Assembly: GCA_946122785.1 (NCBI GenBank)
Contig: CAMGYJ010000005.1
Span: 60,648,200 to 60,712,199, forward strand
DNA from: Linum tenue
Lineage: Eukaryota > Streptophyta > Magnoliopsida > Malpighiales > Linaceae
Direction: 5' to 3'
DNA: 64,000 nucleotides
Both the position numbers and the translations under genes were made by a program. Shown piece by piece: positions 1-64,000 of the stretch. The notes beneath the pieces were generated by a model. The model was not told where the DNA came from. It saw only the letters and a list, made by a program, of their open reading frames with translations, and searched no databases. How positions within the stretch are numbered: the first letter of the stretch is position 1; each line of letters opens with the position of its first letter.

Positions 1-298
1 TTTCCTAGAACCGAACCTTCATCGGGTTTGTGAGTCATCTGGGGGTTTTTGCGAGCTTGATCTTCCCCGGCCTGCTTCGATTTTTCTTGCGCCGCTGTTG
101 GAATCAGAGTCGTGGCTTTAGCCGGCCCATCGTGTCCTTTCTTGGGTATCTCCTTTCACGGCTCTGAACCGGAGTTTTGTTTTCTTGATGCACGGCTTTT
201 GGAGACTCCTCTTGGTCCTCGTTCGTTGTCCCTTCGTCATTCTCAGTATGGAGGGCTTGGAAGCGTGATCCCGAGGTATTGTACTCAAACGGAGTTCC

Positions 299-1471
299 TT
301 ATTTCGCAGGAGATGACGGAGCAAGACGTGATTGATTGGGTGCGGCAGGTTTTTCATTGCGTGGTTTGCGCTTTACGATCATCCACTCACCATAAATTTT
401 TTCCGGTTGTGGTGCCTCTGTCTCTTTGGGAGTGACCACCGTCTCATCCTCCATGGGTTCAGCTGGCTTAGAGCACTGACAAGAGCCGTAGGTTTCATAT
501 TTCCCACACTGTAGGTAGATCCGCTCGAGTCCCTCATATTGTATGAAATATTTTTTCCCGTCAATCCGGAAATGCGAAAGAAGTGGCTTGGTTAGGTCTA
601 CCTGAACGCACACCCTAGCATAATCACTTCGAGCACCTGTACGGGTTGCCTGGTCAACCCTGATCGGCTTCCCAATTCGACGTCCAATTTTCATAACAGC
701 CTCGGGATGAAAAAAGTGTATCGGAATCTCGAGGAGGCGTGCCCAAACAAGAGTCGATGAGATTTCATGTTCATATGGGTTGAAGTGTCTATCCCACATA
801 TGCACCATCAAGTAGTTCTCTCCCATCATCCAAGGTCCCCCTGTTAGTGCACGTTCGTAGTCGATACCACTTGTGAACCGAACTAGAAAGTAACCCTTCT
901 TCGCTGACGTCACCTGAATACCGCCAGCCTTAGCCCAGATCGAGTTCAGTCATTTAGAGATGGAGGTACACGATGTTGAGCGTCCCAGTACCTTAACTAC
1001 AAGAGCTGATCTCCACGGGCGAAAGTATTGTCGCTCTTCCGCTGCGGAGAACGGAATCGGCGGGCACAGCGGGTCGTCCTCTTCCTCGTGTTCAGCTTCA
1101 CGGCCATCCTCTCTCGTGGCGGCTGCTATATTTTTCGAGTCGGAGTCAGCAACATACCACTCATCAGTCTTCGCGGGATCGCCAAACAAGCGACGCGCTA
1201 CTCCCATTCCATGGCTCCATGCAGAGGCTTTGGGGCTCTGAGTTAAAGACGATATCGGATCTTTGGCGGCAGGTTTCATGTTTATGTCATTAGGGCTTTC
1301 ATCGGAGGTATCATCAACCATGGTCGGCTTAGCTCTCTTCTTCGTTTGTTGTGCTTCCCTATCACCCTTCGGATTCGGGGAAGATGATTCAGTTGGAGGT
1401 CGTCTTTGGCCTGAGAGGAGATCAGCTGAGTTGCTTCCCCCTCCGGCCGACGGTTCCGACACCGCCGCCAT
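299..1471 (-). pseudogene. LINE ORF1 (DUF4283 / zinc-knuckle protein), broken
   Basis: This is the nucleic-acid-binding ORF1 of a plant L1-type LINE, read right to left. The chosen ATG (1469-1471) begins MAAVSEPS; the same frame is open upstream to 1615. A charged, low-complexity N-terminus leads to the DUF4283 start (FRPWRSALVVKVLGR). A TGA at 950-952 interrupts the frame, which then continues without shift through GYFLVRF, PWMMGENYLMVHMW and a zinc-knuckle-like stretch with LQCGKYETYGSC, where the first Cys pair is imperfect. The frame stops at 299. More ORF1-like sequence continues in other frames to position 1, so the rest of the element lies outside the window. The one internal stop could be a C-to-T change of an Arg codon. 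Family assignment is confident; function is inferred from DUF4283 LINE proteins. Confidence 0.8.
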
Positions 1472-1615
1472 GGAGGCGAGTGGAACGGCGTAACCTTTCC
1501 TAATTTCTCGGAGCAAAAACCCTTGAAAAGGAACCGAATCCATCACACAGTTTTCTAGAATACTCCCAACATAGTTTATTGAGATAAACCCGTTTTGTGA
1601 GTAAAACGTTATCAT

Positions 1616-2330
1616 CTCTAAATTATTTTTCCTCCATCACAATTCATTACATAATTAATGAAGGTGAATTAATTAGGAAAAAAATTCAATTAAATCCATT
1701 TTTTGTTATAAAAAGTGAATTAGACAATATTATCCCAAAAATATCGTATTAACCGTAATTTTACGGTAACTTAAATTCCAATCAAACGGTAACTCCAAAA
1801 ACCTCCCAAAAATAACAGAACATCCATTTATCATCCTAAAATAGGTATGTCCAGTTTTAATCTTTCTCAACAACTCAAAACCATGAAAATAGTATTACAT
1901 TCGGTCTTTATCGCAAATCTCTTATTAAGCTCATTTTTACCATTTTAAAGATTAAAACTCCACCAACAGTCTGATTTATTATTTTAACAACAAAAAAAAT
2001 TTAACAAGCTCAACTGCCATTTTTAAGTCACCAAAATCATGAAGATAAATAAAACCGATCTTTTCATAAAATTCACCGTTATGCAGTTTTTGACTCGAAA
2101 AACATTTTCAAGTGAAATCTTCTTATAAATATGCCTCAACATCATTTTAGACAACAAAAATATCTTTTATAATTTTTAAACTCAATAAAATCAACTATCC
2201 ATTTTTACGGTGAAACTTGTCAAAAATCGATATTTACACCGTAAAATCCATAATGATCAAGAACAATCACCAAATCATCATATCAGCAACCAAGTCATCA
2301 CCCATATTGACGATATCAAGTCGCGAATTA
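1616..2330. other. AT-rich stretch without a gene
   Basis: No open frame of note and no clear terminal repeats. It may be decayed LTR or LINE flank; I see nothing that decides. Confidence 0.5.
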
Positions 2331-3347
2331 ATTTCTGAAATTCCAATAATTGGCTCCTAAAACTCCTCCTCGTTACCATAATCCTGTAGCCGCAAACGGT
2401 TTGTCGTTTCGACGTCAAATGAAGAAACTGCGAGTCGAATACGATTAGTATGGAAAATTACCAAATAGTACCCAATATTTTCAACAGTTAGAAACAAATC
2501 TAGAACTTGTTAATTGTACAATTATACGTACAAACTTTCGAACCACGTTTCTCCCTCGTTTGAGCTCGGAATTCAATTTCGTCGACTCCGTGATGCTCCT
2601 GGAGACGAGCTCTATGCATCGATACAAAGCCTAGGAATTATCGTCGCAGTTGACGATGCCGACGGAGGGATTGACGATGACCCTTTGACAAACCTCTTAC
2701 AGCATCGAAACTTATTTTTGACTCCACCGATCGAATTATAGGGATCCTATTACCTAAACCGGACCCTAAGATGATTCGGTTTCCCTCTTCTTCCCTTTCT
2801 TTCCCTTTTCTTTCCTCTTGGTGACTACTTGTGGAAAACAGAGGAAGAATCGTTCCTCTTCCTATATGTTGTCCCAAGCTGCCTCTCCCCTGTTTTAATC
2901 ACACCACGGTAAAACTAAATCCCTAAGGGACGCCTTTTATCTTGAAGGGATGTTTTAATGATAAAAATCTATTTCCAACCTCGGGCGCCGATTGAGAGAT
3001 ACATATCCGGAGCTCGATATGTCCTAAAAGAGTTTGACGCTGGGTGTCGTTGGCTCTTCAGTTGAACGGTGACATAGAAGGTTTAGTCTGTCTGGTTGTG
3101 TACAGAGGTCAGAGAGGACGTAACCATTTATCATTAATAGAACCAGAGAGAATTTGAAAACGAATATGCGTGTAACCGAGCGACTAAGTTTTCGGTTAAT
3201 GAGTAATAGGCCAATGCTTTGGTTATTATTATTATTGTTTACCGTTACATCCTTTTTCCGTCACGACATGAGTCTCGGTTGTGAATTCGTAGAAGGAATA
3301 TATTTTTTCTTTTTAATTTTGTTTAGTTTGGGATGTTACAAATCTCC
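2330..3347 (-). mobile_element. Partial Ty3/gypsy LTR, minus orientation
   Basis: Read on the minus strand, the LTR begins at 3347 with TGTAACATCCC, directly after a purine-rich tract (agagggggagattt) that looks like a polypurine tract. The start matches the two gypsy LTRs at 17798 and 26604. Around 2370-2425 it also resembles the reverse complement of the Tekay-like LTR near 25690-25745 (cctgta..cgcaaacgg, gtcgtttcgacgtcaaa). I could not find the far LTR end, so the copy looks truncated near 2300. It is either a decayed 3' LTR whose internal region lies to the right, or a fragment. Confidence 0.6.
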
Positions 3348-3378
3348 CCCTCTGAAACACCTCATTTTTAGCCATATT

Positions 3379-3530
3379 AGTCATCAAAATGACTCATATA
3401 ATATGGTGATGATTCATTCTCAGAACCAAAATTCTACACCTCATGGTTAAACAAATGAGTCATCAAAATGACTCATCTAATATCGTGACGATTCATTCTC
3501 AAATGAATCTAAATTCAGCATCTCATGGTT
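3379..3530. repeat. Diverged direct duplication, about 70 bp unit
   Basis: The block starting agtcatcaaaatgactcat at 3379 recurs at 3458; both copies end in tcatggtt. They sit just outside the LTR in presumed internal retroelement DNA. Confidence 0.7.
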
Positions 3531-5118
3531 ATAATCTGGAAAATAATGATAATTATAATCCACCTCATCCTTATTACCATGTCGTACTTATTTACACCTT
3601 GTGCTTGATAAAACATCGTGCCAATTGACACCTTGTGCTAATTGACACCCCGTGCTTAATTAAATAAAAATTATTTTAATTCACAACCAATGCAATTTTA
3701 TCTCCCTAGTTTAAATGCTCAAACCATTAAACTGTACACTTTATTCCATAGCCAACAAGCTTTGACTATTTGATTGATCCAAACAAAAACCTTTGTATGT
3801 GATCCTATAGGTTCTTGTCACGTTGGAATTGACTGTAACATTTAGAATCATAAACAATGAGTGGTGTCTAGCAATGCATCATTGCTACCCAAGTGAACAA
3901 GAAGTTAGGGTGATCCAAATAACCTTTCAATATGATCACTATCACATAATCTTTGTGATCTTAACAAATGTTGTGTCCTTTCGTTATGACACCCGGATAA
4001 ACCACGAGGCACAGATAAGTGTCAACCTCATATAGTGAATCCGCTTTACTTGATATAGAGAATACATAATGTGACGAATATTGATATCAACATATCAATC
4101 ATCTGAGTATGCATACATTCCTTAGTCTCACTTCATCAAGGGACCCAAGGATATCTCTCCAGCACAACTCGGAGTAACGAATCCCATCTTTGTCTATGCA
4201 AGGCTAACTACATAATGAGTAAAGCATCCAATAACCACTTTGACTCACCCAATTAAGGACGTGATTAGATGAGGTATCAAAGTACACAAGCCACCATATA
4301 ATAGTCCTCATAACCTAAAGTCAAAGGATAACATTTTCGATGATTACCTGAAACACACTTATGATACAATTGTATAATCTCTGAAAGTCCTCTTTGGTTG
4401 GGTATATCCAGAATACGACTTCTCTAACTTGTAACTCACACGTGTATGCCTTAACTTTGTAAGCATCTACACATGCACTAGTCTCAAATGTATAAGAGCT
4501 TACCACGTTCTTGCTAATATACTTGACTAGAGATGTTTAAGAATTCACATCCATTATAAAATATTCTATGGTAATTATTGTGTTTGTTAAAAGCACATTT
4601 TATAAAAGTACAATATTTGAACAAAGCCTCAAAATATCTTACAAGATACAAAACCATAACACGAGTGTCTAAAGCACATACACAAAATATGAATGGCTTT
4701 TGTGCACCACACTAACACCATATTGGCCAACAAGAACAAGTTTGGGGGATTAGTCTTTGCCACACTTAGTGGTGAATTCTCCACCCCTCAATCTTAGTGT
4801 TGAATTCTCCCCTTTGGAAAGCAATTCCAAAGCTGAAAACAAAGCCATTGGGAAAAACCAATCTGAACCTCACCAAATTTTCATGAGCACGCGACCAAAA
4901 CCTCAATTCTACCAAGCCTTGGTGCCTTGAATGTCAGGAGGATCGAAGCTGGAAGATGGAATTGAAGTTTCCCACCAACCAGAAAATGAAGTCCTAGCCA
5001 CCTATTCAGGGCCAGAAACGGCGGCCAAATTGTCGATTTGTGGGCCTCCAAAACAGATCCCATAACTAGAGCCTTCCAGGATCAACAAGCAGAACCCAAA
5101 GTTATCTGGGCAACAAGG
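3531..5118. other. Retroelement-like non-coding stretch
   Basis: No convincing gene. The segment around 3850-3930 (gagtggtgtctagc .. gttagggtgatcc) has a diverged counterpart near 5980-6030, suggesting remnants of one repeat family on both sides of the segment at 5119-5660. Confidence 0.4.
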
Positions 5119-5660
5119 CTCTGCTAAGGGAAACAAGGATGGACATCACCTATTCTTATATATCTCACCCTATTGTCTACGAGCTCTTCCAAACCTTGTT
5201 TTGGGGCAAGAAGCAACCTAATAGGATATCTATCGAGGAAAACTCTACCTATGGCTTAAGACTAGACAAAGCAGCCACGTATTTGATTGATAAATTAACT
5301 CGAATCACCCCATTTCACGAAGAACGATCTCAATATTCTTTTCTCACTCGAAAAGAATCATTTTTCTACTTGCAAAAGAAGACCGAGAACAATCCTATAC
5401 CTCATAAGGAAAAATAGTTCTCTCTAACAACGGTATGTGCCCCTTCGGCTCTGCCGCTCTGGGAAGAATGAAACTTTTTCTACCACAAAAGGAGGAGGTC
5501 AAAACCATTAGAAAAGAGACCAAGACACCTGATCCTCCCTTAGAAAGAATCGGCGGCCCTAGCAGCCAGAATCCCGTATAATCCGGCGGCAGGGGTGCCT
5601 TTCTCTCTGAGCCCATCGAATTACCTCCTCTCAATGATTGGGGTAGAGTATGATCAGTGG
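5119..5660 (+). other. Unrecognised ORF segment, possibly organelle-derived
   Basis: A 92-codon open frame (5139-5417, starting MDITYSYISHP) reads like real protein, with phrases such as YGLRLDKAATYLIDKLTRI, but I do not recognise the family. The downstream sequence (gccccttcggctctgccgctctggg) has the flavour of plant mitochondrial intergenic DNA. A mitochondrial insertion in the nucleus is the best guess and weakly held; a retroelement fragment is the alternative. Confidence 0.25.
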
Positions 5661-6957
5661 TGCCTCATTGGTTGTGTGACTAAAATACATTGGCCATGCC
5701 TAGCTCAAAGGCATTAAAGAGAGAGCGTTTCATGGGAGGTAACCCATGTCTGGTGTCCAACTTAAATACACTAAATAAAATTATTTATGAGAGATCTCTC
5801 GGTTTCAATTTCGGCACTCTCATGAAGTAGCATATCATCAATAAAGTTGGTTTGTCCTACCTTTATGGGTCATACCTAGTAACACAAATCATGGAATCAT
5901 GCCAAGATGACATCATCCAAATGCTTCTGCAAGTAAAGGTGATCCTAAACCCTCATAATCTACTAATTTCACTTCAAATGAACGAGTGGTGCAACCCTTC
6001 GTGTTTTCCTATCTCAAATGGAGTTAGGGTGATACTTAGAAAAGGGGTATTGTCCTAACGGTAGACCTCAATGTGGAGAAATATTTTGCTACAACCATTC
6101 TCCATTTTACCACCATTTCCCCCATCTTCGACTATGAATGCTTTCCTAGGATCGTCCCTATGTTGACTATTGCAAGACCTTTGTTTGCTTACTCTATCGC
6201 CATTATCGGATTTTCACCCACAACACCCAACTCGTTTTCTTCCTCTTACTGGTTGATTTTAATCAATTGAGGCATATGTTTTGAGTCATTTGAATCATGA
6301 TCAAGCTCTCTTGACTTCTACTTTAAGCTATGATAGAATCTTATTAGGTTGATAGAGCTTCTTCAATTGATAGTAGTGAATTGATTGTACGAAAGTCAGT
6401 CAATTCACTGCTTTGTACTGGAATTCGTTCCAAGTAGTGGATATTTATGTGAATCGCCTTAGCAGTTTATCCCGGTGAAGGCTAGTCGTCTGTCAGGTAT
6501 TCTGTCTAAGACTACTTGGTCAGCTTAAGATATTCCAAGCTATTTCGGATCTTTCGTAGTCTAATCAATAGTAAAAGAACCAAAAGAAATTACAACTTGG
6601 ATCTAATTAAAAAGCTTGGGGGACTCATTCCCGAGCGACTCTTCTCTTGCTTTAGAAAATCGAACAACTTGCTGTTTTTTTTTTCTGTTTTAGTTTAAAT
6701 TTCCATCTCACTCAACTTTTCCTGCTAGATAATAGAATTTCACGAAGTAGGCAGTACATCTAGGCCCCGGGTTGATGTTTATTACTTGTCCCACCATACC
6801 GCATTTTCATACTACGATTGCACTTGGTCGCAATTTGGTGTTGTGTTTTAACGAGTCAATCCTCATTGGGCTGGACGGCTCTGCTGATTTGCAGAGTCGG
6901 CAAATTCGCCAACCATAATTGTTCTTTTTTTTTTTTTTTTTGGTTCTTTTGAGTACC
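5661..6957. other. No recognisable gene
   Basis: Only short open frames. The part near 6480-6700 again has mitochondrial-like wording but no identifiable gene. A T-run at 6926-6943 ends the segment. Confidence 0.4.
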
Positions 6958-7245
6958 CTACTTTGATATTTCATTCACCTCCGTCAGATCTACATCTTTT
7001 TTCATTCCTCTTTCTACTCCTGATGGAGTAATAACTTTGCTTTCCACTTCCTGAATCTTCCTACACCACTTCCCTTGTTTCTTCTCTTCTTTCCATTGAA
7101 GACTCTCACTAGCCTCATGAGAATTGGTCACAATAATTATTTTTTTCTGAGTTGCAGTGGACTCTACCCCAACAGAATCGGTTTCCCTCCCATCTGTCTT
7201 TTTTAATTGTTCGTGAGACGGGATGGAACCATTCTGAAGAGCCAT
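6958..7245 (-). other. 95-codon hydrophilic open frame, unrecognised
   Basis: Begins MALQNGSIPSHEQLKK and is Lys/Glu-rich. It resembles the variable C-terminal tail of plant LINE ORF1 proteins, but no zinc knuckle or DUF4283 core is present, so this is only a suggestion. Confidence 0.2.
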
Positions 7246-7249
7246 CTTA

Positions 7250-8610
7250 CTATTCCATATGCTTTCTAACTATTGCTTTGTTTCATAATGCTCTTCATGT
7301 ACCTTACCATTGTCATGCATTTACTACAACTTCTCGGTCTGTTAGGGCTTCTTTTGTTGCTAGGAAAGGGGTGATCTGCATAGCCACCTCATGTGCTACT
7401 TTTCCAGTTTCTTCCAGCCATCCCCCAAGCTTAGAACATAGTTTAGTCCATATTCATTTTGTTATGTTCTATCAGTGATAATATCGTGATATGACAGTGA
7501 TAAGATGATGAGAAAAAATATTCTCCAAAAAATATCGAAATGGATACCATCTTGTAGATTCTAGTGTAAAATTTTTTCAAATCCCATCTAAAACAAATGA
7601 GTTAAGGTTCGTTTAAATTTTGTCAGAGATTTGAAAAGTACTTTAACATTCATCTGGGAATGACCAACCCAAAATCCGTTCAGCTGCCTCAAATATCTAG
7701 TCAGCTCTCCTCTTACCATTATTTCCCTTCTTATCCCTATATGATATGAACCAATAGATCTTCTTGCCTTCCCAAACGACTACCAAACTTAAAGATCTTT
7801 ACCTATAACTTGCGTCTTAAAATATTGACTTCGTGACCAAATCATTTAGTCGGTAAGAAGGGAACAATTGGTTGGTTTTTATAATATTTGACAAATTTTG
7901 TAGTTTTTTCTTAACGATTTAGACGGAGTTTTTATGACCTACTACATTGATCACAAAAAGGTTTATTTTGTGACCAATTCCACTTCTCTTCACAAATGCT
8001 TTGTGTATTGTGACAAAAGCTTCGAAAAAATGGTTTTCCTAATAGGGCGAATGTGACCAAAGCTTCAACTAAAAATATTTTGTTACTAATAGGTTTTGCG
8101 ACCAAAGTGTGGAATCTAGAGACTATTTTGTCCAGTCACAAAAATCCATTTTTTGTAGTTATAGACTTGTAGTGTCATCTGATGGACTAGTGGCTTTTAA
8201 TTCTTTTTCCTTATATACTTTTTTCTTAATTCTTTTGGCACAAAATTCTATTAAGTTAGAGATCACGTTATCATTGATTGAGATTTTGGCCAAACTAAAT
8301 AATAGAACTAACGGATAAAAAAATTTCATTACACAATTGTCAAATTGAAAAGTATGGAATAGAAATGACAATTTTTCTTAAAGTTGGGATTAATTGTGAT
8401 ATTAGTCCATCTTTTTTTGGCATTTGGAAAAACAATTGCAGTGATGCTTTGATATGAAAATCAAAATGTCACATATTTTTTATAATTATGTCTAAAAATT
8501 GATCAACCTTATCTGACATATGACCCATGCAAATATGACAAGACCCATACATATCCATTGTTATTCATATTTCTATTCCTATTTCCAACTAGATAACCAC
8601 ATCATTTTAT
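7250..8610. other. Non-coding; possible decayed CACTA-type end near 8160
   Basis: No gene. From about 7860 to 8160 there are repeated 'gtgaccaa'-type motifs, ending in cattttttgtagtt. This resembles the inverted CACTACAAAAAA terminus of CACTA transposons with their subterminal repeats. The partner terminus was not found. Confidence 0.25.
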
Positions 8611-9579
8611 GGGGAAAAATTCTAAAATACACATGTTTTAAAAACAAAATTCCAAAATACACACGTTATAAAAAAATTTCCAAAATACACATGTTTGGGC
8701 ATCACCGTTGTTGTCAACCACAGTGAATGCATTCACCGCGGCAGACCAAAGCGGTGAATGTCTGACTTAACACCGAAACTTCAAACAGACGTAACTTTGC
8801 GCTCGATTATCAGATTATAGCGAAATTTTTTTTATTCCACATAACTTTTCAAGATCTTTCAATCTGCAACAAGCTTTCGTCCCAAAAAAATTCGTTTGCT
8901 ACCCCGAACGAGCAATTTTTCGATTTTGACAAACTTTGGAAGACCATAACTTTGTGCTACACAATCCGAATGTCATAAAACTTTTTTTTATTTCACATAA
9001 CTTTTGAAGGACTACAACTTTGATTATAACCATAATTTTGGAAAGTATGTGGATTTGTGAAAAGTAAAGGCAAAGTTATTGCCAAAATCCCGTATACCCA
9101 AAAATATTTCTTTTTAAAAACTTATTTCCAATTAAAAGTTGTATTTCTTAAAAAGTTATGCGCAATCAGAAAAAACTTTACGAAGTTCGGATTGAGGAGC
9201 TAAAAGTTATGGCCTTCCAAAGTTTAGCAACATCGAAAAATTGCTCGTTAAGGGTAACAAACGACATTTTTTTGAGATTAAGTTTTTTTTTTAGATTTAA
9301 AGATCTTGAAAAGTTATATGGAATCAAAAAATAATTTGCGGAAATCGGATAATCGAGCGCAAAATTATGTTTGTTTGAAGTTTCAGTGCTACGTCAGGGA
9401 TTCACCGCAGCCGTCAACCGCGGTGATGCATTCACCGCTTTGGTCTACCGTGGTGAATGCATTCACTGCGATTGACCACAGCGGTGATGTCCAAACATGT
9501 GTATTTTGGGAATTGTTTTTATAACGTGTGTATTTTGGAAGTTTTTTCTAAAAACATGTGTATTTTAGGATTTCGCCCC
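8611..9579. mobile_element. Long foldback transposon (about 970 bp, almost all inverted repeat)
   Basis: The left arm starts ggggaaaaattctaaaatac; the right arm ends with its reverse complement. Pairing continues nearly to the middle: aacgagcaatttttcgat at about 8927 pairs with atcgaaaaattgctcgtt at about 9232, with the axis near 9080. ATTTTAT (8604-8610 and 9580-9586) flanks the element, or CATTTTAT if one terminal C belongs to the target. Each arm starts with three related units ending acacatgtt or acacgtt, followed by a block rich in caccgcgg/gcattcacc. No coding capacity. It lies about 485 bp upstream of the PP2C start codon. The superfamily is uncertain: Mutator-like or hAT-like by duplication length. 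Confidence 0.85.
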
Positions 9580-9837
9580 ATTTTATGAGAGAAGAATAAG
9601 ACTTGGAGACAAAACACAGAAAAACAAAGGACACGCATGTCGTTTTCCATTCATAGAACGAAAATTATGGAGCAGTTGAATTAGTGAAGCTATCCTCCTA
9701 AGATCGACAATTCACCCTTTCCATTCTCAAATAACCTTCAAAACGTTAATCCCGTGTACTCTATTTATTTCCGGTATAGTCTTATTTTTGTCAACCACTC
9801 TAAAAACAAAATAATAATAGAAAAATCTCTTAATTTG

Positions 9838-9848
9838 TATATATATAA
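9838..9848 (+). promoter_or_regulatory. Probable TATA box of the PP2C gene
   Basis: A tatatataaa run about 220 bp upstream of the start codon. If it is used, transcription would begin near 9870, so the ATG at 9852 would not be in the mRNA while the ATG at 9948 would be. Confidence 0.45.
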
Positions 9849-9947
9849 ACCATGGCGTTCAGCAATTTCCGGCTTTGCTACTTTGCTCTCCATTTGCTAA
9901 ATTTGTAAACCATCCAATTTCTCCTCTGTTTGCTGTCGCCCTTCCCA

Positions 9948-10004
9948 ATGGGGGGCGCGACATCGTTTCCATCGGCCAGCCTCATGTTTTATCAAGGAAA
10001 ATAG
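9948..10004 (+). promoter_or_regulatory. Upstream ORF in the PP2C leader
   Basis: An 18-codon ORF (MGGATSFPSASLMFYQGK) that starts and ends before the main ATG at 10065. It could reduce translation of the phosphatase; this is inference only. Confidence 0.4.
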
Positions 10005-10064
10005 CAAGAATTTCCATTGAGCTCCTGTTGCTTACTTCTCCCCAGGCTCCACAAAATTTCTGCA

Positions 10065-11862
10065 ATGGGAGCCTGTTGTAGCACCGAGTTCCATTTTGGC
10101 CCTGAAGATGCCGACGACCCCACTGAGCATAAGGAATACGACATTGAGAGCAACGCCGGTGATGATGATGTCTTCTCCGGCGATTATGGGGCCCGCGTTC
10201 GTCTTCATGGGGCCTCCAAATTCATATCCATGTTCACCCAACAGGGGAAGAAAGGGGTCAATCAAGATGCCATGACCGTCTGGGAGGTAGGTCGCCCTAA
10301 TAGTTTCCTGCTATACGACGATTCAAAAAATTTGAGTTATAGGATTTGAGTATTTATGATTGAAATTGCGGGTTTGTTTTTATGTTGTGGTGGGTGTGGC
10401 AGGAATTTATAGGGGATAAAGAGATGACATTTTGCGGGGTGTTTGATGGTCACGGACCTTATGGTCACAAGGTATCAAGGCACGTTAGGGACAATCTACC
10501 ATCAAAACTGTCCACAGGTATCAAATCATCACATCTGAACAACTTCGATAACAGCGACGTTAACCTTAGCAGCGATGGGGATAGTGACCATGATGCCAGC
10601 AAACCAAAAGATGCCAAAAGTTCCTTGCTTTTATCTTCATGGGAAACATGTTTGATGAAATGTTTCAAAGAGATGGACCAGGAACTCAGCCTCGACGCTA
10701 GCATTGATAGCTATTGCAGTGGCGCCACTGGGGTCACCGTAACTAAAAAAGTACAAGTCCTTAATGACCATTATTAATTTATTTTCTCTCATATGATCAA
10801 TTGATCGATTGATCGATTTGTTCATGTCTCAGGGGAGGCACTTGTTGATAGCAAACTTGGGTGATTCCAGAGCGGTTCTTTGCAGCAGAGGAAACAAAAA
10901 CCAGCTGATCCCAATTCAACTCACGGTGGATTTGAAACCCAATGTCCCAAGTAGGTTTCTTCCTCTCTTTGATCTAAATTTCATAATATGGGTATTTGAA
11001 TTGGCGTTTACTTTTAATGATTTCATTAATTCCCTAGGCGAAGCGGAAAGAATCAAGAAGAACAACGGCAGAGTTTTTGCAATGGAAGAGGAGCCGGAGA
11101 TTTTTAGAATATGGATGCCTGATGAAGATTGCCCTGGTCTAGCCATGGCAAGAGCTTTTGGAGATTTCTGCCTCAAAGATTACGGCCTCATCTCGACCCC
11201 TGAAGTCTCCTACAGGAGGCTCACAAACAATGACGAATTCGTCGTTCTAGCCACCGACGGAGTAAGCAAAAAATCCAAAAGTAGAAGCATTCCTTTCATT
11301 ATGTCCTTAATTAATCTTACATTTTTTCATCTCGGTTTGTAATTTACAGATATGGGATGTGTTGACAAACGAGGAGGTGATAAACATAGTTGCATCGGCA
11401 AGGAAGCGATCAATGGCGGCCAAATTACTGGTTAAGTACGCGGTCAATATGTGGAGAACGAGACACCCAGGTTCTAGAATCGATGATTGTGCAGTGGTAT
11501 GCTTGTTCCTAAAGAGCAAAACGATTTTGGCGAGGTCGTTCTCGGAGGTAAGCAGGGTGAGCGCCAACCACACAGAGCTAGCAGAAAACTTCTCGGAAGT
11601 CAGTAGAGCTAGTGTTCATCACTCGGAAATTGCTGCCGTGCCGTTGAAATCCAGAACAGTGAGGCAACACGTGGGGCGTCCGCCGTTGGGACCTGATCAC
11701 ACCAATAACAGCAACAATAGCAACTCAGAGCATGATGGCGGCGGAGTGGAAGCTGATAGCCATGGAATGAGTAGAGCAGACTCGTTCGCAGTGGCGTCTC
11801 CTGCAGGAAACGGGTTGAGCCAGAGGAGAGTGGCGAAATCAATGGAGTCGGTTGAAGCCTAA
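10065..11862 (+). CDS. Protein phosphatase 2C, clade-E-like, N-myristoylated type
   Basis: Metal-dependent Ser/Thr phosphatase. Five exons with GT-AG junctions: 10065-10286, 10403-10750, 10833-10950, 11038-11261 and 11350-11862, giving 474 residues. The start at 10065 gives MGACCS, the Gly2/Cys pattern of N-myristoylated and palmitoylated plant PP2Cs of the PP2C52 group; frames further upstream do not match the family. PP2C motifs in order are GVNQD (Asp68), FCGVFDGHG (Asp89, Gly90), SGATGVTV, LLIANLGDSRAVL, ARAFGDFCLKDYG, VVLATDGIWD (Asp303) and DDCAVVCLFL (Asp349/350). All metal-binding acidic residues are present. After residue 358 a Ser/Asn-rich tail of about 115 residues follows; it is probably regulatory or disordered. 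Acidic substitutions before residue 45 are usual for the group. Membrane attachment and Ser/Thr dephosphorylation are inferred from the family; the physiological substrate cannot be read from sequence. Confidence 0.92.
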
Positions 11863-12162
11863 CCCAAAAAACCAAAATCCCTTTGTTTTGATTTATTTAA
11901 GCCTTTCCCTTTTTTTCTTTCTGAACTTCATTAATTTTCCTCGGATGTTGAGGACGGGCAACGATTTGGCTCCAGGAGATTTATACCTTTTTACAGGAAA
12001 AAAAGAAAAACTTGCGCATCTTTTTTGTGCAATCCACCTTCCTTTTTGGTAAGGTTGCAGTTAGTGAAAGGAAGAAACATTTCCCAAACACTATTATGCA
12101 TTTTCACTCTCCACACCACCAACTGTTTATTTATGGCACAAGAACTTTACATTTGAACTTTG
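11863..12162 (+). other. Downstream region of the PP2C gene
   Basis: T-rich sequence after the stop codon, compatible with a 3' UTR. No clear AATAAA signal was found in the expected position. Confidence 0.4.
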
Positions 12163-12518
<356 letters not shown>

Positions 12519-12564
12519 TTAAACTTGGACTCGCTCATAATATGTTGTGAAAATGACCTTTTCA

Positions 12565-12916
<352 letters not shown>

Positions 12917-13227
12917 TTGCAAAAACCAACAAAAAATGTATATCATCGATTTTTCTTCAAATTCACAAACTGGGTGTTTGAAAGAGTGGAATGGAGTACC
13001 AAGTAAAGGTCGAGGTAATCAAGTTGAAGTTCCTGAAGGTTATTGTTCAACTATGTTCAAACAATTTCGGAGTCAGATCAGTGCGCCTTTCACATTCATA
13101 AACCTTGATTCCATTAGGTTCTACTGTGAGTTAAAAATTTTGGGGATTTAGATTGCAAAATTTTTAGGTACCAAATTTTGGAAGTGACAAACAGATCCTT
13201 CCTCTCAACTCTCGCCTGAATGGCTGC

Positions 13228-13275
13228 ATTGATTCCACGCCCCACCTAACCATTGATTCCACGCCCCACCTAACC
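13228..13275. repeat. 24-bp perfect tandem repeat, two copies
   Basis: attgattccacgccccacc plus taacc, repeated at 13228 and 13252. Confidence 0.9.
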
Positions 13276-14094
13276 AAAAAACAACGAAATGCAAATTCAA
13301 TTATCCACTCAGTTTCAGTTTTCTGGAAAAGAGTGGATGAAGCAGGCAAAAGAGGGATTAGCTTTGCTTCTTAGATACATCTTCTTGTACTCCATACTCA
13401 GCTGCTGTATCTACGTGCCTATAACCAGCCTGCAGTCAACAATTAAACATCCCAACGTGAGGATTTGTTACTATATGCAGTGACCCTGTGTTAGATTTTT
13501 GTTAACTACCTCGGTTATGGCGGTGAAACAGAGTCACTGGCGGTAGAACGAGCCCTCCAAGTTCCCAGTCCCACGCTGGGGGGTGTGCCTGCTCAACAGC
13601 TTGAACGAATCCAGTTGCTCGTCGTATGGTGTCTAGCTTGCCTGTGCCATTTTTGCTTCGCCACTCTGTTTTACCCTGGTGACAATTTTAGCGATGGGAG
13701 AGAGACTTTATAATTGGCAAAGGGTAAAGGTTGTAGGTGTTGCGCAGAGTGGAGTGGTGACACGTACAAGGAGGATATATGGGTGAGTGTCTTTAGATGA
13801 GGTTGTTCCCATAGGATACGTTTTAGGGCACTGTCAGGAAATTTTGCGAGGCATGGCGATGCGACAGAGATAGACGCAGGCCAAATAAGAGAGGATGGAA
13901 TGCTTCTAAGAAAGAGCAGGTCTATGAATGTGTACCATGTCTTCTGCTGGGCTTGGTGATGAAGGCTCATAGTCTCATTTATGTTATGGACTTGTCTATG
14001 GTTGGCTTTCATTATTAACCTATTTTTTTTCCTGCTTTAGACTCTATTTTCTCGCGGTTGGATATTATGCTTACCCAGGGTTGGTTTTTTGACA
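13276..14094. other. No recognisable gene
   Basis: Contains a 64-codon open frame (13289-13483) with a hydrophobic middle, and a moderately GC-rich segment at 13500-13680. Neither matches a family I know. Confidence 0.4.
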
Positions 14095-14940
14095 CCCCCT
14101 TCTTCATTGGTCAATTTTTTATCAATCATTTAGTAAGTATTAATTAAAGTAAACATAATAAAAAATCTCTTTATGCATATTATTCACATAATAAATAACA
14201 TAATAATGACATTTTCTATTAATAAAAAATCTCTTTATTAATACAAAAATCATCCTCTCTAACCCTATCAGTCTCTCTCTCCTCTCCCCCTCTCATTCTG
14301 TCGTCGCCGTCACCACCATCCCTCATGCCGCCGTCCTCCTCCACCGCCTTCCACCAACACCACCACCATCCGCCTCTCTCCAATCACCGTCGTCCTACTG
14401 TCACCATCCTTATCGCTGCCACCATCCCCGTCGTTGCGACGACCTCCTCCCCCACGCTTCTCTCTCGTTGAGTTTTCAATTTTCATATCTGACATTTTTT
14501 ATTTTCAGTTCTGATTTTTGTACCACTACAATTTAAACTCAGATCTGAGATTTGTACCAGTGCACTGGTAGCGATACCACTAAATTGGTAGCGATATCAA
14601 TGCATTGGTACAAATCTCATATCTAAGTTTAGATTGCAATGGTACAAATATCAGTGCAGTGGTACATTTTTGCAGGTGCTCGGAGGAAGTCTGCTGGCGG
14701 GATTTTCACCGGAGAAGTGTGGCGGTCGGAGTAAGTCTGGTGGTCAGAGGCTGCTGAAAAAGGAAGGATTAGAGATAGGAGAGAGAATTTTATTTTGTGT
14801 AGGTTTTGATTTAAAAAAAATAAGTAATTAATATGGTGTATTTAATAAGAGCATTAAATTCTACAAGTTGCATTTAATACCAGTTGGTGTCAATTTTTCA
14901 ACCCCTTAAGGGGATTAGCAAGCTAACCGATCCCTCTTTT
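14095..14940. repeat. Non-coding block with an imperfect hairpin at 14521-14648
   Basis: The arms gtaccactacaatttaaac..gagatttgtaccag and the reverse complement of ggtacaaatctcatatctaa..gcaatggtac face each other, about 55 bp each. The preceding 14270-14460 segment is C/T-rich low complexity. The block may be a small transposon, but I could not define its ends. Confidence 0.5.
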
Positions 14941-15239
14941 CTCGGTTTGAAGAAGGTGATATCAACTAGTCGAAGGAGGGCAGATCAACTTGATTGAGCT
15001 CGACTATGTAGATAACGGATATTTATAATATATCAAAAAAAATTTGGTGGGGCGGGGGGGGGGGATGTTGTGATCGGGCGATTGAGGTTTCCGATTCAAT
15101 CACGATTTTACTGTTATTATAGTCGTTGTTCATTGGGTTACTGATTCTACAGACCCACGATCTCCTATGAGATTGTGGGGGGGGGGGGTCAAAGTAGTCG
15201 TGCTTTCCCCTGGGCTATAATTCAATTCATCCTCCTACA
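14941..15239. other. Non-coding with two G-homopolymer runs
   Basis: G-runs lie near 15050-15064 and 15178-15188. No gene. Possibly the decayed 5' end of the LINE that follows. Confidence 0.4.
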
Positions 15240-17797
15240 TTTGGATTCTTATGGTTTCAAAGGGGTGGTTTCGTTTGAGGATTTCTCAAGTGTTTCCTCA
15301 AGACAAGTGCATGTTTAAGTTTTTTGTGACGGCGTGCTCATGTTCGATACACAGGAGTTCATTCTCAGAACCAAGCAAATGCTAATCATGCTCAAGCATC
15401 AAGGGGAGCGCAAGGCAGAAATGCAGACCCTGATTCGTGTATGCATCAAACCGTGTGGGCAGTAACTGCTTGGGTACAGTTGGTAAGAGGAGCAAGTCAC
15501 TACTCAAGTTTACACATCCAAGTATGTTCCTCCATCGGTTTGATCGTCTCGGGCTGTGTGCCTCCTTTGAAAATTTCTGAGGTTGGTTTTGTTGTTGTCT
15601 CTGTTGCTTCCCTTCATGTTACGATTAAAGATAAGGGTAAAGGTAGGATGATTATTATTGGAGTGGAATCAGATGATAAGGAGAGTTTGGATATGGGTTC
15701 TTCCACGTCCAGCTTTCATCCGACATTTCATTTGGTTGTAACATATGCAGATATGGAGATTGAGGAGAATAAACAAACATTTGATTAAATGGAAGGTTTA
15801 GCTGCTATTCAACATGCAATTCAATAGCCTTTTATGTTAGAGGAGGGCCCGGGACAGGCTGGCGGAGCCTCATCTACTGTTGTTCATGAAGTTGATCTTC
15901 CATCTAAGCGACAGCATTTGGACTTAGATTGTAATGCAATTATGGAAACTGTGGAAGAAGCCAGCAACAAGTGGCCAAAAGGCGTTGAACGACTGTTGTG
16001 GCTTCGCTTTTTGACAGTTCAAGCCTTAGAAAGACGTGTTTGCGTTTACTATTTATAATCATACTATTTTATGTTTGTCTGAAACTCGTAATGAGTGTTC
16101 TTACGTTGATGGTGTTGTTCGTTCCTTAGGTTTGTGAATTGCAGTATTGTTGATCCGATTGGCTCTTCTTACGGCTTTTTGTTGCTTGGGATTATGATTT
16201 TTCGATTTTGCTGCTTTTTAATGACTATTTCTAATTTTTATATCTCTTTGTAAATTTTTGTGAGTAATATTAAATGTGTCCTACTATTCGTGTATTTATA
16301 ATGTGATAATGTGCTACGTCAAAGACAATTAATTTATTTGTATAGATATTGTTCCTTACTTGTGGTTCTGTATAGAGTGGTTGGTGATTTCAATGATATT
16401 CTAAGTTCTTCTAGAAGATAGAGGGTCGAGATTTTGATACAAATTAATCTTTACCTTTGCGTAAGTTTTTGAATGATCTAGGATTAATGGAAATTGATTT
16501 TTCTATCCCGCAATTTACATGTTCAAATCATCATTCTGGTGAATGTACTACTTGCATTCGGCTGGCTAGATTCCTATTTTCAGGCAATTGGTTAACCAGT
16601 TGGCCTCACTGTTCGGTAGAGCATCTGTTGGATGAGGGAGGTGACCAAAGGCTAATTCATATAGTTGGACGGTAGATAGGCTATCTGGGAAGCCGGAGTT
16701 CATGTTTGATTCTTGATGCTTGGTGGAGTCGTAATTACCAGGCTACTTCTATTGTGGTTGACGTTTGGTCGATTTCTGTTCATGGTTCCCCATGTTTTCA
16801 GCTTTGGACCTGGATGAAACCTGCATGTCATAAACTCTTCCAACGGGCCAAGCGTGGCACTACGAATCTGCTTGTCGCATAAGAGAGCTTTGTTCTCAGT
16901 CATCTCAGGTTAGAAATAATTATCCACTTAATTTAGGGGAAGTTAATATAGTGGAGTTATAATGTTCATCAGCTTGAGCGGCTGATGAACTCTATTGAAA
17001 GCAATGTTCTCGAATTTGTTTGGTTGTAGGAGGGAGACAATGATACTAGTTATATTCATAATGTGACTCAGGCTCGGAGGATTCGCAATCGCATTCATGG
17101 CTCGTTCAATCATGAAGGGGTTTGGGTCACGGAGGAATTGGCTAAGCAACATATGGTTGTGGACTTTTATTAGGACCTCTTTTCTTCGAGCAATGCTTAC
17201 CCTGAGTTATGGATATTTCTCATACTTTGACTGGATGGGTTCAGGATTGTGTTACTGCGGCTACATTATCGGTAATGGTAAATGGTGGGTTGTCCGGGTA
17301 TTTTGCATCATCTCGTGGCTTACACCAAGGTGATCCTTTGTGTCCTTTACTGTTTTCCTCATGTACGAAAGGGCTGACGACTATGTTTTAAAAAGTCATT
17401 CTTCGGTGTGAGGTTCATGGAGTGCATTTGAATAACATGTGACCTTTTATGTCGCATTTGCTTTTTGCAAATGATTCTTTCCTTTCCCAAAGGGATTCCG
17501 GAACTGATGCTACTTTATTTTTGCATGTTCCTGAGGATTATGAAAGCATCAGTGGTCAACGAGTTAATATTCACTAATCGGTTGTGTATTTCACTCCTAA
17601 CGTGAGACATAATGATTAAGAGGAACTTGGTTCCTTTTAGGAAGTGGGATCAATTGGTCTAAAAGATCGTTACTTAGGTCCTCCATATCTTTTGGGAAAG
17701 TCTAAGCTAGAGAAATTCATATTCATTGACGAGAAAAACTGTTATTAGTTTTACAAGGTTGAAACCAGCATACGCTTTCTGCTACGGATAAGGAGGT
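15240..17797 (+). pseudogene. Degenerate L1-type LINE, left part
   Basis: Many stops and shifts, but the order is recognisable. Traces of an ORF1-like tail lie at 15440-16060. The endonuclease follows, with LSETR near 16085, VDPIG near 16155, VGDFNDI near 16385, and FLNDLGLMEIDF with SNHHSG near 16470-16530. A reverse-transcriptase segment then appears (VTAATLSVMVNGGLSGYFAS, RGLHQGDPLCPLLF; 17230-17370), and FAND at 17465 replaces the expected FADD. Most of the upstream RT fingers/palm region is missing between about 17200 and 17215. The frame is cut at 17797 by the gypsy insertion and resumes at 32940. It cannot encode active protein. Confidence 0.85.
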
Positions 17798-19673
17798 TGT
17801 AACATCCCGTATCTGGGTTAAATCTCACATCAAACCGTTTCGACGTTGGAACAAAGAACACCAACAATAGTAGGAATGAATTCTACCAGTTTGGAAGAAC
17901 TATGAGGACTCGTCAATTAAAGACGTGATAAATCGTGAGAATAAATATGGCATGAATGAATTATGATAAGGGCGAAAATATGAACTAGTGAGCTCGGACA
18001 TTGACAGATTCTGATGTGATAAAAAAAAAATATTCACCACCAAGATTTGAAACAGCAAATCTTTTGGTAATATGGTTGTAAGAAGTGTACTACGAGTAGT
18101 GGCACTCATTCCTCTTCTCGGAGTTTTACCACAGCGAGTCCGCCTTTCAAATTACTTGGTGATTATCACCGATTAATGGTTAATGAACCATGTACGAGGA
18201 TTCAAACCGGCCACTTTATACGTTGAATGTACGATAACGATAATGTTTGCGAATGAATTTCTACTCGATGATTGAATGGACAATTTGATGAATTTAGTAT
18301 GCATGATATGTACAATTTACCCTAAGGCATAGACTTGCTAATTACACCAAAGATCGATTGAGATGGAAAATTATTATATTGAGATTATGACGAGAATGAT
18401 GATTTTATATGATGTTCATATTAATGACATAGACTTATTAAGGGCCTGCATTTACCCCCAACCATTTGATATTGTTACTGACGATCATTAGGATCGATGA
18501 GGCCAGTGGCCAGAGAGATATGATTGTGGTTTCTGATATAACCACTGAGATGATGAGGCTCGAGCGGGGGTGGATGTATGGTGACCTTGGCGCCCAAATT
18601 AATAAAATGGAAATGCATTGCACTTGCATATTGTCTGGATATTGGATTCTAGGTTGAGAATTATATTAGGTTGAGACTTCAACCTAGATTCCATGATTAG
18701 GTGGTTAATCAATTGATGTGGAAAATGTATCCATAGACTTCGCCGTGTAGGAGGGAACAACGCCACACCTCAGCAAAATTAGTTAGCTGACCCCCTCCCC
18801 TTTTGTGTTCAGATCCGCAGCAGAGGAACTAAGCTTGGACGTCGGAGCTGTGCAACTTCTACTCCATCATGAGGTAGCAGACGATTGGTCGGAGGAGAAT
18901 TTCTACCTATGTTTTGTGTTTTAAAACAAGTATCATAAACATGTATTATGTTGAGTTTGATTGCATTGAATTTGATCGATTGAGTTATTATGATTTGTGA
19001 ATTGTACCAAAGTATGTAAGATGGAGATTTGAGTTTCAACGAACTAGTGTTTGGATTTGATGTCATGAATTGGATGTTGTATGTTTAATAAACGAGATTG
19101 GATATTAATAAATGTGTTAGATTTGATATATATATATGGCAAAGGCTAGCGTAAGCCCGGGCGTACCTTAGCCTACCGTACGCCCGTTGAGTTTTGCTAT
19201 TTAGACAATGAATTAACCAAAGTTTGGGACATGATAATATATCCTAACCCCTAATGGGTGAACCCCAGTCCCTAGTTCACTAATCCAAAGCATAATATTC
19301 ATTTAATTTTGAAATGAAAATCAACGGTTCAGATTCGTCGAAATTATTGTGGATTTACTTTTTAAGATTAAACGATTCTCATGATTTGGGTCAGCAAATT
19401 AGGGACTGGGGTTTACCCATTAGAGGTTAGGGTATAGTATCATGCCAAAAACTCCGGTTAATTCATGATCTAAATAGTAAAACTCAACGGGCGTACGGTA
19501 GCCTAACGTACGCCCGGGCGTACGCTAGCCTAAACCTTCACCTCGAGTTATGTTTAGTAAAAGAAAGATGTATATGTATTGAATGATGAGTTAATACGTA
19601 AACTCCGTTAGTATTTTCTGCTGCGCGGGTGAACCAGTGGTTCGAACCATGAGTTTTAGGGTGGGGTGTTACA
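17798..19673 (+). repeat. 5' LTR of the Tekay-like element
   Basis: Runs from TGTAACATCCCGTATCTGGG to GGGTGGGGTGTTACA. Compared with the 3' LTR it lacks the segment matching 24815-26250 (junction near 18060, at gcaa/aatctttt) and carries a palindromic insertion at 19138-19536. Correcting for both gives about 2.91 kb, agreeing with 2.92 kb for the 3' copy after removing its own insertion. Confidence 0.92.
19138..19536. mobile_element. Palindromic MITE inside the 5' LTR
   Basis: About 400 bp. The left end ggcaaaggctagcgtaagcc mirrors the right end, and pairing continues inwards through gggcgtac, taccgtacgcccgttgag and ctaacccctaatgggt, so each arm exceeds 150 bp. The corresponding site in the 3' LTR (about 32780-32795) is empty and consists of an AT dinucleotide run, so the target duplication cannot be read. 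No coding capacity. Confidence 0.88.
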
Positions 19674-19694
19674 ACTAGTATCAAAGCCTGGTTA
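19674..19694 (+). other. Primer-binding site (initiator-Met type), degenerate
   Basis: The sequence just after the LTR, actagtatcaaagcctggtt, resembles the tggtatcagagc primer site complementary to plant initiator Met tRNA, with changes at two or more positions. Confidence 0.65.
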
Positions 19695-20024
19695 GCCTTC
19701 TGCATTATAGGTATGTTACTTCCACCCCTGAGGATTAGCTAACCTCAACAGGGGAGATGTACTCCATACCCGTACTTGCACTAGCCTAGCTGGGTATTGA
19801 GACTAAAACATGATGATGTGTGCATAGTCTGAGTCAGTTACATTGTTTTGAAAAGTTATTTATGTATTTTTCGAATCAGATAGTAAAGAGTTTCCTACGA
19901 TTTTATTTAAACCTACCTTTTAAAACGAGAACTAAAAATTGATTTTTTTCTCCTCCAAAGTGACCAATCGGAGCATAACAGCTACACACCTCCAGCTGGG
20001 AATCCACAAGGGACGGGAGTGACG

Positions 20025-21145
20025 ATGGAAGTATTGTGGAAAAACCGTCTACACGAATTCAAAAGGGAGTCAATAGATCCCCAAGAAGTTATTGACTGGC
20101 TTAGAGAGACAGACGTACAATTTGACTACCTCCGTTACAAAGAGAGGCAGAGACTGGAGGCGTTGATAATGCTTTTAAAAGGACATGCGCTGCGTTGGTG
20201 GAAATCTCAAAAGGGTGGAGTAACCTTTCCACCAACCATCTCATATCAGGAGTTCATGGTCTTATTCCAAAATGCTTTCTTTCCTCAACAACGACTAAAC
20301 CAGAAAAGGCGAGAGTTTGACAACCTAAAGCAAGGAGATAACACGGTCATGGCTTACTACTTGCGATTCTTTGAACTCTCTGAATGGTTCGATATCGAGG
20401 AAGATCGGGAGAGGAGGCTATCTGAATAATTCCTTGATGGTCTTCGGCCAAACATCAAGGCGGGAGTATCTTCGGGAGACATTACAGACCTAACCACTAT
20501 CAAACAGGTTGCACCAAGGAGAGAATGCATAGAGGATGAAAAGAAGCAAGCATGGAAAGAGAAGGGCGAAAAGAGGAAGGCACACACCCAGCCTTCACAA
20601 TCAGTTGGAAATAACCTGGCTCGAAGGTTGAACCAAACCTATAGCGGGCAAGGCATTGCACGTTCAACTACACGTGCCAACACTGGACCTGCCGGATACC
20701 CGCCTTGCCAAGTTTGTGGGAGGATGCACAGGGAGCATGCAGAATGGCGTCCCAATCTATGGGTATTGTATGCTACACTTGTGGTCAACCCGGACACAAG
20801 AGTTATCAATGTCCTTCCGGTCGTGCTGCACCTACGCAGTCAGTTGGATCTGTGCAAGGACCAAGAGCTCCGTCTGGGAGCGGGACAAGAAGAGGAAGTC
20901 AAGGTGGCAACAACAAATTTAGAGGGACTGGAGCAAATGCTTATCCGCTGGGAAAACAAGGGTCCCAAACAGGAGGACAAGGAGCGGGGACACAATCACA
21001 GGGCAGAGTTTTTGCCCTTACTCGTGGTGCTGCTGAGACCGCTCCAGATGTGGTCACTGGTACGATCTCTTTTATGGGCCAGAATTTATATGCATTATTC
21101 GATACTGGATCTTCGCACTCCTTCATATCGGAGAAGTGTGCATAA
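20025..21145 (+). pseudogene. gag and protease region of the Tekay-like element, broken
   Basis: The gag core is open from 20025 to 20429 (phrases RYKERQRLEAL, GHALRWWKS, FPQQRLNQKRREF) and ends at an in-frame TAA (20427-20429). Gag-like sequence goes on in the same frame to about 20725, where a one-base shift moves it into the frame carrying the zinc knuckle CYTCGQPGHKSYQC and then the aspartic-protease motif ALFDTGSSHSFIS, which stops at 21143-21145. Residual protease/linker (GVILGMDWLSRH) follows at 21158-21418. These breaks show that this copy cannot make its own polyprotein. Confidence 0.9.
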
Positions 21146-21445
21146 AAATTTCCTATTATGCCGGGAAAACTGAGTACCAGTCTAGTTGTACGAACACCTC
21201 TGGGTACTTCAGTAAGGGTAGATCGAATTCTGCGTAATTGTTGTATTAAGATAGAAGAAGTAAAGTTGGAGGCAGAATTAATCATCCTGCCTTTCAACGA
21301 ATTTGGTGTCATACTTGGCATGGACTGGTTATCCCGACACAGAGCTGTGTTGGATTGCCAGAAGAAGGAGGTGCGTCTATTTGACGGAATTGGAAGACAA
21401 ATCGTATTCCAAGGCTAAAGAAAGAGAGAGTCCGAACCAATTGGC

Positions 21446-23206
21446 TTGATCTCAGCAATGGAAGCATACGCTTTGGTGAGAGAAGGATGTCAAGCATTGC
21501 TCGTCCAAGTGGAGACAAAGAATGAGGAAAAGCTGGAGGAAGTCAAGGTCGTAAATGAATTTCAGGATGTATTTCCTGATGATCTCCCCGGAGTCCCCAT
21601 AGAACGAGAGGTGAATTTTAACATCGAGTTAGTACCTGGTACTGCTCCGATTTCAATTCCACCATACCGAATGGCGCCAGTAGAACTAAAAGAACTCAAA
21701 GAACAGTTGCAAGAACTGTTAGACAAAGGGTTCATACGACCAAGTACTTCACCTTTGGGAGCACCAGTCTTGTTCGTGAAGAAGAAAGATGGCTCTATGC
21801 GAATGTGCATAGACTACAGAAGGTTGAATAAAGCAATGGTCAAGAATCGATACCCGTTACCTCGTATTGACGATCTTTTCGATCAATTACAAGGGGCCTC
21901 AGTCTTTTCCAAAATTGACTTGAGATCTGGGTATCATCAACTAAAAGTGGAAGAAAGTACAATACCGTTGACTGCCTTTCGAACAAGATATGGGCATTAT
22001 GAATTTCTTGTCATGTCGTTTGGACTCACAAATGCGCCAGCAGTATTCATGGCTCTCATAAACAAAGTTTCCCATGAATACCTTGATAAATTCGTCATAG
22101 TATTCATCGACGACATCCTCATTTATTCAAAGAGTGAGGAAGAACATGCAGAGCATTTGAGGCTAGTATTACACACTCTACGGGAGAAGAAGTTGTATGC
22201 CAAGTTCTCAAAATGTGAATTTTGGATCCAAGAAGTTCTATTCTTGGGACACGTGGTATCGGGAAGAGGAGTAGAAGTTGACACCAAGAAGATTGAAGCA
22301 GTAGTAAACTGGTCTCCACCCAAAGACGTACCACAGTTACGTAGCTTTCTGGGATTGGTGGGCTACTGCCGCCGATTTGTGGAAGGTTTCTCCAAAATAG
22401 CCTCACCATTGACAAAATTGTTGAGGAAAGAAACCCGATATGTCTGGTCGGAAGAATGCCAGAAGAGTTTTGAAGAACTTAAACGAAAACTTACTTTTTC
22501 CCCTATACTGACATTGCCCGTAGAAGGAGGGGAGTATGTCGTTTATAGTGATGCTTCGTATCAAGGCTTGGGTTGCGTTTTGATGCAAAATGGGAAAGTA
22601 ATTGCCTATGCCTCGAGACAATTAAGGCCACATGAAGTGAACTACCCAACTCATGATCTGGAATTAGCAGCTGTGGTGTTTGCGTTGAAATTATGGAGGG
22701 GTTATCTTTATGGTGAGACCTTCAAAATTATGACCGACCACAAAAGTCTAAAATACCTCATGGATCAAAAAGAGTTGAATGGTAGACAAAGACAATGGGT
22801 AGAGTTACTCAAAGACTACGACTGCACCATCGATTACCATCCTGGTAAGGCAAATGTTGTTGCTGATTCTTTGAGTCGAAGAGAAAGATTACCAATTCTG
22901 GTGGAGATGAGGGCCCTGGGTGTGGAGATGCATGTTGAAGATATCACCACCCTGGTTGCACATCTAAGTATTCGACCGATGTTGCACGATCGAATCAAGA
23001 TGGGGCAATTAGAAGACCCAGAGTGCATAAAAGCACGAGAGAATATTGAAGCAGGCAATGAAAACGGGTATGTGTTGGAAGATGGCATACTCAAAATGAA
23101 TGGACGAATGTGGGTACCAAAAGTGAAGGAGTTAAAAAGAGATATCTTAGAGGAAGCACACTCCTCACTTTATGCCATGCACCCCGGGGACGAAAAAAAT
23201 GTATAA
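21446..23206 (+). pseudogene. Reverse transcriptase and RNase H of the Tekay-like element
   Basis: A 586-codon open stretch whose true start lies upstream of a stop (21416-21418). RT blocks are present in order: [53 protein letters not shown], and the active-site FIDDILIYS (Asp-Asp at about 22108-22113). Thumb and RNase H follow ([32 protein letters not shown]). The frame ends at MHPGDEKNV, at an A-run near 23195, where a one-base shift separates it from the integrase frame. Catalytic residues of RT and RNase H appear intact. Confidence 0.92.
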
Positions 23207-24434
23207 TACCATCAAACCACACTTTTGGTGGCAAGGGATGAAACGAGAAGTTGCGGAGTATGTTCAATCATGCCTTATATTCCAAAAGACAAAGGCTGAA
23301 CATCGTGCCCCGACTGGACTCCTGCAACCATTGCCCTTACCAGAATGGAAGTTTGAGAAGATCACAATGGACTTTGTGACTGGATTTCCACCCACCAAGA
23401 GTGGTAAAGATGCTATTTGGGTAATTGTAGATCGGATGACAAAATTCATCCACTTCATCCCAATAAGGTTTAAGCCAAGCATGGAGGAACTAGAGAAACT
23501 CTACATAGCACATGTGGTGCGGTTACATGGAGTACCAATATCCATTGTGTCAGATAGAGATCCTAGTTTCACCTCCCACTTCTGGAAGAGCTTGCATGAA
23601 GCGATGGGGACAAAACTCAACTTCTCAACTGCATATCATCCCCAGACAGACGGTCAATCGGAAAGGACGATCCCAACTCTAGAGGAAATTTTACGAACTT
23701 GCATGATGGAAGTGGAAGGAACTTGGACCGATTTACTACCGATGGTAGAGTTTGCTTATAATAACTCATACCATAGTACTATCCAGGCTGCTCCTTTTGA
23801 AGAACTTTATGGCAGGAAGTGCCGAACACCTCTATGCTGGGATATAGAGGGCACTCGAGTTCTTTCCGGACCGAAAATGATTCAAGAAACTACGGATAAG
23901 GTCAAAGTGATCAAAGAGAGACTACGAGTAGCTCAAGATCGCCAGAAACTTTATGCCGACGGGAGAGCTCGAGAAGTAAGTTATGATGTGGGAGAAAAGG
24001 TGTTCCTAAAGGTACCACCATGGAAGGGATTAATGAGGTTTGGAAACAAGGGGAAGTTGGCACCTCGTTACATCGGACCTTATGACATTATTGCCAAAAT
24101 TGGGTCGGTAGCTTACAAACTGGATTTACCTACTGAGTTGGAAAAGATTCACAATGTTTTTCACGTGAGTATGTTGAAGAAGTATCATGTGGATCCCTCT
24201 CATGTCATACAACAAGACGATGTGATCCTGGAACCTGATTTGACTTACGAAGAGAGGCTAGTGAGTATCGTGGACCAACATATACGAGTGCTAAGGAACA
24301 AGCGCATCCCGATGCTTAAGGTCATTTGGAGAAATCACGAAAGTGAAGCAGCAACTTGGGAAACCGAAGAAAATATGATGAAGAAATACCCTGAGTTAGT
24401 CGAAGTATACTCTACGAGTATACGTCCCAACTAA
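23172..24434 (+). pseudogene. Integrase with chromodomain-like C-terminus
   Basis: Continues pol after the shift near 23195. The zinc-binding HHCC module has CLIF where CxxC is expected, so its third/fourth ligand pair is incomplete. The DDE core is visible as MDFVTGF, VSDRDPSFTSHFW and TDGQSERT. A GPY/F-like module (APRYIGPYDIIAKIG) and FHVSMLKKY follow, then a chromodomain-like end, IPMLKVIWRNHE with WETEENMMKKYPEL. In related elements such tails steer integration toward particular chromatin; that role is inferred. Confidence 0.9.
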
Positions 24435-24521
24435 TGGTTGTAGTATTCAATCAACAATGTCGATAGTGTATCGAATTTCTGAATAAAAAGTCATAAGAGA
24501 CTTTTATTATACTATTTGATT

Positions 24522-24554
24522 TCGGGGACGCAATCCAATTAAGGAGGGGAGAGT
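24522..24554 (+). other. Polypurine tract of the Tekay-like element
   Basis: ttaaggaggggagagt directly precedes the 3' LTR start at 24555. The adjoining tttcggggacg is shared with the second element's tract at about 29704. Confidence 0.75.
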
Positions 24555-26603
24555 TGTAACATCCCGTATCTGGGTTAAATCTCACATCAAACCGGTTCGA
24601 CGTTGGAACAAAGAACACCAACAATAGTAGGAATGAATTTTACCGGTTTGGAAGAACTATGAGTACTCGTCAATTAAAGACGTGATAAATTGAGAGAATA
24701 AATATGGCATGAATGAATTATGATAAGGGCGAAAATACGAACTAGTGAGCTCAGACGTTGACAGATTCTGATGTGATAAAAAATGATATTAACCACCAAG
24801 ATTCGAAACAGCAACCTAAAGGTACTCAATCATCACCATTTACCAGTTGGGCTGCACACTACTTGTGTGTAAGTCTCATAGTAAATATTATTACTTACTA
24901 TCTGACGAGATCAAATTCTGAAGAAAGGAACGAAGTTCCCTGTACGTGGACTCTGTCCACAAAGTGAAGAACCCGTTATGGGTTAAAAGCAAATGGACAG
25001 CAGCATCTTTCCTATATATGCAAATGCAATGAAGGAAGAGGGCCACGTCCTCAATTCATATTTTTTATATAAACAAACCTTAATGACTCTCCCTTCCATG
25101 AGCTGTGCATTAGAGATTAGATCCAAAATTATTAACCAACCACCATAGACCAACCCATTAAAGGATGTGTCTGTTGTTGTGTGTATATATATAGAATGGA
25201 AGTTCTTTCGACAATGGTAAGTCCCAAATAAAGGAAGGAATGAAATAGAGAGATAAGGAGAGTTTCTGGGTGTTCTAGGTTTGGGAGGCCGCCATAAGGG
25301 TCCGGGGAGGTCCCCCACAAAGCTAGAAGCGTCGTTGAAGCCTTGTCGGAGCCTCGCCAAAGTTTCGTCGGTATCCCGTGACGGCGACGACGTCAACCCC
25401 GACCTCAACCATTTTGTGAGTGGTTGGTACCGTTACGAAGAGGAAGATCCCAGGAGTACGCACATTTCGACGGAATCAATCTTCGATGTTGGACGAGAGA
25501 GAAACGAGCCTCGCAAGTTGGCCACGTAGAACTGTCAGTTTCTGAAGTCAGGTACTGTTTCTGTCTATTCGAAAGGTTTGAGGACCTGGACGGAATTTTT
25601 CCATAGGAAGGGTAAACGACCCGTTTGACTGGAAAATATTATTTGCAGTACTTGGAATTTCGAGAACTGACAGAATTCGTATTTTGGCTGTAATTCGTTC
25701 GTTTGACGTCCAAACGACGAACCGTTTTCGCTTACAGGATCATAGAGGCGAGGAGAATGTTATCAAGGAGTATGGGAATTTTTACAGCAGCTGTGCAGAG
25801 TTGATTTACGCCATAAATAAGGTGTGTGGACCCTGCGGTGAATAGGCGGTGTTTTATTACGTGCTATGTGTTTAATATTGAAACATAGCTGAGGATTTAA
25901 CGAAGATAAAATGAAAAATATCGTTATTATGATTTTGATACTCGAGTAGAATTGGATTATTCATAATCGAGTATTTGGAATTTACGACTTTGTAATTGAT
26001 CCCTACGAATCGTGAAATTCCTTCAGACTTCGTTATTACTATATCAATAATTCATGACGTGATATCAGGCCATGAGTTTTGTGAAATTACGCCTGCGATT
26101 GAATAATTATCCTAATACGATTACTTGGGATAATTATTAAACCACGAATAAATTCGTGATAATTTGAATAATGGACAGCTACCATGGGAGAATTCTGTCT
26201 AGGCTAGTGGTTTTTAATCGAGACCTTCATACCTGAGAATTCACCCGGTGAAATCTTTTGGGAATATGGTTGTAAGAAGTGTACTACGAGTAGTGGCACT
26301 CATTCCTCTTCTCGGAGTTTTACCACAGCGAGTCCGCCTTTCAAATTACTTGGTGATTATCACCGATTAATGGTTAACGAACCATGTACGAGGATTCAAA
26401 CCGGCCACCTTATACGTTGATTGTACGATAACGATAATGTTTGCGAATGAATTTCTACTCGATGATTGAATGGACGATTTGATGAATTTAGTATGCATGA
26501 TATGTTCAATTTACCCTAAGGCATAGACTTGGTAATTACACCAAAGATCGATTGAAATGGATGATTATTATATTGAGATTATGATGAGAATGATGATTTT
26601 ATA

Positions 26604-28922
26604 TGTAACATCCCGTTTCGGCTAAAATCGTATTACTGTCGCTAGAAAATTTCACAGTTTAAAATCGAACGTTTTGATAGTATTTCGGTGAAAATCGGAT
26701 TATCGATCAATCGGATAAGTATACGTATTAATTATATATATATATTTATTTATTTATTTACTTAATATAAAAGAAGACAAAAGCAGTCGGGCCATATATA
26801 TATAATTCCCCGGTTACTTTCCTTCCACAATTCCCCATCATCATCTTTTCTTCTCATTTCATGGACCGAGAGAAACCAGAGCAAACAGAGCCGAGCACAG
26901 GGAACTTCTGGGAAACTTTCCCAAGCTCAATTCTTGAGTTCTAGTGATCCAAAAATCCCGTAAGTAATGCCTAATTCATCTATACATCATAGTTTATCGA
27001 TTTAGAGTTTTAAAACGAGTTTTTGGATCAGGAATTTCTTGAGTTTCCGATCGAATGAATTAGGGTTTTGGAGTATCCAGAAGCCGGATTAACCCCAAAT
27101 TTCATATACGAGCTTCCTGCAGCGAGGTAATTAATCTTCTAGTTCTAATCCATGAATTTCGGCAATTATTTAGGTCGGGGTCCAAATCGCTGAATTTAGC
27201 TCCGGCCAGGGTTTGATGTGTTTTTATCGAGAATTTGACCAGGAGCCTAGAACTAATATTGACGGGGATACTGCAGGGGATATTAGGACGGTCTCGGATT
27301 TTAATTCGGGGTTCGTTCGTGAAATTGACGTTTTAGTACGGGAGGCTAGAACCGGTGTTTGAACAACCAGAACTGGTGAGGGATTAGCACGGCATACCGG
27401 GTTTGTCGTATCACGATAATTATATTGATGCTTAGAATTGACCTAGGTGAACTAGAATGGCATGATTAGGGGTGTATGGACTTTTGTGCTATATGATGAA
27501 CCCTGGACTGCTATATGATATTATTGACTTGCCCTAATCGATATGGACCTGGCTTATGCTGATGATTGTGTATATGTTGCAAATTGTGGGCTTGACTGTT
27601 GATATGCCTTATGATGGTTCGAAAAGGTGATAGGGTATGATTGTTCATGATTGTTGTATTTGGATGCACATGTGGGAAAATATATATTCTCTGGTGATAT
27701 TGTGATGTTTAAGGAGGATGACTTGCACGAGGGTTTATCCCGAGGAAGTGCAATTATACGACTCCTGATTTACCTATGTTGAGCCAATTGTGGCCGGGTC
27801 AAGTACATGTGTAGGTAACGAATTATGAGTAAGCAAGATGAGATATGGATTATGTATAAGATTACCAAATAAGAGTGATTTGGTCTCATGGTCAATTACA
27901 TAGTAATTAGGGCTCCCCATGCTATTACTCCGTTATGATATGTTATGTCACACCCCTGATGTGGTGTTGACCGTTGATTCATCATGAGATATGACCACAC
28001 CCAGAGTGGTGTTGAGTCCGATATGACCACACCCATAGTGGTGTCAGGTCCGATATGACTACACCGGCAGTGGTGGGTCCGATATGACCACATCCACGAG
28101 ATGTTTGGTCCGTATTCCCGGGAGAGTAATTAGCATGGGAGTAGCCAGGCGCCTATAAGTAAAACATGATAAGATGCATATGCATAAGTCAAGGTGGTGG
28201 AGTCTTTTGCCTATTGGGATGTCGGATGCCTGAGGTCTGATCCTAGTGTTTTGGCTTGTTTGCTAGATGTATGGTAGGGGTATGCTCTGTTATGAACTCA
28301 CGATGCTATGATTATCTCACTCAGCTATGAGCTGACCCTCTTTATCCTTTTTCTCTGCTTATGCCATGTGTAAGGAGATCATCGTCATCAGCAGCAGTAG
28401 ATAGTTGTATAGGTGGGAGCTGAGCAAGAGTTGAAGGCAAGATGAGGTATGGTCTTCAACTATTTTGTGCTTGGACTACTACTCGGGATTTTGGCCAGTG
28501 ATCCACACCTTTTTGTAAAAATGTTTTGAGACTGTTTTTCATGTGCATACTAGCTTCTGATGTAGTGTGAGCTATCCACAGGTGTGGAAAGTTGATGATA
28601 TGTGTATATTTGTGTAATTATGTAAGTTGTGACGATTATGGCATGTATCAGTATAGTATGCAGTTGTGTAACATGAAACGGTGATTGTGGCTATGAAAGC
28701 CAATGTATATGGTTATGGGTATATGTGTATTTCTATGGATGTATAGATTCAGATGAATTATTTTGCAGGATAAATTGCAAGAACTGTTAGCCCATTACGC
28801 GAGTAATTCATGTCGAAATTTTATTTGGGTAAATTTTGATAATTAATGTAGCACCCGAGATTATTTCCGCTGCAATTGTATGAACAATATGATTAGGTAA
28901 TACTATAGGGTAGGGTGTTACA
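26604..28922 (+). repeat. 5' LTR of the nested element
   Basis: TGTAACATCCCGTTTCGGC to AGGGTGTTACA. By eye it differs from the 3' LTR at roughly fifteen positions plus a few small indels over 2.3 kb. It contains (ta)n(ttta)n at 26735-26765 and a small stem-loop array near 27950-28112. Confidence 0.93.
27989..28112 (+). repeat. Tandem stem-loop array in the LTR
   Basis: Four units of 29-32 bp, each starting atatgac and holding a short inverted repeat (ccacaccc..gtggtgt and variants); a fifth, partial stem lies at 27949-27969. The same array occurs in the other LTR near 31126-31249. Confidence 0.8.
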
Positions 28923-29737
28923 GTTTGGTATCAGAGCTGGTTTGTTTTCTGCATTATGGGTATGTTACTTTCGCTCTTGAGGACTGATCACCCTCAAAAG
29001 GGTAGGGAGTACTCCATACCTGTATTTGCACTAAACTTTCCAGGATTGGGACCAAGGGTGATGATGTGTTGCATAGTCAGTTGCATATGGTTAAGCATGA
29101 TTTTGAGTATTTGAAGGAATCTTGAAAATTTTATGGTTTAAGAGATTTTTGAAAATATGTGGAGTTTTTATCTTGTTGTTCAAGTAATGATTTTGAAGAA
29201 AGTTTTGTTTCAACCAAGTGAGTAACTTGGTTAGACACAAATGGTGTGTGGATCAAGTTATGGCCAATATTTCCTTGTAGCTCGCACAGAAGTTGTCCTA
29301 GAAATCCTACTAACCAATCGAGAAGCATGGTGGCTAGCTATGCAATGCAGTTGATCTTCGACTATGCTAACATAACGAGTTGTTGTGGTAGAGTTTTAAT
29401 ATGGATATGATTCATGATGCAGTGGTGACAACCATTTTGTAGGTTGCTATAACCTTGTGTCAGTGGCAACCTACTTTGCAGGTTAACAACCTTGCTTAGT
29501 AAGTTATGTTTTGAACTTGTTGATGTGCTTTTGTTGTGATAACCCGATATAGGTTTTTGAAACCTTATATTGGGAACTTGAGGTGTTATGTGTTTAGTTA
29601 TGTACTTCAGATCTCCTAACCTAAGAGTTAGGTAGTAACAAGATATGTGATAGTGTAGGTTGGGGGGAACGAGCGGATATGTACTATTAACTCAAGGTTA
29701 GATTTCGGGGACGAAATCTATTTAAGGAGGGGAGAAT
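28923..29737 (+). other. Internal region of the nested element, non-coding
   Basis: 815 bp from the primer site to the polypurine tract. No open frame resembles gag or pol. Confidence 0.85.
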
Positions 29738-32060
29738 TGTAACATCCTGTTTCGGCTAAAATCGTATTACTGTCGCTAGAAAATTTCACAGTTAAAATCA
29801 AACGTTTTGATAGTATTTCGGTGAAAATCAGATTATCGATCGATCGGATAAGTATACGTATTAATTATATATATATATTTATTTATTTATTTATTTACTT
29901 AATATAAAAGAAGACAAAAGCAGTCGGGCCATATATATATAATTCCCCGGTTACTTTCCTTCCACAATTCCCCATCATCATCTTTTCTTCTCATTTCATG
30001 GACCGAGAGAAACCAGAGCAAACAGAGCCGAGCACAGGGAACTTCTGGGAAACTTTCCCAAGCTCAATTCTTGAGTTCTAGTGATCCAAAAATCCCGTAA
30101 GTAATGCCTAATTCATCTATACATCATAGTTTATCGATTTAGAGTTTTAAAACGAGTTTTTGGATCAGGAATTTCTTGAGTTTCCGATCGAATGAATTAG
30201 GGTTTTGGAGTATCCAGAAGCCGGATTAACCCCAAATTTCATATACGAGCTTCCTGCAGCGAGGTATTCAATCTTCTAGTTCTAATCCATGAATTTCGGC
30301 AATTATTTAGGTCGGGGTCCAAATCGCTGAATTTAGCTCCGGCCAGGGTTTGATGTGTTTTTATCGAGAATTTGACCAGGAGCCTAGAACTAATATTGAC
30401 GGGTATACTGCAGGAGATATTAGGACGGTCTCGGATTTTAATTCGGGGTTCGTTCGTGAAATTGACGTTTTAGTACGGGAGGCTAGAACCGGTGTTTGAA
30501 CAACCAGAACTGGTGAGGGATTAGCACGGCATACCGGGTTTGTCGTATCACGATAATTATATTGATGCTTAGAATTGACCTAGGTGAACTAGAATGGCAT
30601 GATTAGGGGTGTATGGACTTTTGTGCTATATGATGAACCCTGGACTGCTATATGATATTATTGACTTGCCCTAATCGATATGGACCTGGCTTATGCTGAT
30701 GATTGTGTATATGTTGCAAATTGTGGGCTTGACTGTTGATATGCCTTATGATGGTTCGAAAAGGTGATAGGGTATGATTGTTCATGATTGTTGTATTTGG
30801 ATGCACATGTGGGAAAATATATATTCTCTGGTGATATTGTGATGTTTAAGGAGGATGACTTGCACGAGGGTTTATCCCGAGGAAGTGCAATTATACGACT
30901 CCTGATTTACCTATGTTGAGCCAATTGTGGCCGGGTCAAGTACATGTGTAGGTAACGAATTATGAGTAAGCAAGATGAGATATGGATTATGTATAAGATT
31001 ACCAAATAAGAGTGATTTGGTCTCATGGTCAATTACATAGTAATTAGGGCTCCCCATGCTATTACTCCGTTATGATATGTTATGTCACACCCCTGATGTG
31101 GTGTTGACCGTTGATTCATCATGAGATATGACCACACCCAGAGTGGTGTTGAGTCCGATATGACCACACCCATAGTGGTGTCAGGTCCGATATGACTACA
31201 CCGGCAGTGGTGGGTCCGATATGACCACATCCACGAGATGTTTGGTCCGTATTCCCGGGAGAGTAATTAGCATGGGAGTAGCCAGGCGCCTATAAGTAAA
31301 ACATGATAAGATGCATATGCATAAGTCAAGGTGGTTGAGTCTTTTGCCTATTGGGATGTCGGATGCCTGAGGTCTGATCCTAGTGTTTTGGCTTGTTTGC
31401 TAGATGTATGGTAGGGGTATGCTCTGTTATGAACTCACGATGCTATGATTATCTCACTCAGCTATGAGCTGACCCTCTTTATCCTTTTTCTCTGCTTATG
31501 CCATGTGTAAGCAGATCATCGTCATCAGCAGCAGTAGATAGTTGTATAGGTGGGAGCTGAGCAAGAGTTGAAGGCAAGATGAGGTATGGTCTTCAACTAT
31601 TTTGTGCTTGGACTACTACTCGGGATTTTGGCCAGTGATCCACACCTTTTTGTAAAAATGTTTTGAGACTGTTTTTCATGTGCATACTAGCTTCTGATGT
31701 AGTGTGAGCTATCCACAGGTGTGGAAAGTTGATGATATGTGTATATTTGTGTAATTATGTAAGTTGTGACGATTATGGCATGTATCAGTATAGTATGCAG
31801 TTGTGTAACATGAAACGGTGACTGTGGCTATGAAAGCCAATGTATATGGTTATGGGTATATGTGTATGTCTATGGATGTATAGATTCAGATGAATTATTT
31901 TGCAGGATAAATTGCAAGAACTGTTAGCCCATTACGCGAGTAATTCATGTCGAAATTTTATTTGGGTAAATTTTGATAATTAATGTAACACCCGAGATTA
32001 TTTCCGCTGCAATTGTATGAACAATATGATTAGGTAATACGTATAGGGTAGGGTGTTACA
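29738..32060 (+). repeat. 3' LTR of the nested element
   Basis: TGTAACATCCTGTTTCGGC to AGGGTGTTACA. Near-identical partner of 26604-28922; ends exactly at the TTATA duplication. Confidence 0.93.
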
Positions 32061-32939
32061 TTATATGATGTTCATATTAATGACATAGACTTATAAAGGG
32101 CCTGCATTTACCCCCAACCATTTGATATTGTTACTGACGACCATTAGGATCGATGAGGCCAGTGGCCAGAGAGATATGATTGTGGTTTCTGATATAACCA
32201 CTGAGATGATGAGGCTCGAGCGGGGGTGGATGTATGGTGACCTTGGCGCCCAAATTAATAAAATGGAAATGCATTGCACTTGCATATTGTCTGGATATTG
32301 GATTCTAGGTTGAGAATTATATTAGGTTGAGACTTCAACCTAGATGCCATGATTAGGTGGTTAATCAATTGATGTGGAAAATGTATCCATAGACTTCGCC
32401 GTGTAGGAGGGAACAATGCCACACCTCAGCTAAATTAGTTAGCTGAACCCCACCCCATTTGTGTTCATATCCGCAGCAAAGAAACTAAGCTTGGAGGTCG
32501 GAGCTGTGCAACTTCTACTCCATCATGAGGTAGCAGACGATTGGTCGGAGGAGAGTTTTTACCTATGTTTTGTGTTTTAAAACAAGTATCATAAACATGT
32601 ATTATGTTGAGTTTGATTGCACTGAATTTGATTGATTGAGTTATTATGATTTGTGGATTGTACCAAAGTATGTAAGATGGAGATTTGAGTTTCAACGAAC
32701 TAGTGTTTGGATTTGATGTCATGAATTGGATGTTGTATGTTTAATAAACGAGATTGGATACTAATAAATGTGTTAGATTTGATATATATATATATTCACC
32801 TCGAGTTATGTTTAGTAAAAGACAGATGTATATGTATTGAATGATGAGTTAATACGTAAACCCCGTTAGTATTTTCTGCTGAACAGGTGAACCAGTGGTT
32901 CGAACCATGAGTTTTAGGGTGGGGTGTTGTTACAGAGGT

Positions 32940-35311
32940 TCTCTTGAAATTGGTGCCAGCGGCTCTGCCAATCTATATTATGTCTTGCTTTCAGATCCCT
33001 CTGTAGCTGGGTCTCAATGCTCACATGGCTCATTTTTGTGGGGTACAATGATGAATTCATTGGCGTTTTTGGAAACTTCTTTGCTCAAGTAAACATGAGT
33101 GTGGGCTTACGTTTTGGAAAGTTTGGGTGCTTCATCTGGGCATTATTAGTTAGGTTGTGTGGTACATTATTATGATCCAACTTCTCTATTGGCTCGCGTT
33201 TATCGTGGAAGATATTTCAGCAATGTTTCAGGTATTATGGACGCTCTTGTGGGCTCCAAATGGTGCAGCGCTATTTTTGGTCGTGAGTTACTGCTCTAAG
33301 GGGTTCGATGGGAGGTGGGTGAGGCTATTCAATTAGGGATTTTGCCTATCATCGGATACCTAGGACTCTGCCATCACATCCGCAGCTTCGGTTAGGGGCT
33401 CCTAAAGCTTCTCCTTCATGAATGTCTTCATTGATACTGGGACGAAATTGTGGAATGTGATGATGCTTTGATTATTTTCCTCGGAAGATTCAGTCAAGCT
33501 CATTCAGGGGATTCCTCTATTTAAAGGCAACTTGAGGACAAATTGGCATGGCATTATGATTCTTCTAGTACGTTCACTGTGAAGTATGCCTACCATTTAG
33601 CTTTTCAACGTTTTGCTCCGCCCAAATATCAAGTACAACATATGGATCATTCTCTTTGGAAATGGCTGTAGAATAAAAAAGTCCCTCCTATACTTTTTTT
33701 TTCAATGCTTGCATCATATTCTTCCTACGCGTAAGGCTTTGGTGGTTTTATGGATGGATTTCATTCCTATTTGTCTGGTTTGTGGTCGAAAGGAAGAAAT
33801 AATTGAGCATTTGTTCTCAAATGTTTGTTAGCCAGGTGGTTGTGGCGCCTCACAAGGTTTCATGATAGGTGGAACGTTTGGGATAAAGATACTTTGCAGG
33901 CTTTGATGATTCTCATTAAGTAGAGAAAGGGGTCCAGAGGCAGATTATTTTATTTTCTATATATTTTGTCTTCTATGGCGCTTATGAAAGAATCAATGTA
34001 ATGTCGTGTTCGATCAGAAGCAGGTAAGATTGGAAACCTTGCCTAATCAATGGCGCCTTCAAATCAATATGGTGGAAAAGGCTCTTGTCCTCAATAGGAG
34101 CCCTGATGATCGGTGATTACTAATAGTGTACAAGTTCATTAGAACTATGGAGTTCATCATGCCTCGCTTTTCTTTGATGTGGCTACTCGTGTTAGGGATT
34201 TTGGCTAGACTACTTATGTCTTTCACAATGCTACAAGGGTGCGTTTGGATAAGTGGATTTTAAATGTAAGGTATTTGAAATATTAGCATTTGAAATGGAT
34301 GTATTCGAAATATTAGCATTTGAAATACATGTAATTCAAATTCATTGTTTGGATACTCATTTGTAATTTGTTTGTATTTTGTATTTTATGATTTTCAATT
34401 TCAATTTTTAATTTTCTGGTCACTTACTACAAATTTTGGTAAATTACAGTTTGGTACCCAAAATTATTTTTTCTTACAATTTAGTACCTAAACTTTTAAA
34501 ATTTTACAAAAGGTCCTGCAATTTTGATGGTAAAATTACATTTTGGTACCTTTATATGTTTTGCCTCACACTATAGTACCTAAACTTTTCATATTTTACA
34601 AATATGTCCATTCTTTTGTTAGGAGGTATTTCAAATCACTAGTTGTTGAAATGTATTTGAAGTTGACAAAAAATACACTAGACATGTATTTGGAAATCAC
34701 CCCATGAATTTGACACAAATCCAAATACCAAATGTAATTAATATCCAAACACATGATTTGGTATTTGAAAATCCAAATCATAAATACCAAATCCAAATCA
34801 TTGTATCCAAACGCACCCCAAGTGATCTGGTTGCTGCCTGAGCCATGCTGTATGATGATATTGGTCATTGGTGGCAATGTAGTCAAAATCGTGCTTTAAA
34901 ACTTAAAAGCTTACGCTTTACACTTATAGGTCACCAAAATTCTTCTATGTAGAATCATGCGTTTCCCTTATAACTATAGTCAAAATCTACACTTTAAAGC
35001 TTAAGAACTTATGATTTTACGCTTCTAGGTCAACTAAACGCTTCTACATAGAATCTCAATTTTGAATTCATTGATTGGTGAAGATGCAAAGATTATCATT
35101 GACAAGTGCAACTTGTGATTCTTTTGATGCTAAGATTGGACCAATTCTACTAGAGATCTGTGCAATTTTGGATGAGATGGGTTTCTTCATGGTTGAGTTT
35201 GTTGATTGTGATAGAAACCGTGTGGCTCATAGTGTGGTCAGTCATGCTTTTTTGTTTTCGTCCTGCTTGTTAAGGGATTTGGATGTCCATTCTTGGTTTC
35301 GTAGTAGATAG
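32940..35311 (+). pseudogene. Degenerate L1-type LINE, right part
   Basis: Resumes the same LINE after the 15-kb insertion: the broken reading frame at 17797 continues here in register (..KEVLLKL.., ALPIYIMSCFQIP), the region after the RT core. Further on, PPLYF-like and HHILPTRKAL..CLVCGRKEEIIEHLF (33700-33830) is the zinc-binding zf-RVT module. A C-terminal RNase-H-like tail ends DCDRNRVAHSVVSHAFLF .. (35075-35311). Many stops. A 582-bp MITE interrupts it at 34237-34818. The exact 3' end is not clear. Confidence 0.82.
34237..34818. mobile_element. MITE with GGGTGCGTTTGGATA ends
   Basis: Both ends carry gggtgcgtttggata as inverted repeats, with a possible 3-bp duplication CAA on either side. 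Subterminal atttgaaatattagcatt repeats lie on the left and matching aatccaaatc on the right. Inside, a tttggtacc..tagtacctaaactttt block of about 110 bp is imperfectly duplicated (34445-34600). The size and 3-bp duplication suggest a PIF/Harbinger relative; this is not certain. Confidence 0.75.
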
Positions 35312-37293
35312 ACTATTTATTTTTTGTATCTCTGTACATTAGTTCTTTTCTGTTTCTTAGAGTGATCGATTGAGAAAAATAGTTGGAGGAGGGCTTGTCG
35401 TGGTTGCCTTGCCTCGTCATCTTGTTAGGAGTTGGGAAATGAATAAGGTTCGACGAGTGAAGGGAATGATTAGGTTTTCAATTATTTACTTAATTAGCTT
35501 AACAAAAAAAAATCTCAATATTGAGGAACAATTGAAACAATCACGAGCTTTTACAATAGTCATGGTCATGTTAGCGAAATGGTTCTCACTGTCGTGAACA
35601 GATTTCAAGGTCGCAAACGGATTTCATGGTCGCGAATTAGTTTTACGGTATCATAGTTTCACGATCGTGGAATGGCTTGGTGAAATGAGAAGATAAAGAC
35701 CTCTTATTTGTAGGTAGAATGGAGGAGAGATAGCGTCTGAAACCCAATCACATATCTTGACACTCCCTTGATCTAGGGTTAAGGGTTTCTAAGGCTAAAG
35801 TCGTGCAAACGCCAAAATCAAGGGGATCACTATAATGATGATACAGTTAAATAATCACTTCAAGTAGCCGAAAAATCCCTTAACTTGCCTTCTGAAAAGA
35901 CGCCTAGTGAATAAGGGGCCCATAAAGATACACCAAGGGTTATAATTTTTCAAAAGCATTTTGTTCGACCCGTCTTATTGCGACAATTCATCTTGAACAT
36001 AGTCAGGGGCTCACGATCACCATATGTCACAAGATTTGAATACTGACTCGTTCTAACTACAACATTCCAATCGACGGCCAAGTATAACCGTCGACCGAGT
36101 GTAGCATAGGGCAAGCAAGCAATAAGAATTTATCGTACCCCGGGGATCTAGGCTTACCCTACTTCAGGTTTAGGGTTCGTTATCTAGCCAACCTAGGATA
36201 GTGATTAATAAAACTAAGCTAACTAACCTAGACTAACCAATAACCTAGCTATTTACAAGGTTGGGAGCTTTCTTGGGTTGAATCGTCCTAGGTTCGTTCT
36301 TTTGATCGATGTTGGGTATCCTCCTAACTCGATCGACTCAAATACGCCACCGCTTGGAGGTGAAATCCCTCGGGAATGACCCGGAACGGCAAATCGATGG
36401 ATGGGTGCATGCTCTATTCAACCTTGGGTATCGTATATTGCTAGGAGGTGGATCGAGTCAACTCCCTAAGGGGATTATCTCTCTCCTAGGTCAAAATCTC
36501 AAGACATGAAAATGGAAACCCAACTCATGTCATTCATGAAAACATCCATCAATTAAGTAAAATCATCAATCAAACATGGAGTTTGTCACATACATCAACA
36601 TTAAACCCAAATCTAGACCTAGGGTTCTTAAACCCAAGAGAAGAGGGTGAGCTTCTAGAGAGAGAGGAGAGATTACAAATTTGAGCTCAAGATCTTCTTC
36701 TTCTGGGCTTGAATCCTTGTCTTCAATATCAACCCAAGCCTCCAATAGCTCCAAGATCACTCTAGCATTCTCTCTCTCTCACTAGAACTCTCCTTTGGTG
36801 TTTTTAGCCAAAACCCTAGAGAGGGAATTAAATTTCTCTCCAAAAACCAGCTCTCCTTCCTCTCTCCCCGCTGTTGTCTTCATATTTGCCCGAAAGGGAC
36901 CAGTTCACGACCGTGAACACCTAAACGCACCCGTGAACTCAGTGTCGTCTCTAAAACGCACTGCTTCATTCTCATGGGTTCACGGTGTGTGTCATTAATG
37001 CAAGTTCATCGACTATATGATATTGTAAATAACAAACCTATGAAAAGAATGATTAAGAATGAAATAAGATTACTTTCACTTTTGAGTCAACATTAAAACT
37101 ATTACTCTTTAAAATATTCATTTTTCTAATGCGCGAAAAGATAGCGAGCGGGCTTTTGCTAGTAAGCCACATCCATTTACCTGAAATTGAATCTGATGCC
37201 TGGGTGATGGTGAAGGTAGGGGTGTACATGGGTCTGGTGGTCCGGGTTTAGCCATTTTAATCAGCCGATCCATGCACAACGGTTTGGATCTAA
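35312..37293. other. Non-coding, LTR-like DNA
   Basis: No gene. Wording such as gtttcacgatcgtgg, ctagggttaagggtttct, and a CT/GA-rich stretch at 36650-36790 with short homopurine runs is typical of retrotransposon LTR/leader DNA, but no paired termini were found. Confidence 0.4.
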
Positions 37294-37307
37294 TTGGGTC
37301 GGGTCGG

Positions 37308-37758
37308 CATCGTCCGCGACCACAATGGGGGATTCCGATTAGCCGCAGTGAAGAGGTCGAGAAGAAAGTGGGCACCGGAAATAGCCGAAGCAATGGGTAT
37401 AATGTTTGCATTGGAACTGGCTAAGAGGTATGGATTTGAAGAATTGGATGTTGAGACAGATTGCATGCTCTTGGTGCAGAGCTGCTGCGGGAAATGCGCT
37501 CGGCTTTGGAGGTGGAAGAGGTCTGCGAAGAGATTAGGGATGAAGCTGATGGGGTTGGGGACACCAGGTTTTTGTTTACGGGCCGAGAATGTAATAAACC
37601 AGCCCATATGCTAGCACACACTTTCTGCCCCTGGGACAGTGAGGAGATTTGGGTTTCTGACCCACCCTTCTTTTTGGCCCACCTCCTTTGTAAAGACTAT
37701 ACTTTGGGCCCTTCTACCTAAATAAAGCATGCAGATTGATTTTCAAAAAAAAAAAAAA
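37308..37758 (+). mobile_element. 5'-truncated LINE copy with poly(A) tail
   Basis: Encodes only the end of a LINE: an RNase-H-like domain (VGIVRDHNGGFRLAAV, EIAEAMGIMFALELAKR, VETDCMLLV), then after a frame change FLFTGRECNKPAHMLAHTF and WVSDPPFFLAHLL. A stop, an aataaa at about 37721 and a 14-base A-run (37745-37758) follow. The direct repeat ttgggtcgggtcggc (37294-37308) recurs with one mismatch at 37765-37779, consistent with target-primed insertion. The frame change makes it non-functional. Confidence 0.85.
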
Positions 37759-38058
37759 TTTGGGTTGGGTCGGGTTGGCAATATTTTTAAGTAAAAACCC
37801 AACCCAATACAAAATAGGTTTAATACCTTATTGTGGCCCGAACTATAACCATATAATCAACTTTGGCCCATAATTTCAGAAATTAACATCCTGGCCTCAA
37901 CTATGCAGCATATAGACTCAATTGGCGCGACACATGGTTTGACCGTCAATTAGGACGGTCAACGCCGTTGACCGTTAGTCAACACGCCATGTCATTGCCT
38001 CGTCAGCCTAGAAATCATTAAAAATTTAAAATTCAAATTATTTTCCTAATTTCTATTA

Positions 38059-39465
38059 TTGAAATTCAAATCTGTTTTGAAAGCATTTTACAGTATCTCG
38101 GGCCTTAAATGCAACCCTTCAAAATGTGAAATATATTTTGGAGGGGAGTCTGTTAAGTTTAAGAATACTGCTTTGTCTCTCTCGGGGTTCCAGGATGGTT
38201 CCTTGCCAGTGAGGTACTTGGGTTTGCCTCTACTCACAGGGAAGTTATCTTCAAAAGAAGTGGGTATTCTAGTTGATAAAATAACTAAGAGAATTCGATC
38301 ATGGCCTGCTAAGAAGCTTACATATGCTGGAAGATTGCAGTTGCTTAATTCTGTTTTATTGGGGATTGTTCAATATTGGATGCAGAATTTTGTCTTGCCC
38401 AAGCTGGTTCTCAAGAGGGTGCAGAAGCTCTGCTCGCAGTTTTTATGGCATGGCACTGATGAAGGTCGTGCAAAGGTAGCCTAGGATAAAATTGCCCTTC
38501 CAAAGAGGGAAGGTGGTCTGTGCGAATGCTTTGGTTGTTCCTCCTTAACTCAGGTACTCTCTGGGTGGCCTGGATGCGTGAATATAAGGGTAAGCAGAGG
38601 GATCTTTGGTCGATGAAGCCCCAGTTTAGTAGCTCTTGGACTTGGAGGAAGCTGCTAAAACTGAGACACACTGTTAGTCCCTGGCTACGCAGAGGAACTG
38701 AAGGAGTCTTCTGGGGATCTCGCCTGATGCACACATTCTCAGTCAAAACAGTGTGGGATTCACTTCGTAGTAGACAGCAAGAGGTCCAGTGGTATAGACT
38801 TATTTGGGGCACACCATGTCCTCCTCGATATAGTCTAATTGCTTGGCTTATTGTTAAGCATGCCATTGTGACTAAGACAAAACTGCAGCAGTGGGGGAAA
38901 ATTACTGATTCTTCCTGTGTTCTATGTGGGTCTGCAGCTGAGACTAGAGAGCATTTATTTATGCAGTGTATGTTCACGCGCAGAGTTGCCTTTACTCTGC
39001 GGTGCAAACTCTTGAATTTTTGGGATTGGGACTCAATGCTATCTGAGGTTTGTGTTATAGCTAGCCAAGGTACTTCTGGAAGTTGGCATGGGACGATTTG
39101 GTGCATGCTACTAGCATTTATTTGGAAAAAACGTTGTCTGCTGGTGCATGGAAAAACTAGTAGGGACCCTGAGGATGTTGCTTCTCTAATCAAAGCTGAG
39201 TTATGCTTTCTGGTGGCAGGAAATGTGGTGATGCGCAAGGAGCTGGAGACGATAGGATACCTTTAGATAGTTTACTCATACATTTGCAGGTTTTTTAGCA
39301 TTAAAAGTAGTATTGTATAGGCGGGTGGTCCTGGTTGACTTTTTTTTTGACAAACATCCTGGTTGACTTGTGAGGGACCATTTTGAGCGTTTTGGCTTTT
39401 CTCGTTGTATTGGCTTTTTTCACTTCATCAATACGAAAGAATCTGATTCAACGAAAAGAAAAAAA
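38059..39465 (+). pseudogene. LINE ORF2 3' part inside the MULE
   Basis: Starts within the RT thumb (FYSISGLKCNPSKCEIYF, LPVRYLGLPLLTG) and continues through QFLWHGTDEGRAKVA to a stop near 38482. It then resumes in another frame (38520-39266) through the zf-RVT module: HTFSVKTVWDSLR, WGTPCPPRYSLIAWLIV, CVLCGSAAETREHLFMQC. It ends with an A-rich tail (about 39455-39465). This is a 5'-truncated LINE with at least one disabling change. Confidence 0.85.
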
Positions 39466-39619
39466 ATTAAAATATAAAATAAATTTATATTTTTTGGATA
39501 TTTGAAAATTATAAATTTTATAAATTAACCAAAAATTAAAAAATTAAATTTTATAATTTAAAACATATTATATAAATTATAAATTTTTTTATGTGAAATA
39601 AAAAAAAATTCATTAAAAC

Positions 39620-40065
39620 CGGGCCACATAGGAATCCCTGCTGCACCTCTCGAACTTTAACAACGTTTTAAGTAGTAGGATTACAAACCTCTTCTATCTA
39701 CATTACTGCAAACTATCAAACTCTAACTGGAGGGCAGGATCTCCACTCACTCGATAGAGTACTTCCTCACGTATCAACTTGACCAACGTAGTAGGGTCTT
39801 TAATCACTCTTGACCCATACATCCGAGAGCACCTCTCACGCCAGATATGGCTCATAACAGCACTCCAAAATACTCTGCACAATCGTGACTTAGCACTCTG
39901 CGACTTCCATTCCTTTGCACACATACTACTGTCTCTTCCCAGCTCCCTACTACTGGGGGTGATTGACTCTTCATACACAGCTGCAACACAAACACCGAAT
40001 AAGAACAGTGCACAAGAAGATGATCTCTACTCTCCTTACCTCTAGGGCATAATAGACAGCAGCCG
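39620..40065 (-). pseudogene. Second LINE tail, opposite orientation
   Basis: On the minus strand: a CxLCP-type start near 40050, then SAKSRLCRVFWSAVMSHIWRERC and LIREEVLYRVSGDPALQLEFD, the end of a zf-RVT LINE protein. It is only about 150 codons and comes from a different LINE family from its neighbour. Confidence 0.75.
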
Positions 40066-40467
40066 GATATTTTTTAATTTTTGGGTAATTTTAAAAAATA
40101 TAAATAATTTGATAATTTTTTATTAATTTGTAAAATTTATCATTTTCAAATTACCCAAAATTTATAAAATTAAATTTATTTTATGTTTTTTTATAATTTA
40201 TTTTTGGTTAATTTGATAATAAATAATAAAAATTAGAAACATAATTTGAATTTTTTAATAATTTTTATGCTGACGAGGCAATGACATGGCGTGTTGACTA
40301 ACGGTCAATATTGTTGACCATCCAAATTGACGGTCAAACTATGTGTCGGCCAATTAAGTCTAGATATTACATAGTTGAGGCCAGGATGTTAATTTCTGAA
40401 ATCACAGACCAAAGTTGATTATATGTTCATAGTTGAGGCCAAAATAAGGTATTAACCCTACAAAATA

Positions 40468-42076
40468 TGTAATTATTCTACACCTTAAAATTATTTTATA
40501 ACTAATTAAAATTTCAAACGAACAGACCGTGGTGAAAGGTATCAAAATTCACAAATGTTGTTTGAATTTTAATTAAATGTGATTTACTTCAACATATGTC
40601 TATTTTTTTCACGACATTTGTTGAAATAGGCTAAAAAGGTTGTAAACGAATGCATCCATAATATATTATTCTATTAAAATTGTATACAAGAAAAAGGATT
40701 ATGTGAATCATAGCTATATTAAATTTATGTCTAAACTTTAAACCGAAGAATGCGTTAGATTAGGGAGACCATGAGAGAAAAACATGGCGAAATAATTTAT
40801 TTTTCTCATAAGTATGGTTATATAAGACATAAATATTTTTTGGATACGAACACCTACCAATAGTTGGAACACGGGTTGGGTCCGGTTCTACGGGTTGTGT
40901 AATCCAAAATCCAAACCCAACCCGAAAGAGGCGAGTTGTACAAAAAAAAACCATCACCCAACCCAAAACCTTCGTTTTAGCGATAAATACGGGTGGGTTA
41001 GATCGGGTTGGACAGGTGGTGCGATTTATTAGTGTGTTTGTTCACCCTATGTGAATGTGAAGGTGTTTGAAATTTGAAGCACTATCCGGCCAAGACAGGG
41101 TACCTTACTAGTCGCTAGTATTAGAACTTTGTTCACCAACTGTAAGGTGTGTGGTTGCGGTTGGGGCTCACTGCTCAGTGCCTCAGTCTGACAAGCAAGA
41201 AGCAAGCAAGGGTTAGCTTTGGCAGGCAACTAAAGCAAAGCAAAGCAAAAAGTCTACTCTTTAAGTCACAATCACCCCCAGTCCAGAGAAGCAGCTCTGC
41301 ATTTCTCTGCCAGCCTGCCTATTCCCAGCAATCCAAATTAGGAAAATGACGAGTGATTGCCCCACCATTTAAAATTTTCAATTAATCAAATAGACAAAAC
41401 AAAGGGTACCAAAACTCAAAACTCCCTCCTACTTGATATCTTCCATCTCATGTAAAATAGGTTCATATCATTTAGCAAGTAAAATAGCTTGACAGGTGGT
41501 ATAACTAATATATACCGATTCATGCCAATATAAATTTATTAAATAATGATTAACATATTTTTTATCAATTAACTTCACTCAAACAACATAATTTTACTTA
41601 AAGAACATAAATTGATCATACCCGTCATAACCGGTGGTGTTCACAAACCGAATTCATGACAGTAGGAATGACAACAATGTTGCCAAGTCTCTCCTTCACT
41701 CCCTCTCTGGCTCGTGACCTCACCCAGTTCCATTTCATGTCTCCGACTCTCCGGTCACTACCCAACGATTCCACCAAGATCCAGCTTAGGATAACCAAAT
41801 TATACTTGGCCGGAAAGCAATAACTAATAAGGACTCGGGGTATTACACCATAGAGTTACCACAAAGCTTACTACAAAGCATTAGTATGTTACTACTTACT
41901 ACTTTACTCAACCACTCTCGTTACAACTGAAAGAACCATAAACAACAAAAGTGACAAGAACCCAGAAACAAAAGAACGAAACTACCACCACCACCACCAT
42001 TAATAACAAGCCTACATAATACTACCATTTCGAAGCAGAGTAAGTGGAAATCGCCAGACACTGGTCTTCCCACCCG
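40468..42076. other. Intergenic, downstream of patellin
   Basis: 40468-40850 is AT-rich and empty. At 40860-41015 there are several acgggttggg/cccaaccc runs like those at 37760-37810, suggesting a decayed repeat. 41040-41350 is less AT-rich but has no gene that I can recognise. 41840-42076 is probably the 3' UTR of the minus-strand patellin gene. Confidence 0.45.
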
Positions 42077-43737
42077 TCAAACCATAGCAGATTTGCGGAC
42101 GAAGTAACGATAAGCAGCCACCTTCCTTCTCCTGGAGGCAGAGTTGTCCACTGACAGCACCATCTTCCCCGCTTCTCTCGCTGTATACGAGTTATGGATG
42201 GCCTCTTCGCTCGCGTTTACCTTCCTCTGCTTCTCCACAGCAATGGTGTAGCTTCCTTCCGCATTGGGGACAAACTCAGCGCTGTACTCCAATTCCCACC
42301 CTCCCACCACTATGTCCCACGTTATGGTCGCCCCCGCCTGCCAAAATCCACAGTTGTAGTGTAAAAATCTGGCATTCTACAGAACTGGAATTTCACTTTT
42401 TCCAGCGGGTAATGTGATCTCGGTTTACCTCAATCCCTTCGATCTGGATGTTCACCTTCTCTCCCCCTTTGATGGCGAACTCGGACGCTGGTTTCGGTGG
42501 GTCGTTGTGCAAATCGCCAGATCGACTCAGTCCTCCGTACTGGACTGGTACATCTTCCGGCCTAATGAATCTGTGAAAACAGAGAGGCCAGTTCGGTTAA
42601 CCAACAAACCAGGGGGAGAAATTGGTGGCATTTATTATAGTAGAGCAGCTTCCATGGACCACTAATGGAAATCTCCATACCAGAAAAACAGAATCGGATC
42701 CAGCAGAGAAGAAACAGTTTGAATTTAATCGAAGCAAAACAAACAGAACAGAGAGAGAAGAAGTCTCACTTGTACAGAGTCTCAGCAACATTCCCTTCTT
42801 TCGAGATGACGAACTTGCTCTTGGTCCGTTGAGTCAAGAACGGGCTGAACATCGAGTACAGAACGCTGAAGTACCACGGCACATTTATGAATATCTACAC
42901 GCGCAAAAGAAAACCCAGTTAGAGAAAGAAGAAGGAAGAAGCACCAAATAACAAATGGAAGAAAACCCACAAGTTTTTTTTTCATTTGCTAACCTTGCGA
43001 GCGACCATTTCAGGGTAGTTATCCTGGAACAAGGAGAGGATATGGTTGGAGGCGACACGAAGCTCTCTTTTGGGCATGTCCTTCATATCCGTAACTTGGA
43101 TAATGGAGTTCACTCCCCCGGGCTTGAAATGCAACAGATTAATCCCTCTTTCGAGGACTTGAACCCTCCATCTCAGGAACCTCTGAAGCTTCTCTTCGTC
43201 TCCAAACACCTTCTCGTACATCTCCTTGTCTTTGAAGACGCCATAGGCATTGTAGCAAACCGGGTGGCCTTCCCGGTCAAACCCTTGCATATAGGCCACC
43301 ACTCCTTCCAGTTGTTTGAACCCCAAATCCTCTTCCACCACGGAATCCGCACCGAATTCCTTCCGCCAGGCGAGGCATTTTTCGAGCATGGAGAGGGATT
43401 CGGGGACTTTGAAATCCCTAGCTCGGAGGAACTTGAGGAGGATGACTGTGGCCTTGTCGTCGGAGCTGAGAAGGTCGATTCCCCACATGGAGCAGGGGCC
43501 GCCAGCTGCGGCGGAGAGCTTGTCTTGGAGTTCTTGGAGGGCTTTTTTGTCGGAGGGTTTGAGGTTGGAGACCAAGTAGTTGTCCTCTTTGAAGGATGGA
43601 GTGCGGAGGGTGGCGGCCTCCATTAGGGAAGTTACCAAGCTCTTCTTGTACGGCTTCGGAGACGCGGCCGCGGCGGCGGCGTCGTGTGGGAAGTGGGGTT
43701 GCGGAGATGGAGATGGAGCTGCCGCTACTGCTTCCAT
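42077..43737 (-). CDS. Patellin (Sec14-like, CRAL-TRIO + GOLD), PATL6-like
   Basis: Phosphoinositide-binding membrane-trafficking protein. Four exons on the minus strand: 43737-42994, 42894-42770, 42570-42429 and 42337-42077, giving 423 residues with GT-AG introns. The chosen ATG gives MEAVAAAPSP; the frame is open to an ATG at 43929, but that extra stretch is low-complexity and family members start near the chosen site. Order: Ala/Pro-rich N-terminus; KKSLVTSLMEAATLRTPSFKED (31-52); helical CRAL-TRIO N-terminal part (LLKFLRARDFKVPESLSML); CRAL-TRIO lipid pocket (HPVCYNAYGVF, FKPGGVNSIIQVTD, IFINVPWYFSVLYSMF); GOLD domain at about 310-420, ending WELEYSAEFVPNAEGSY, LSVDNSASRRRKVAAYRY and SAMV. 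The length is usual for PATL6-type proteins, which lack the long acidic N-terminus of PATL1/2. Action at the plasma membrane or cell plate is inferred from the family. Confidence 0.93.
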
Positions 43738-44420
43738 TTTAGTGCGGATTTGGGGAGAAAAACGCAATGGGGAATTGCTAATGGGGGAAGGAAGGTTAGA
43801 GAGAGAGAGAGAGCTAATGTGGTGCTGGTGAAGCCTGAAAAAGGAAGGAAACAGAGGGTGAGAAAGCAGGAAAAAGTGAAACGGAGAGAGAGGGGAAGGG
43901 AAGGCTTGAGCCTGGGCGTGGGGAAGCACAAATGGCAGAGGGAAGAAGAAGAAGAAGGGAAAGGGGAAGTGGGCAGTAAGGAGAATTTGAATTGCGCGAA
44001 AAGTGGCGAGTGGGTTTCACTTCACTTCACTCCACTCACGGTTTTGTTGATATTTTTTCTTTTTCTTTTTCTTTTTCTTTTATTTTCTCTCCATTTAATA
44101 TTTTCGTATTTTTGTGAGGTGATCAGAGCCGACCGGGATTGTTGATTGCGTAAATCTTGGGGTGTCAACAAAAGTCCAAGGTACCAACCCAACTTATTTT
44201 AATCGACGTGGATTTATTTCCAATATTTAATTACAAACTCCTCATTATATATATATATGATTGTTTTGCGGAAAAAATAAATAATATTAGGCTGCAGTTT
44301 TTATTAAATATATTCTAAGTATGCTTGTATGTAGAATACAACAATTTTTTTCCCTCATTTAAACACGGAATTCAATAATTCATGTATTGAAAACGGAAAT
44401 TATGCATACGGAATCCTTTA
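43738..44420 (-). promoter_or_regulatory. Patellin leader and promoter region
   Basis: Contains a GA-repeat (43798-43814) and pyrimidine-rich runs at 44045-44085 (read on +). No single clear TATA box was identified. The Harbinger element begins at 44421, about 680 bp upstream of the start codon. Confidence 0.4.
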
Positions 44421-45378
44421 GGGGTCGTTTGGATTGATTGTTTGAGGGTGTTATTTGGGCCCAAATAACACAAAATGTGTTATTTGAGCACAAGTAACAT
44501 GTTTGGATGGAGTAAAATTGGTGTGTTATTTGGAGTGTGTTATTGTGAGAATAACACATTTGTGGTGTTTGCCAAATAACTGAGGGGGGCCAGGTATTGT
44601 CCAAACACCACATTCTTGTATTTTTCATTCCGATTCTATCCTCATTATTTTATTGCTAAACCCATACTACCCTTGCTTTATCTGCAGCACCTTTTCACTT
44701 TCCTTCTCCAAAGAAAAACGAATATGCTCTTCTGACTTGTCTTCTCCATATCTCTTTTCTTATCGAAACCCAAGCAGCTGAAGCAAAGGGAGCATAGTCA
44801 CCGTCTGATTTTGCGTTCGTCGACGTTGGCGTAGGTTTAGACAACTCGTTTGGTGGTGCTGCGTTCTACGCAGAAAGCATCTGAAGTATCAGGTATGCCT
44901 TCTCGTTCCAAAGGAAAATAGGGTTTGCTCCAATCGGAACTTCCCCAATAATGATCGATCCTTCCTTTTTGCTTCTTTGGAGATTGGTATTTGTTTCTTC
45001 TTCCAAAATATTGTGATTATTTTATAATTGTTAGGTAGGTGAAAATGGCTTCTCTCAATAGTTAATCCAACCTCTTGGAACGAGATATCTCTTCCAAAGA
45101 TGATAGTCCCATAATTGATTAAATGGGTGTTCTTTTGTTTATTATTTGTTGGTTGATTGGAATTATATGTGTAGTTGGCCAATGAAGTGACCCGAAGTTT
45201 GTTATCTGCTTTCTCTCGAATGGAATTTTGTTTGTTAGCTTGTGATTGCTTGTCTGGGTAATTTGTGAAGGCATTGAACTTGTATGAATGATATAGCATA
45301 GGGTTGGATGTTTGGTTTCGTCAATTGCCTGTGAATATGTAACTGATAAAGTGTCTCTTTATTTTTCATATAATAGGG

Positions 45379-46783
45379 ATGGCACGGTTACCTACCTTGT
45401 CTCCAACACGTAGGCTTCATGTGGTAGCAGCAATTAGCTCTTTCCTAAACTTGATTATGATTTACGTAAATTTAGGTATGGGATTAGCCGAGCTCATAGA
45501 AAAACGAAAATCTAACCCAAGACTTGGTAGGCAGCCCATGGACACCGACTTAGTTAGACATTATGACAGGCAAAGACACCTTGAACTGGCAATCCGTAGG
45601 AGTGACACATATGCGTATGATAGGGTTAGGATGAACCGAACCCTATTCAACTCTTTCTGTCACCTTCTTATTACTGTAGGAGGATTGAAAAGAACTAGGA
45701 ATGTTGACATAGATGAGATGGTTTACACCTTTCTTCGCACTATTTCTCACAACGAGAAGAACAGAACTTTAATACTCAATTTGCGACGATCGGGAGAGAC
45801 CATTTCTCGCTCTATACATCGGGTGCTAAGGGCTGTCATTCGCCTAAATGATATGTTAATGAAGAAGCCTGTCCCGATTCCTGAAAACTCTACCGATAGT
45901 AGATGGAAATATTTCAAGGTTGGTTTGGACATTTTTTTAAACTGGTTTACTCAATACTTAAAAGTTGGTTTCATTCGATCTTTAAAATGGTTATTCTTGT
46001 GTGTTATAGAGTTTTTTAGGAGCCCTAGATGGTACTCATGTACGTGTTCGTCCATTGAAAGAGGACCGATCTAGATATCGAGACAGAGAAGGGAAACTTT
46101 CTATGAATGTGTTGGGGGTGTGCACTCCAAATTTGGAGTTCATCTACTGTCTTTCCGGGTGGGAAGGTTCTGCCCATGATGGAAGGGTCTTACGAGATGC
46201 CTTGACAAGGCAAAATTGTTTTACTGTCCAACAAGGTAAATGATAGTATTAGGTTAACGTACAAGTTTACTTAATAAAAAAAAGAAACCCCTCTAAACAA
46301 ACTGATTTTGGTGTGTATTGTTTTACTATAGGCTGTTACTATCTTTGTGATGCTGGTTATGCAAATAGTCCTGGATTTTTGACCCCATACCGTGGTCAAA
46401 GGTACCACCTCAAAGAATGGGGTGTTAATCCACCTGAAACTGCCGAAGAGTTCTATAATATGAAGCATTCATCAGCTAGGAATGTCATAGAACGCATTTT
46501 TGGGATTTTAAAAATGCGATGGGCTATTCTAAGAGACTCATCATGGTTCACTCCGCGTGAGGTTGCTCGAATTGTGGTTGCATGTTGCATTATACACAAC
46601 TTCATCAAGAGGGAACAAGGAGCCGATCAATTTGAGAGAACATATCAAGATGAAGAACCGGAACATCATCCTTCAACTGGGGTTGAGACAGTTGATACTT
46701 GCAGCATGCATCCTTGTCCGGAATGGACACAATATAGGAACCAAATAGCAATTTCCATGTGGGAAAATAGGCCTAATAGATGA
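45379..46783 (+). CDS. PIF/Harbinger DDE transposase
   Basis: Cuts and rejoins transposon ends. Three exons with GT-AG introns in phase: 45379-45918, 46010-46235 and 46332-46783, giving 405 residues. The N-terminal helical part (RNVDIDEMVYTFLRTISHNEKN, GETISRSIHRVLRAV) is typical of HARBI1-like nucleases. The catalytic triad is complete: Asp187 in GALDGTH, Asp262 in CDAGYAN, Glu309 in NVIERIFG. Further family marks are GWEGSAHDGRVLRDAL, KMRWAIL and CCIIHNFI. The ATG directly follows an AT-rich leader with a polypyrimidine-tract/AG-like sequence, so a leader intron is possible. Partner of the downstream MYB-like protein, which in this superfamily is needed for nuclear entry and end binding. 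Confidence 0.93.
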
Positions 46784-46994
46784 AAAAGTCCCCTATTAAT
46801 GTGATGTTTCTGTGACCTTAATTATGTACTGAAGTTTGTATGGTATGGTCCTTGTTTATGGTTATTGAAGTTTGTACTTAAATATGTGAATGTTGGATGT
46901 TCTTTCTGTTACTATCTTGGAGGGGATGTTCTTTACTAGGTGATTGCAACATATTTTTCATTATACATACAACTTACACTTTTGTCTAGTAGGT

Positions 46995-48143
46995 ATGGGA
47001 AAGAAGAGGAAAGTTGTAGACAATGCTGGTGGTCCTTCACGGGAGTATAATGTGTGGGATTCCAAACACGACGAGCCTTTTCTGCAGTGTTTATTGGAAC
47101 TAACTGAGAAAGGGCAGATTAGTGACGGCACATGCAAGAATGGTGCATACAAGGAACTAGAACGTATGATGGAAGCCAAAGTGCCTGGTTGTGGAGTGAA
47201 GTCGAAACCCACGATTCTGAATAAGTTCAAGAAGTGGAAACAGAAGTATCATGCCACCGTTGAGATGCGTTTGGTAAGCGGGTGGGGTTGGGACCCTATA
47301 CGCTGCCATATATTGGCTGATGACAAGTCCTTTGATGACTATGTGAAGGTAATTGTTTTTATTTTTTTTGTTTATTGTATCTTTTAGTGACTGTCAATGT
47401 GAATTTTCCATTAAATGTCTCACACTGTATGTTGGGGGTAGTTTCTTAGATGGTAGGTTTGTATTTATGAAGGCCTTTACATCTATAAATGCTACCACTA
47501 TTTGCTTTACAAGCTGCATGTGTTTGTTTTACAGGTCCATACACACTGCAAGGGAATGAACAAAAAACCATTTCCACAATTTTGGGCACTCGAGCCAGTG
47601 TTTGCCAAAGGTCGTGCTAATGGTGAAACTGGGTTCACCGGGAATGATGGAAACTCGTCCAATACTAGCGCTGAAGGTGAAGAGCCGCAACCCGAATGCT
47701 TTGAGGAGTCTGTCCCTTTTCATGTCGAGGACTTCAACATTGACACTACAGAGGAAGTAATGGCGGATATCATAAATGAAGGGGTTGAAGCTCGTAACTG
47801 CAGCAAGAGGAAGCACTCATCAAAGCCTAATTCGACAAAAAAGAAGAAGAAAGGGCAAGCCGATGATAGTACCTCTGAAGTTGCAGCTGAGATGAGAGAG
47901 ATGAGGCCACTCATAGACCGATCAGCTGAGACGATTGCTCGCGCTTTGGGTGAGAGAGAGTTGCAGAACAGTATGCGACTCGATTTGATGAAGAATTTAG
48001 AGAAGCTAGAGGGTCTTACCAGGTCTCAAATGGTACTTGCTTGCAGAAGGCTTAACAACAGTCTGGGAGACTTGAAGACCTTCTATAATATGGAAACAGA
48101 TGAGGACAAGATGACCCTTGTGCTTGATATTCTGTCTATGTGA
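46995..48143 (+). CDS. MYB/SANT-like ORF1 protein of the Harbinger element
   Basis: Two exons, 46995-47348 and 47535-48143, in phase, giving 320 residues. The N-terminal 110 residues are a Myb/SANT-like DNA-binding domain (VWDSKHDEPFLQCLLELTEKG, NKFKKWKQKYHATVEM, GWGWDPIRCHILAD), the type found in plant 'L10-interacting MYB domain' proteins and in Harbinger ORF1. An acidic middle follows, then a nuclear-localisation-like KKKKK tract (residues 230-240) and a helical C-terminus (MREMRPLIDRSAETIARAL .. MTLVLDILSM). In the superfamily this protein binds subterminal repeats and recruits the transposase. It is intact and lies about 210 bp after the transposase stop. Confidence 0.9.
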
Positions 48144-48793
48144 AGATGTGGTTTGCTTGTCTTAGGATTAGTGATGTCTTTGTCCAGTTTGCAAAGAGTC
48201 TTTTGCCTATGTATCTGTCATTATAAAGCACTTGTAATGACAGTCTTTGCAAACCTATGACAAGCATCTATTTTGTGAAGTGCTAGATGGTTTAGAAAAC
48301 AGAAACTTATGGTAGATATGGTGTAAATGGAATGGAAATGCATATATTTATATAAATTGCAGCTTGTGTTTTTCTTTTTTAGGGATTGTTGCTTTACTCT
48401 GTTGGCATACGTATGAATCTTTCTAGGATTGTAGCCCCCAGTTTGGCTTACTGTAAATGAATGATGAATGGAGGTAGAAACAAAATATTGAGGAGAAGAT
48501 GGAGAAACAGAAGCTAGAACACACTTTTGTTGGGAACTCTCGATGAACAAGTGTATGAAGGGATCAATTGTGTGCTTTAATTTTTTTACATCTTTACAAA
48601 GGGTAGTTTGGTATTTTCTAAGTTTGTGTACCAAATAGCACATCACAAAATAACACATCTCTAATCCTTCCCAAACATGATATTTGGAACAAATATCATA
48701 TACCAAATAACAAGTATTTGACTATGTGGTATTTGCTAGGTATTTGGCCTCAAATAACAGGTTTTTCAAATCATCAATCCAAACGACCCCTTA

Positions 48794-49038
48794 GAGATTT
48801 AGTATCTATATTTCATTCAATGTGTAGTCCATGCATTCTTTATTTCCTTTATGTTTTCTAAACAATATGAATTCCTAAAATGCAAACATTCTTTGTATTC
48901 GCACAATCTTAGTACTACAGATGACAATGAGATGGATTTGCCTAAACCATCTCCATCCTCGTTTTTAAATATCCAATTCCAAACCCATAGGGCCCCATGC
49001 ACATGCGGAGAAGTTTTTGCAAACTCATTCCAATACAC
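48794..49038. other. Spacer between two transposons
   Basis: No gene or repeat structure recognised. Confidence 0.4.
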
Positions 49039-49473
49039 GTGGGTTGGGGAGCGGATCCCCTCAGTAACCAATACCTCAGTAACCATCAGTAACCCCTTTC
49101 CCTGGCCCCCACGTGTCAGCTTTTTCTTTTTATTTAAAAAAAATACGGAGGGGCACTAAGGTAAAATTGCACCCCCTATTTAATGATGTCTCTGACGCGC
49201 TGACGCGCTGACGCTGACCAGATCACATCAGCGCCTTCTCTCTCCTCAAACAACCTTTAATTTTCCTTCTCTTAATCTTTAACGGACGATTTCTCACTCG
49301 TTTTAAGTCGGAATTTAATTTTTTTGCACAGTTAGATCAGATTAATTGTGCTCTTCAAAATGATATCCACTTTGATATTTTTCAGACATAAAAAAATTTG
49401 TCAGTTATTACCAGTCTATACCATATGGTAATGACTGGTATTGACCATACCATATGGTATGAAAAAATTTGTC

Positions 49474-49590
49474 ACATCAATATATATTACGTTACCACCA
49501 AATACCATATGGTATAGTGTGGTAATATCAATATATATTTCGTTACCACCCAATACCATATGGTATAGTGTGGTAATATCAACATATGGT
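49474..49590. repeat. Tandem copies of a palindromic unit of about 54 bp
   Basis: Units of the form atcaatatatatt(a/t)cgttaccacc.aataccatatggtatagtgtggtaat, each internally self-complementary around CATATG. A third unit (about 49765-49990) is the one expanded by the array at 49787-49964. Confidence 0.8.
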
Positions 49591-49786
49591 AAATCTAACT
49601 ACCATACAATGCCAACATAGTAGAACATGATTAATCGAATGAACACAAATTAATTGTAATTACCATACAATACCACATGGTATGAGAAGTTAAAACCATA
49701 TAAAAATAATATAAATCTAATTACAACCCTTTTACGACCATAGTAAAACACGATATCCATAAAAATACATTTCGTTACCACACTTT

Positions 49787-49964
49787 ACCATATGGTATAC
49801 ATTTTACCATATGGTATAGACACATTACCATATGGTATAGACACTTTACCATATGGTATATACACATTACCATATGGTATAGACACATTACCATATGGTA
49901 TATACAAATTACCATATGGTATAGACACATTACCATATGGTATATACACATTACCATATGGTAT
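49787..49964. repeat. Nine palindromes ACCATATGGTAT at 21-bp spacing
   Basis: Copies start at 49787, 49806, 49827, 49848, 49869, 49890, 49911, 49932 and 49953. Spacing is 21 bp except for the first (19 bp). Spacers are agacacatt, tacacatt or similar. Both strands are open and would read a heptapeptide repeat of the LPYGIDT type, which is a by-product of the palindrome. Confidence 0.95.
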
Positions 49965-50639
49965 AGTGTGGTAATCTCAATATATATTCTCAAAGAAGGG
50001 GAAACAGAAGGAGGAAGAGGGAAAAAAACTTGTCTTCTGTCTCCTGTCATTTACTCCTCCGCAATGAAGAACACCGAATGCAAAAAGAAAGAAAAAGAGG
50101 AAGAAGATCGGAATTAATTCACAAACAAATACTAAAACACAAAAGATGCAAACTCAACTCACCTAGATCTGTCCCCTCTTTGACAATATGGAGCATCATC
50201 GATTTTGAGGCCGATAAAAGAAAAAAACAGAAGGAAGGAGCAGCTTGAGAGTAGAAGGATTTGGAGCCTCACCGAATTTGAAGTGGGAGGCTGCAATTTA
50301 TTCATCGATTGTTGGAGAAAAAAATGAAGAACAAGAGAAGAAATGAGATTTAGATCTGGAAAAAGAATTTTGGAAGAGAGAAAGGAAGAAAGAGAAAAGA
50401 GAGAGGAAGAGAAAAGTATGCTTTTTCTCTTTCATCCATTAAAAGACAACACATATAAATACTGGAAAAAATAAAAAAAAGGAAAGAAATCAAATTTCAA
50501 AAATCGGACAAAAATGCCCCTCCTCACTCCACGTGCAGCCCAACAATATAATAATGCCATCCCTAGATCTACGGTCCAGATTTAATACTGATAGGTCAGT
50601 AACCAATGGTTACTGACCCTATCTGCTGCCCGTGGGTTG

Positions 50640-51131
50640 CGGTTACCAATGGGTAATACCCATCTCGTGCATCTAACATTACAATACCTAAAATTTTACA
50701 TGAAAATTTTCAATTATAACATTAAACGCTCAAACTATATCATGAAATCGACAAAGAAACAATCATTCTTAATATGGCTCACAACATATCCTAAAACAAC
50801 CATTAATCCATAAGATAGAGTACAATGTAATCCAAATTATTATTCTCTGACTCGAATATATCTACTAAGCAATAACTAACTAACAAAATCTTGCTAGCAC
50901 GAGGGAAAAAGTGAAAGAGTGAAGGGAGAGCCGAGGAAAATTAATTACGTTCTGATTTGGGTGGCCACTCAATTGCATTTCTACTAATTATTTTGTAGTT
51001 CCCCTCACTATCATCCATAGATTACTATTTGATCCATTAATTTGATATATGTGAACAAAATTCTTGATGGACGGGTATGAGTATGGCGTGGGGAGGCTAA
51101 AATCATATTCGCCACATACCCTTTCCTTATT
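50640..51131. other. AT-rich spacer without a gene
   Basis: No open frame or repeat structure of note. Confidence 0.4.
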
Positions 51132-52077
51132 GGGGTCGTTTGGATGAATCGATTGAAAGATGACATAATTTGACCAATAGTCTCATTTTACAAATCGAAA
51201 CATTTAAACGAGCCAATTCAAATTGTCTACCCACCATCCCAGACAATTGTAATTGCCTCAAAATGAGTCAATTTGAAATTCTCCAGGTAGAATTGATTGA
51301 TCTAAATTTTGTTGCCAAATGGATCAATTTGACCAGATTGTCTCAAACTAAAATAATTTGGTGAAATTTATCCGTTAGAATATCTCATCCAAGCCCGTTA
51401 GAATGCCTCATCCAACTGACCCCTTTATTTATGTTTTCTACCATTCCTCCTCCCTCACTCTGCTGAAAACTCCAAACCATGTCCGCCGATTCCAGCCAAT
51501 CTCCTCTGATTTCCTCCGCTCGATTTTGACAACCCATGCCGCCACCGCCTTGCTCGCCGCCAAATGCTAGTCTTTTATCGGAAGGCAAGCTCGAGATCCA
51601 GAGCGACCTTGACTCTAACTTCGCCGGGCTCAACCGCCACATCAACAATGCGTGAGATTCTCATTTGTAACGGGATCCTCCATGATGCCATTTATGAATC
51701 CTCTTACGAGTGCAACGTTGTTCAAGCCCAGTCCAGTAACTTGTCGACCTGTCTCCAGATCTAGTGCGCCAAGTCAAGGAACTAGACAATAGACTCAACT
51801 CATGGGAGAATAAACCAATTATTAGCTTTTACAAATTGTTTATTTTTAAATGAGTTTCTGATTTTATTGTTGAATCAATCTTCTTGATTTTTTCATTTGA
51901 ATCTTTGTTTACTTGCTTTCTTTACATAATACCTTTTGCCAATTGTCTCGTGTGTTTCTTGGTGCTTTGATTTTGATTTCCAAGGGTTATGCTCACGGGG
52001 AGAAGAGCAAGGGTGGAGAAGTCTTCGTCGACAAAGAACTCTGGTGGCAGTAGTTGTGGAGAAGATGTGTGTTGTTC

Positions 52078-53756
52078 TTAGGGGTCGTTTGGATTAGAGT
52101 TTTCTATGAGGGATTTTAACACAATCACTTACAATGAGAGATTTTAATAGAATCACCCGTTTAGAAAAGATCTAAACGATTAGAGATTTTAAACATTAGT
52201 AAATTCAGAAACCCTCAATTGTGGGATTTAAAAATAGATGATAATCATAAGCTATTTGTAAATCTCTCATTTTTATTCCCTTCTTTCCAATACTTACCCT
52301 CGTCCCTACTTTCGTCTTCCGTCTTCCTTTTCTCACTCACCACCAGAATTCCCAGTCCCCACCGCTTCCACCACTCCCACACAACACCAGCGAGTGCCTC
52401 CAGCTAATTCTTTCCGGTTGAATCGCATGCCGCCGCAGGAGCCGAACAAGCGATCGAGAACCAAGCGAACCAGATTTCGCTCGACCAGAGGAGAGGCGTA
52501 ATTGAGCGGAGAAGGCAGTAGACGCGACCGGAATTCGATGCTCGCCGAACCAGAATCCTCTTCCACGATCATTCATTCTCCCACCAACCACCAGTCTAGA
52601 CAAAGAAGAAGCTCGTGAGAGCGGTCAAGAACTAGGCAAAGAGATCTGGGTTCGTTCTTTGGGATGGGAACTTCTGGTTTCATTGGGGCAATCTCTGGCA
52701 TGGTGATTTCCGCCGATTTCTGGGCTTGTTCCTCGATTTTCTCCTGATTGCTTGTCGATGATTGGGTGTTCTTTGGGAGGGGCAATTTTTGGGTTCGTTC
52801 CGGCAAATCGGCTACTGAAGAGACAAAGAACCCGATGATGGGAGGGAAAGCGAGGACATGCAGCAGCAGTGAGGGATCCACTGCCCTTTTCCAGCGACAA
52901 TTGCTTCCGCAAACGATTCACATCCTCCCTTCCCATCTTCTTCGATGAGACTTGTCCTTCCAGATCGAAACCGTTTTCTGGTTTCTTTCAATTGATGGTG
53001 TAGATCTGATTGCCTAAATCTTCGATTATTGACGGTGATATGACTGGGCGACGGGGAAATGGATTGCTCTCCGAGCTTCCGTGGGATGCAAGCTTGTCAA
53101 CCCGCGGGTTGACCCGGACCCGGTCGAGCTAGTAAGTCAAGGGTTAATGGGTCAACCGTTTTAGCCCGGTTTGGCCCGGAAATATAGAAAGAGTCATTAT
53201 ATTGCACTTATCCTCATAAATTATATCAAATCTTATCTAACAGTTATAACATATAATATTAAACCAAAATAACATATCGTACTTAGATCCAACATATAGT
53301 GAAAATTCACACACACTTATATAACATAAATATTCAAATGTTCAACTTAGTATTCCAAAGATTGAGTTAGGCGAAAAGAAAAATTGGAAAATAGGCGCAT
53401 TTCGCAAACTAAAGAAAAAATGACACAATTTGACCTCCAACCCGGTACCTAATAGCGGTCGGCCCAGCGGGTGCGTGCGGCCTGTTTTTCTCACCGGGTC
53501 AGGGTCAAATTGGGTCGACCCGTGGGTCAACCCGCGGGTTGACAACCTTGGTGGGATGCCTACGACGTGGAAGACGATGAACAAAGAGGGCAACCTAGAA
53601 ATTTGGCGTTTCTCATTAAAAACCCACATATTTAAACAAACAAAGGATTTGATATAAATCCTTAATCACAAATATCTGGTTTTTTAGTTGAGTGATTTGA
53701 GGCAAAATCTCTCACAAATCTCTCAAATTAAAAACTTGAATCCAAACGACCCCTTA
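52078..53756. mobile_element. Harbinger-type non-autonomous element with TTA duplication
   Basis: The element is 52081-53753. Both ends are ggggtcgtttggatt in inverted orientation, followed by gagagatttt-type repeats, and TTA flanks both sides. There is no transposase. The interior (52280-53080, resuming 53560-53640) is GC-richer and gene-like but unrecognised, and it is interrupted by a smaller MULE at 53090-53550. The shared termini suggest it could be moved by the 44421-48790 transposase. Confidence 0.85.
53081..53559. mobile_element. Small Mutator-type MITE, 9-bp TSD
   Basis: The element is 53090-53550, flanked by GTGGGATGC (53081-53089 and 53551-53559). Its ends carry ttgtcaacccgcgggttgac, itself palindromic around CCGCGG, in inverted orientation. 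461 bp, non-coding. Confidence 0.88.
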
Positions 53757-53979
53757 GTGTATTTTGTTTTTCTTCGCTTCTTCATCGAATTTCTTGATTT
53801 ACGGGGTTTGATTTGGTTTCTATGGAGGCCATGAACTAATTTTTGTTTGAATGATTCTAGGTTGGCTTCCCTAGCTTCTAACTAAAATGGTTGATCTTTG
53901 TTGGTCTGTAATTTTTTGTCCTTCTGGTTACAAAGGGTAAGAGAGGAATTTGGGGCAAATAAGATAGTTCATCATATAA

Positions 53980-54405
53980 TATATTACAGGGCTAATACCA
54001 CTGGGAAACCCGAACTATTAACTTTGTGTCATTTGTGTCCTAAAGTATCTGATATGACATTTGTGTCCTAACCTATTATAATTGTGTGTCATTTATGTCC
54101 TAACGATTTCGTTGACCGTTATAGATAACGGTTGACCAAACGGACATCACATATTTGCTGACGTGGCAAAAAAGTAGATGCCATGTAGATGCCACATCAT
54201 TAAATATTATTTTTGCTCAAAATTTTAATTATTTAAAATATAAAAAAGTAAAAGAAAGCGGCCTAGCTGTCTCCCTCTGCCTCAGTTCTTCAATCCTCAA
54301 CCAAAAGCGGCCCCGCCACCGGAGAAGATGATTCATCTCCGCCTCTGTTCATTGATCCCTCTTGCCTCTATTCTTCGATTGGCCTAGCGCCGCAACCTGC
54401 CACAT

Positions 54406-54450
<45 letters not shown>

Positions 54451-55318
54451 TGGATTTGGCGGTGACGGAGGAAGAAGGGAAGAATGGTCGATGTCAAGAG
54501 GAGGGAGGGTGCGAGAGGCGGATGAAATTGATGAGAGAAGAAAGAGAAGGGGTTCCAGTCTTTGGTGGCCTGTGGCGATGAAGCTAATTTCGAACCAGGT
54601 TGGAGGAAGAAGAAGTTCGATTTCTGAGGATTTATGGTTTGGGTATTCTGTTATTTTGGGTTGCAGCTCGACCCCCTTCCAAATCGCCGACGAGGAGAAA
54701 GGGAGGACCATCGCTTTCAATCAATAAAAATTCAACAGATTTATTGGCGGCGCAATCTCCATCGTCACCAATCCCACCAGATTCTGGGACGCCCAGTCCG
54801 CCTTCAGCGCCTCCCTCGGCTACTCCGCCTAGTCCGATTCCGATGCCTTCAAGCATCGGGCACCCGTTCGGCAAGAAGCTCTTCGGGGAGCACAATCTCA
54901 TCTCCGAGCGAGGGTTGAAGGGAGAGTGAGAAAGAGCGGGGTTGAGTGGAGCGACTCTTTGGTCTTCGTCGATTGCACACCCCCATGGCAAGAAAAGTTT
55001 CTCTAGGTTTCGCCGACAATGGCAGCGGCGCGATGAAGGGTAAGCGGGGTCGAGTGAGGAGAGAGGAGACCAAGAGATTTTTGTTTATTTTATTTTCTGT
55101 TAGTTTATTTATTTTTTTATGAAAAATAAATAATAAAATGTCCACGTCAGATGCCACATAAGCGCTAACTAGAATTTCTGTTAAAAACTAACAACCAACG
55201 CTAGTCAACTCTAACGGAAAAATAGTTTAGGACACAAATGCCATATCAAATACTTTAGGACACAAATGACACAAAGTTAATAGTTTGGGTTTCCTAGTGG
55301 TATTAGCCCTATATTACA
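53980..55318. mobile_element. Mutator-like element, 9-bp TSD, gene-like cargo
   Basis: The element is 53989-55309, flanked by TATATTACA on both sides. Inverted termini start gggctaataccact(g/a)gga and are closely similar for about 100 bp, more weakly to about 230 bp. They include repeated cattTgtgtcctaa units and a gttgaccgtt .. tgacgtggca segment on the left. The GC-richer interior (54250-55070) contains a (CT)n run and a piece reading FWDAQSAFSASLGYS in one frame; it looks like captured exon DNA, but I do not recognise it. No transposase. Confidence 0.9.
54408..54447. repeat. (CT)n microsatellite
   Basis: About 19 uninterrupted CT units inside the MULE. Confidence 0.95.
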
Positions 55319-55463
55319 AACCAAATAAGATAATTTGGGACAAATTTCTAATAAAATTGTATAATTTTTCTAAAATGGGACTTTTAACACAACTTGCCTC
55401 TTTTTAGAAATGCTCTATCAGACTATCCCTATAAAAAAAATGTTCTATCCAAACGACCCCTTA

Positions 55464-56014
55464 GAACTTTTAATAAAGTCAGTTATGGAATATTCATTGA
55501 AATTCGAACTCTCTCATTGATAAGCTTATCAAAGGAAGATATCAACCCAAGTGTTTTATTTTGAAAGCAAAAATGTGATGGGAACCTAGAGGAAAGACCT
55601 CAAGTTCGGATGTCAATGGATGACATGATCAGGGCCTTGAGAACTTCCAACTTTGAATCTTATAGTCATTTTATGGATTGGAATTCCAAAGTTTTCAATC
55701 TTATCACCAAGATTCCAGAACCTGGGGAAAAGACCTTATTGAATTGATGTTGATCACCACTAAAGAACAACAACAGATCATGTCTATTCCTCTTTCTTCC
55801 TCCATACAATAGTATATTCTATGTTGTTCAGGGAGCAAGAATGAAAAATACTCATTTGCTTCGGGATAAATTATGGAACAAAATCAAAATTAAAGAAGAA
55901 ATTTGTGGAAACATAAGTAAGGACTTTTGTTGGAAGAAGTTGGGGAGCTAAATTTACCATGGAAATTTAAGGTGTTCTTCTAGAAGATAGTTCATAATAC
56001 ATAATCGATTGGAG
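55464..56014 (+). pseudogene. LINE remnant, zf-RVT region, left part
   Basis: Heavily stopped LINE sequence. The recognisable end is NISKDFCWKKLG followed by a region equivalent to the 'PWKFKVFFWKIVHN' block of plant LINE zf-RVT modules. It is interrupted by the MULE at 56024-57512. Confidence 0.6.
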
Positions 56015-57521
56015 TAAATATTAGGCAAAATCCATCGGTATATCCAAAACTTTGACGTTTGTGACAATAATATCCACTTTTGGAGAAATACCAATAATAG
56101 CCAGAATTTTGAAAGATTAATGACAAATATAGCCATTTTCGTTACATAATTTGACGGCGTTAGTGACGCCGTTAGTCAAATTAATAGAATGCTTACGTGG
56201 CTGCCAACTCACAGGACACATCATCGACAACTCAACAACACTTTTTACATGGATGCCATGTCATATATTAATTTAAAAATGATAAAAACATCAGAAAATT
56301 TTCACATCCTCTCTCCTCTCCCACCACTCGATTGCGTCGGTGGCCGCCTCCCTTATATCCAACTCTTCCTCTTCTGCGAGTCTGCGACCCCAACCGGAAC
56401 GTCTTCCTCCTTCTACACAACTGTCAACCTTCTCTCCAACTCTTCCTCTTTCCCTATTTCTCACCACCTCTTCCTTCCCTTCTTCGATCCCCTCTCTTCT
56501 CCAACTTCTACCCCCACCTCTGATTTGACTCACCGCCCTCTCACCTATCCAATCGCCTCCAGATCCAATTGCCTCCTCCGCCCCTCAGTGTTGCCGTCTC
56601 CTCCCTCTATCGCCCAAATCTCCACCTCCTCGTAGTCGAAATATCCATCCCCTTCACTCCGCACAAGTGCGAGCCGCCTTCCTGCTCCGTCGAGACCAAT
56701 TCCCAGGATCCCCTCACGTTCTTCCGCGACAGGCGGTGGCGAGAACGAAATGGAGGGAGAAATCCGACTCATTTTCCAACTACCGCACTTCTCACTCTGC
56801 CTCTGCTCAAATCTGAACATCCAGAATCCAATGTGGAGGCCGCTAGGGAAATCTGCCAGCTCGCCAAGAAGATTCCAAAGCGGTCACCATCGCTAAATCG
56901 ACAGCTTCGTCTCCCAATCACACCCATCATCATCTCTCTCCAGATTGAAATTGGATCCACCGATGATTTTGAAGCGGGGGTAGATTGAGAAAATTATTCG
57001 TGGCTTTTGTATGGATTGGATGAAACTATTGAAGATGGTGGTGGTACTGGAGAAAGGATGGATTGATGGCAAAGAGGAGCACTCTTCGTTTACCAGAGCT
57101 TGAGAAGGAAGAGGAAGAAAAAAATCGATCATGGAGAGAGGGAAAGAACGCGATGAAGATGAGCGTCGGTTGGATGAAAGAGAAGGGGAAAGAATCGAGA
57201 AGAGAGAGAACTTGAGATTATCAAGATATTCAAATCGGAGAGCGATGGAGAAGCACTATTTGGTGGAATGTCGCGGGGTTGGGCGCATCTAGTCTAAGAC
57301 CCTCATTGTTAAATTGTTCTATAAAGCTAAGAATCTTGAATGAATTTTTTATTGACTAAAAAATTGACATGTCAGCTTTTCTGTTAGTACAGTCAGTACG
57401 TTAACTAACACCGTCAAACAATTGGACGGAAGTGGCTATTTTTGGTATTTCGCCAAATGTTGCTATATTTGGCCAAACCGTCAAAGTTTTGGCTATACAG
57501 GTGTATTCGGCCTAAATATTA
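56015..57521. mobile_element. Mutator-like element, 9-bp TSD, with a copy of flanking DNA
   Basis: The element is 56024-57512, flanked by TAAATATTA (56015-56023 and 57513-57521). Inverted termini ggcaaaatccatcggtatat / ggccgaatacacctgtatag, with ccaaaactttgacg in both, are similar for over 100 bp. No transposase. The interior at 56290-56990 is pyrimidine-rich and gene-like (VEAAREICQLAKKIPKRS in one frame); its origin is unknown. It includes a 129-bp segment (57217-57345) identical to host DNA at its right border. Confidence 0.9.
57217..57345. repeat. 129-bp perfect copy of the right flank
   Basis: Identical base for base to 57518-57646, starting attatcaagatattcaaat and ending atcttgaatgaat. 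The outer copy overlaps the last four bases of the MULE target duplication; the inner copy lies 167 bp inside the element's right end. Confidence 0.97.
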
Positions 57522-58400
57522 TCAAGATATTCAAATCGGAGAGCGATGGAGAAGCACTATTTGGTGGAATGTCGCGGGGTTGGGCGCATCTAGTCTAAGA
57601 CCCTCATTGTTAAATTGTTCTATAAAGCTAAGAATCTTGAATGAATCGGTTGTTCAAAGTGCTAAAGGAGGCTGACGGAACTTGAGAAATTATGTTCTCT
57701 CCTTTAGTTCTTCTGGAAGAAAAGAAATAGTTTTCTTCTTAACAATAGTCAACAAGGTCTTGGGAGAATGGAAGGTCTTTTCTAGAGCTGACTACCATAT
57801 TGAGGATTTTCTAGAAGTACAAGGAAGGGATAAGGAGCCTTGCCACAGTGCAGGCAAAATAAGATGTAAGTGGACTAAACTATCTATTGGAGTCTTCAAA
57901 TTGAACTTGAATGTTGGCCTTAACAGCAGAGGTGAATTGGGATTAGGATGCTTAATGAGAGATTGGAATTGAAGAGTGATCTTTGCTGGAAAAAAAAAAG
58001 AGTGAAAAGGTGTTGTGGCCGCATGATATTTCAAAAGGGATGGCTATCCTTTTGGCCTACAGAAGGCGATGAAGTCGAGCATAATTCCTATCATGGTTGA
58101 ACATAATGCAAAAACTCAGTGAATTTGTCAAAGGGATAGGCAGATAGCATAACAGAGCTTGATATTGTGTGTAGGAATACCAAAAAGCTTGAGAATTATT
58201 TGAATATTATCAATTGGAGGCTCACATATAGGAAGGAAAACAATGTTGCTTATATGATTTGACTCATCTATTTACCCCTCACCCCATATGTAAGAGAAAA
58301 ATTCTTTAATGATTGTGTTCCTTCTCAAATATTTGATGTTGTAACCCTAGGTCCCTTGATTGATTTCAATGAAATCCCATCAGTTCTTTCTAAATGAGAG
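57513..58400 (+). pseudogene. LINE remnant, right part (zf-RVT end and RNase H)
   Basis: After the MULE the same LINE goes on with an RNase-H-like region: IRCKWTKLSIGVFKLNLNVGL and LGLGCLMRDWN at 57860-57972. It ends with the recognisable tail TPYVRE-like, FNDCVPSQIFDVV and IDFNEIPSVLS (58280-58390). Numerous stops. Confidence 0.7.
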
Positions 58401-60030
58401 ATTATATAACTTATGGCAGGACAATGAATAATATTTTTCAGGATGACAAATAATACCGATGACACCTAAATATGTGTTATTTAGTCCTCATATCTAGGTC
58501 CTTTTTGAGTCATTTCAAGTTTGCATTGGTTGATATGTTGTCAAATATATCCTTATTTCTTTATGCGAAGAATATATTGTTATATTAGGATGTGGTAGAT
58601 GATATGTACAATTAAGGTACCAAAAGGGGCACAAGTGTAGAAAAATGGGCAAAAATGGAGATCATGGCAGAAAGTGCCAAGATTGCAGCCTTGAGTGCCA
58701 GGATCCTAACCATGAACTCTAAAGCCAAGGGTCTGAACTGGAGCACCAAGATCGAGGCCATCAGTGCCAAGATCCCAGCCGCGATCTTCTGCCTCTTGCC
58801 AGTGAACTTGACCTCAAGATCGCAGCCTCAAGTTCAGGGCCACGAACTTTAGAGCCAAAGGTGTGAAATTTCGGAGTAGCTAACACGGGAGAAGTAGAGA
58901 GTCTCTATAGTCGATTCACAAACCTCGTCTTCCAAGTCCGTAACAAAGATCGCGGCCGTGACACCCCGGATCACGCCCGCGATGTTAAGCCGCAAACTCC
59001 ACATATTCCAAGGAGTAAATGGTGACCATAAATATCACAGCCTCTACCCCAAAGATCTCGGTTGCGATCTTCTGCACCTTGCCCTTGAACTTTACCTCAA
59101 GATCACAACCCTCTAGATCATGCCCGCAATCTTTTGCCGCTTGCTCGTGAACTTGCATGTGTCTGCATAATTCTATAAATAGGGGACTCCTTCCTCTGGA
59201 GAAGTTAGCTTTTGGGAGATTTTTTTTATTCTAGAGAGAGAATCTTAAGGAAGGAGAAGAAGAGAAGGAGGAGCTAGAAGGAAGGAGCCATCTCCCCCAT
59301 CAAGTCTTCATAATCATTTTCTTCAATGTTACTCTTCCCTTATTTATGGACTAGTCCTCTAAGGTACTAGGGGTTAAAACCCCCAAACCCTAGATTATGT
59401 TAATGATGTAGATGTATGAATTATGTTAGGGTTTATGAATGAATATGTTTGTCTAGTGATTTTATTGCTTCATTTATGCTTGATTATGCTTGGGTAAGTC
59501 GCCCTACTCTTCCCTATTAGCCTGCAACTGAGCCATCGATAGGCCAGAGTTTTAGGATTAGACTGGGTAGCACCAATTGGTAGATTAAGGGTAGATGATT
59601 GTTTATAGGGTCTTGTAGTGGACGAGGCGAATGTATCCTTGCTATAAGAACGCCTTCCAAGATGATGCTCTAGAGGTTCGCAAAGGCACAAATTTGACTC
59701 TTTAGTATGCACGATAGGTAGAACCTATTGAAATGAGCTAAACTCATAATGCCTACATAAGTGAGCCTTAACTAAGGTGACAATGGGTCTTTGGGGGACA
59801 CACTCAAAGGCATGGGATAACTACAAAGGCCCACAAGATTAGAGAGATCACACACCATATCCGATAAACCTAACATAGTTAGTCATTTGCATGTTAGACC
59901 TAAACTAGGGCGAGAGAGTTACCCCGAGTACCTCTTCTTATCTATAGATCTTTAGTTTAGGAATCATCAACTTCCCACCTGCTATGTAACATGTTGACTA
60001 GATAACGACCGAGGTTCGAGGCTAAGTAGT
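58401..60030 (+). other. LTR-like DNA with a TATA box and GA-rich leader
   Basis: No gene. ctataaatagggg at about 59172, followed by a GA-rich leader (59225-59290) and aaaccctagatt, is the usual look of a plant LTR promoter and R region. Repeats of the gatcgcagcc/gatcgcggcc type occur at 58650-59160. Paired termini were not found. Its junction with the LINE at about 60030 is abrupt. Confidence 0.4.
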
Positions 60031-60040
60031 CTAGGATATC

Positions 60041-61150
60041 GTGAACCTTTGGAATACGACTGAGCCACTTTACTACTACGAGCCGGAGTTTGTGAATGGT
60101 TCGATACGGATTCCACGGGAAGTTGTTGAGGAAGGGGCAAAGCGTTGGGAGAATTGTTTAGTTGGTCAATTCATTGATCGGCCGGCTTCGATATCTTCGA
60201 TAAGGTACTGGGCTAACTGGTTGTGGGGCAAGGAGGGTGTGGTCGAGGCTTCTTGGATGGGCAGAAGGCTGGTGATGTTTCAATTCCCTTCGGCTGAGAT
60301 ATGTCAGTGGGTATTTGAAAACAGACCTTGGCATCACAGGGAAAATCTCTTGTTTCTTCGGAAGTGGGAGCCTGGGATCAGTCCTATGAAGATCGACAAC
60401 ACTGCGCTGCCGCTGTGGATTAAACTCTCAAATCTGCCAATGGAATTAACCTCGAAGGAAGGTTTAGGAAGAGTGGCTAGTTCGCTGGGGAAACCGCTAT
60501 GTATGGATAAATCTACAACCCAGGGTCGTAAAGTAGGGTTTGCCCAAATCTGTGTTGAGGTCAAGGCTACTGCTAAGAAGGTCACGAAGTTGAGTGTTAC
60601 ACCTGATGGTTTGCCAGAGCTCTTTATTGATGTGGTGTATTGCCATATGCCAAAGGTTTGTGAGAAGTGTGGTTGTTTTGGGCATAGCTGTACTAAGGTA
60701 GTGGAAGAACCGCAAAAAGTATGGGTGAAGCATAATCCGTTGATAGGTGAGACTCCATCTAAGAAGGCTTCAAAAATAGAGGTACAAGAAGTGGTAAGTT
60801 CGAACTTGAATTCAGAAGTTGAAGGATTAGTAGCTCATAATAAGGAACAAGAGGTTGCTGAAGTGATGCCAGAGCACAGGGCAGGGAAAGAGATTGCTAT
60901 CACAATGAGTGCGCAAAGTCCTTCTCCAAAGAGTGGCTTAGTGGACAAGGATGGTTTCACTCTGGTTGTCAATAGGAAGCATAAGCAGAAGATATGGGTT
61001 GGCCCGGGGTCTAGTAGCAAGGGGATCCAAAGCTCTACTGATAGAAGTTCAGGGAGTCTGCATCATGCCAATATTAATACTAGGCCTGTCTTGAATTGTC
61101 CTCCATCTCCTCCTAAAGGGACAGGTAGGGGGAGGAAGAGAGGTAAATGA
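60041..61150 (+). CDS. LINE ORF1 (DUF4283 + zinc knuckle), 5'-incomplete
   Basis: Nucleic-acid-binding protein of an L1-type plant LINE. The frame is open from a stop at 60032 (first codon used here is GTG), with no ATG near the expected start, so the N-terminus is probably lost at the junction. DUF4283 runs over roughly residues 25-170 (SIRYWANWLWGKEG, VMFQFPSAEICQWVFENRPW, LRKWEPG, LPLWIKLSNLP, LGRVASSLGKPLCMD). A CX2CX4HX4C-type knuckle follows (CEKCGCFGHSC, about residues 206-216), then a basic, variable tail ending GRGRKRGK. The stop codon overlaps the ORF2 start as ATGA, so ORF2 probably depends on re-initiation. Confidence 0.88.
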   Translation: MNLWNTTEPLYYYEPEFVNGSIRIPREVVEEGAKRWENCLVGQFIDRPASISSIRYWANWLWGKEGVVEASWMGRRLVMFQFPSAEICQWVFENRPWHHRENLLFLRKWEPGISPMKIDNTALPLWIKLSNLPMELTSKEGLGRVASSLGKPLCMDKSTTQGRKVGFAQICVEVKATAKKVTKLSVTPDGLPELFIDVVYCHMPKVCEKCGCFGHSCTKVVEEPQKVWVKHNPLIGETPSKKASKIEVQEVVSSNLNSEVEGLVAHNKEQEVAEVMPEHRAGKEIAITMSAQSPSPKSGLVDKDGFTLVVNRKHKQKIWVGPGSSSKGIQSSTDRSSGSLHHANINTRPVLNCPPSPPKGTGRGRKRGK

Positions 61151-64000
61151 AGTTGCTCAGTTGGAATGTCAGGGGATTCAACTCCCCTGACAAGCACTCA
61201 GCTGTTCTTGAGCAGTTGAGGATGAAAAGAATTGATATTGTAGGGATACTGGAAACTAGAGTTACTAAAGAGAATAGTAAGAAAATAATTGAAGGTGTTT
61301 TTTCTGCTTGGCAACATACTGATAACTATGATACTTCTAAATCAGGTAGGGTTTGGATATTCTGGAGGGCAGGTATGAAGGTTACTCGTATAAATGAAGG
61401 GGAGCATTATTTACAGATTCTAGTAGAGGATACTGAACCATTCGTAGTAGTTTTTGTATACAGTTCAAATAAAGAGGTGGAGAGGAATAGACTCTATCAA
61501 GAGTTATTACTCAGAAGAGATGCAAGCACTCTTATGGTTTTCATGGGGGATTTTAACGCCATTGCTGAGATTAATGAAACTTCAAATGTGTAGGAGATTA
61601 CTCAGAGTATGCTGGATTTCAGGGGATGGATCAAGGATATGGAACTGGTTGATCACAAGGTATCAGGGAACTGGTTTACTTGGTGGAATAAGCAGCAGGC
61701 TAATCCTATAGCCCGCAGGATTGATAGAGTTTTGGTTAACGAGGCATGGTTGGAGAAGATTAAGGAAAGCTCATCTTACACAAATCGTCCTGGTATATCA
61801 GATCATTGTGGGTTGATATTGGACACTGCACCTGGGTTGAAAACACTTCCTAAACCGTTCAAATACTTCACCTTCTGGCAGGCTCACCCTAACTATGTGA
61901 ATCTAGTAGAGCAAGCTTGGAAAAAGAGGGTGGAGGGGTACCCTTCGTATATTTTCTATGGTAAGCTCCATAGTGTTAGGCAGGCTCTGAAGCAATTAAA
62001 CAGAACTGTTTATTCAGACATTTCCAGCAGAGTGAAGGCTGCAGCAGAGGTTTTGGAGACTGCTCAGAATGAAGTTCTTCTTAATCCCAATGCAGAATCA
62101 GTGGCAAAGGAAAAACAGGTGTGTATGGAGTACCTTGAGCTAAGAAAGGTAGAAGAGCAATTCTATAGGAAGAAGGCTAGAACTCAAGCTATACAGGAGG
62201 GTGACTCGAATACTGCTTACTTTCATAAAACTGTAAAAATTAAAACTCAAAGGCAGCAGATTACTCGAATGCTGAATGACAGGGGTGAGATTAAAACTGA
62301 TGTGCAGAGTATTGGTAAGATTGCTGTGGAGTTTTATGAACAGCTGATTGGAGTTGAGGATTCTAATGTGGAGGTAAAGGAAGAGTCTTACTATCACGGT
62401 TTAATCCAGCACAGGCTGTCTGAGGATGGAAAGAATGAGTTGATGAAGGGTATTACAAGAGCTGAGATCAAGCAGACCTTTCATTCCCTTGGCAAGGATA
62501 AGGCCCCAGGGCCAGATGGATTCCCAACTGAATTTTACAAAGCACACTGGTCTCTTATAGGCACTGAAGTTGAAGAAGTAGTCCTTTCTTTCTTTTCTAC
62601 TGGATTTATGCCCTCTTCTGTGAATAGTACCATTTTTACACTGGTAGCAAAAATTCCTAGTTCTGAAAAGATGAAGGATTATAGACCGATAGCTTGCTGT
62701 AATACATTGTATAAGGGTATTTCCAAACTGTTAGCTAATAGACTTGCCCTGGTTCTTCCCAGTGTGATAAGTAGATCTCAATCTGCTTTTATTAAGGGGA
62801 GGTCTATAAGTGACAATATTCTACTGGTGTCAGAATTGGTTAGAGACTACCATAGGAAGAATATTACTCCTAGATGTGTGGTGAAGATTGATATAATGAA
62901 GGCGTTTGACTCAGTAAACTGGAAGTTTCTGTTCAGTATTATGAAGGCAATGGGGTTCCCAGAGGGGTTTCTTAAATTGATTTTTGCTTGTGTCACCACA
63001 CCTACTATTAGAGTTGCAGTCAATGGAGGGTTGTGTGGAAATATAAGGGCTGGTAAAGGATTAAGGCAGGGGGATCCATTATCCCCCTGCCTGTTTACAA
63101 TAGCAATGGAAGCTTTGGATTGTTTGACTAAGAAAGCTATGGTGGATAATCAGATCCCTTACCATCCTCGTTGTAAACCTCTTATGATTTCCCATTTATG
63201 TTTTGCGGATGATTTGATGATGTTTACCAATGGGTCAATAAGAGGGGTTGCTGGCATTAGAAGATTAATGGATAGTTTTTATAAGCTGTCTGGCTTAAGA
63301 TGCAACCCAGCAAAGTGTCAGCTTTTTTGTGCTGGTATTCCTAAGGAAGAAATGCTTGCTATTTCTGGATTTACTGAATTCCCTCTGGGAACACTTCCTG
63401 TGAGGTACTTAGGAGTCCCACTTATTCAGGGAAACTCACTAGGCAAGATTGTAAAGTGCTGGTGGATAAGATAACACAAAAGCTGAGAAGCTGGAGGTCA
63501 AAGCTGCTAAGCTATGTTGGGAAAATACAACTTATAACAACTGTCATCTCTAGTACTCTTCAATACTGGCTCAATATATTCTTATTACCTAAATTTGTTA
63601 TCAAGGAGGTGGGAAGATTGTGTAATGAGTTCTTGTGGGACTCTGCTGAGGATGGTAGTAGAAAGAAAGCAGTCATGGCCTGGGACAAGTTGGCTACTCC
63701 TAAAAAGGAGGGTGGACTTGGAATTAGAAACTTTGGAGTATGGAATAAGGCGTGTGTATTGAGGCATTTATGGGAGATCCTTACTCTAGGGGGGTCTATT
63801 TGGGTTGCATGGATTTCAAGGTACAGGCTGAAAGGTAGAAGCATCTGGGATATCTCAATTGTTTCTGCTGGGACATGGATTTGGAAACGGGTGTTGAAAT
63901 GCAGGGAGATAGCTTATCCTTTTGTTTCTGGGATTGGGAGCAGTACTCTGTGGCAGGTGGAGCAAATGAAAAGGTTATCGGTGTCCAGGGTGTGGAATGA
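61147..64000 (+). pseudogene. LINE ORF2 (endonuclease-reverse transcriptase), runs off the window
   Basis: The ATG at 61147 overlaps the ORF1 stop. The AP-type endonuclease shows LSWNVRGFN, ILETRV, FMGDFNA, RIDRVLVN and SDHCGL. A TAG at 61591-61593 is the only break before RT. RT shows KDKAPGPDGFPTEFYK, DYRPIACCNTLYK, SQSAFIKGRS, KIDIMKAFDSVNW, GLRQGDPLSPCLF and the active-site FADD (63202-63213). At about 63430 one base appears to be missing; the frame then continues open to the window edge into the zf-RVT part (VLVDKITQKLRSW, EFLWDS, AWDKLATPKKEGGLGIRN). Two lesions in about 2.85 kb make it a young but inactive copy. RNase H, if present, lies beyond the window. Confidence 0.9.

What the first reader, a model, noticed from the sequence alone, without database searches (positions are those of the whole stretch)
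57217..57646. A MULE contains a perfect 129-bp copy of the host DNA that borders it
Bases 57217-57345 inside the Mutator-like element equal 57518-57646 outside it. The outer copy starts within the target duplication (its last four bases) and is ordinary LINE sequence continuous with the left side of the insertion, so the host copy is the original. The element therefore acquired flanking DNA after landing at this site, or was repaired from it. Pack-MULE gene capture is well known, but a local, mutation-free example with the donor still adjacent is rarely so clear. It points to template switching during gap repair.
Basis: seen in the sequence. Interest (0 to 1): 0.75.

Follow-up and report, generated by a model that had tools for sequence, protein, structure and literature searches.

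The report
Jumping gene patched with neighbouring DNA
A plant transposon at this spot lost a short internal stretch and was patched with a 129-base copy of the host DNA lying right beside it, a clear but ordinary example of break repair using nearby DNA as filler.

Summary
The element (56024-57512) is a non-autonomous MULE with 9-bp target duplications. In the 692-Mb own genome the block was found at 8 places, the inner and outer copy in four local segmental copies of this locus on contig C5 (8 of 8 candidates scored). Four LINE relatives run through the empty site with the outer copy in place, so the host copy is the original. None of 35 fetched family copies carries the block. They have an AT-rich stretch there (44-58 bp in 11 measured copies), so the block replaced MULE sequence. 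Six extra bases sit at the left junction.

It fits published classes: repair-mediated duplications by capture of proximal DNA (Pace 2009, vertebrates) and Pack-TIR gap filling (Tan 2021, animals). Which repair pathway acted cannot be settled. The nearest relative (93%) carries a different filler, plastid rpoC2, in the same AT-rich stretch. New member of a known kind.

The parts
56024..57512 (+). Non-autonomous Mutator-like element (MULE), 1489 bp
   Evidence: 9-bp TSD and about 80-bp TIRs at 80% identity; family of dispersed copies, 16 of 29 with both ends showing an exact 9-bp TSD at the predicted ends
56015..56023 (+). Left target site duplication TAAATATTA
   Evidence: read; present in all four segmental copies
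57513..57521 (+). Right target site duplication TAAATATTA
   Evidence: read; present in all four segmental copies
56024..56103 (+). Left terminal inverted repeat
   Evidence: inverted repeat I2
57433..57512 (-). Right terminal inverted repeat
   Evidence: inverted repeat I2
57211..57216 (+). Six junction bases CTTGAG, neither MULE-family nor block; possibly copied from host 57678-57687
57217..57345 (+). Captured (inner) copy of the 129-bp host block, standing where other family copies have an AT-rich stretch (44-58 bp in 11 measured copies)
57518..57646 (+). Original (outer) copy: last 4 TSD bases plus LINE sequence
   Evidence: LINE relatives continuous across the empty site
57678..57687 (+). 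Host 10-mer GAACTTGAGA matching the left junction (possible second template)
   Evidence: background 50 of 49,990 10-mers occur in 57522-58100
55480..56023 (+). Left part of the degenerate LINE relic carrying the insertion
   Evidence: alignment to L073; domains of L073
57522..58409 (+). Right part of the same LINE relic
   Evidence: alignment to L073; domains of L073

Best explanation
After the MULE had inserted into a LINE relic, the element lost an AT-rich stretch about 170 bp inside its right end, and error-prone, template-copying repair filled the gap with host DNA from just outside that end. Most likely path: a double-strand break in or next to the stretch; the left broken end was extended on the host DNA, first perhaps a few bases at 57678-57687, then 129 bases from the TSD edge (57518-57646); the extended end was joined to the right broken end. 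Later the whole locus was duplicated segmentally, giving four copies. Shown: the duplication, its direction, the replaced stretch (by comparison with the family), no other donor found in the assembly, and capture before the segmental split (unless gene conversion spread it). Inferred: the break, the polymerase steps, the polarity. The confidence given is for post-insertion, repair-templated capture from the flank by any pathway; for the internal-break path alone I would say about 0.5. The first two rivals below are other pathways within the same class.
For: Exact 129-bp pair. Block found at 8 genome places only, 4 loci x 2; absent from 35 of 35 fetched family copies. Eleven copies aligned on both sides have 44-58 bp at this spot (sequences). 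Four LINE relatives are collinear across the joined flanks (three of them aligned base by base). Segmental copies: 0 mismatches of 8223 between window and A, 1 of 8223 between B1 and B2, 0.50-0.56% between the groups, all with both block copies and both TSDs. Short junction filler with a 10-bp match 31 bases beyond the donor. Same anatomy as published repair-mediated duplications: median 147 bp, donor under 5 kb, microhomology plus deletion plus filler the commonest proximal class, 10 of 39 (PMC2671141 passages).
Against: No allele of this same insertion with the AT-rich stretch intact was found, so the ancestral state comes from other family copies. The right junction shows no microhomology against the family form (..CATA|TTTTT). 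The 10-mer match was picked from many junction words searched over 3 kb each side; 9 of its bases also occur twice on the other strand (55599, 58827), so it is only suggestive. Hairpin potential of the AT-rich stretch is weak (median z -0.68, 13 of 35 below -1; closest relative -0.34), so a fragile site is not demonstrated.
Confidence: 0.87

Rival explanations
1. Excision-linked abortive gap repair (a pathway within the same class): the MULE left one chromatid, exposing a host end at the TSD. The left end was copied back from the sister chromatid as far as the AT-rich stretch, switched onto the exposed right host end (hence the start inside the TSD), copied 129 bp, and returned to the sister to finish the right terminus.
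For: The block starts at the sixth base of the 9-bp TSD, which an internal break does not predict but a trimmed excision end does. Rice excisions often leave filler (58 of 94 putative events, 1-123 bp; PMC4423477 passages).
Against: Needs two switches and restoration of an intact right TIR and TSD. Only about 44-58 bp was lost, whereas Tan et al. expected larger deletions with breakpoints towards the termini for excision-driven repair (PMC8277862 section 8). The start inside the TSD could be coincidence.
Confidence: 0.25
2. Replication fork stalling in the AT-rich stretch with two template switches (FoSTeS/MMBIR-like; a pathway within the same class): a forward jump of about 300 bp, 129 bp copied, and a jump back; no double-strand break needed at the start.
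For: The sequence outcome would be the same; the stretch is very AT-rich; the donor is in the same orientation and close by.
Against: No feature here distinguishes it, and short extra filler is a described mark of polymerase theta end joining (PMC10923293 passages).
Confidence: 0.2
3. The MULE carried the block before inserting, and landed beside a matching LINE copy by chance or by homology.
For: None found.
Against: No other occurrence of the block was found in the genome. The nearest relatives of the right flank outside the four loci are 66-72% identical over parts of it. The inner copy begins inside the TSD of this very insertion.
Confidence: 0.02
4. Assembly artefact (mis-joined or collapsed reads).
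For: Four near-identical local copies raise the chance of assembly trouble; window and A are identical over 8223 aligned bases.
Against: Both groups of copies, 0.50-0.56% apart, carry the identical structure. The block replaces rather than repeats MULE sequence and has extra junction bases, which a mis-join would not readily produce.
Confidence: 0.04

Closest known systems
[quoted passage not shown]
   Same: Insertion inside a transposable element, donor within 5 kb, about 150 bp, with deletion and short filler at the junction.
   Different: Described in vertebrates; here a plant MULE. Here the donor starts at the element's own TSD, with 172 bp between the two copies.
Single-copy Pack-TIRs formed by gap filling (Tan et al. 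2021, PMC8277862)
   Same: TIR element with a small internal gap filled from nearby host DNA; strong cis bias.
   Different: Described in animals; their filter dropped cases whose parental copy has a TE within 100 bp, so a case like this would be missed. They write that application to plant Pack-MULEs is worth exploring.
[quoted passage not shown]
   Same: Deletion plus insertion copied from the immediate flank, with microhomology of about 3 bp on average to prime synthesis.
   Different: Here 129 bp, probably longer than typical (my judgement), and not experimentally induced.
Pack-MULEs of rice and other plants
   Same: MULE carrying host DNA between its TIRs.
   Different: The captured block is a piece of LINE relic, not a gene, and the element has not been shown to move since.

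Membership tests
Mutator-like element (TIR-MULE) | 9-11-bp target site duplication | tested here: met
   9 of 9 bases in the window; of 29 family copies with both ends in hand, 16 have an exact 9-bp TSD at the predicted ends and 27 reach the score cut-off for 8-11 bp within 6 bp of them (no shuffled control)
Mutator-like element (TIR-MULE) | Long terminal inverted repeats | tested here: met
   83-nt arms, 80% complementary
Mutator-like element (TIR-MULE) | Mobilised by a MURA-type transposase | not tested
   the two ORFs of 130 aa or more in the element are not recognisable as transposase by eye; an autonomous partner was not sought
Repair-mediated duplication | Inserted sequence inside a repeat, absent from the repeat family | tested here: met
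   35 of 35 fetched family copies lack it
Repair-mediated duplication | Single donor within 5 kb on the same chromosome, more than 50 bp away | tested here: met
   172 bp lie between the copies; no other donor found in the own genome apart from the locus's segmental copies
Repair-mediated duplication | Breakpoints with deletion, filler or microhomology | tested here: met
   loss of an AT-rich stretch (44-58 bp in 11 relatives) and 6 extra bases; microhomology weak: none at the right junction, at most GAA at the left
Repair-mediated duplication | Orthologous site without the duplication | not tested
   no related species genome available; only family copies and LINE relatives were used
Pack-MULE | Captured host gene fragment between the TIRs | tested here: inconclusive
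   the block is LINE sequence; of the rest of the interior only ORF 56569-56988 and a 48-aa piece of it were scanned, with no Pfam match at E 0.1 or less; other interior frames were not scanned

The most novel reading that the evidence does not exclude
The AT-rich stretch about 170 bp inside the right end of this MULE family is a recurrent break-and-fill site. Two sister copies (93% identical) each took a different filler there: adjacent LINE DNA here, plastid rpoC2 DNA in the C2 copy. If general, this would be a native entry route by which plant MULEs acquire foreign DNA, by transposition-independent gap filling.
Probability: 0.2. Interest if true: 0.6.

Novelty: new member of a known kind. 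Interest (0 to 1): 0.3.

Why it matters
How MULEs pick up host DNA is called not yet understood in one plant paper (PMC3310237 of 2012, passages), and Tan et al. 2021 leave open whether gap filling applies to plant MULEs (passages). This locus is a clean plant case: donor still adjacent, no other donor found in the assembly, ancestral state inferred from 35 relatives, and a sister element with a different filler at the same place. It is one case, so it illustrates the mechanism but does not prove it general.

Tried and rejected
Hairpin-driven fragility of the AT-rich stretch: folding energies against dinucleotide shuffles gave median z -0.68, 13 of 35 below -1, so not claimed. Other local captures in the family: direct repeats of 30 bp or more at 85% or more were sought in 37 loci (L005-L039, L060, L061). 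Nine loci gave 12 pairs. Set against the element ends, 10 pairs lie wholly inside or wholly outside the element; for 2 (L015, L029) the left end was not in hand. The right flanks held in the 35 family loci were only 261-1507 bp, so this says little about more distant donors. A first comparison of the flanks with the window's own LINEs found no convincing match, and Pfam found nothing in the read-through relic pieces; LINE identity came later from L073. Rfam and ARAGORN found nothing in the window. The copy at C2:2747893 (L060) shows no right end in the 3.6 kb fetched, so it says nothing about the junction. Pre-insertion capture and single-locus assembly error were considered and rejected.

Literature: searches (open-licence PMC library only). 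I noticed no title or abstract in their listings on a plant MULE filled from its own flank; the listings were capped, so this is not proof of absence. Passages of the 2026 review PMC13317346 give a Pack-CACTA model of capture and, in the places shown, no MULE gap filling. Hsia and Schnable 1996 (MuDR) and Rubin and Levy 1997 (Ds) on interrupted gap repair are recalled, not seen.

Full report
Observation. The 129-bp identity is exact: 57217-57345 equals 57518-57646. The MULE runs from 56024 to 57512, with TSD TAAATATTA on both sides (56015-56023 and 57513-57521) and TIRs of about 80 bp at 80% identity. Related copies are dispersed in the genome. One search scored 40 of 1835 candidates and listed 36 copies besides this locus's four; I fetched 35 (L005-L039; C4:60048898 was left out). 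Of these, 29 had both ends in the fetched stretch; 16 of the 29 have an exact 9-bp duplication at the predicted ends, and 27 reach the cut-off for 8-11 bp within 6 bp of them (no shuffled control). So the element is a TIR-MULE. No transposase was recognised by eye among its ORFs of 130 aa or more.

Where the block occurs. The window lies at C5:60648200-60712199 of a 692-Mb assembly; that it is a plant is my inference from its genes and repeats. A search with the 129-bp block gave 8 matches, all 100%, with 8 of 8 candidates scored (the tool warns that very common words are skipped). They are the inner and outer copy in four loci on C5. These four are segmental duplicates: window 50631-64000 at 60564949 (16 mismatches, 26 gap columns in 13,381), 53511-64000 at 60737209 (54 and 62 in 10,519) and 55777-64000 at 60760563 (43 and 48 in 8,253). 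In a four-way alignment of about 8.2 kb, window and A have 0 mismatches, B1 and B2 have 1, and the two groups differ by 0.50-0.56%. All four hold both block copies and both TSDs. Hence the capture predates the split of the groups, unless gene conversion homogenised them. These copies could also be partly haplotype duplicates in the assembly; I could not test that.

Direction. The flanks have no close relative outside the four loci. The search with 57522-58100 scored 11 of 11 candidates, and the other matches are 66-72% identical over parts of it; the search with 55600-56023 gave one other match, 71% over about 133 bases. Four of the loci (L070-L073; L070 and L071 look like near copies of each other) align to the joined flanks in one stretch across the empty site, at about 58% identity. 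Three (L070, L072, L073) were aligned base by base and run through the TSD with the block region in place. L073 encodes zf-RVT and RVT_3 domains. The outer copy is therefore LINE sequence in its original place and the inner copy is derived. One difference: these relatives have roughly 30 bp more, close to the right of the insertion site. That gap lies inside the block, in both copies, so it predates the capture.

What was replaced. The block is absent from all 35 fetched loci and the sequence left of 57346 in them is not the block. It is AT-rich and in 30 of 35 ends in TCATA, TCATG or TCATT (counted by eye). In the 11 copies that one search aligned on both sides with no large insertion, 44-58 bp separate the two aligned parts. 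In the window these are gone, and CTTGAG plus the block stand there. At the right junction the family reads ..CATA|TTTTT and the window ..GAAT|TTTTT, with no microhomology. At the left, GAACTTGAGA recurs in the host at 57678; nine of its bases also occur on the other strand at 55599 and 58827. In a control over the first 50 kb of the window, 50 of 49,990 10-mers occur in 57522-58100, 9 of 49,990 in its first 201 bp, and 3 of 1,059 10-mers starting with GAA occur in 57522-58100. Since I searched several junction words over 3 kb each side, I take this as a hint of a second template, not proof.

A second filler in the nearest relative. The C2 copy L005 (93% identical over 881 bp; TSD TTAAATAAA) keeps the AT-rich stretch but has about 230 bp more there (by eye). 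Its reverse strand reads as plastid RNA polymerase beta'' (rpoC2): query residues 3-79 match chain 8qma_B at E 6.7e-28. Pfam gave no match to the same piece. Two sister elements thus carry different fillers in one short stretch. With two cases, and the relative examined because it was the closest, this suggests a break-prone site but does not show one. Folding does not support a strong hairpin.

Mechanism. Break in or near the AT-rich stretch, loss of that stretch, extension of the left end on the neighbouring host DNA, and joining: this is synthesis-dependent repair with template switching, as in polymerase theta end joining in Arabidopsis, where fillers often map to the flank and microhomology of about 3 bp is used (PMC10923293, passages). 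The start inside the TSD is the one feature that favours an excision end as template. Against it, the loss is small and the right terminus intact, which in the animal survey argues for internal breaks (PMC8277862, section 8).

Comparison. Pace et al. 2009 (outline and passages) describe 824 human duplications of up to 619 bp (median 147) inside transposable elements with donors within 5 kb, and name synthesis-dependent strand annealing as the pathway. Tan et al. 2021 (outline, passages, section 8) describe 370 animal Pack-TIRs; 160 of 281 unique ones have parental copies within 15 kb, and the median gap is 4.6% of the element. Here the lost part is about 3-4% of the element. The rice survey reports excision fillers of 1-123 bp (PMC4423477, passages); maize Ds elements carry fillers too (PMC3260210, passages). 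The finding is thus a clear plant member of a known kind.

Verdict. Observation confirmed and interpretation supported, with the corrections that it is a replacement, that it is fourfold by later segmental duplication, and that the class is known.

Noticed in passing
L005, within G000:C2:49055655-49055942: The nearest MULE relative carries about 230 bp of plastid rpoC2-like DNA in the same AT-rich stretch where the window has its block.
   Followed up: partly
C5:60564949-60578314, 60737209-60747694, 60760563-60768796 versus window 50631-64000: Four local segmental copies of this region, two of them identical over 8.2 aligned kb although 134 kb apart; recent duplication or retained haplotypes in the assembly.
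   Followed up: partly
53982-55316: Another element-like structure with 96-nt inverted arms at 93% lies about 0.7 kb left of the MULE.
   Followed up: no
L006 1429-1480 and 2967-3018: 52-bp direct repeat at 94% just outside both ends of the MULE copy in L006 (element 1506-2961), longer than a TSD.
   Followed up: no
46313-46783: ORF with a DDE_Tnp_4 domain, PIF/Harbinger-type by recall; neighbouring ORFs may belong to the same element.
   Followed up: no
G000:C2:2747893-2749447 (L060): A second relative of the MULE interior (89-90%) split by about 600 bp and without a right end in the stretch fetched.
   Followed up: no
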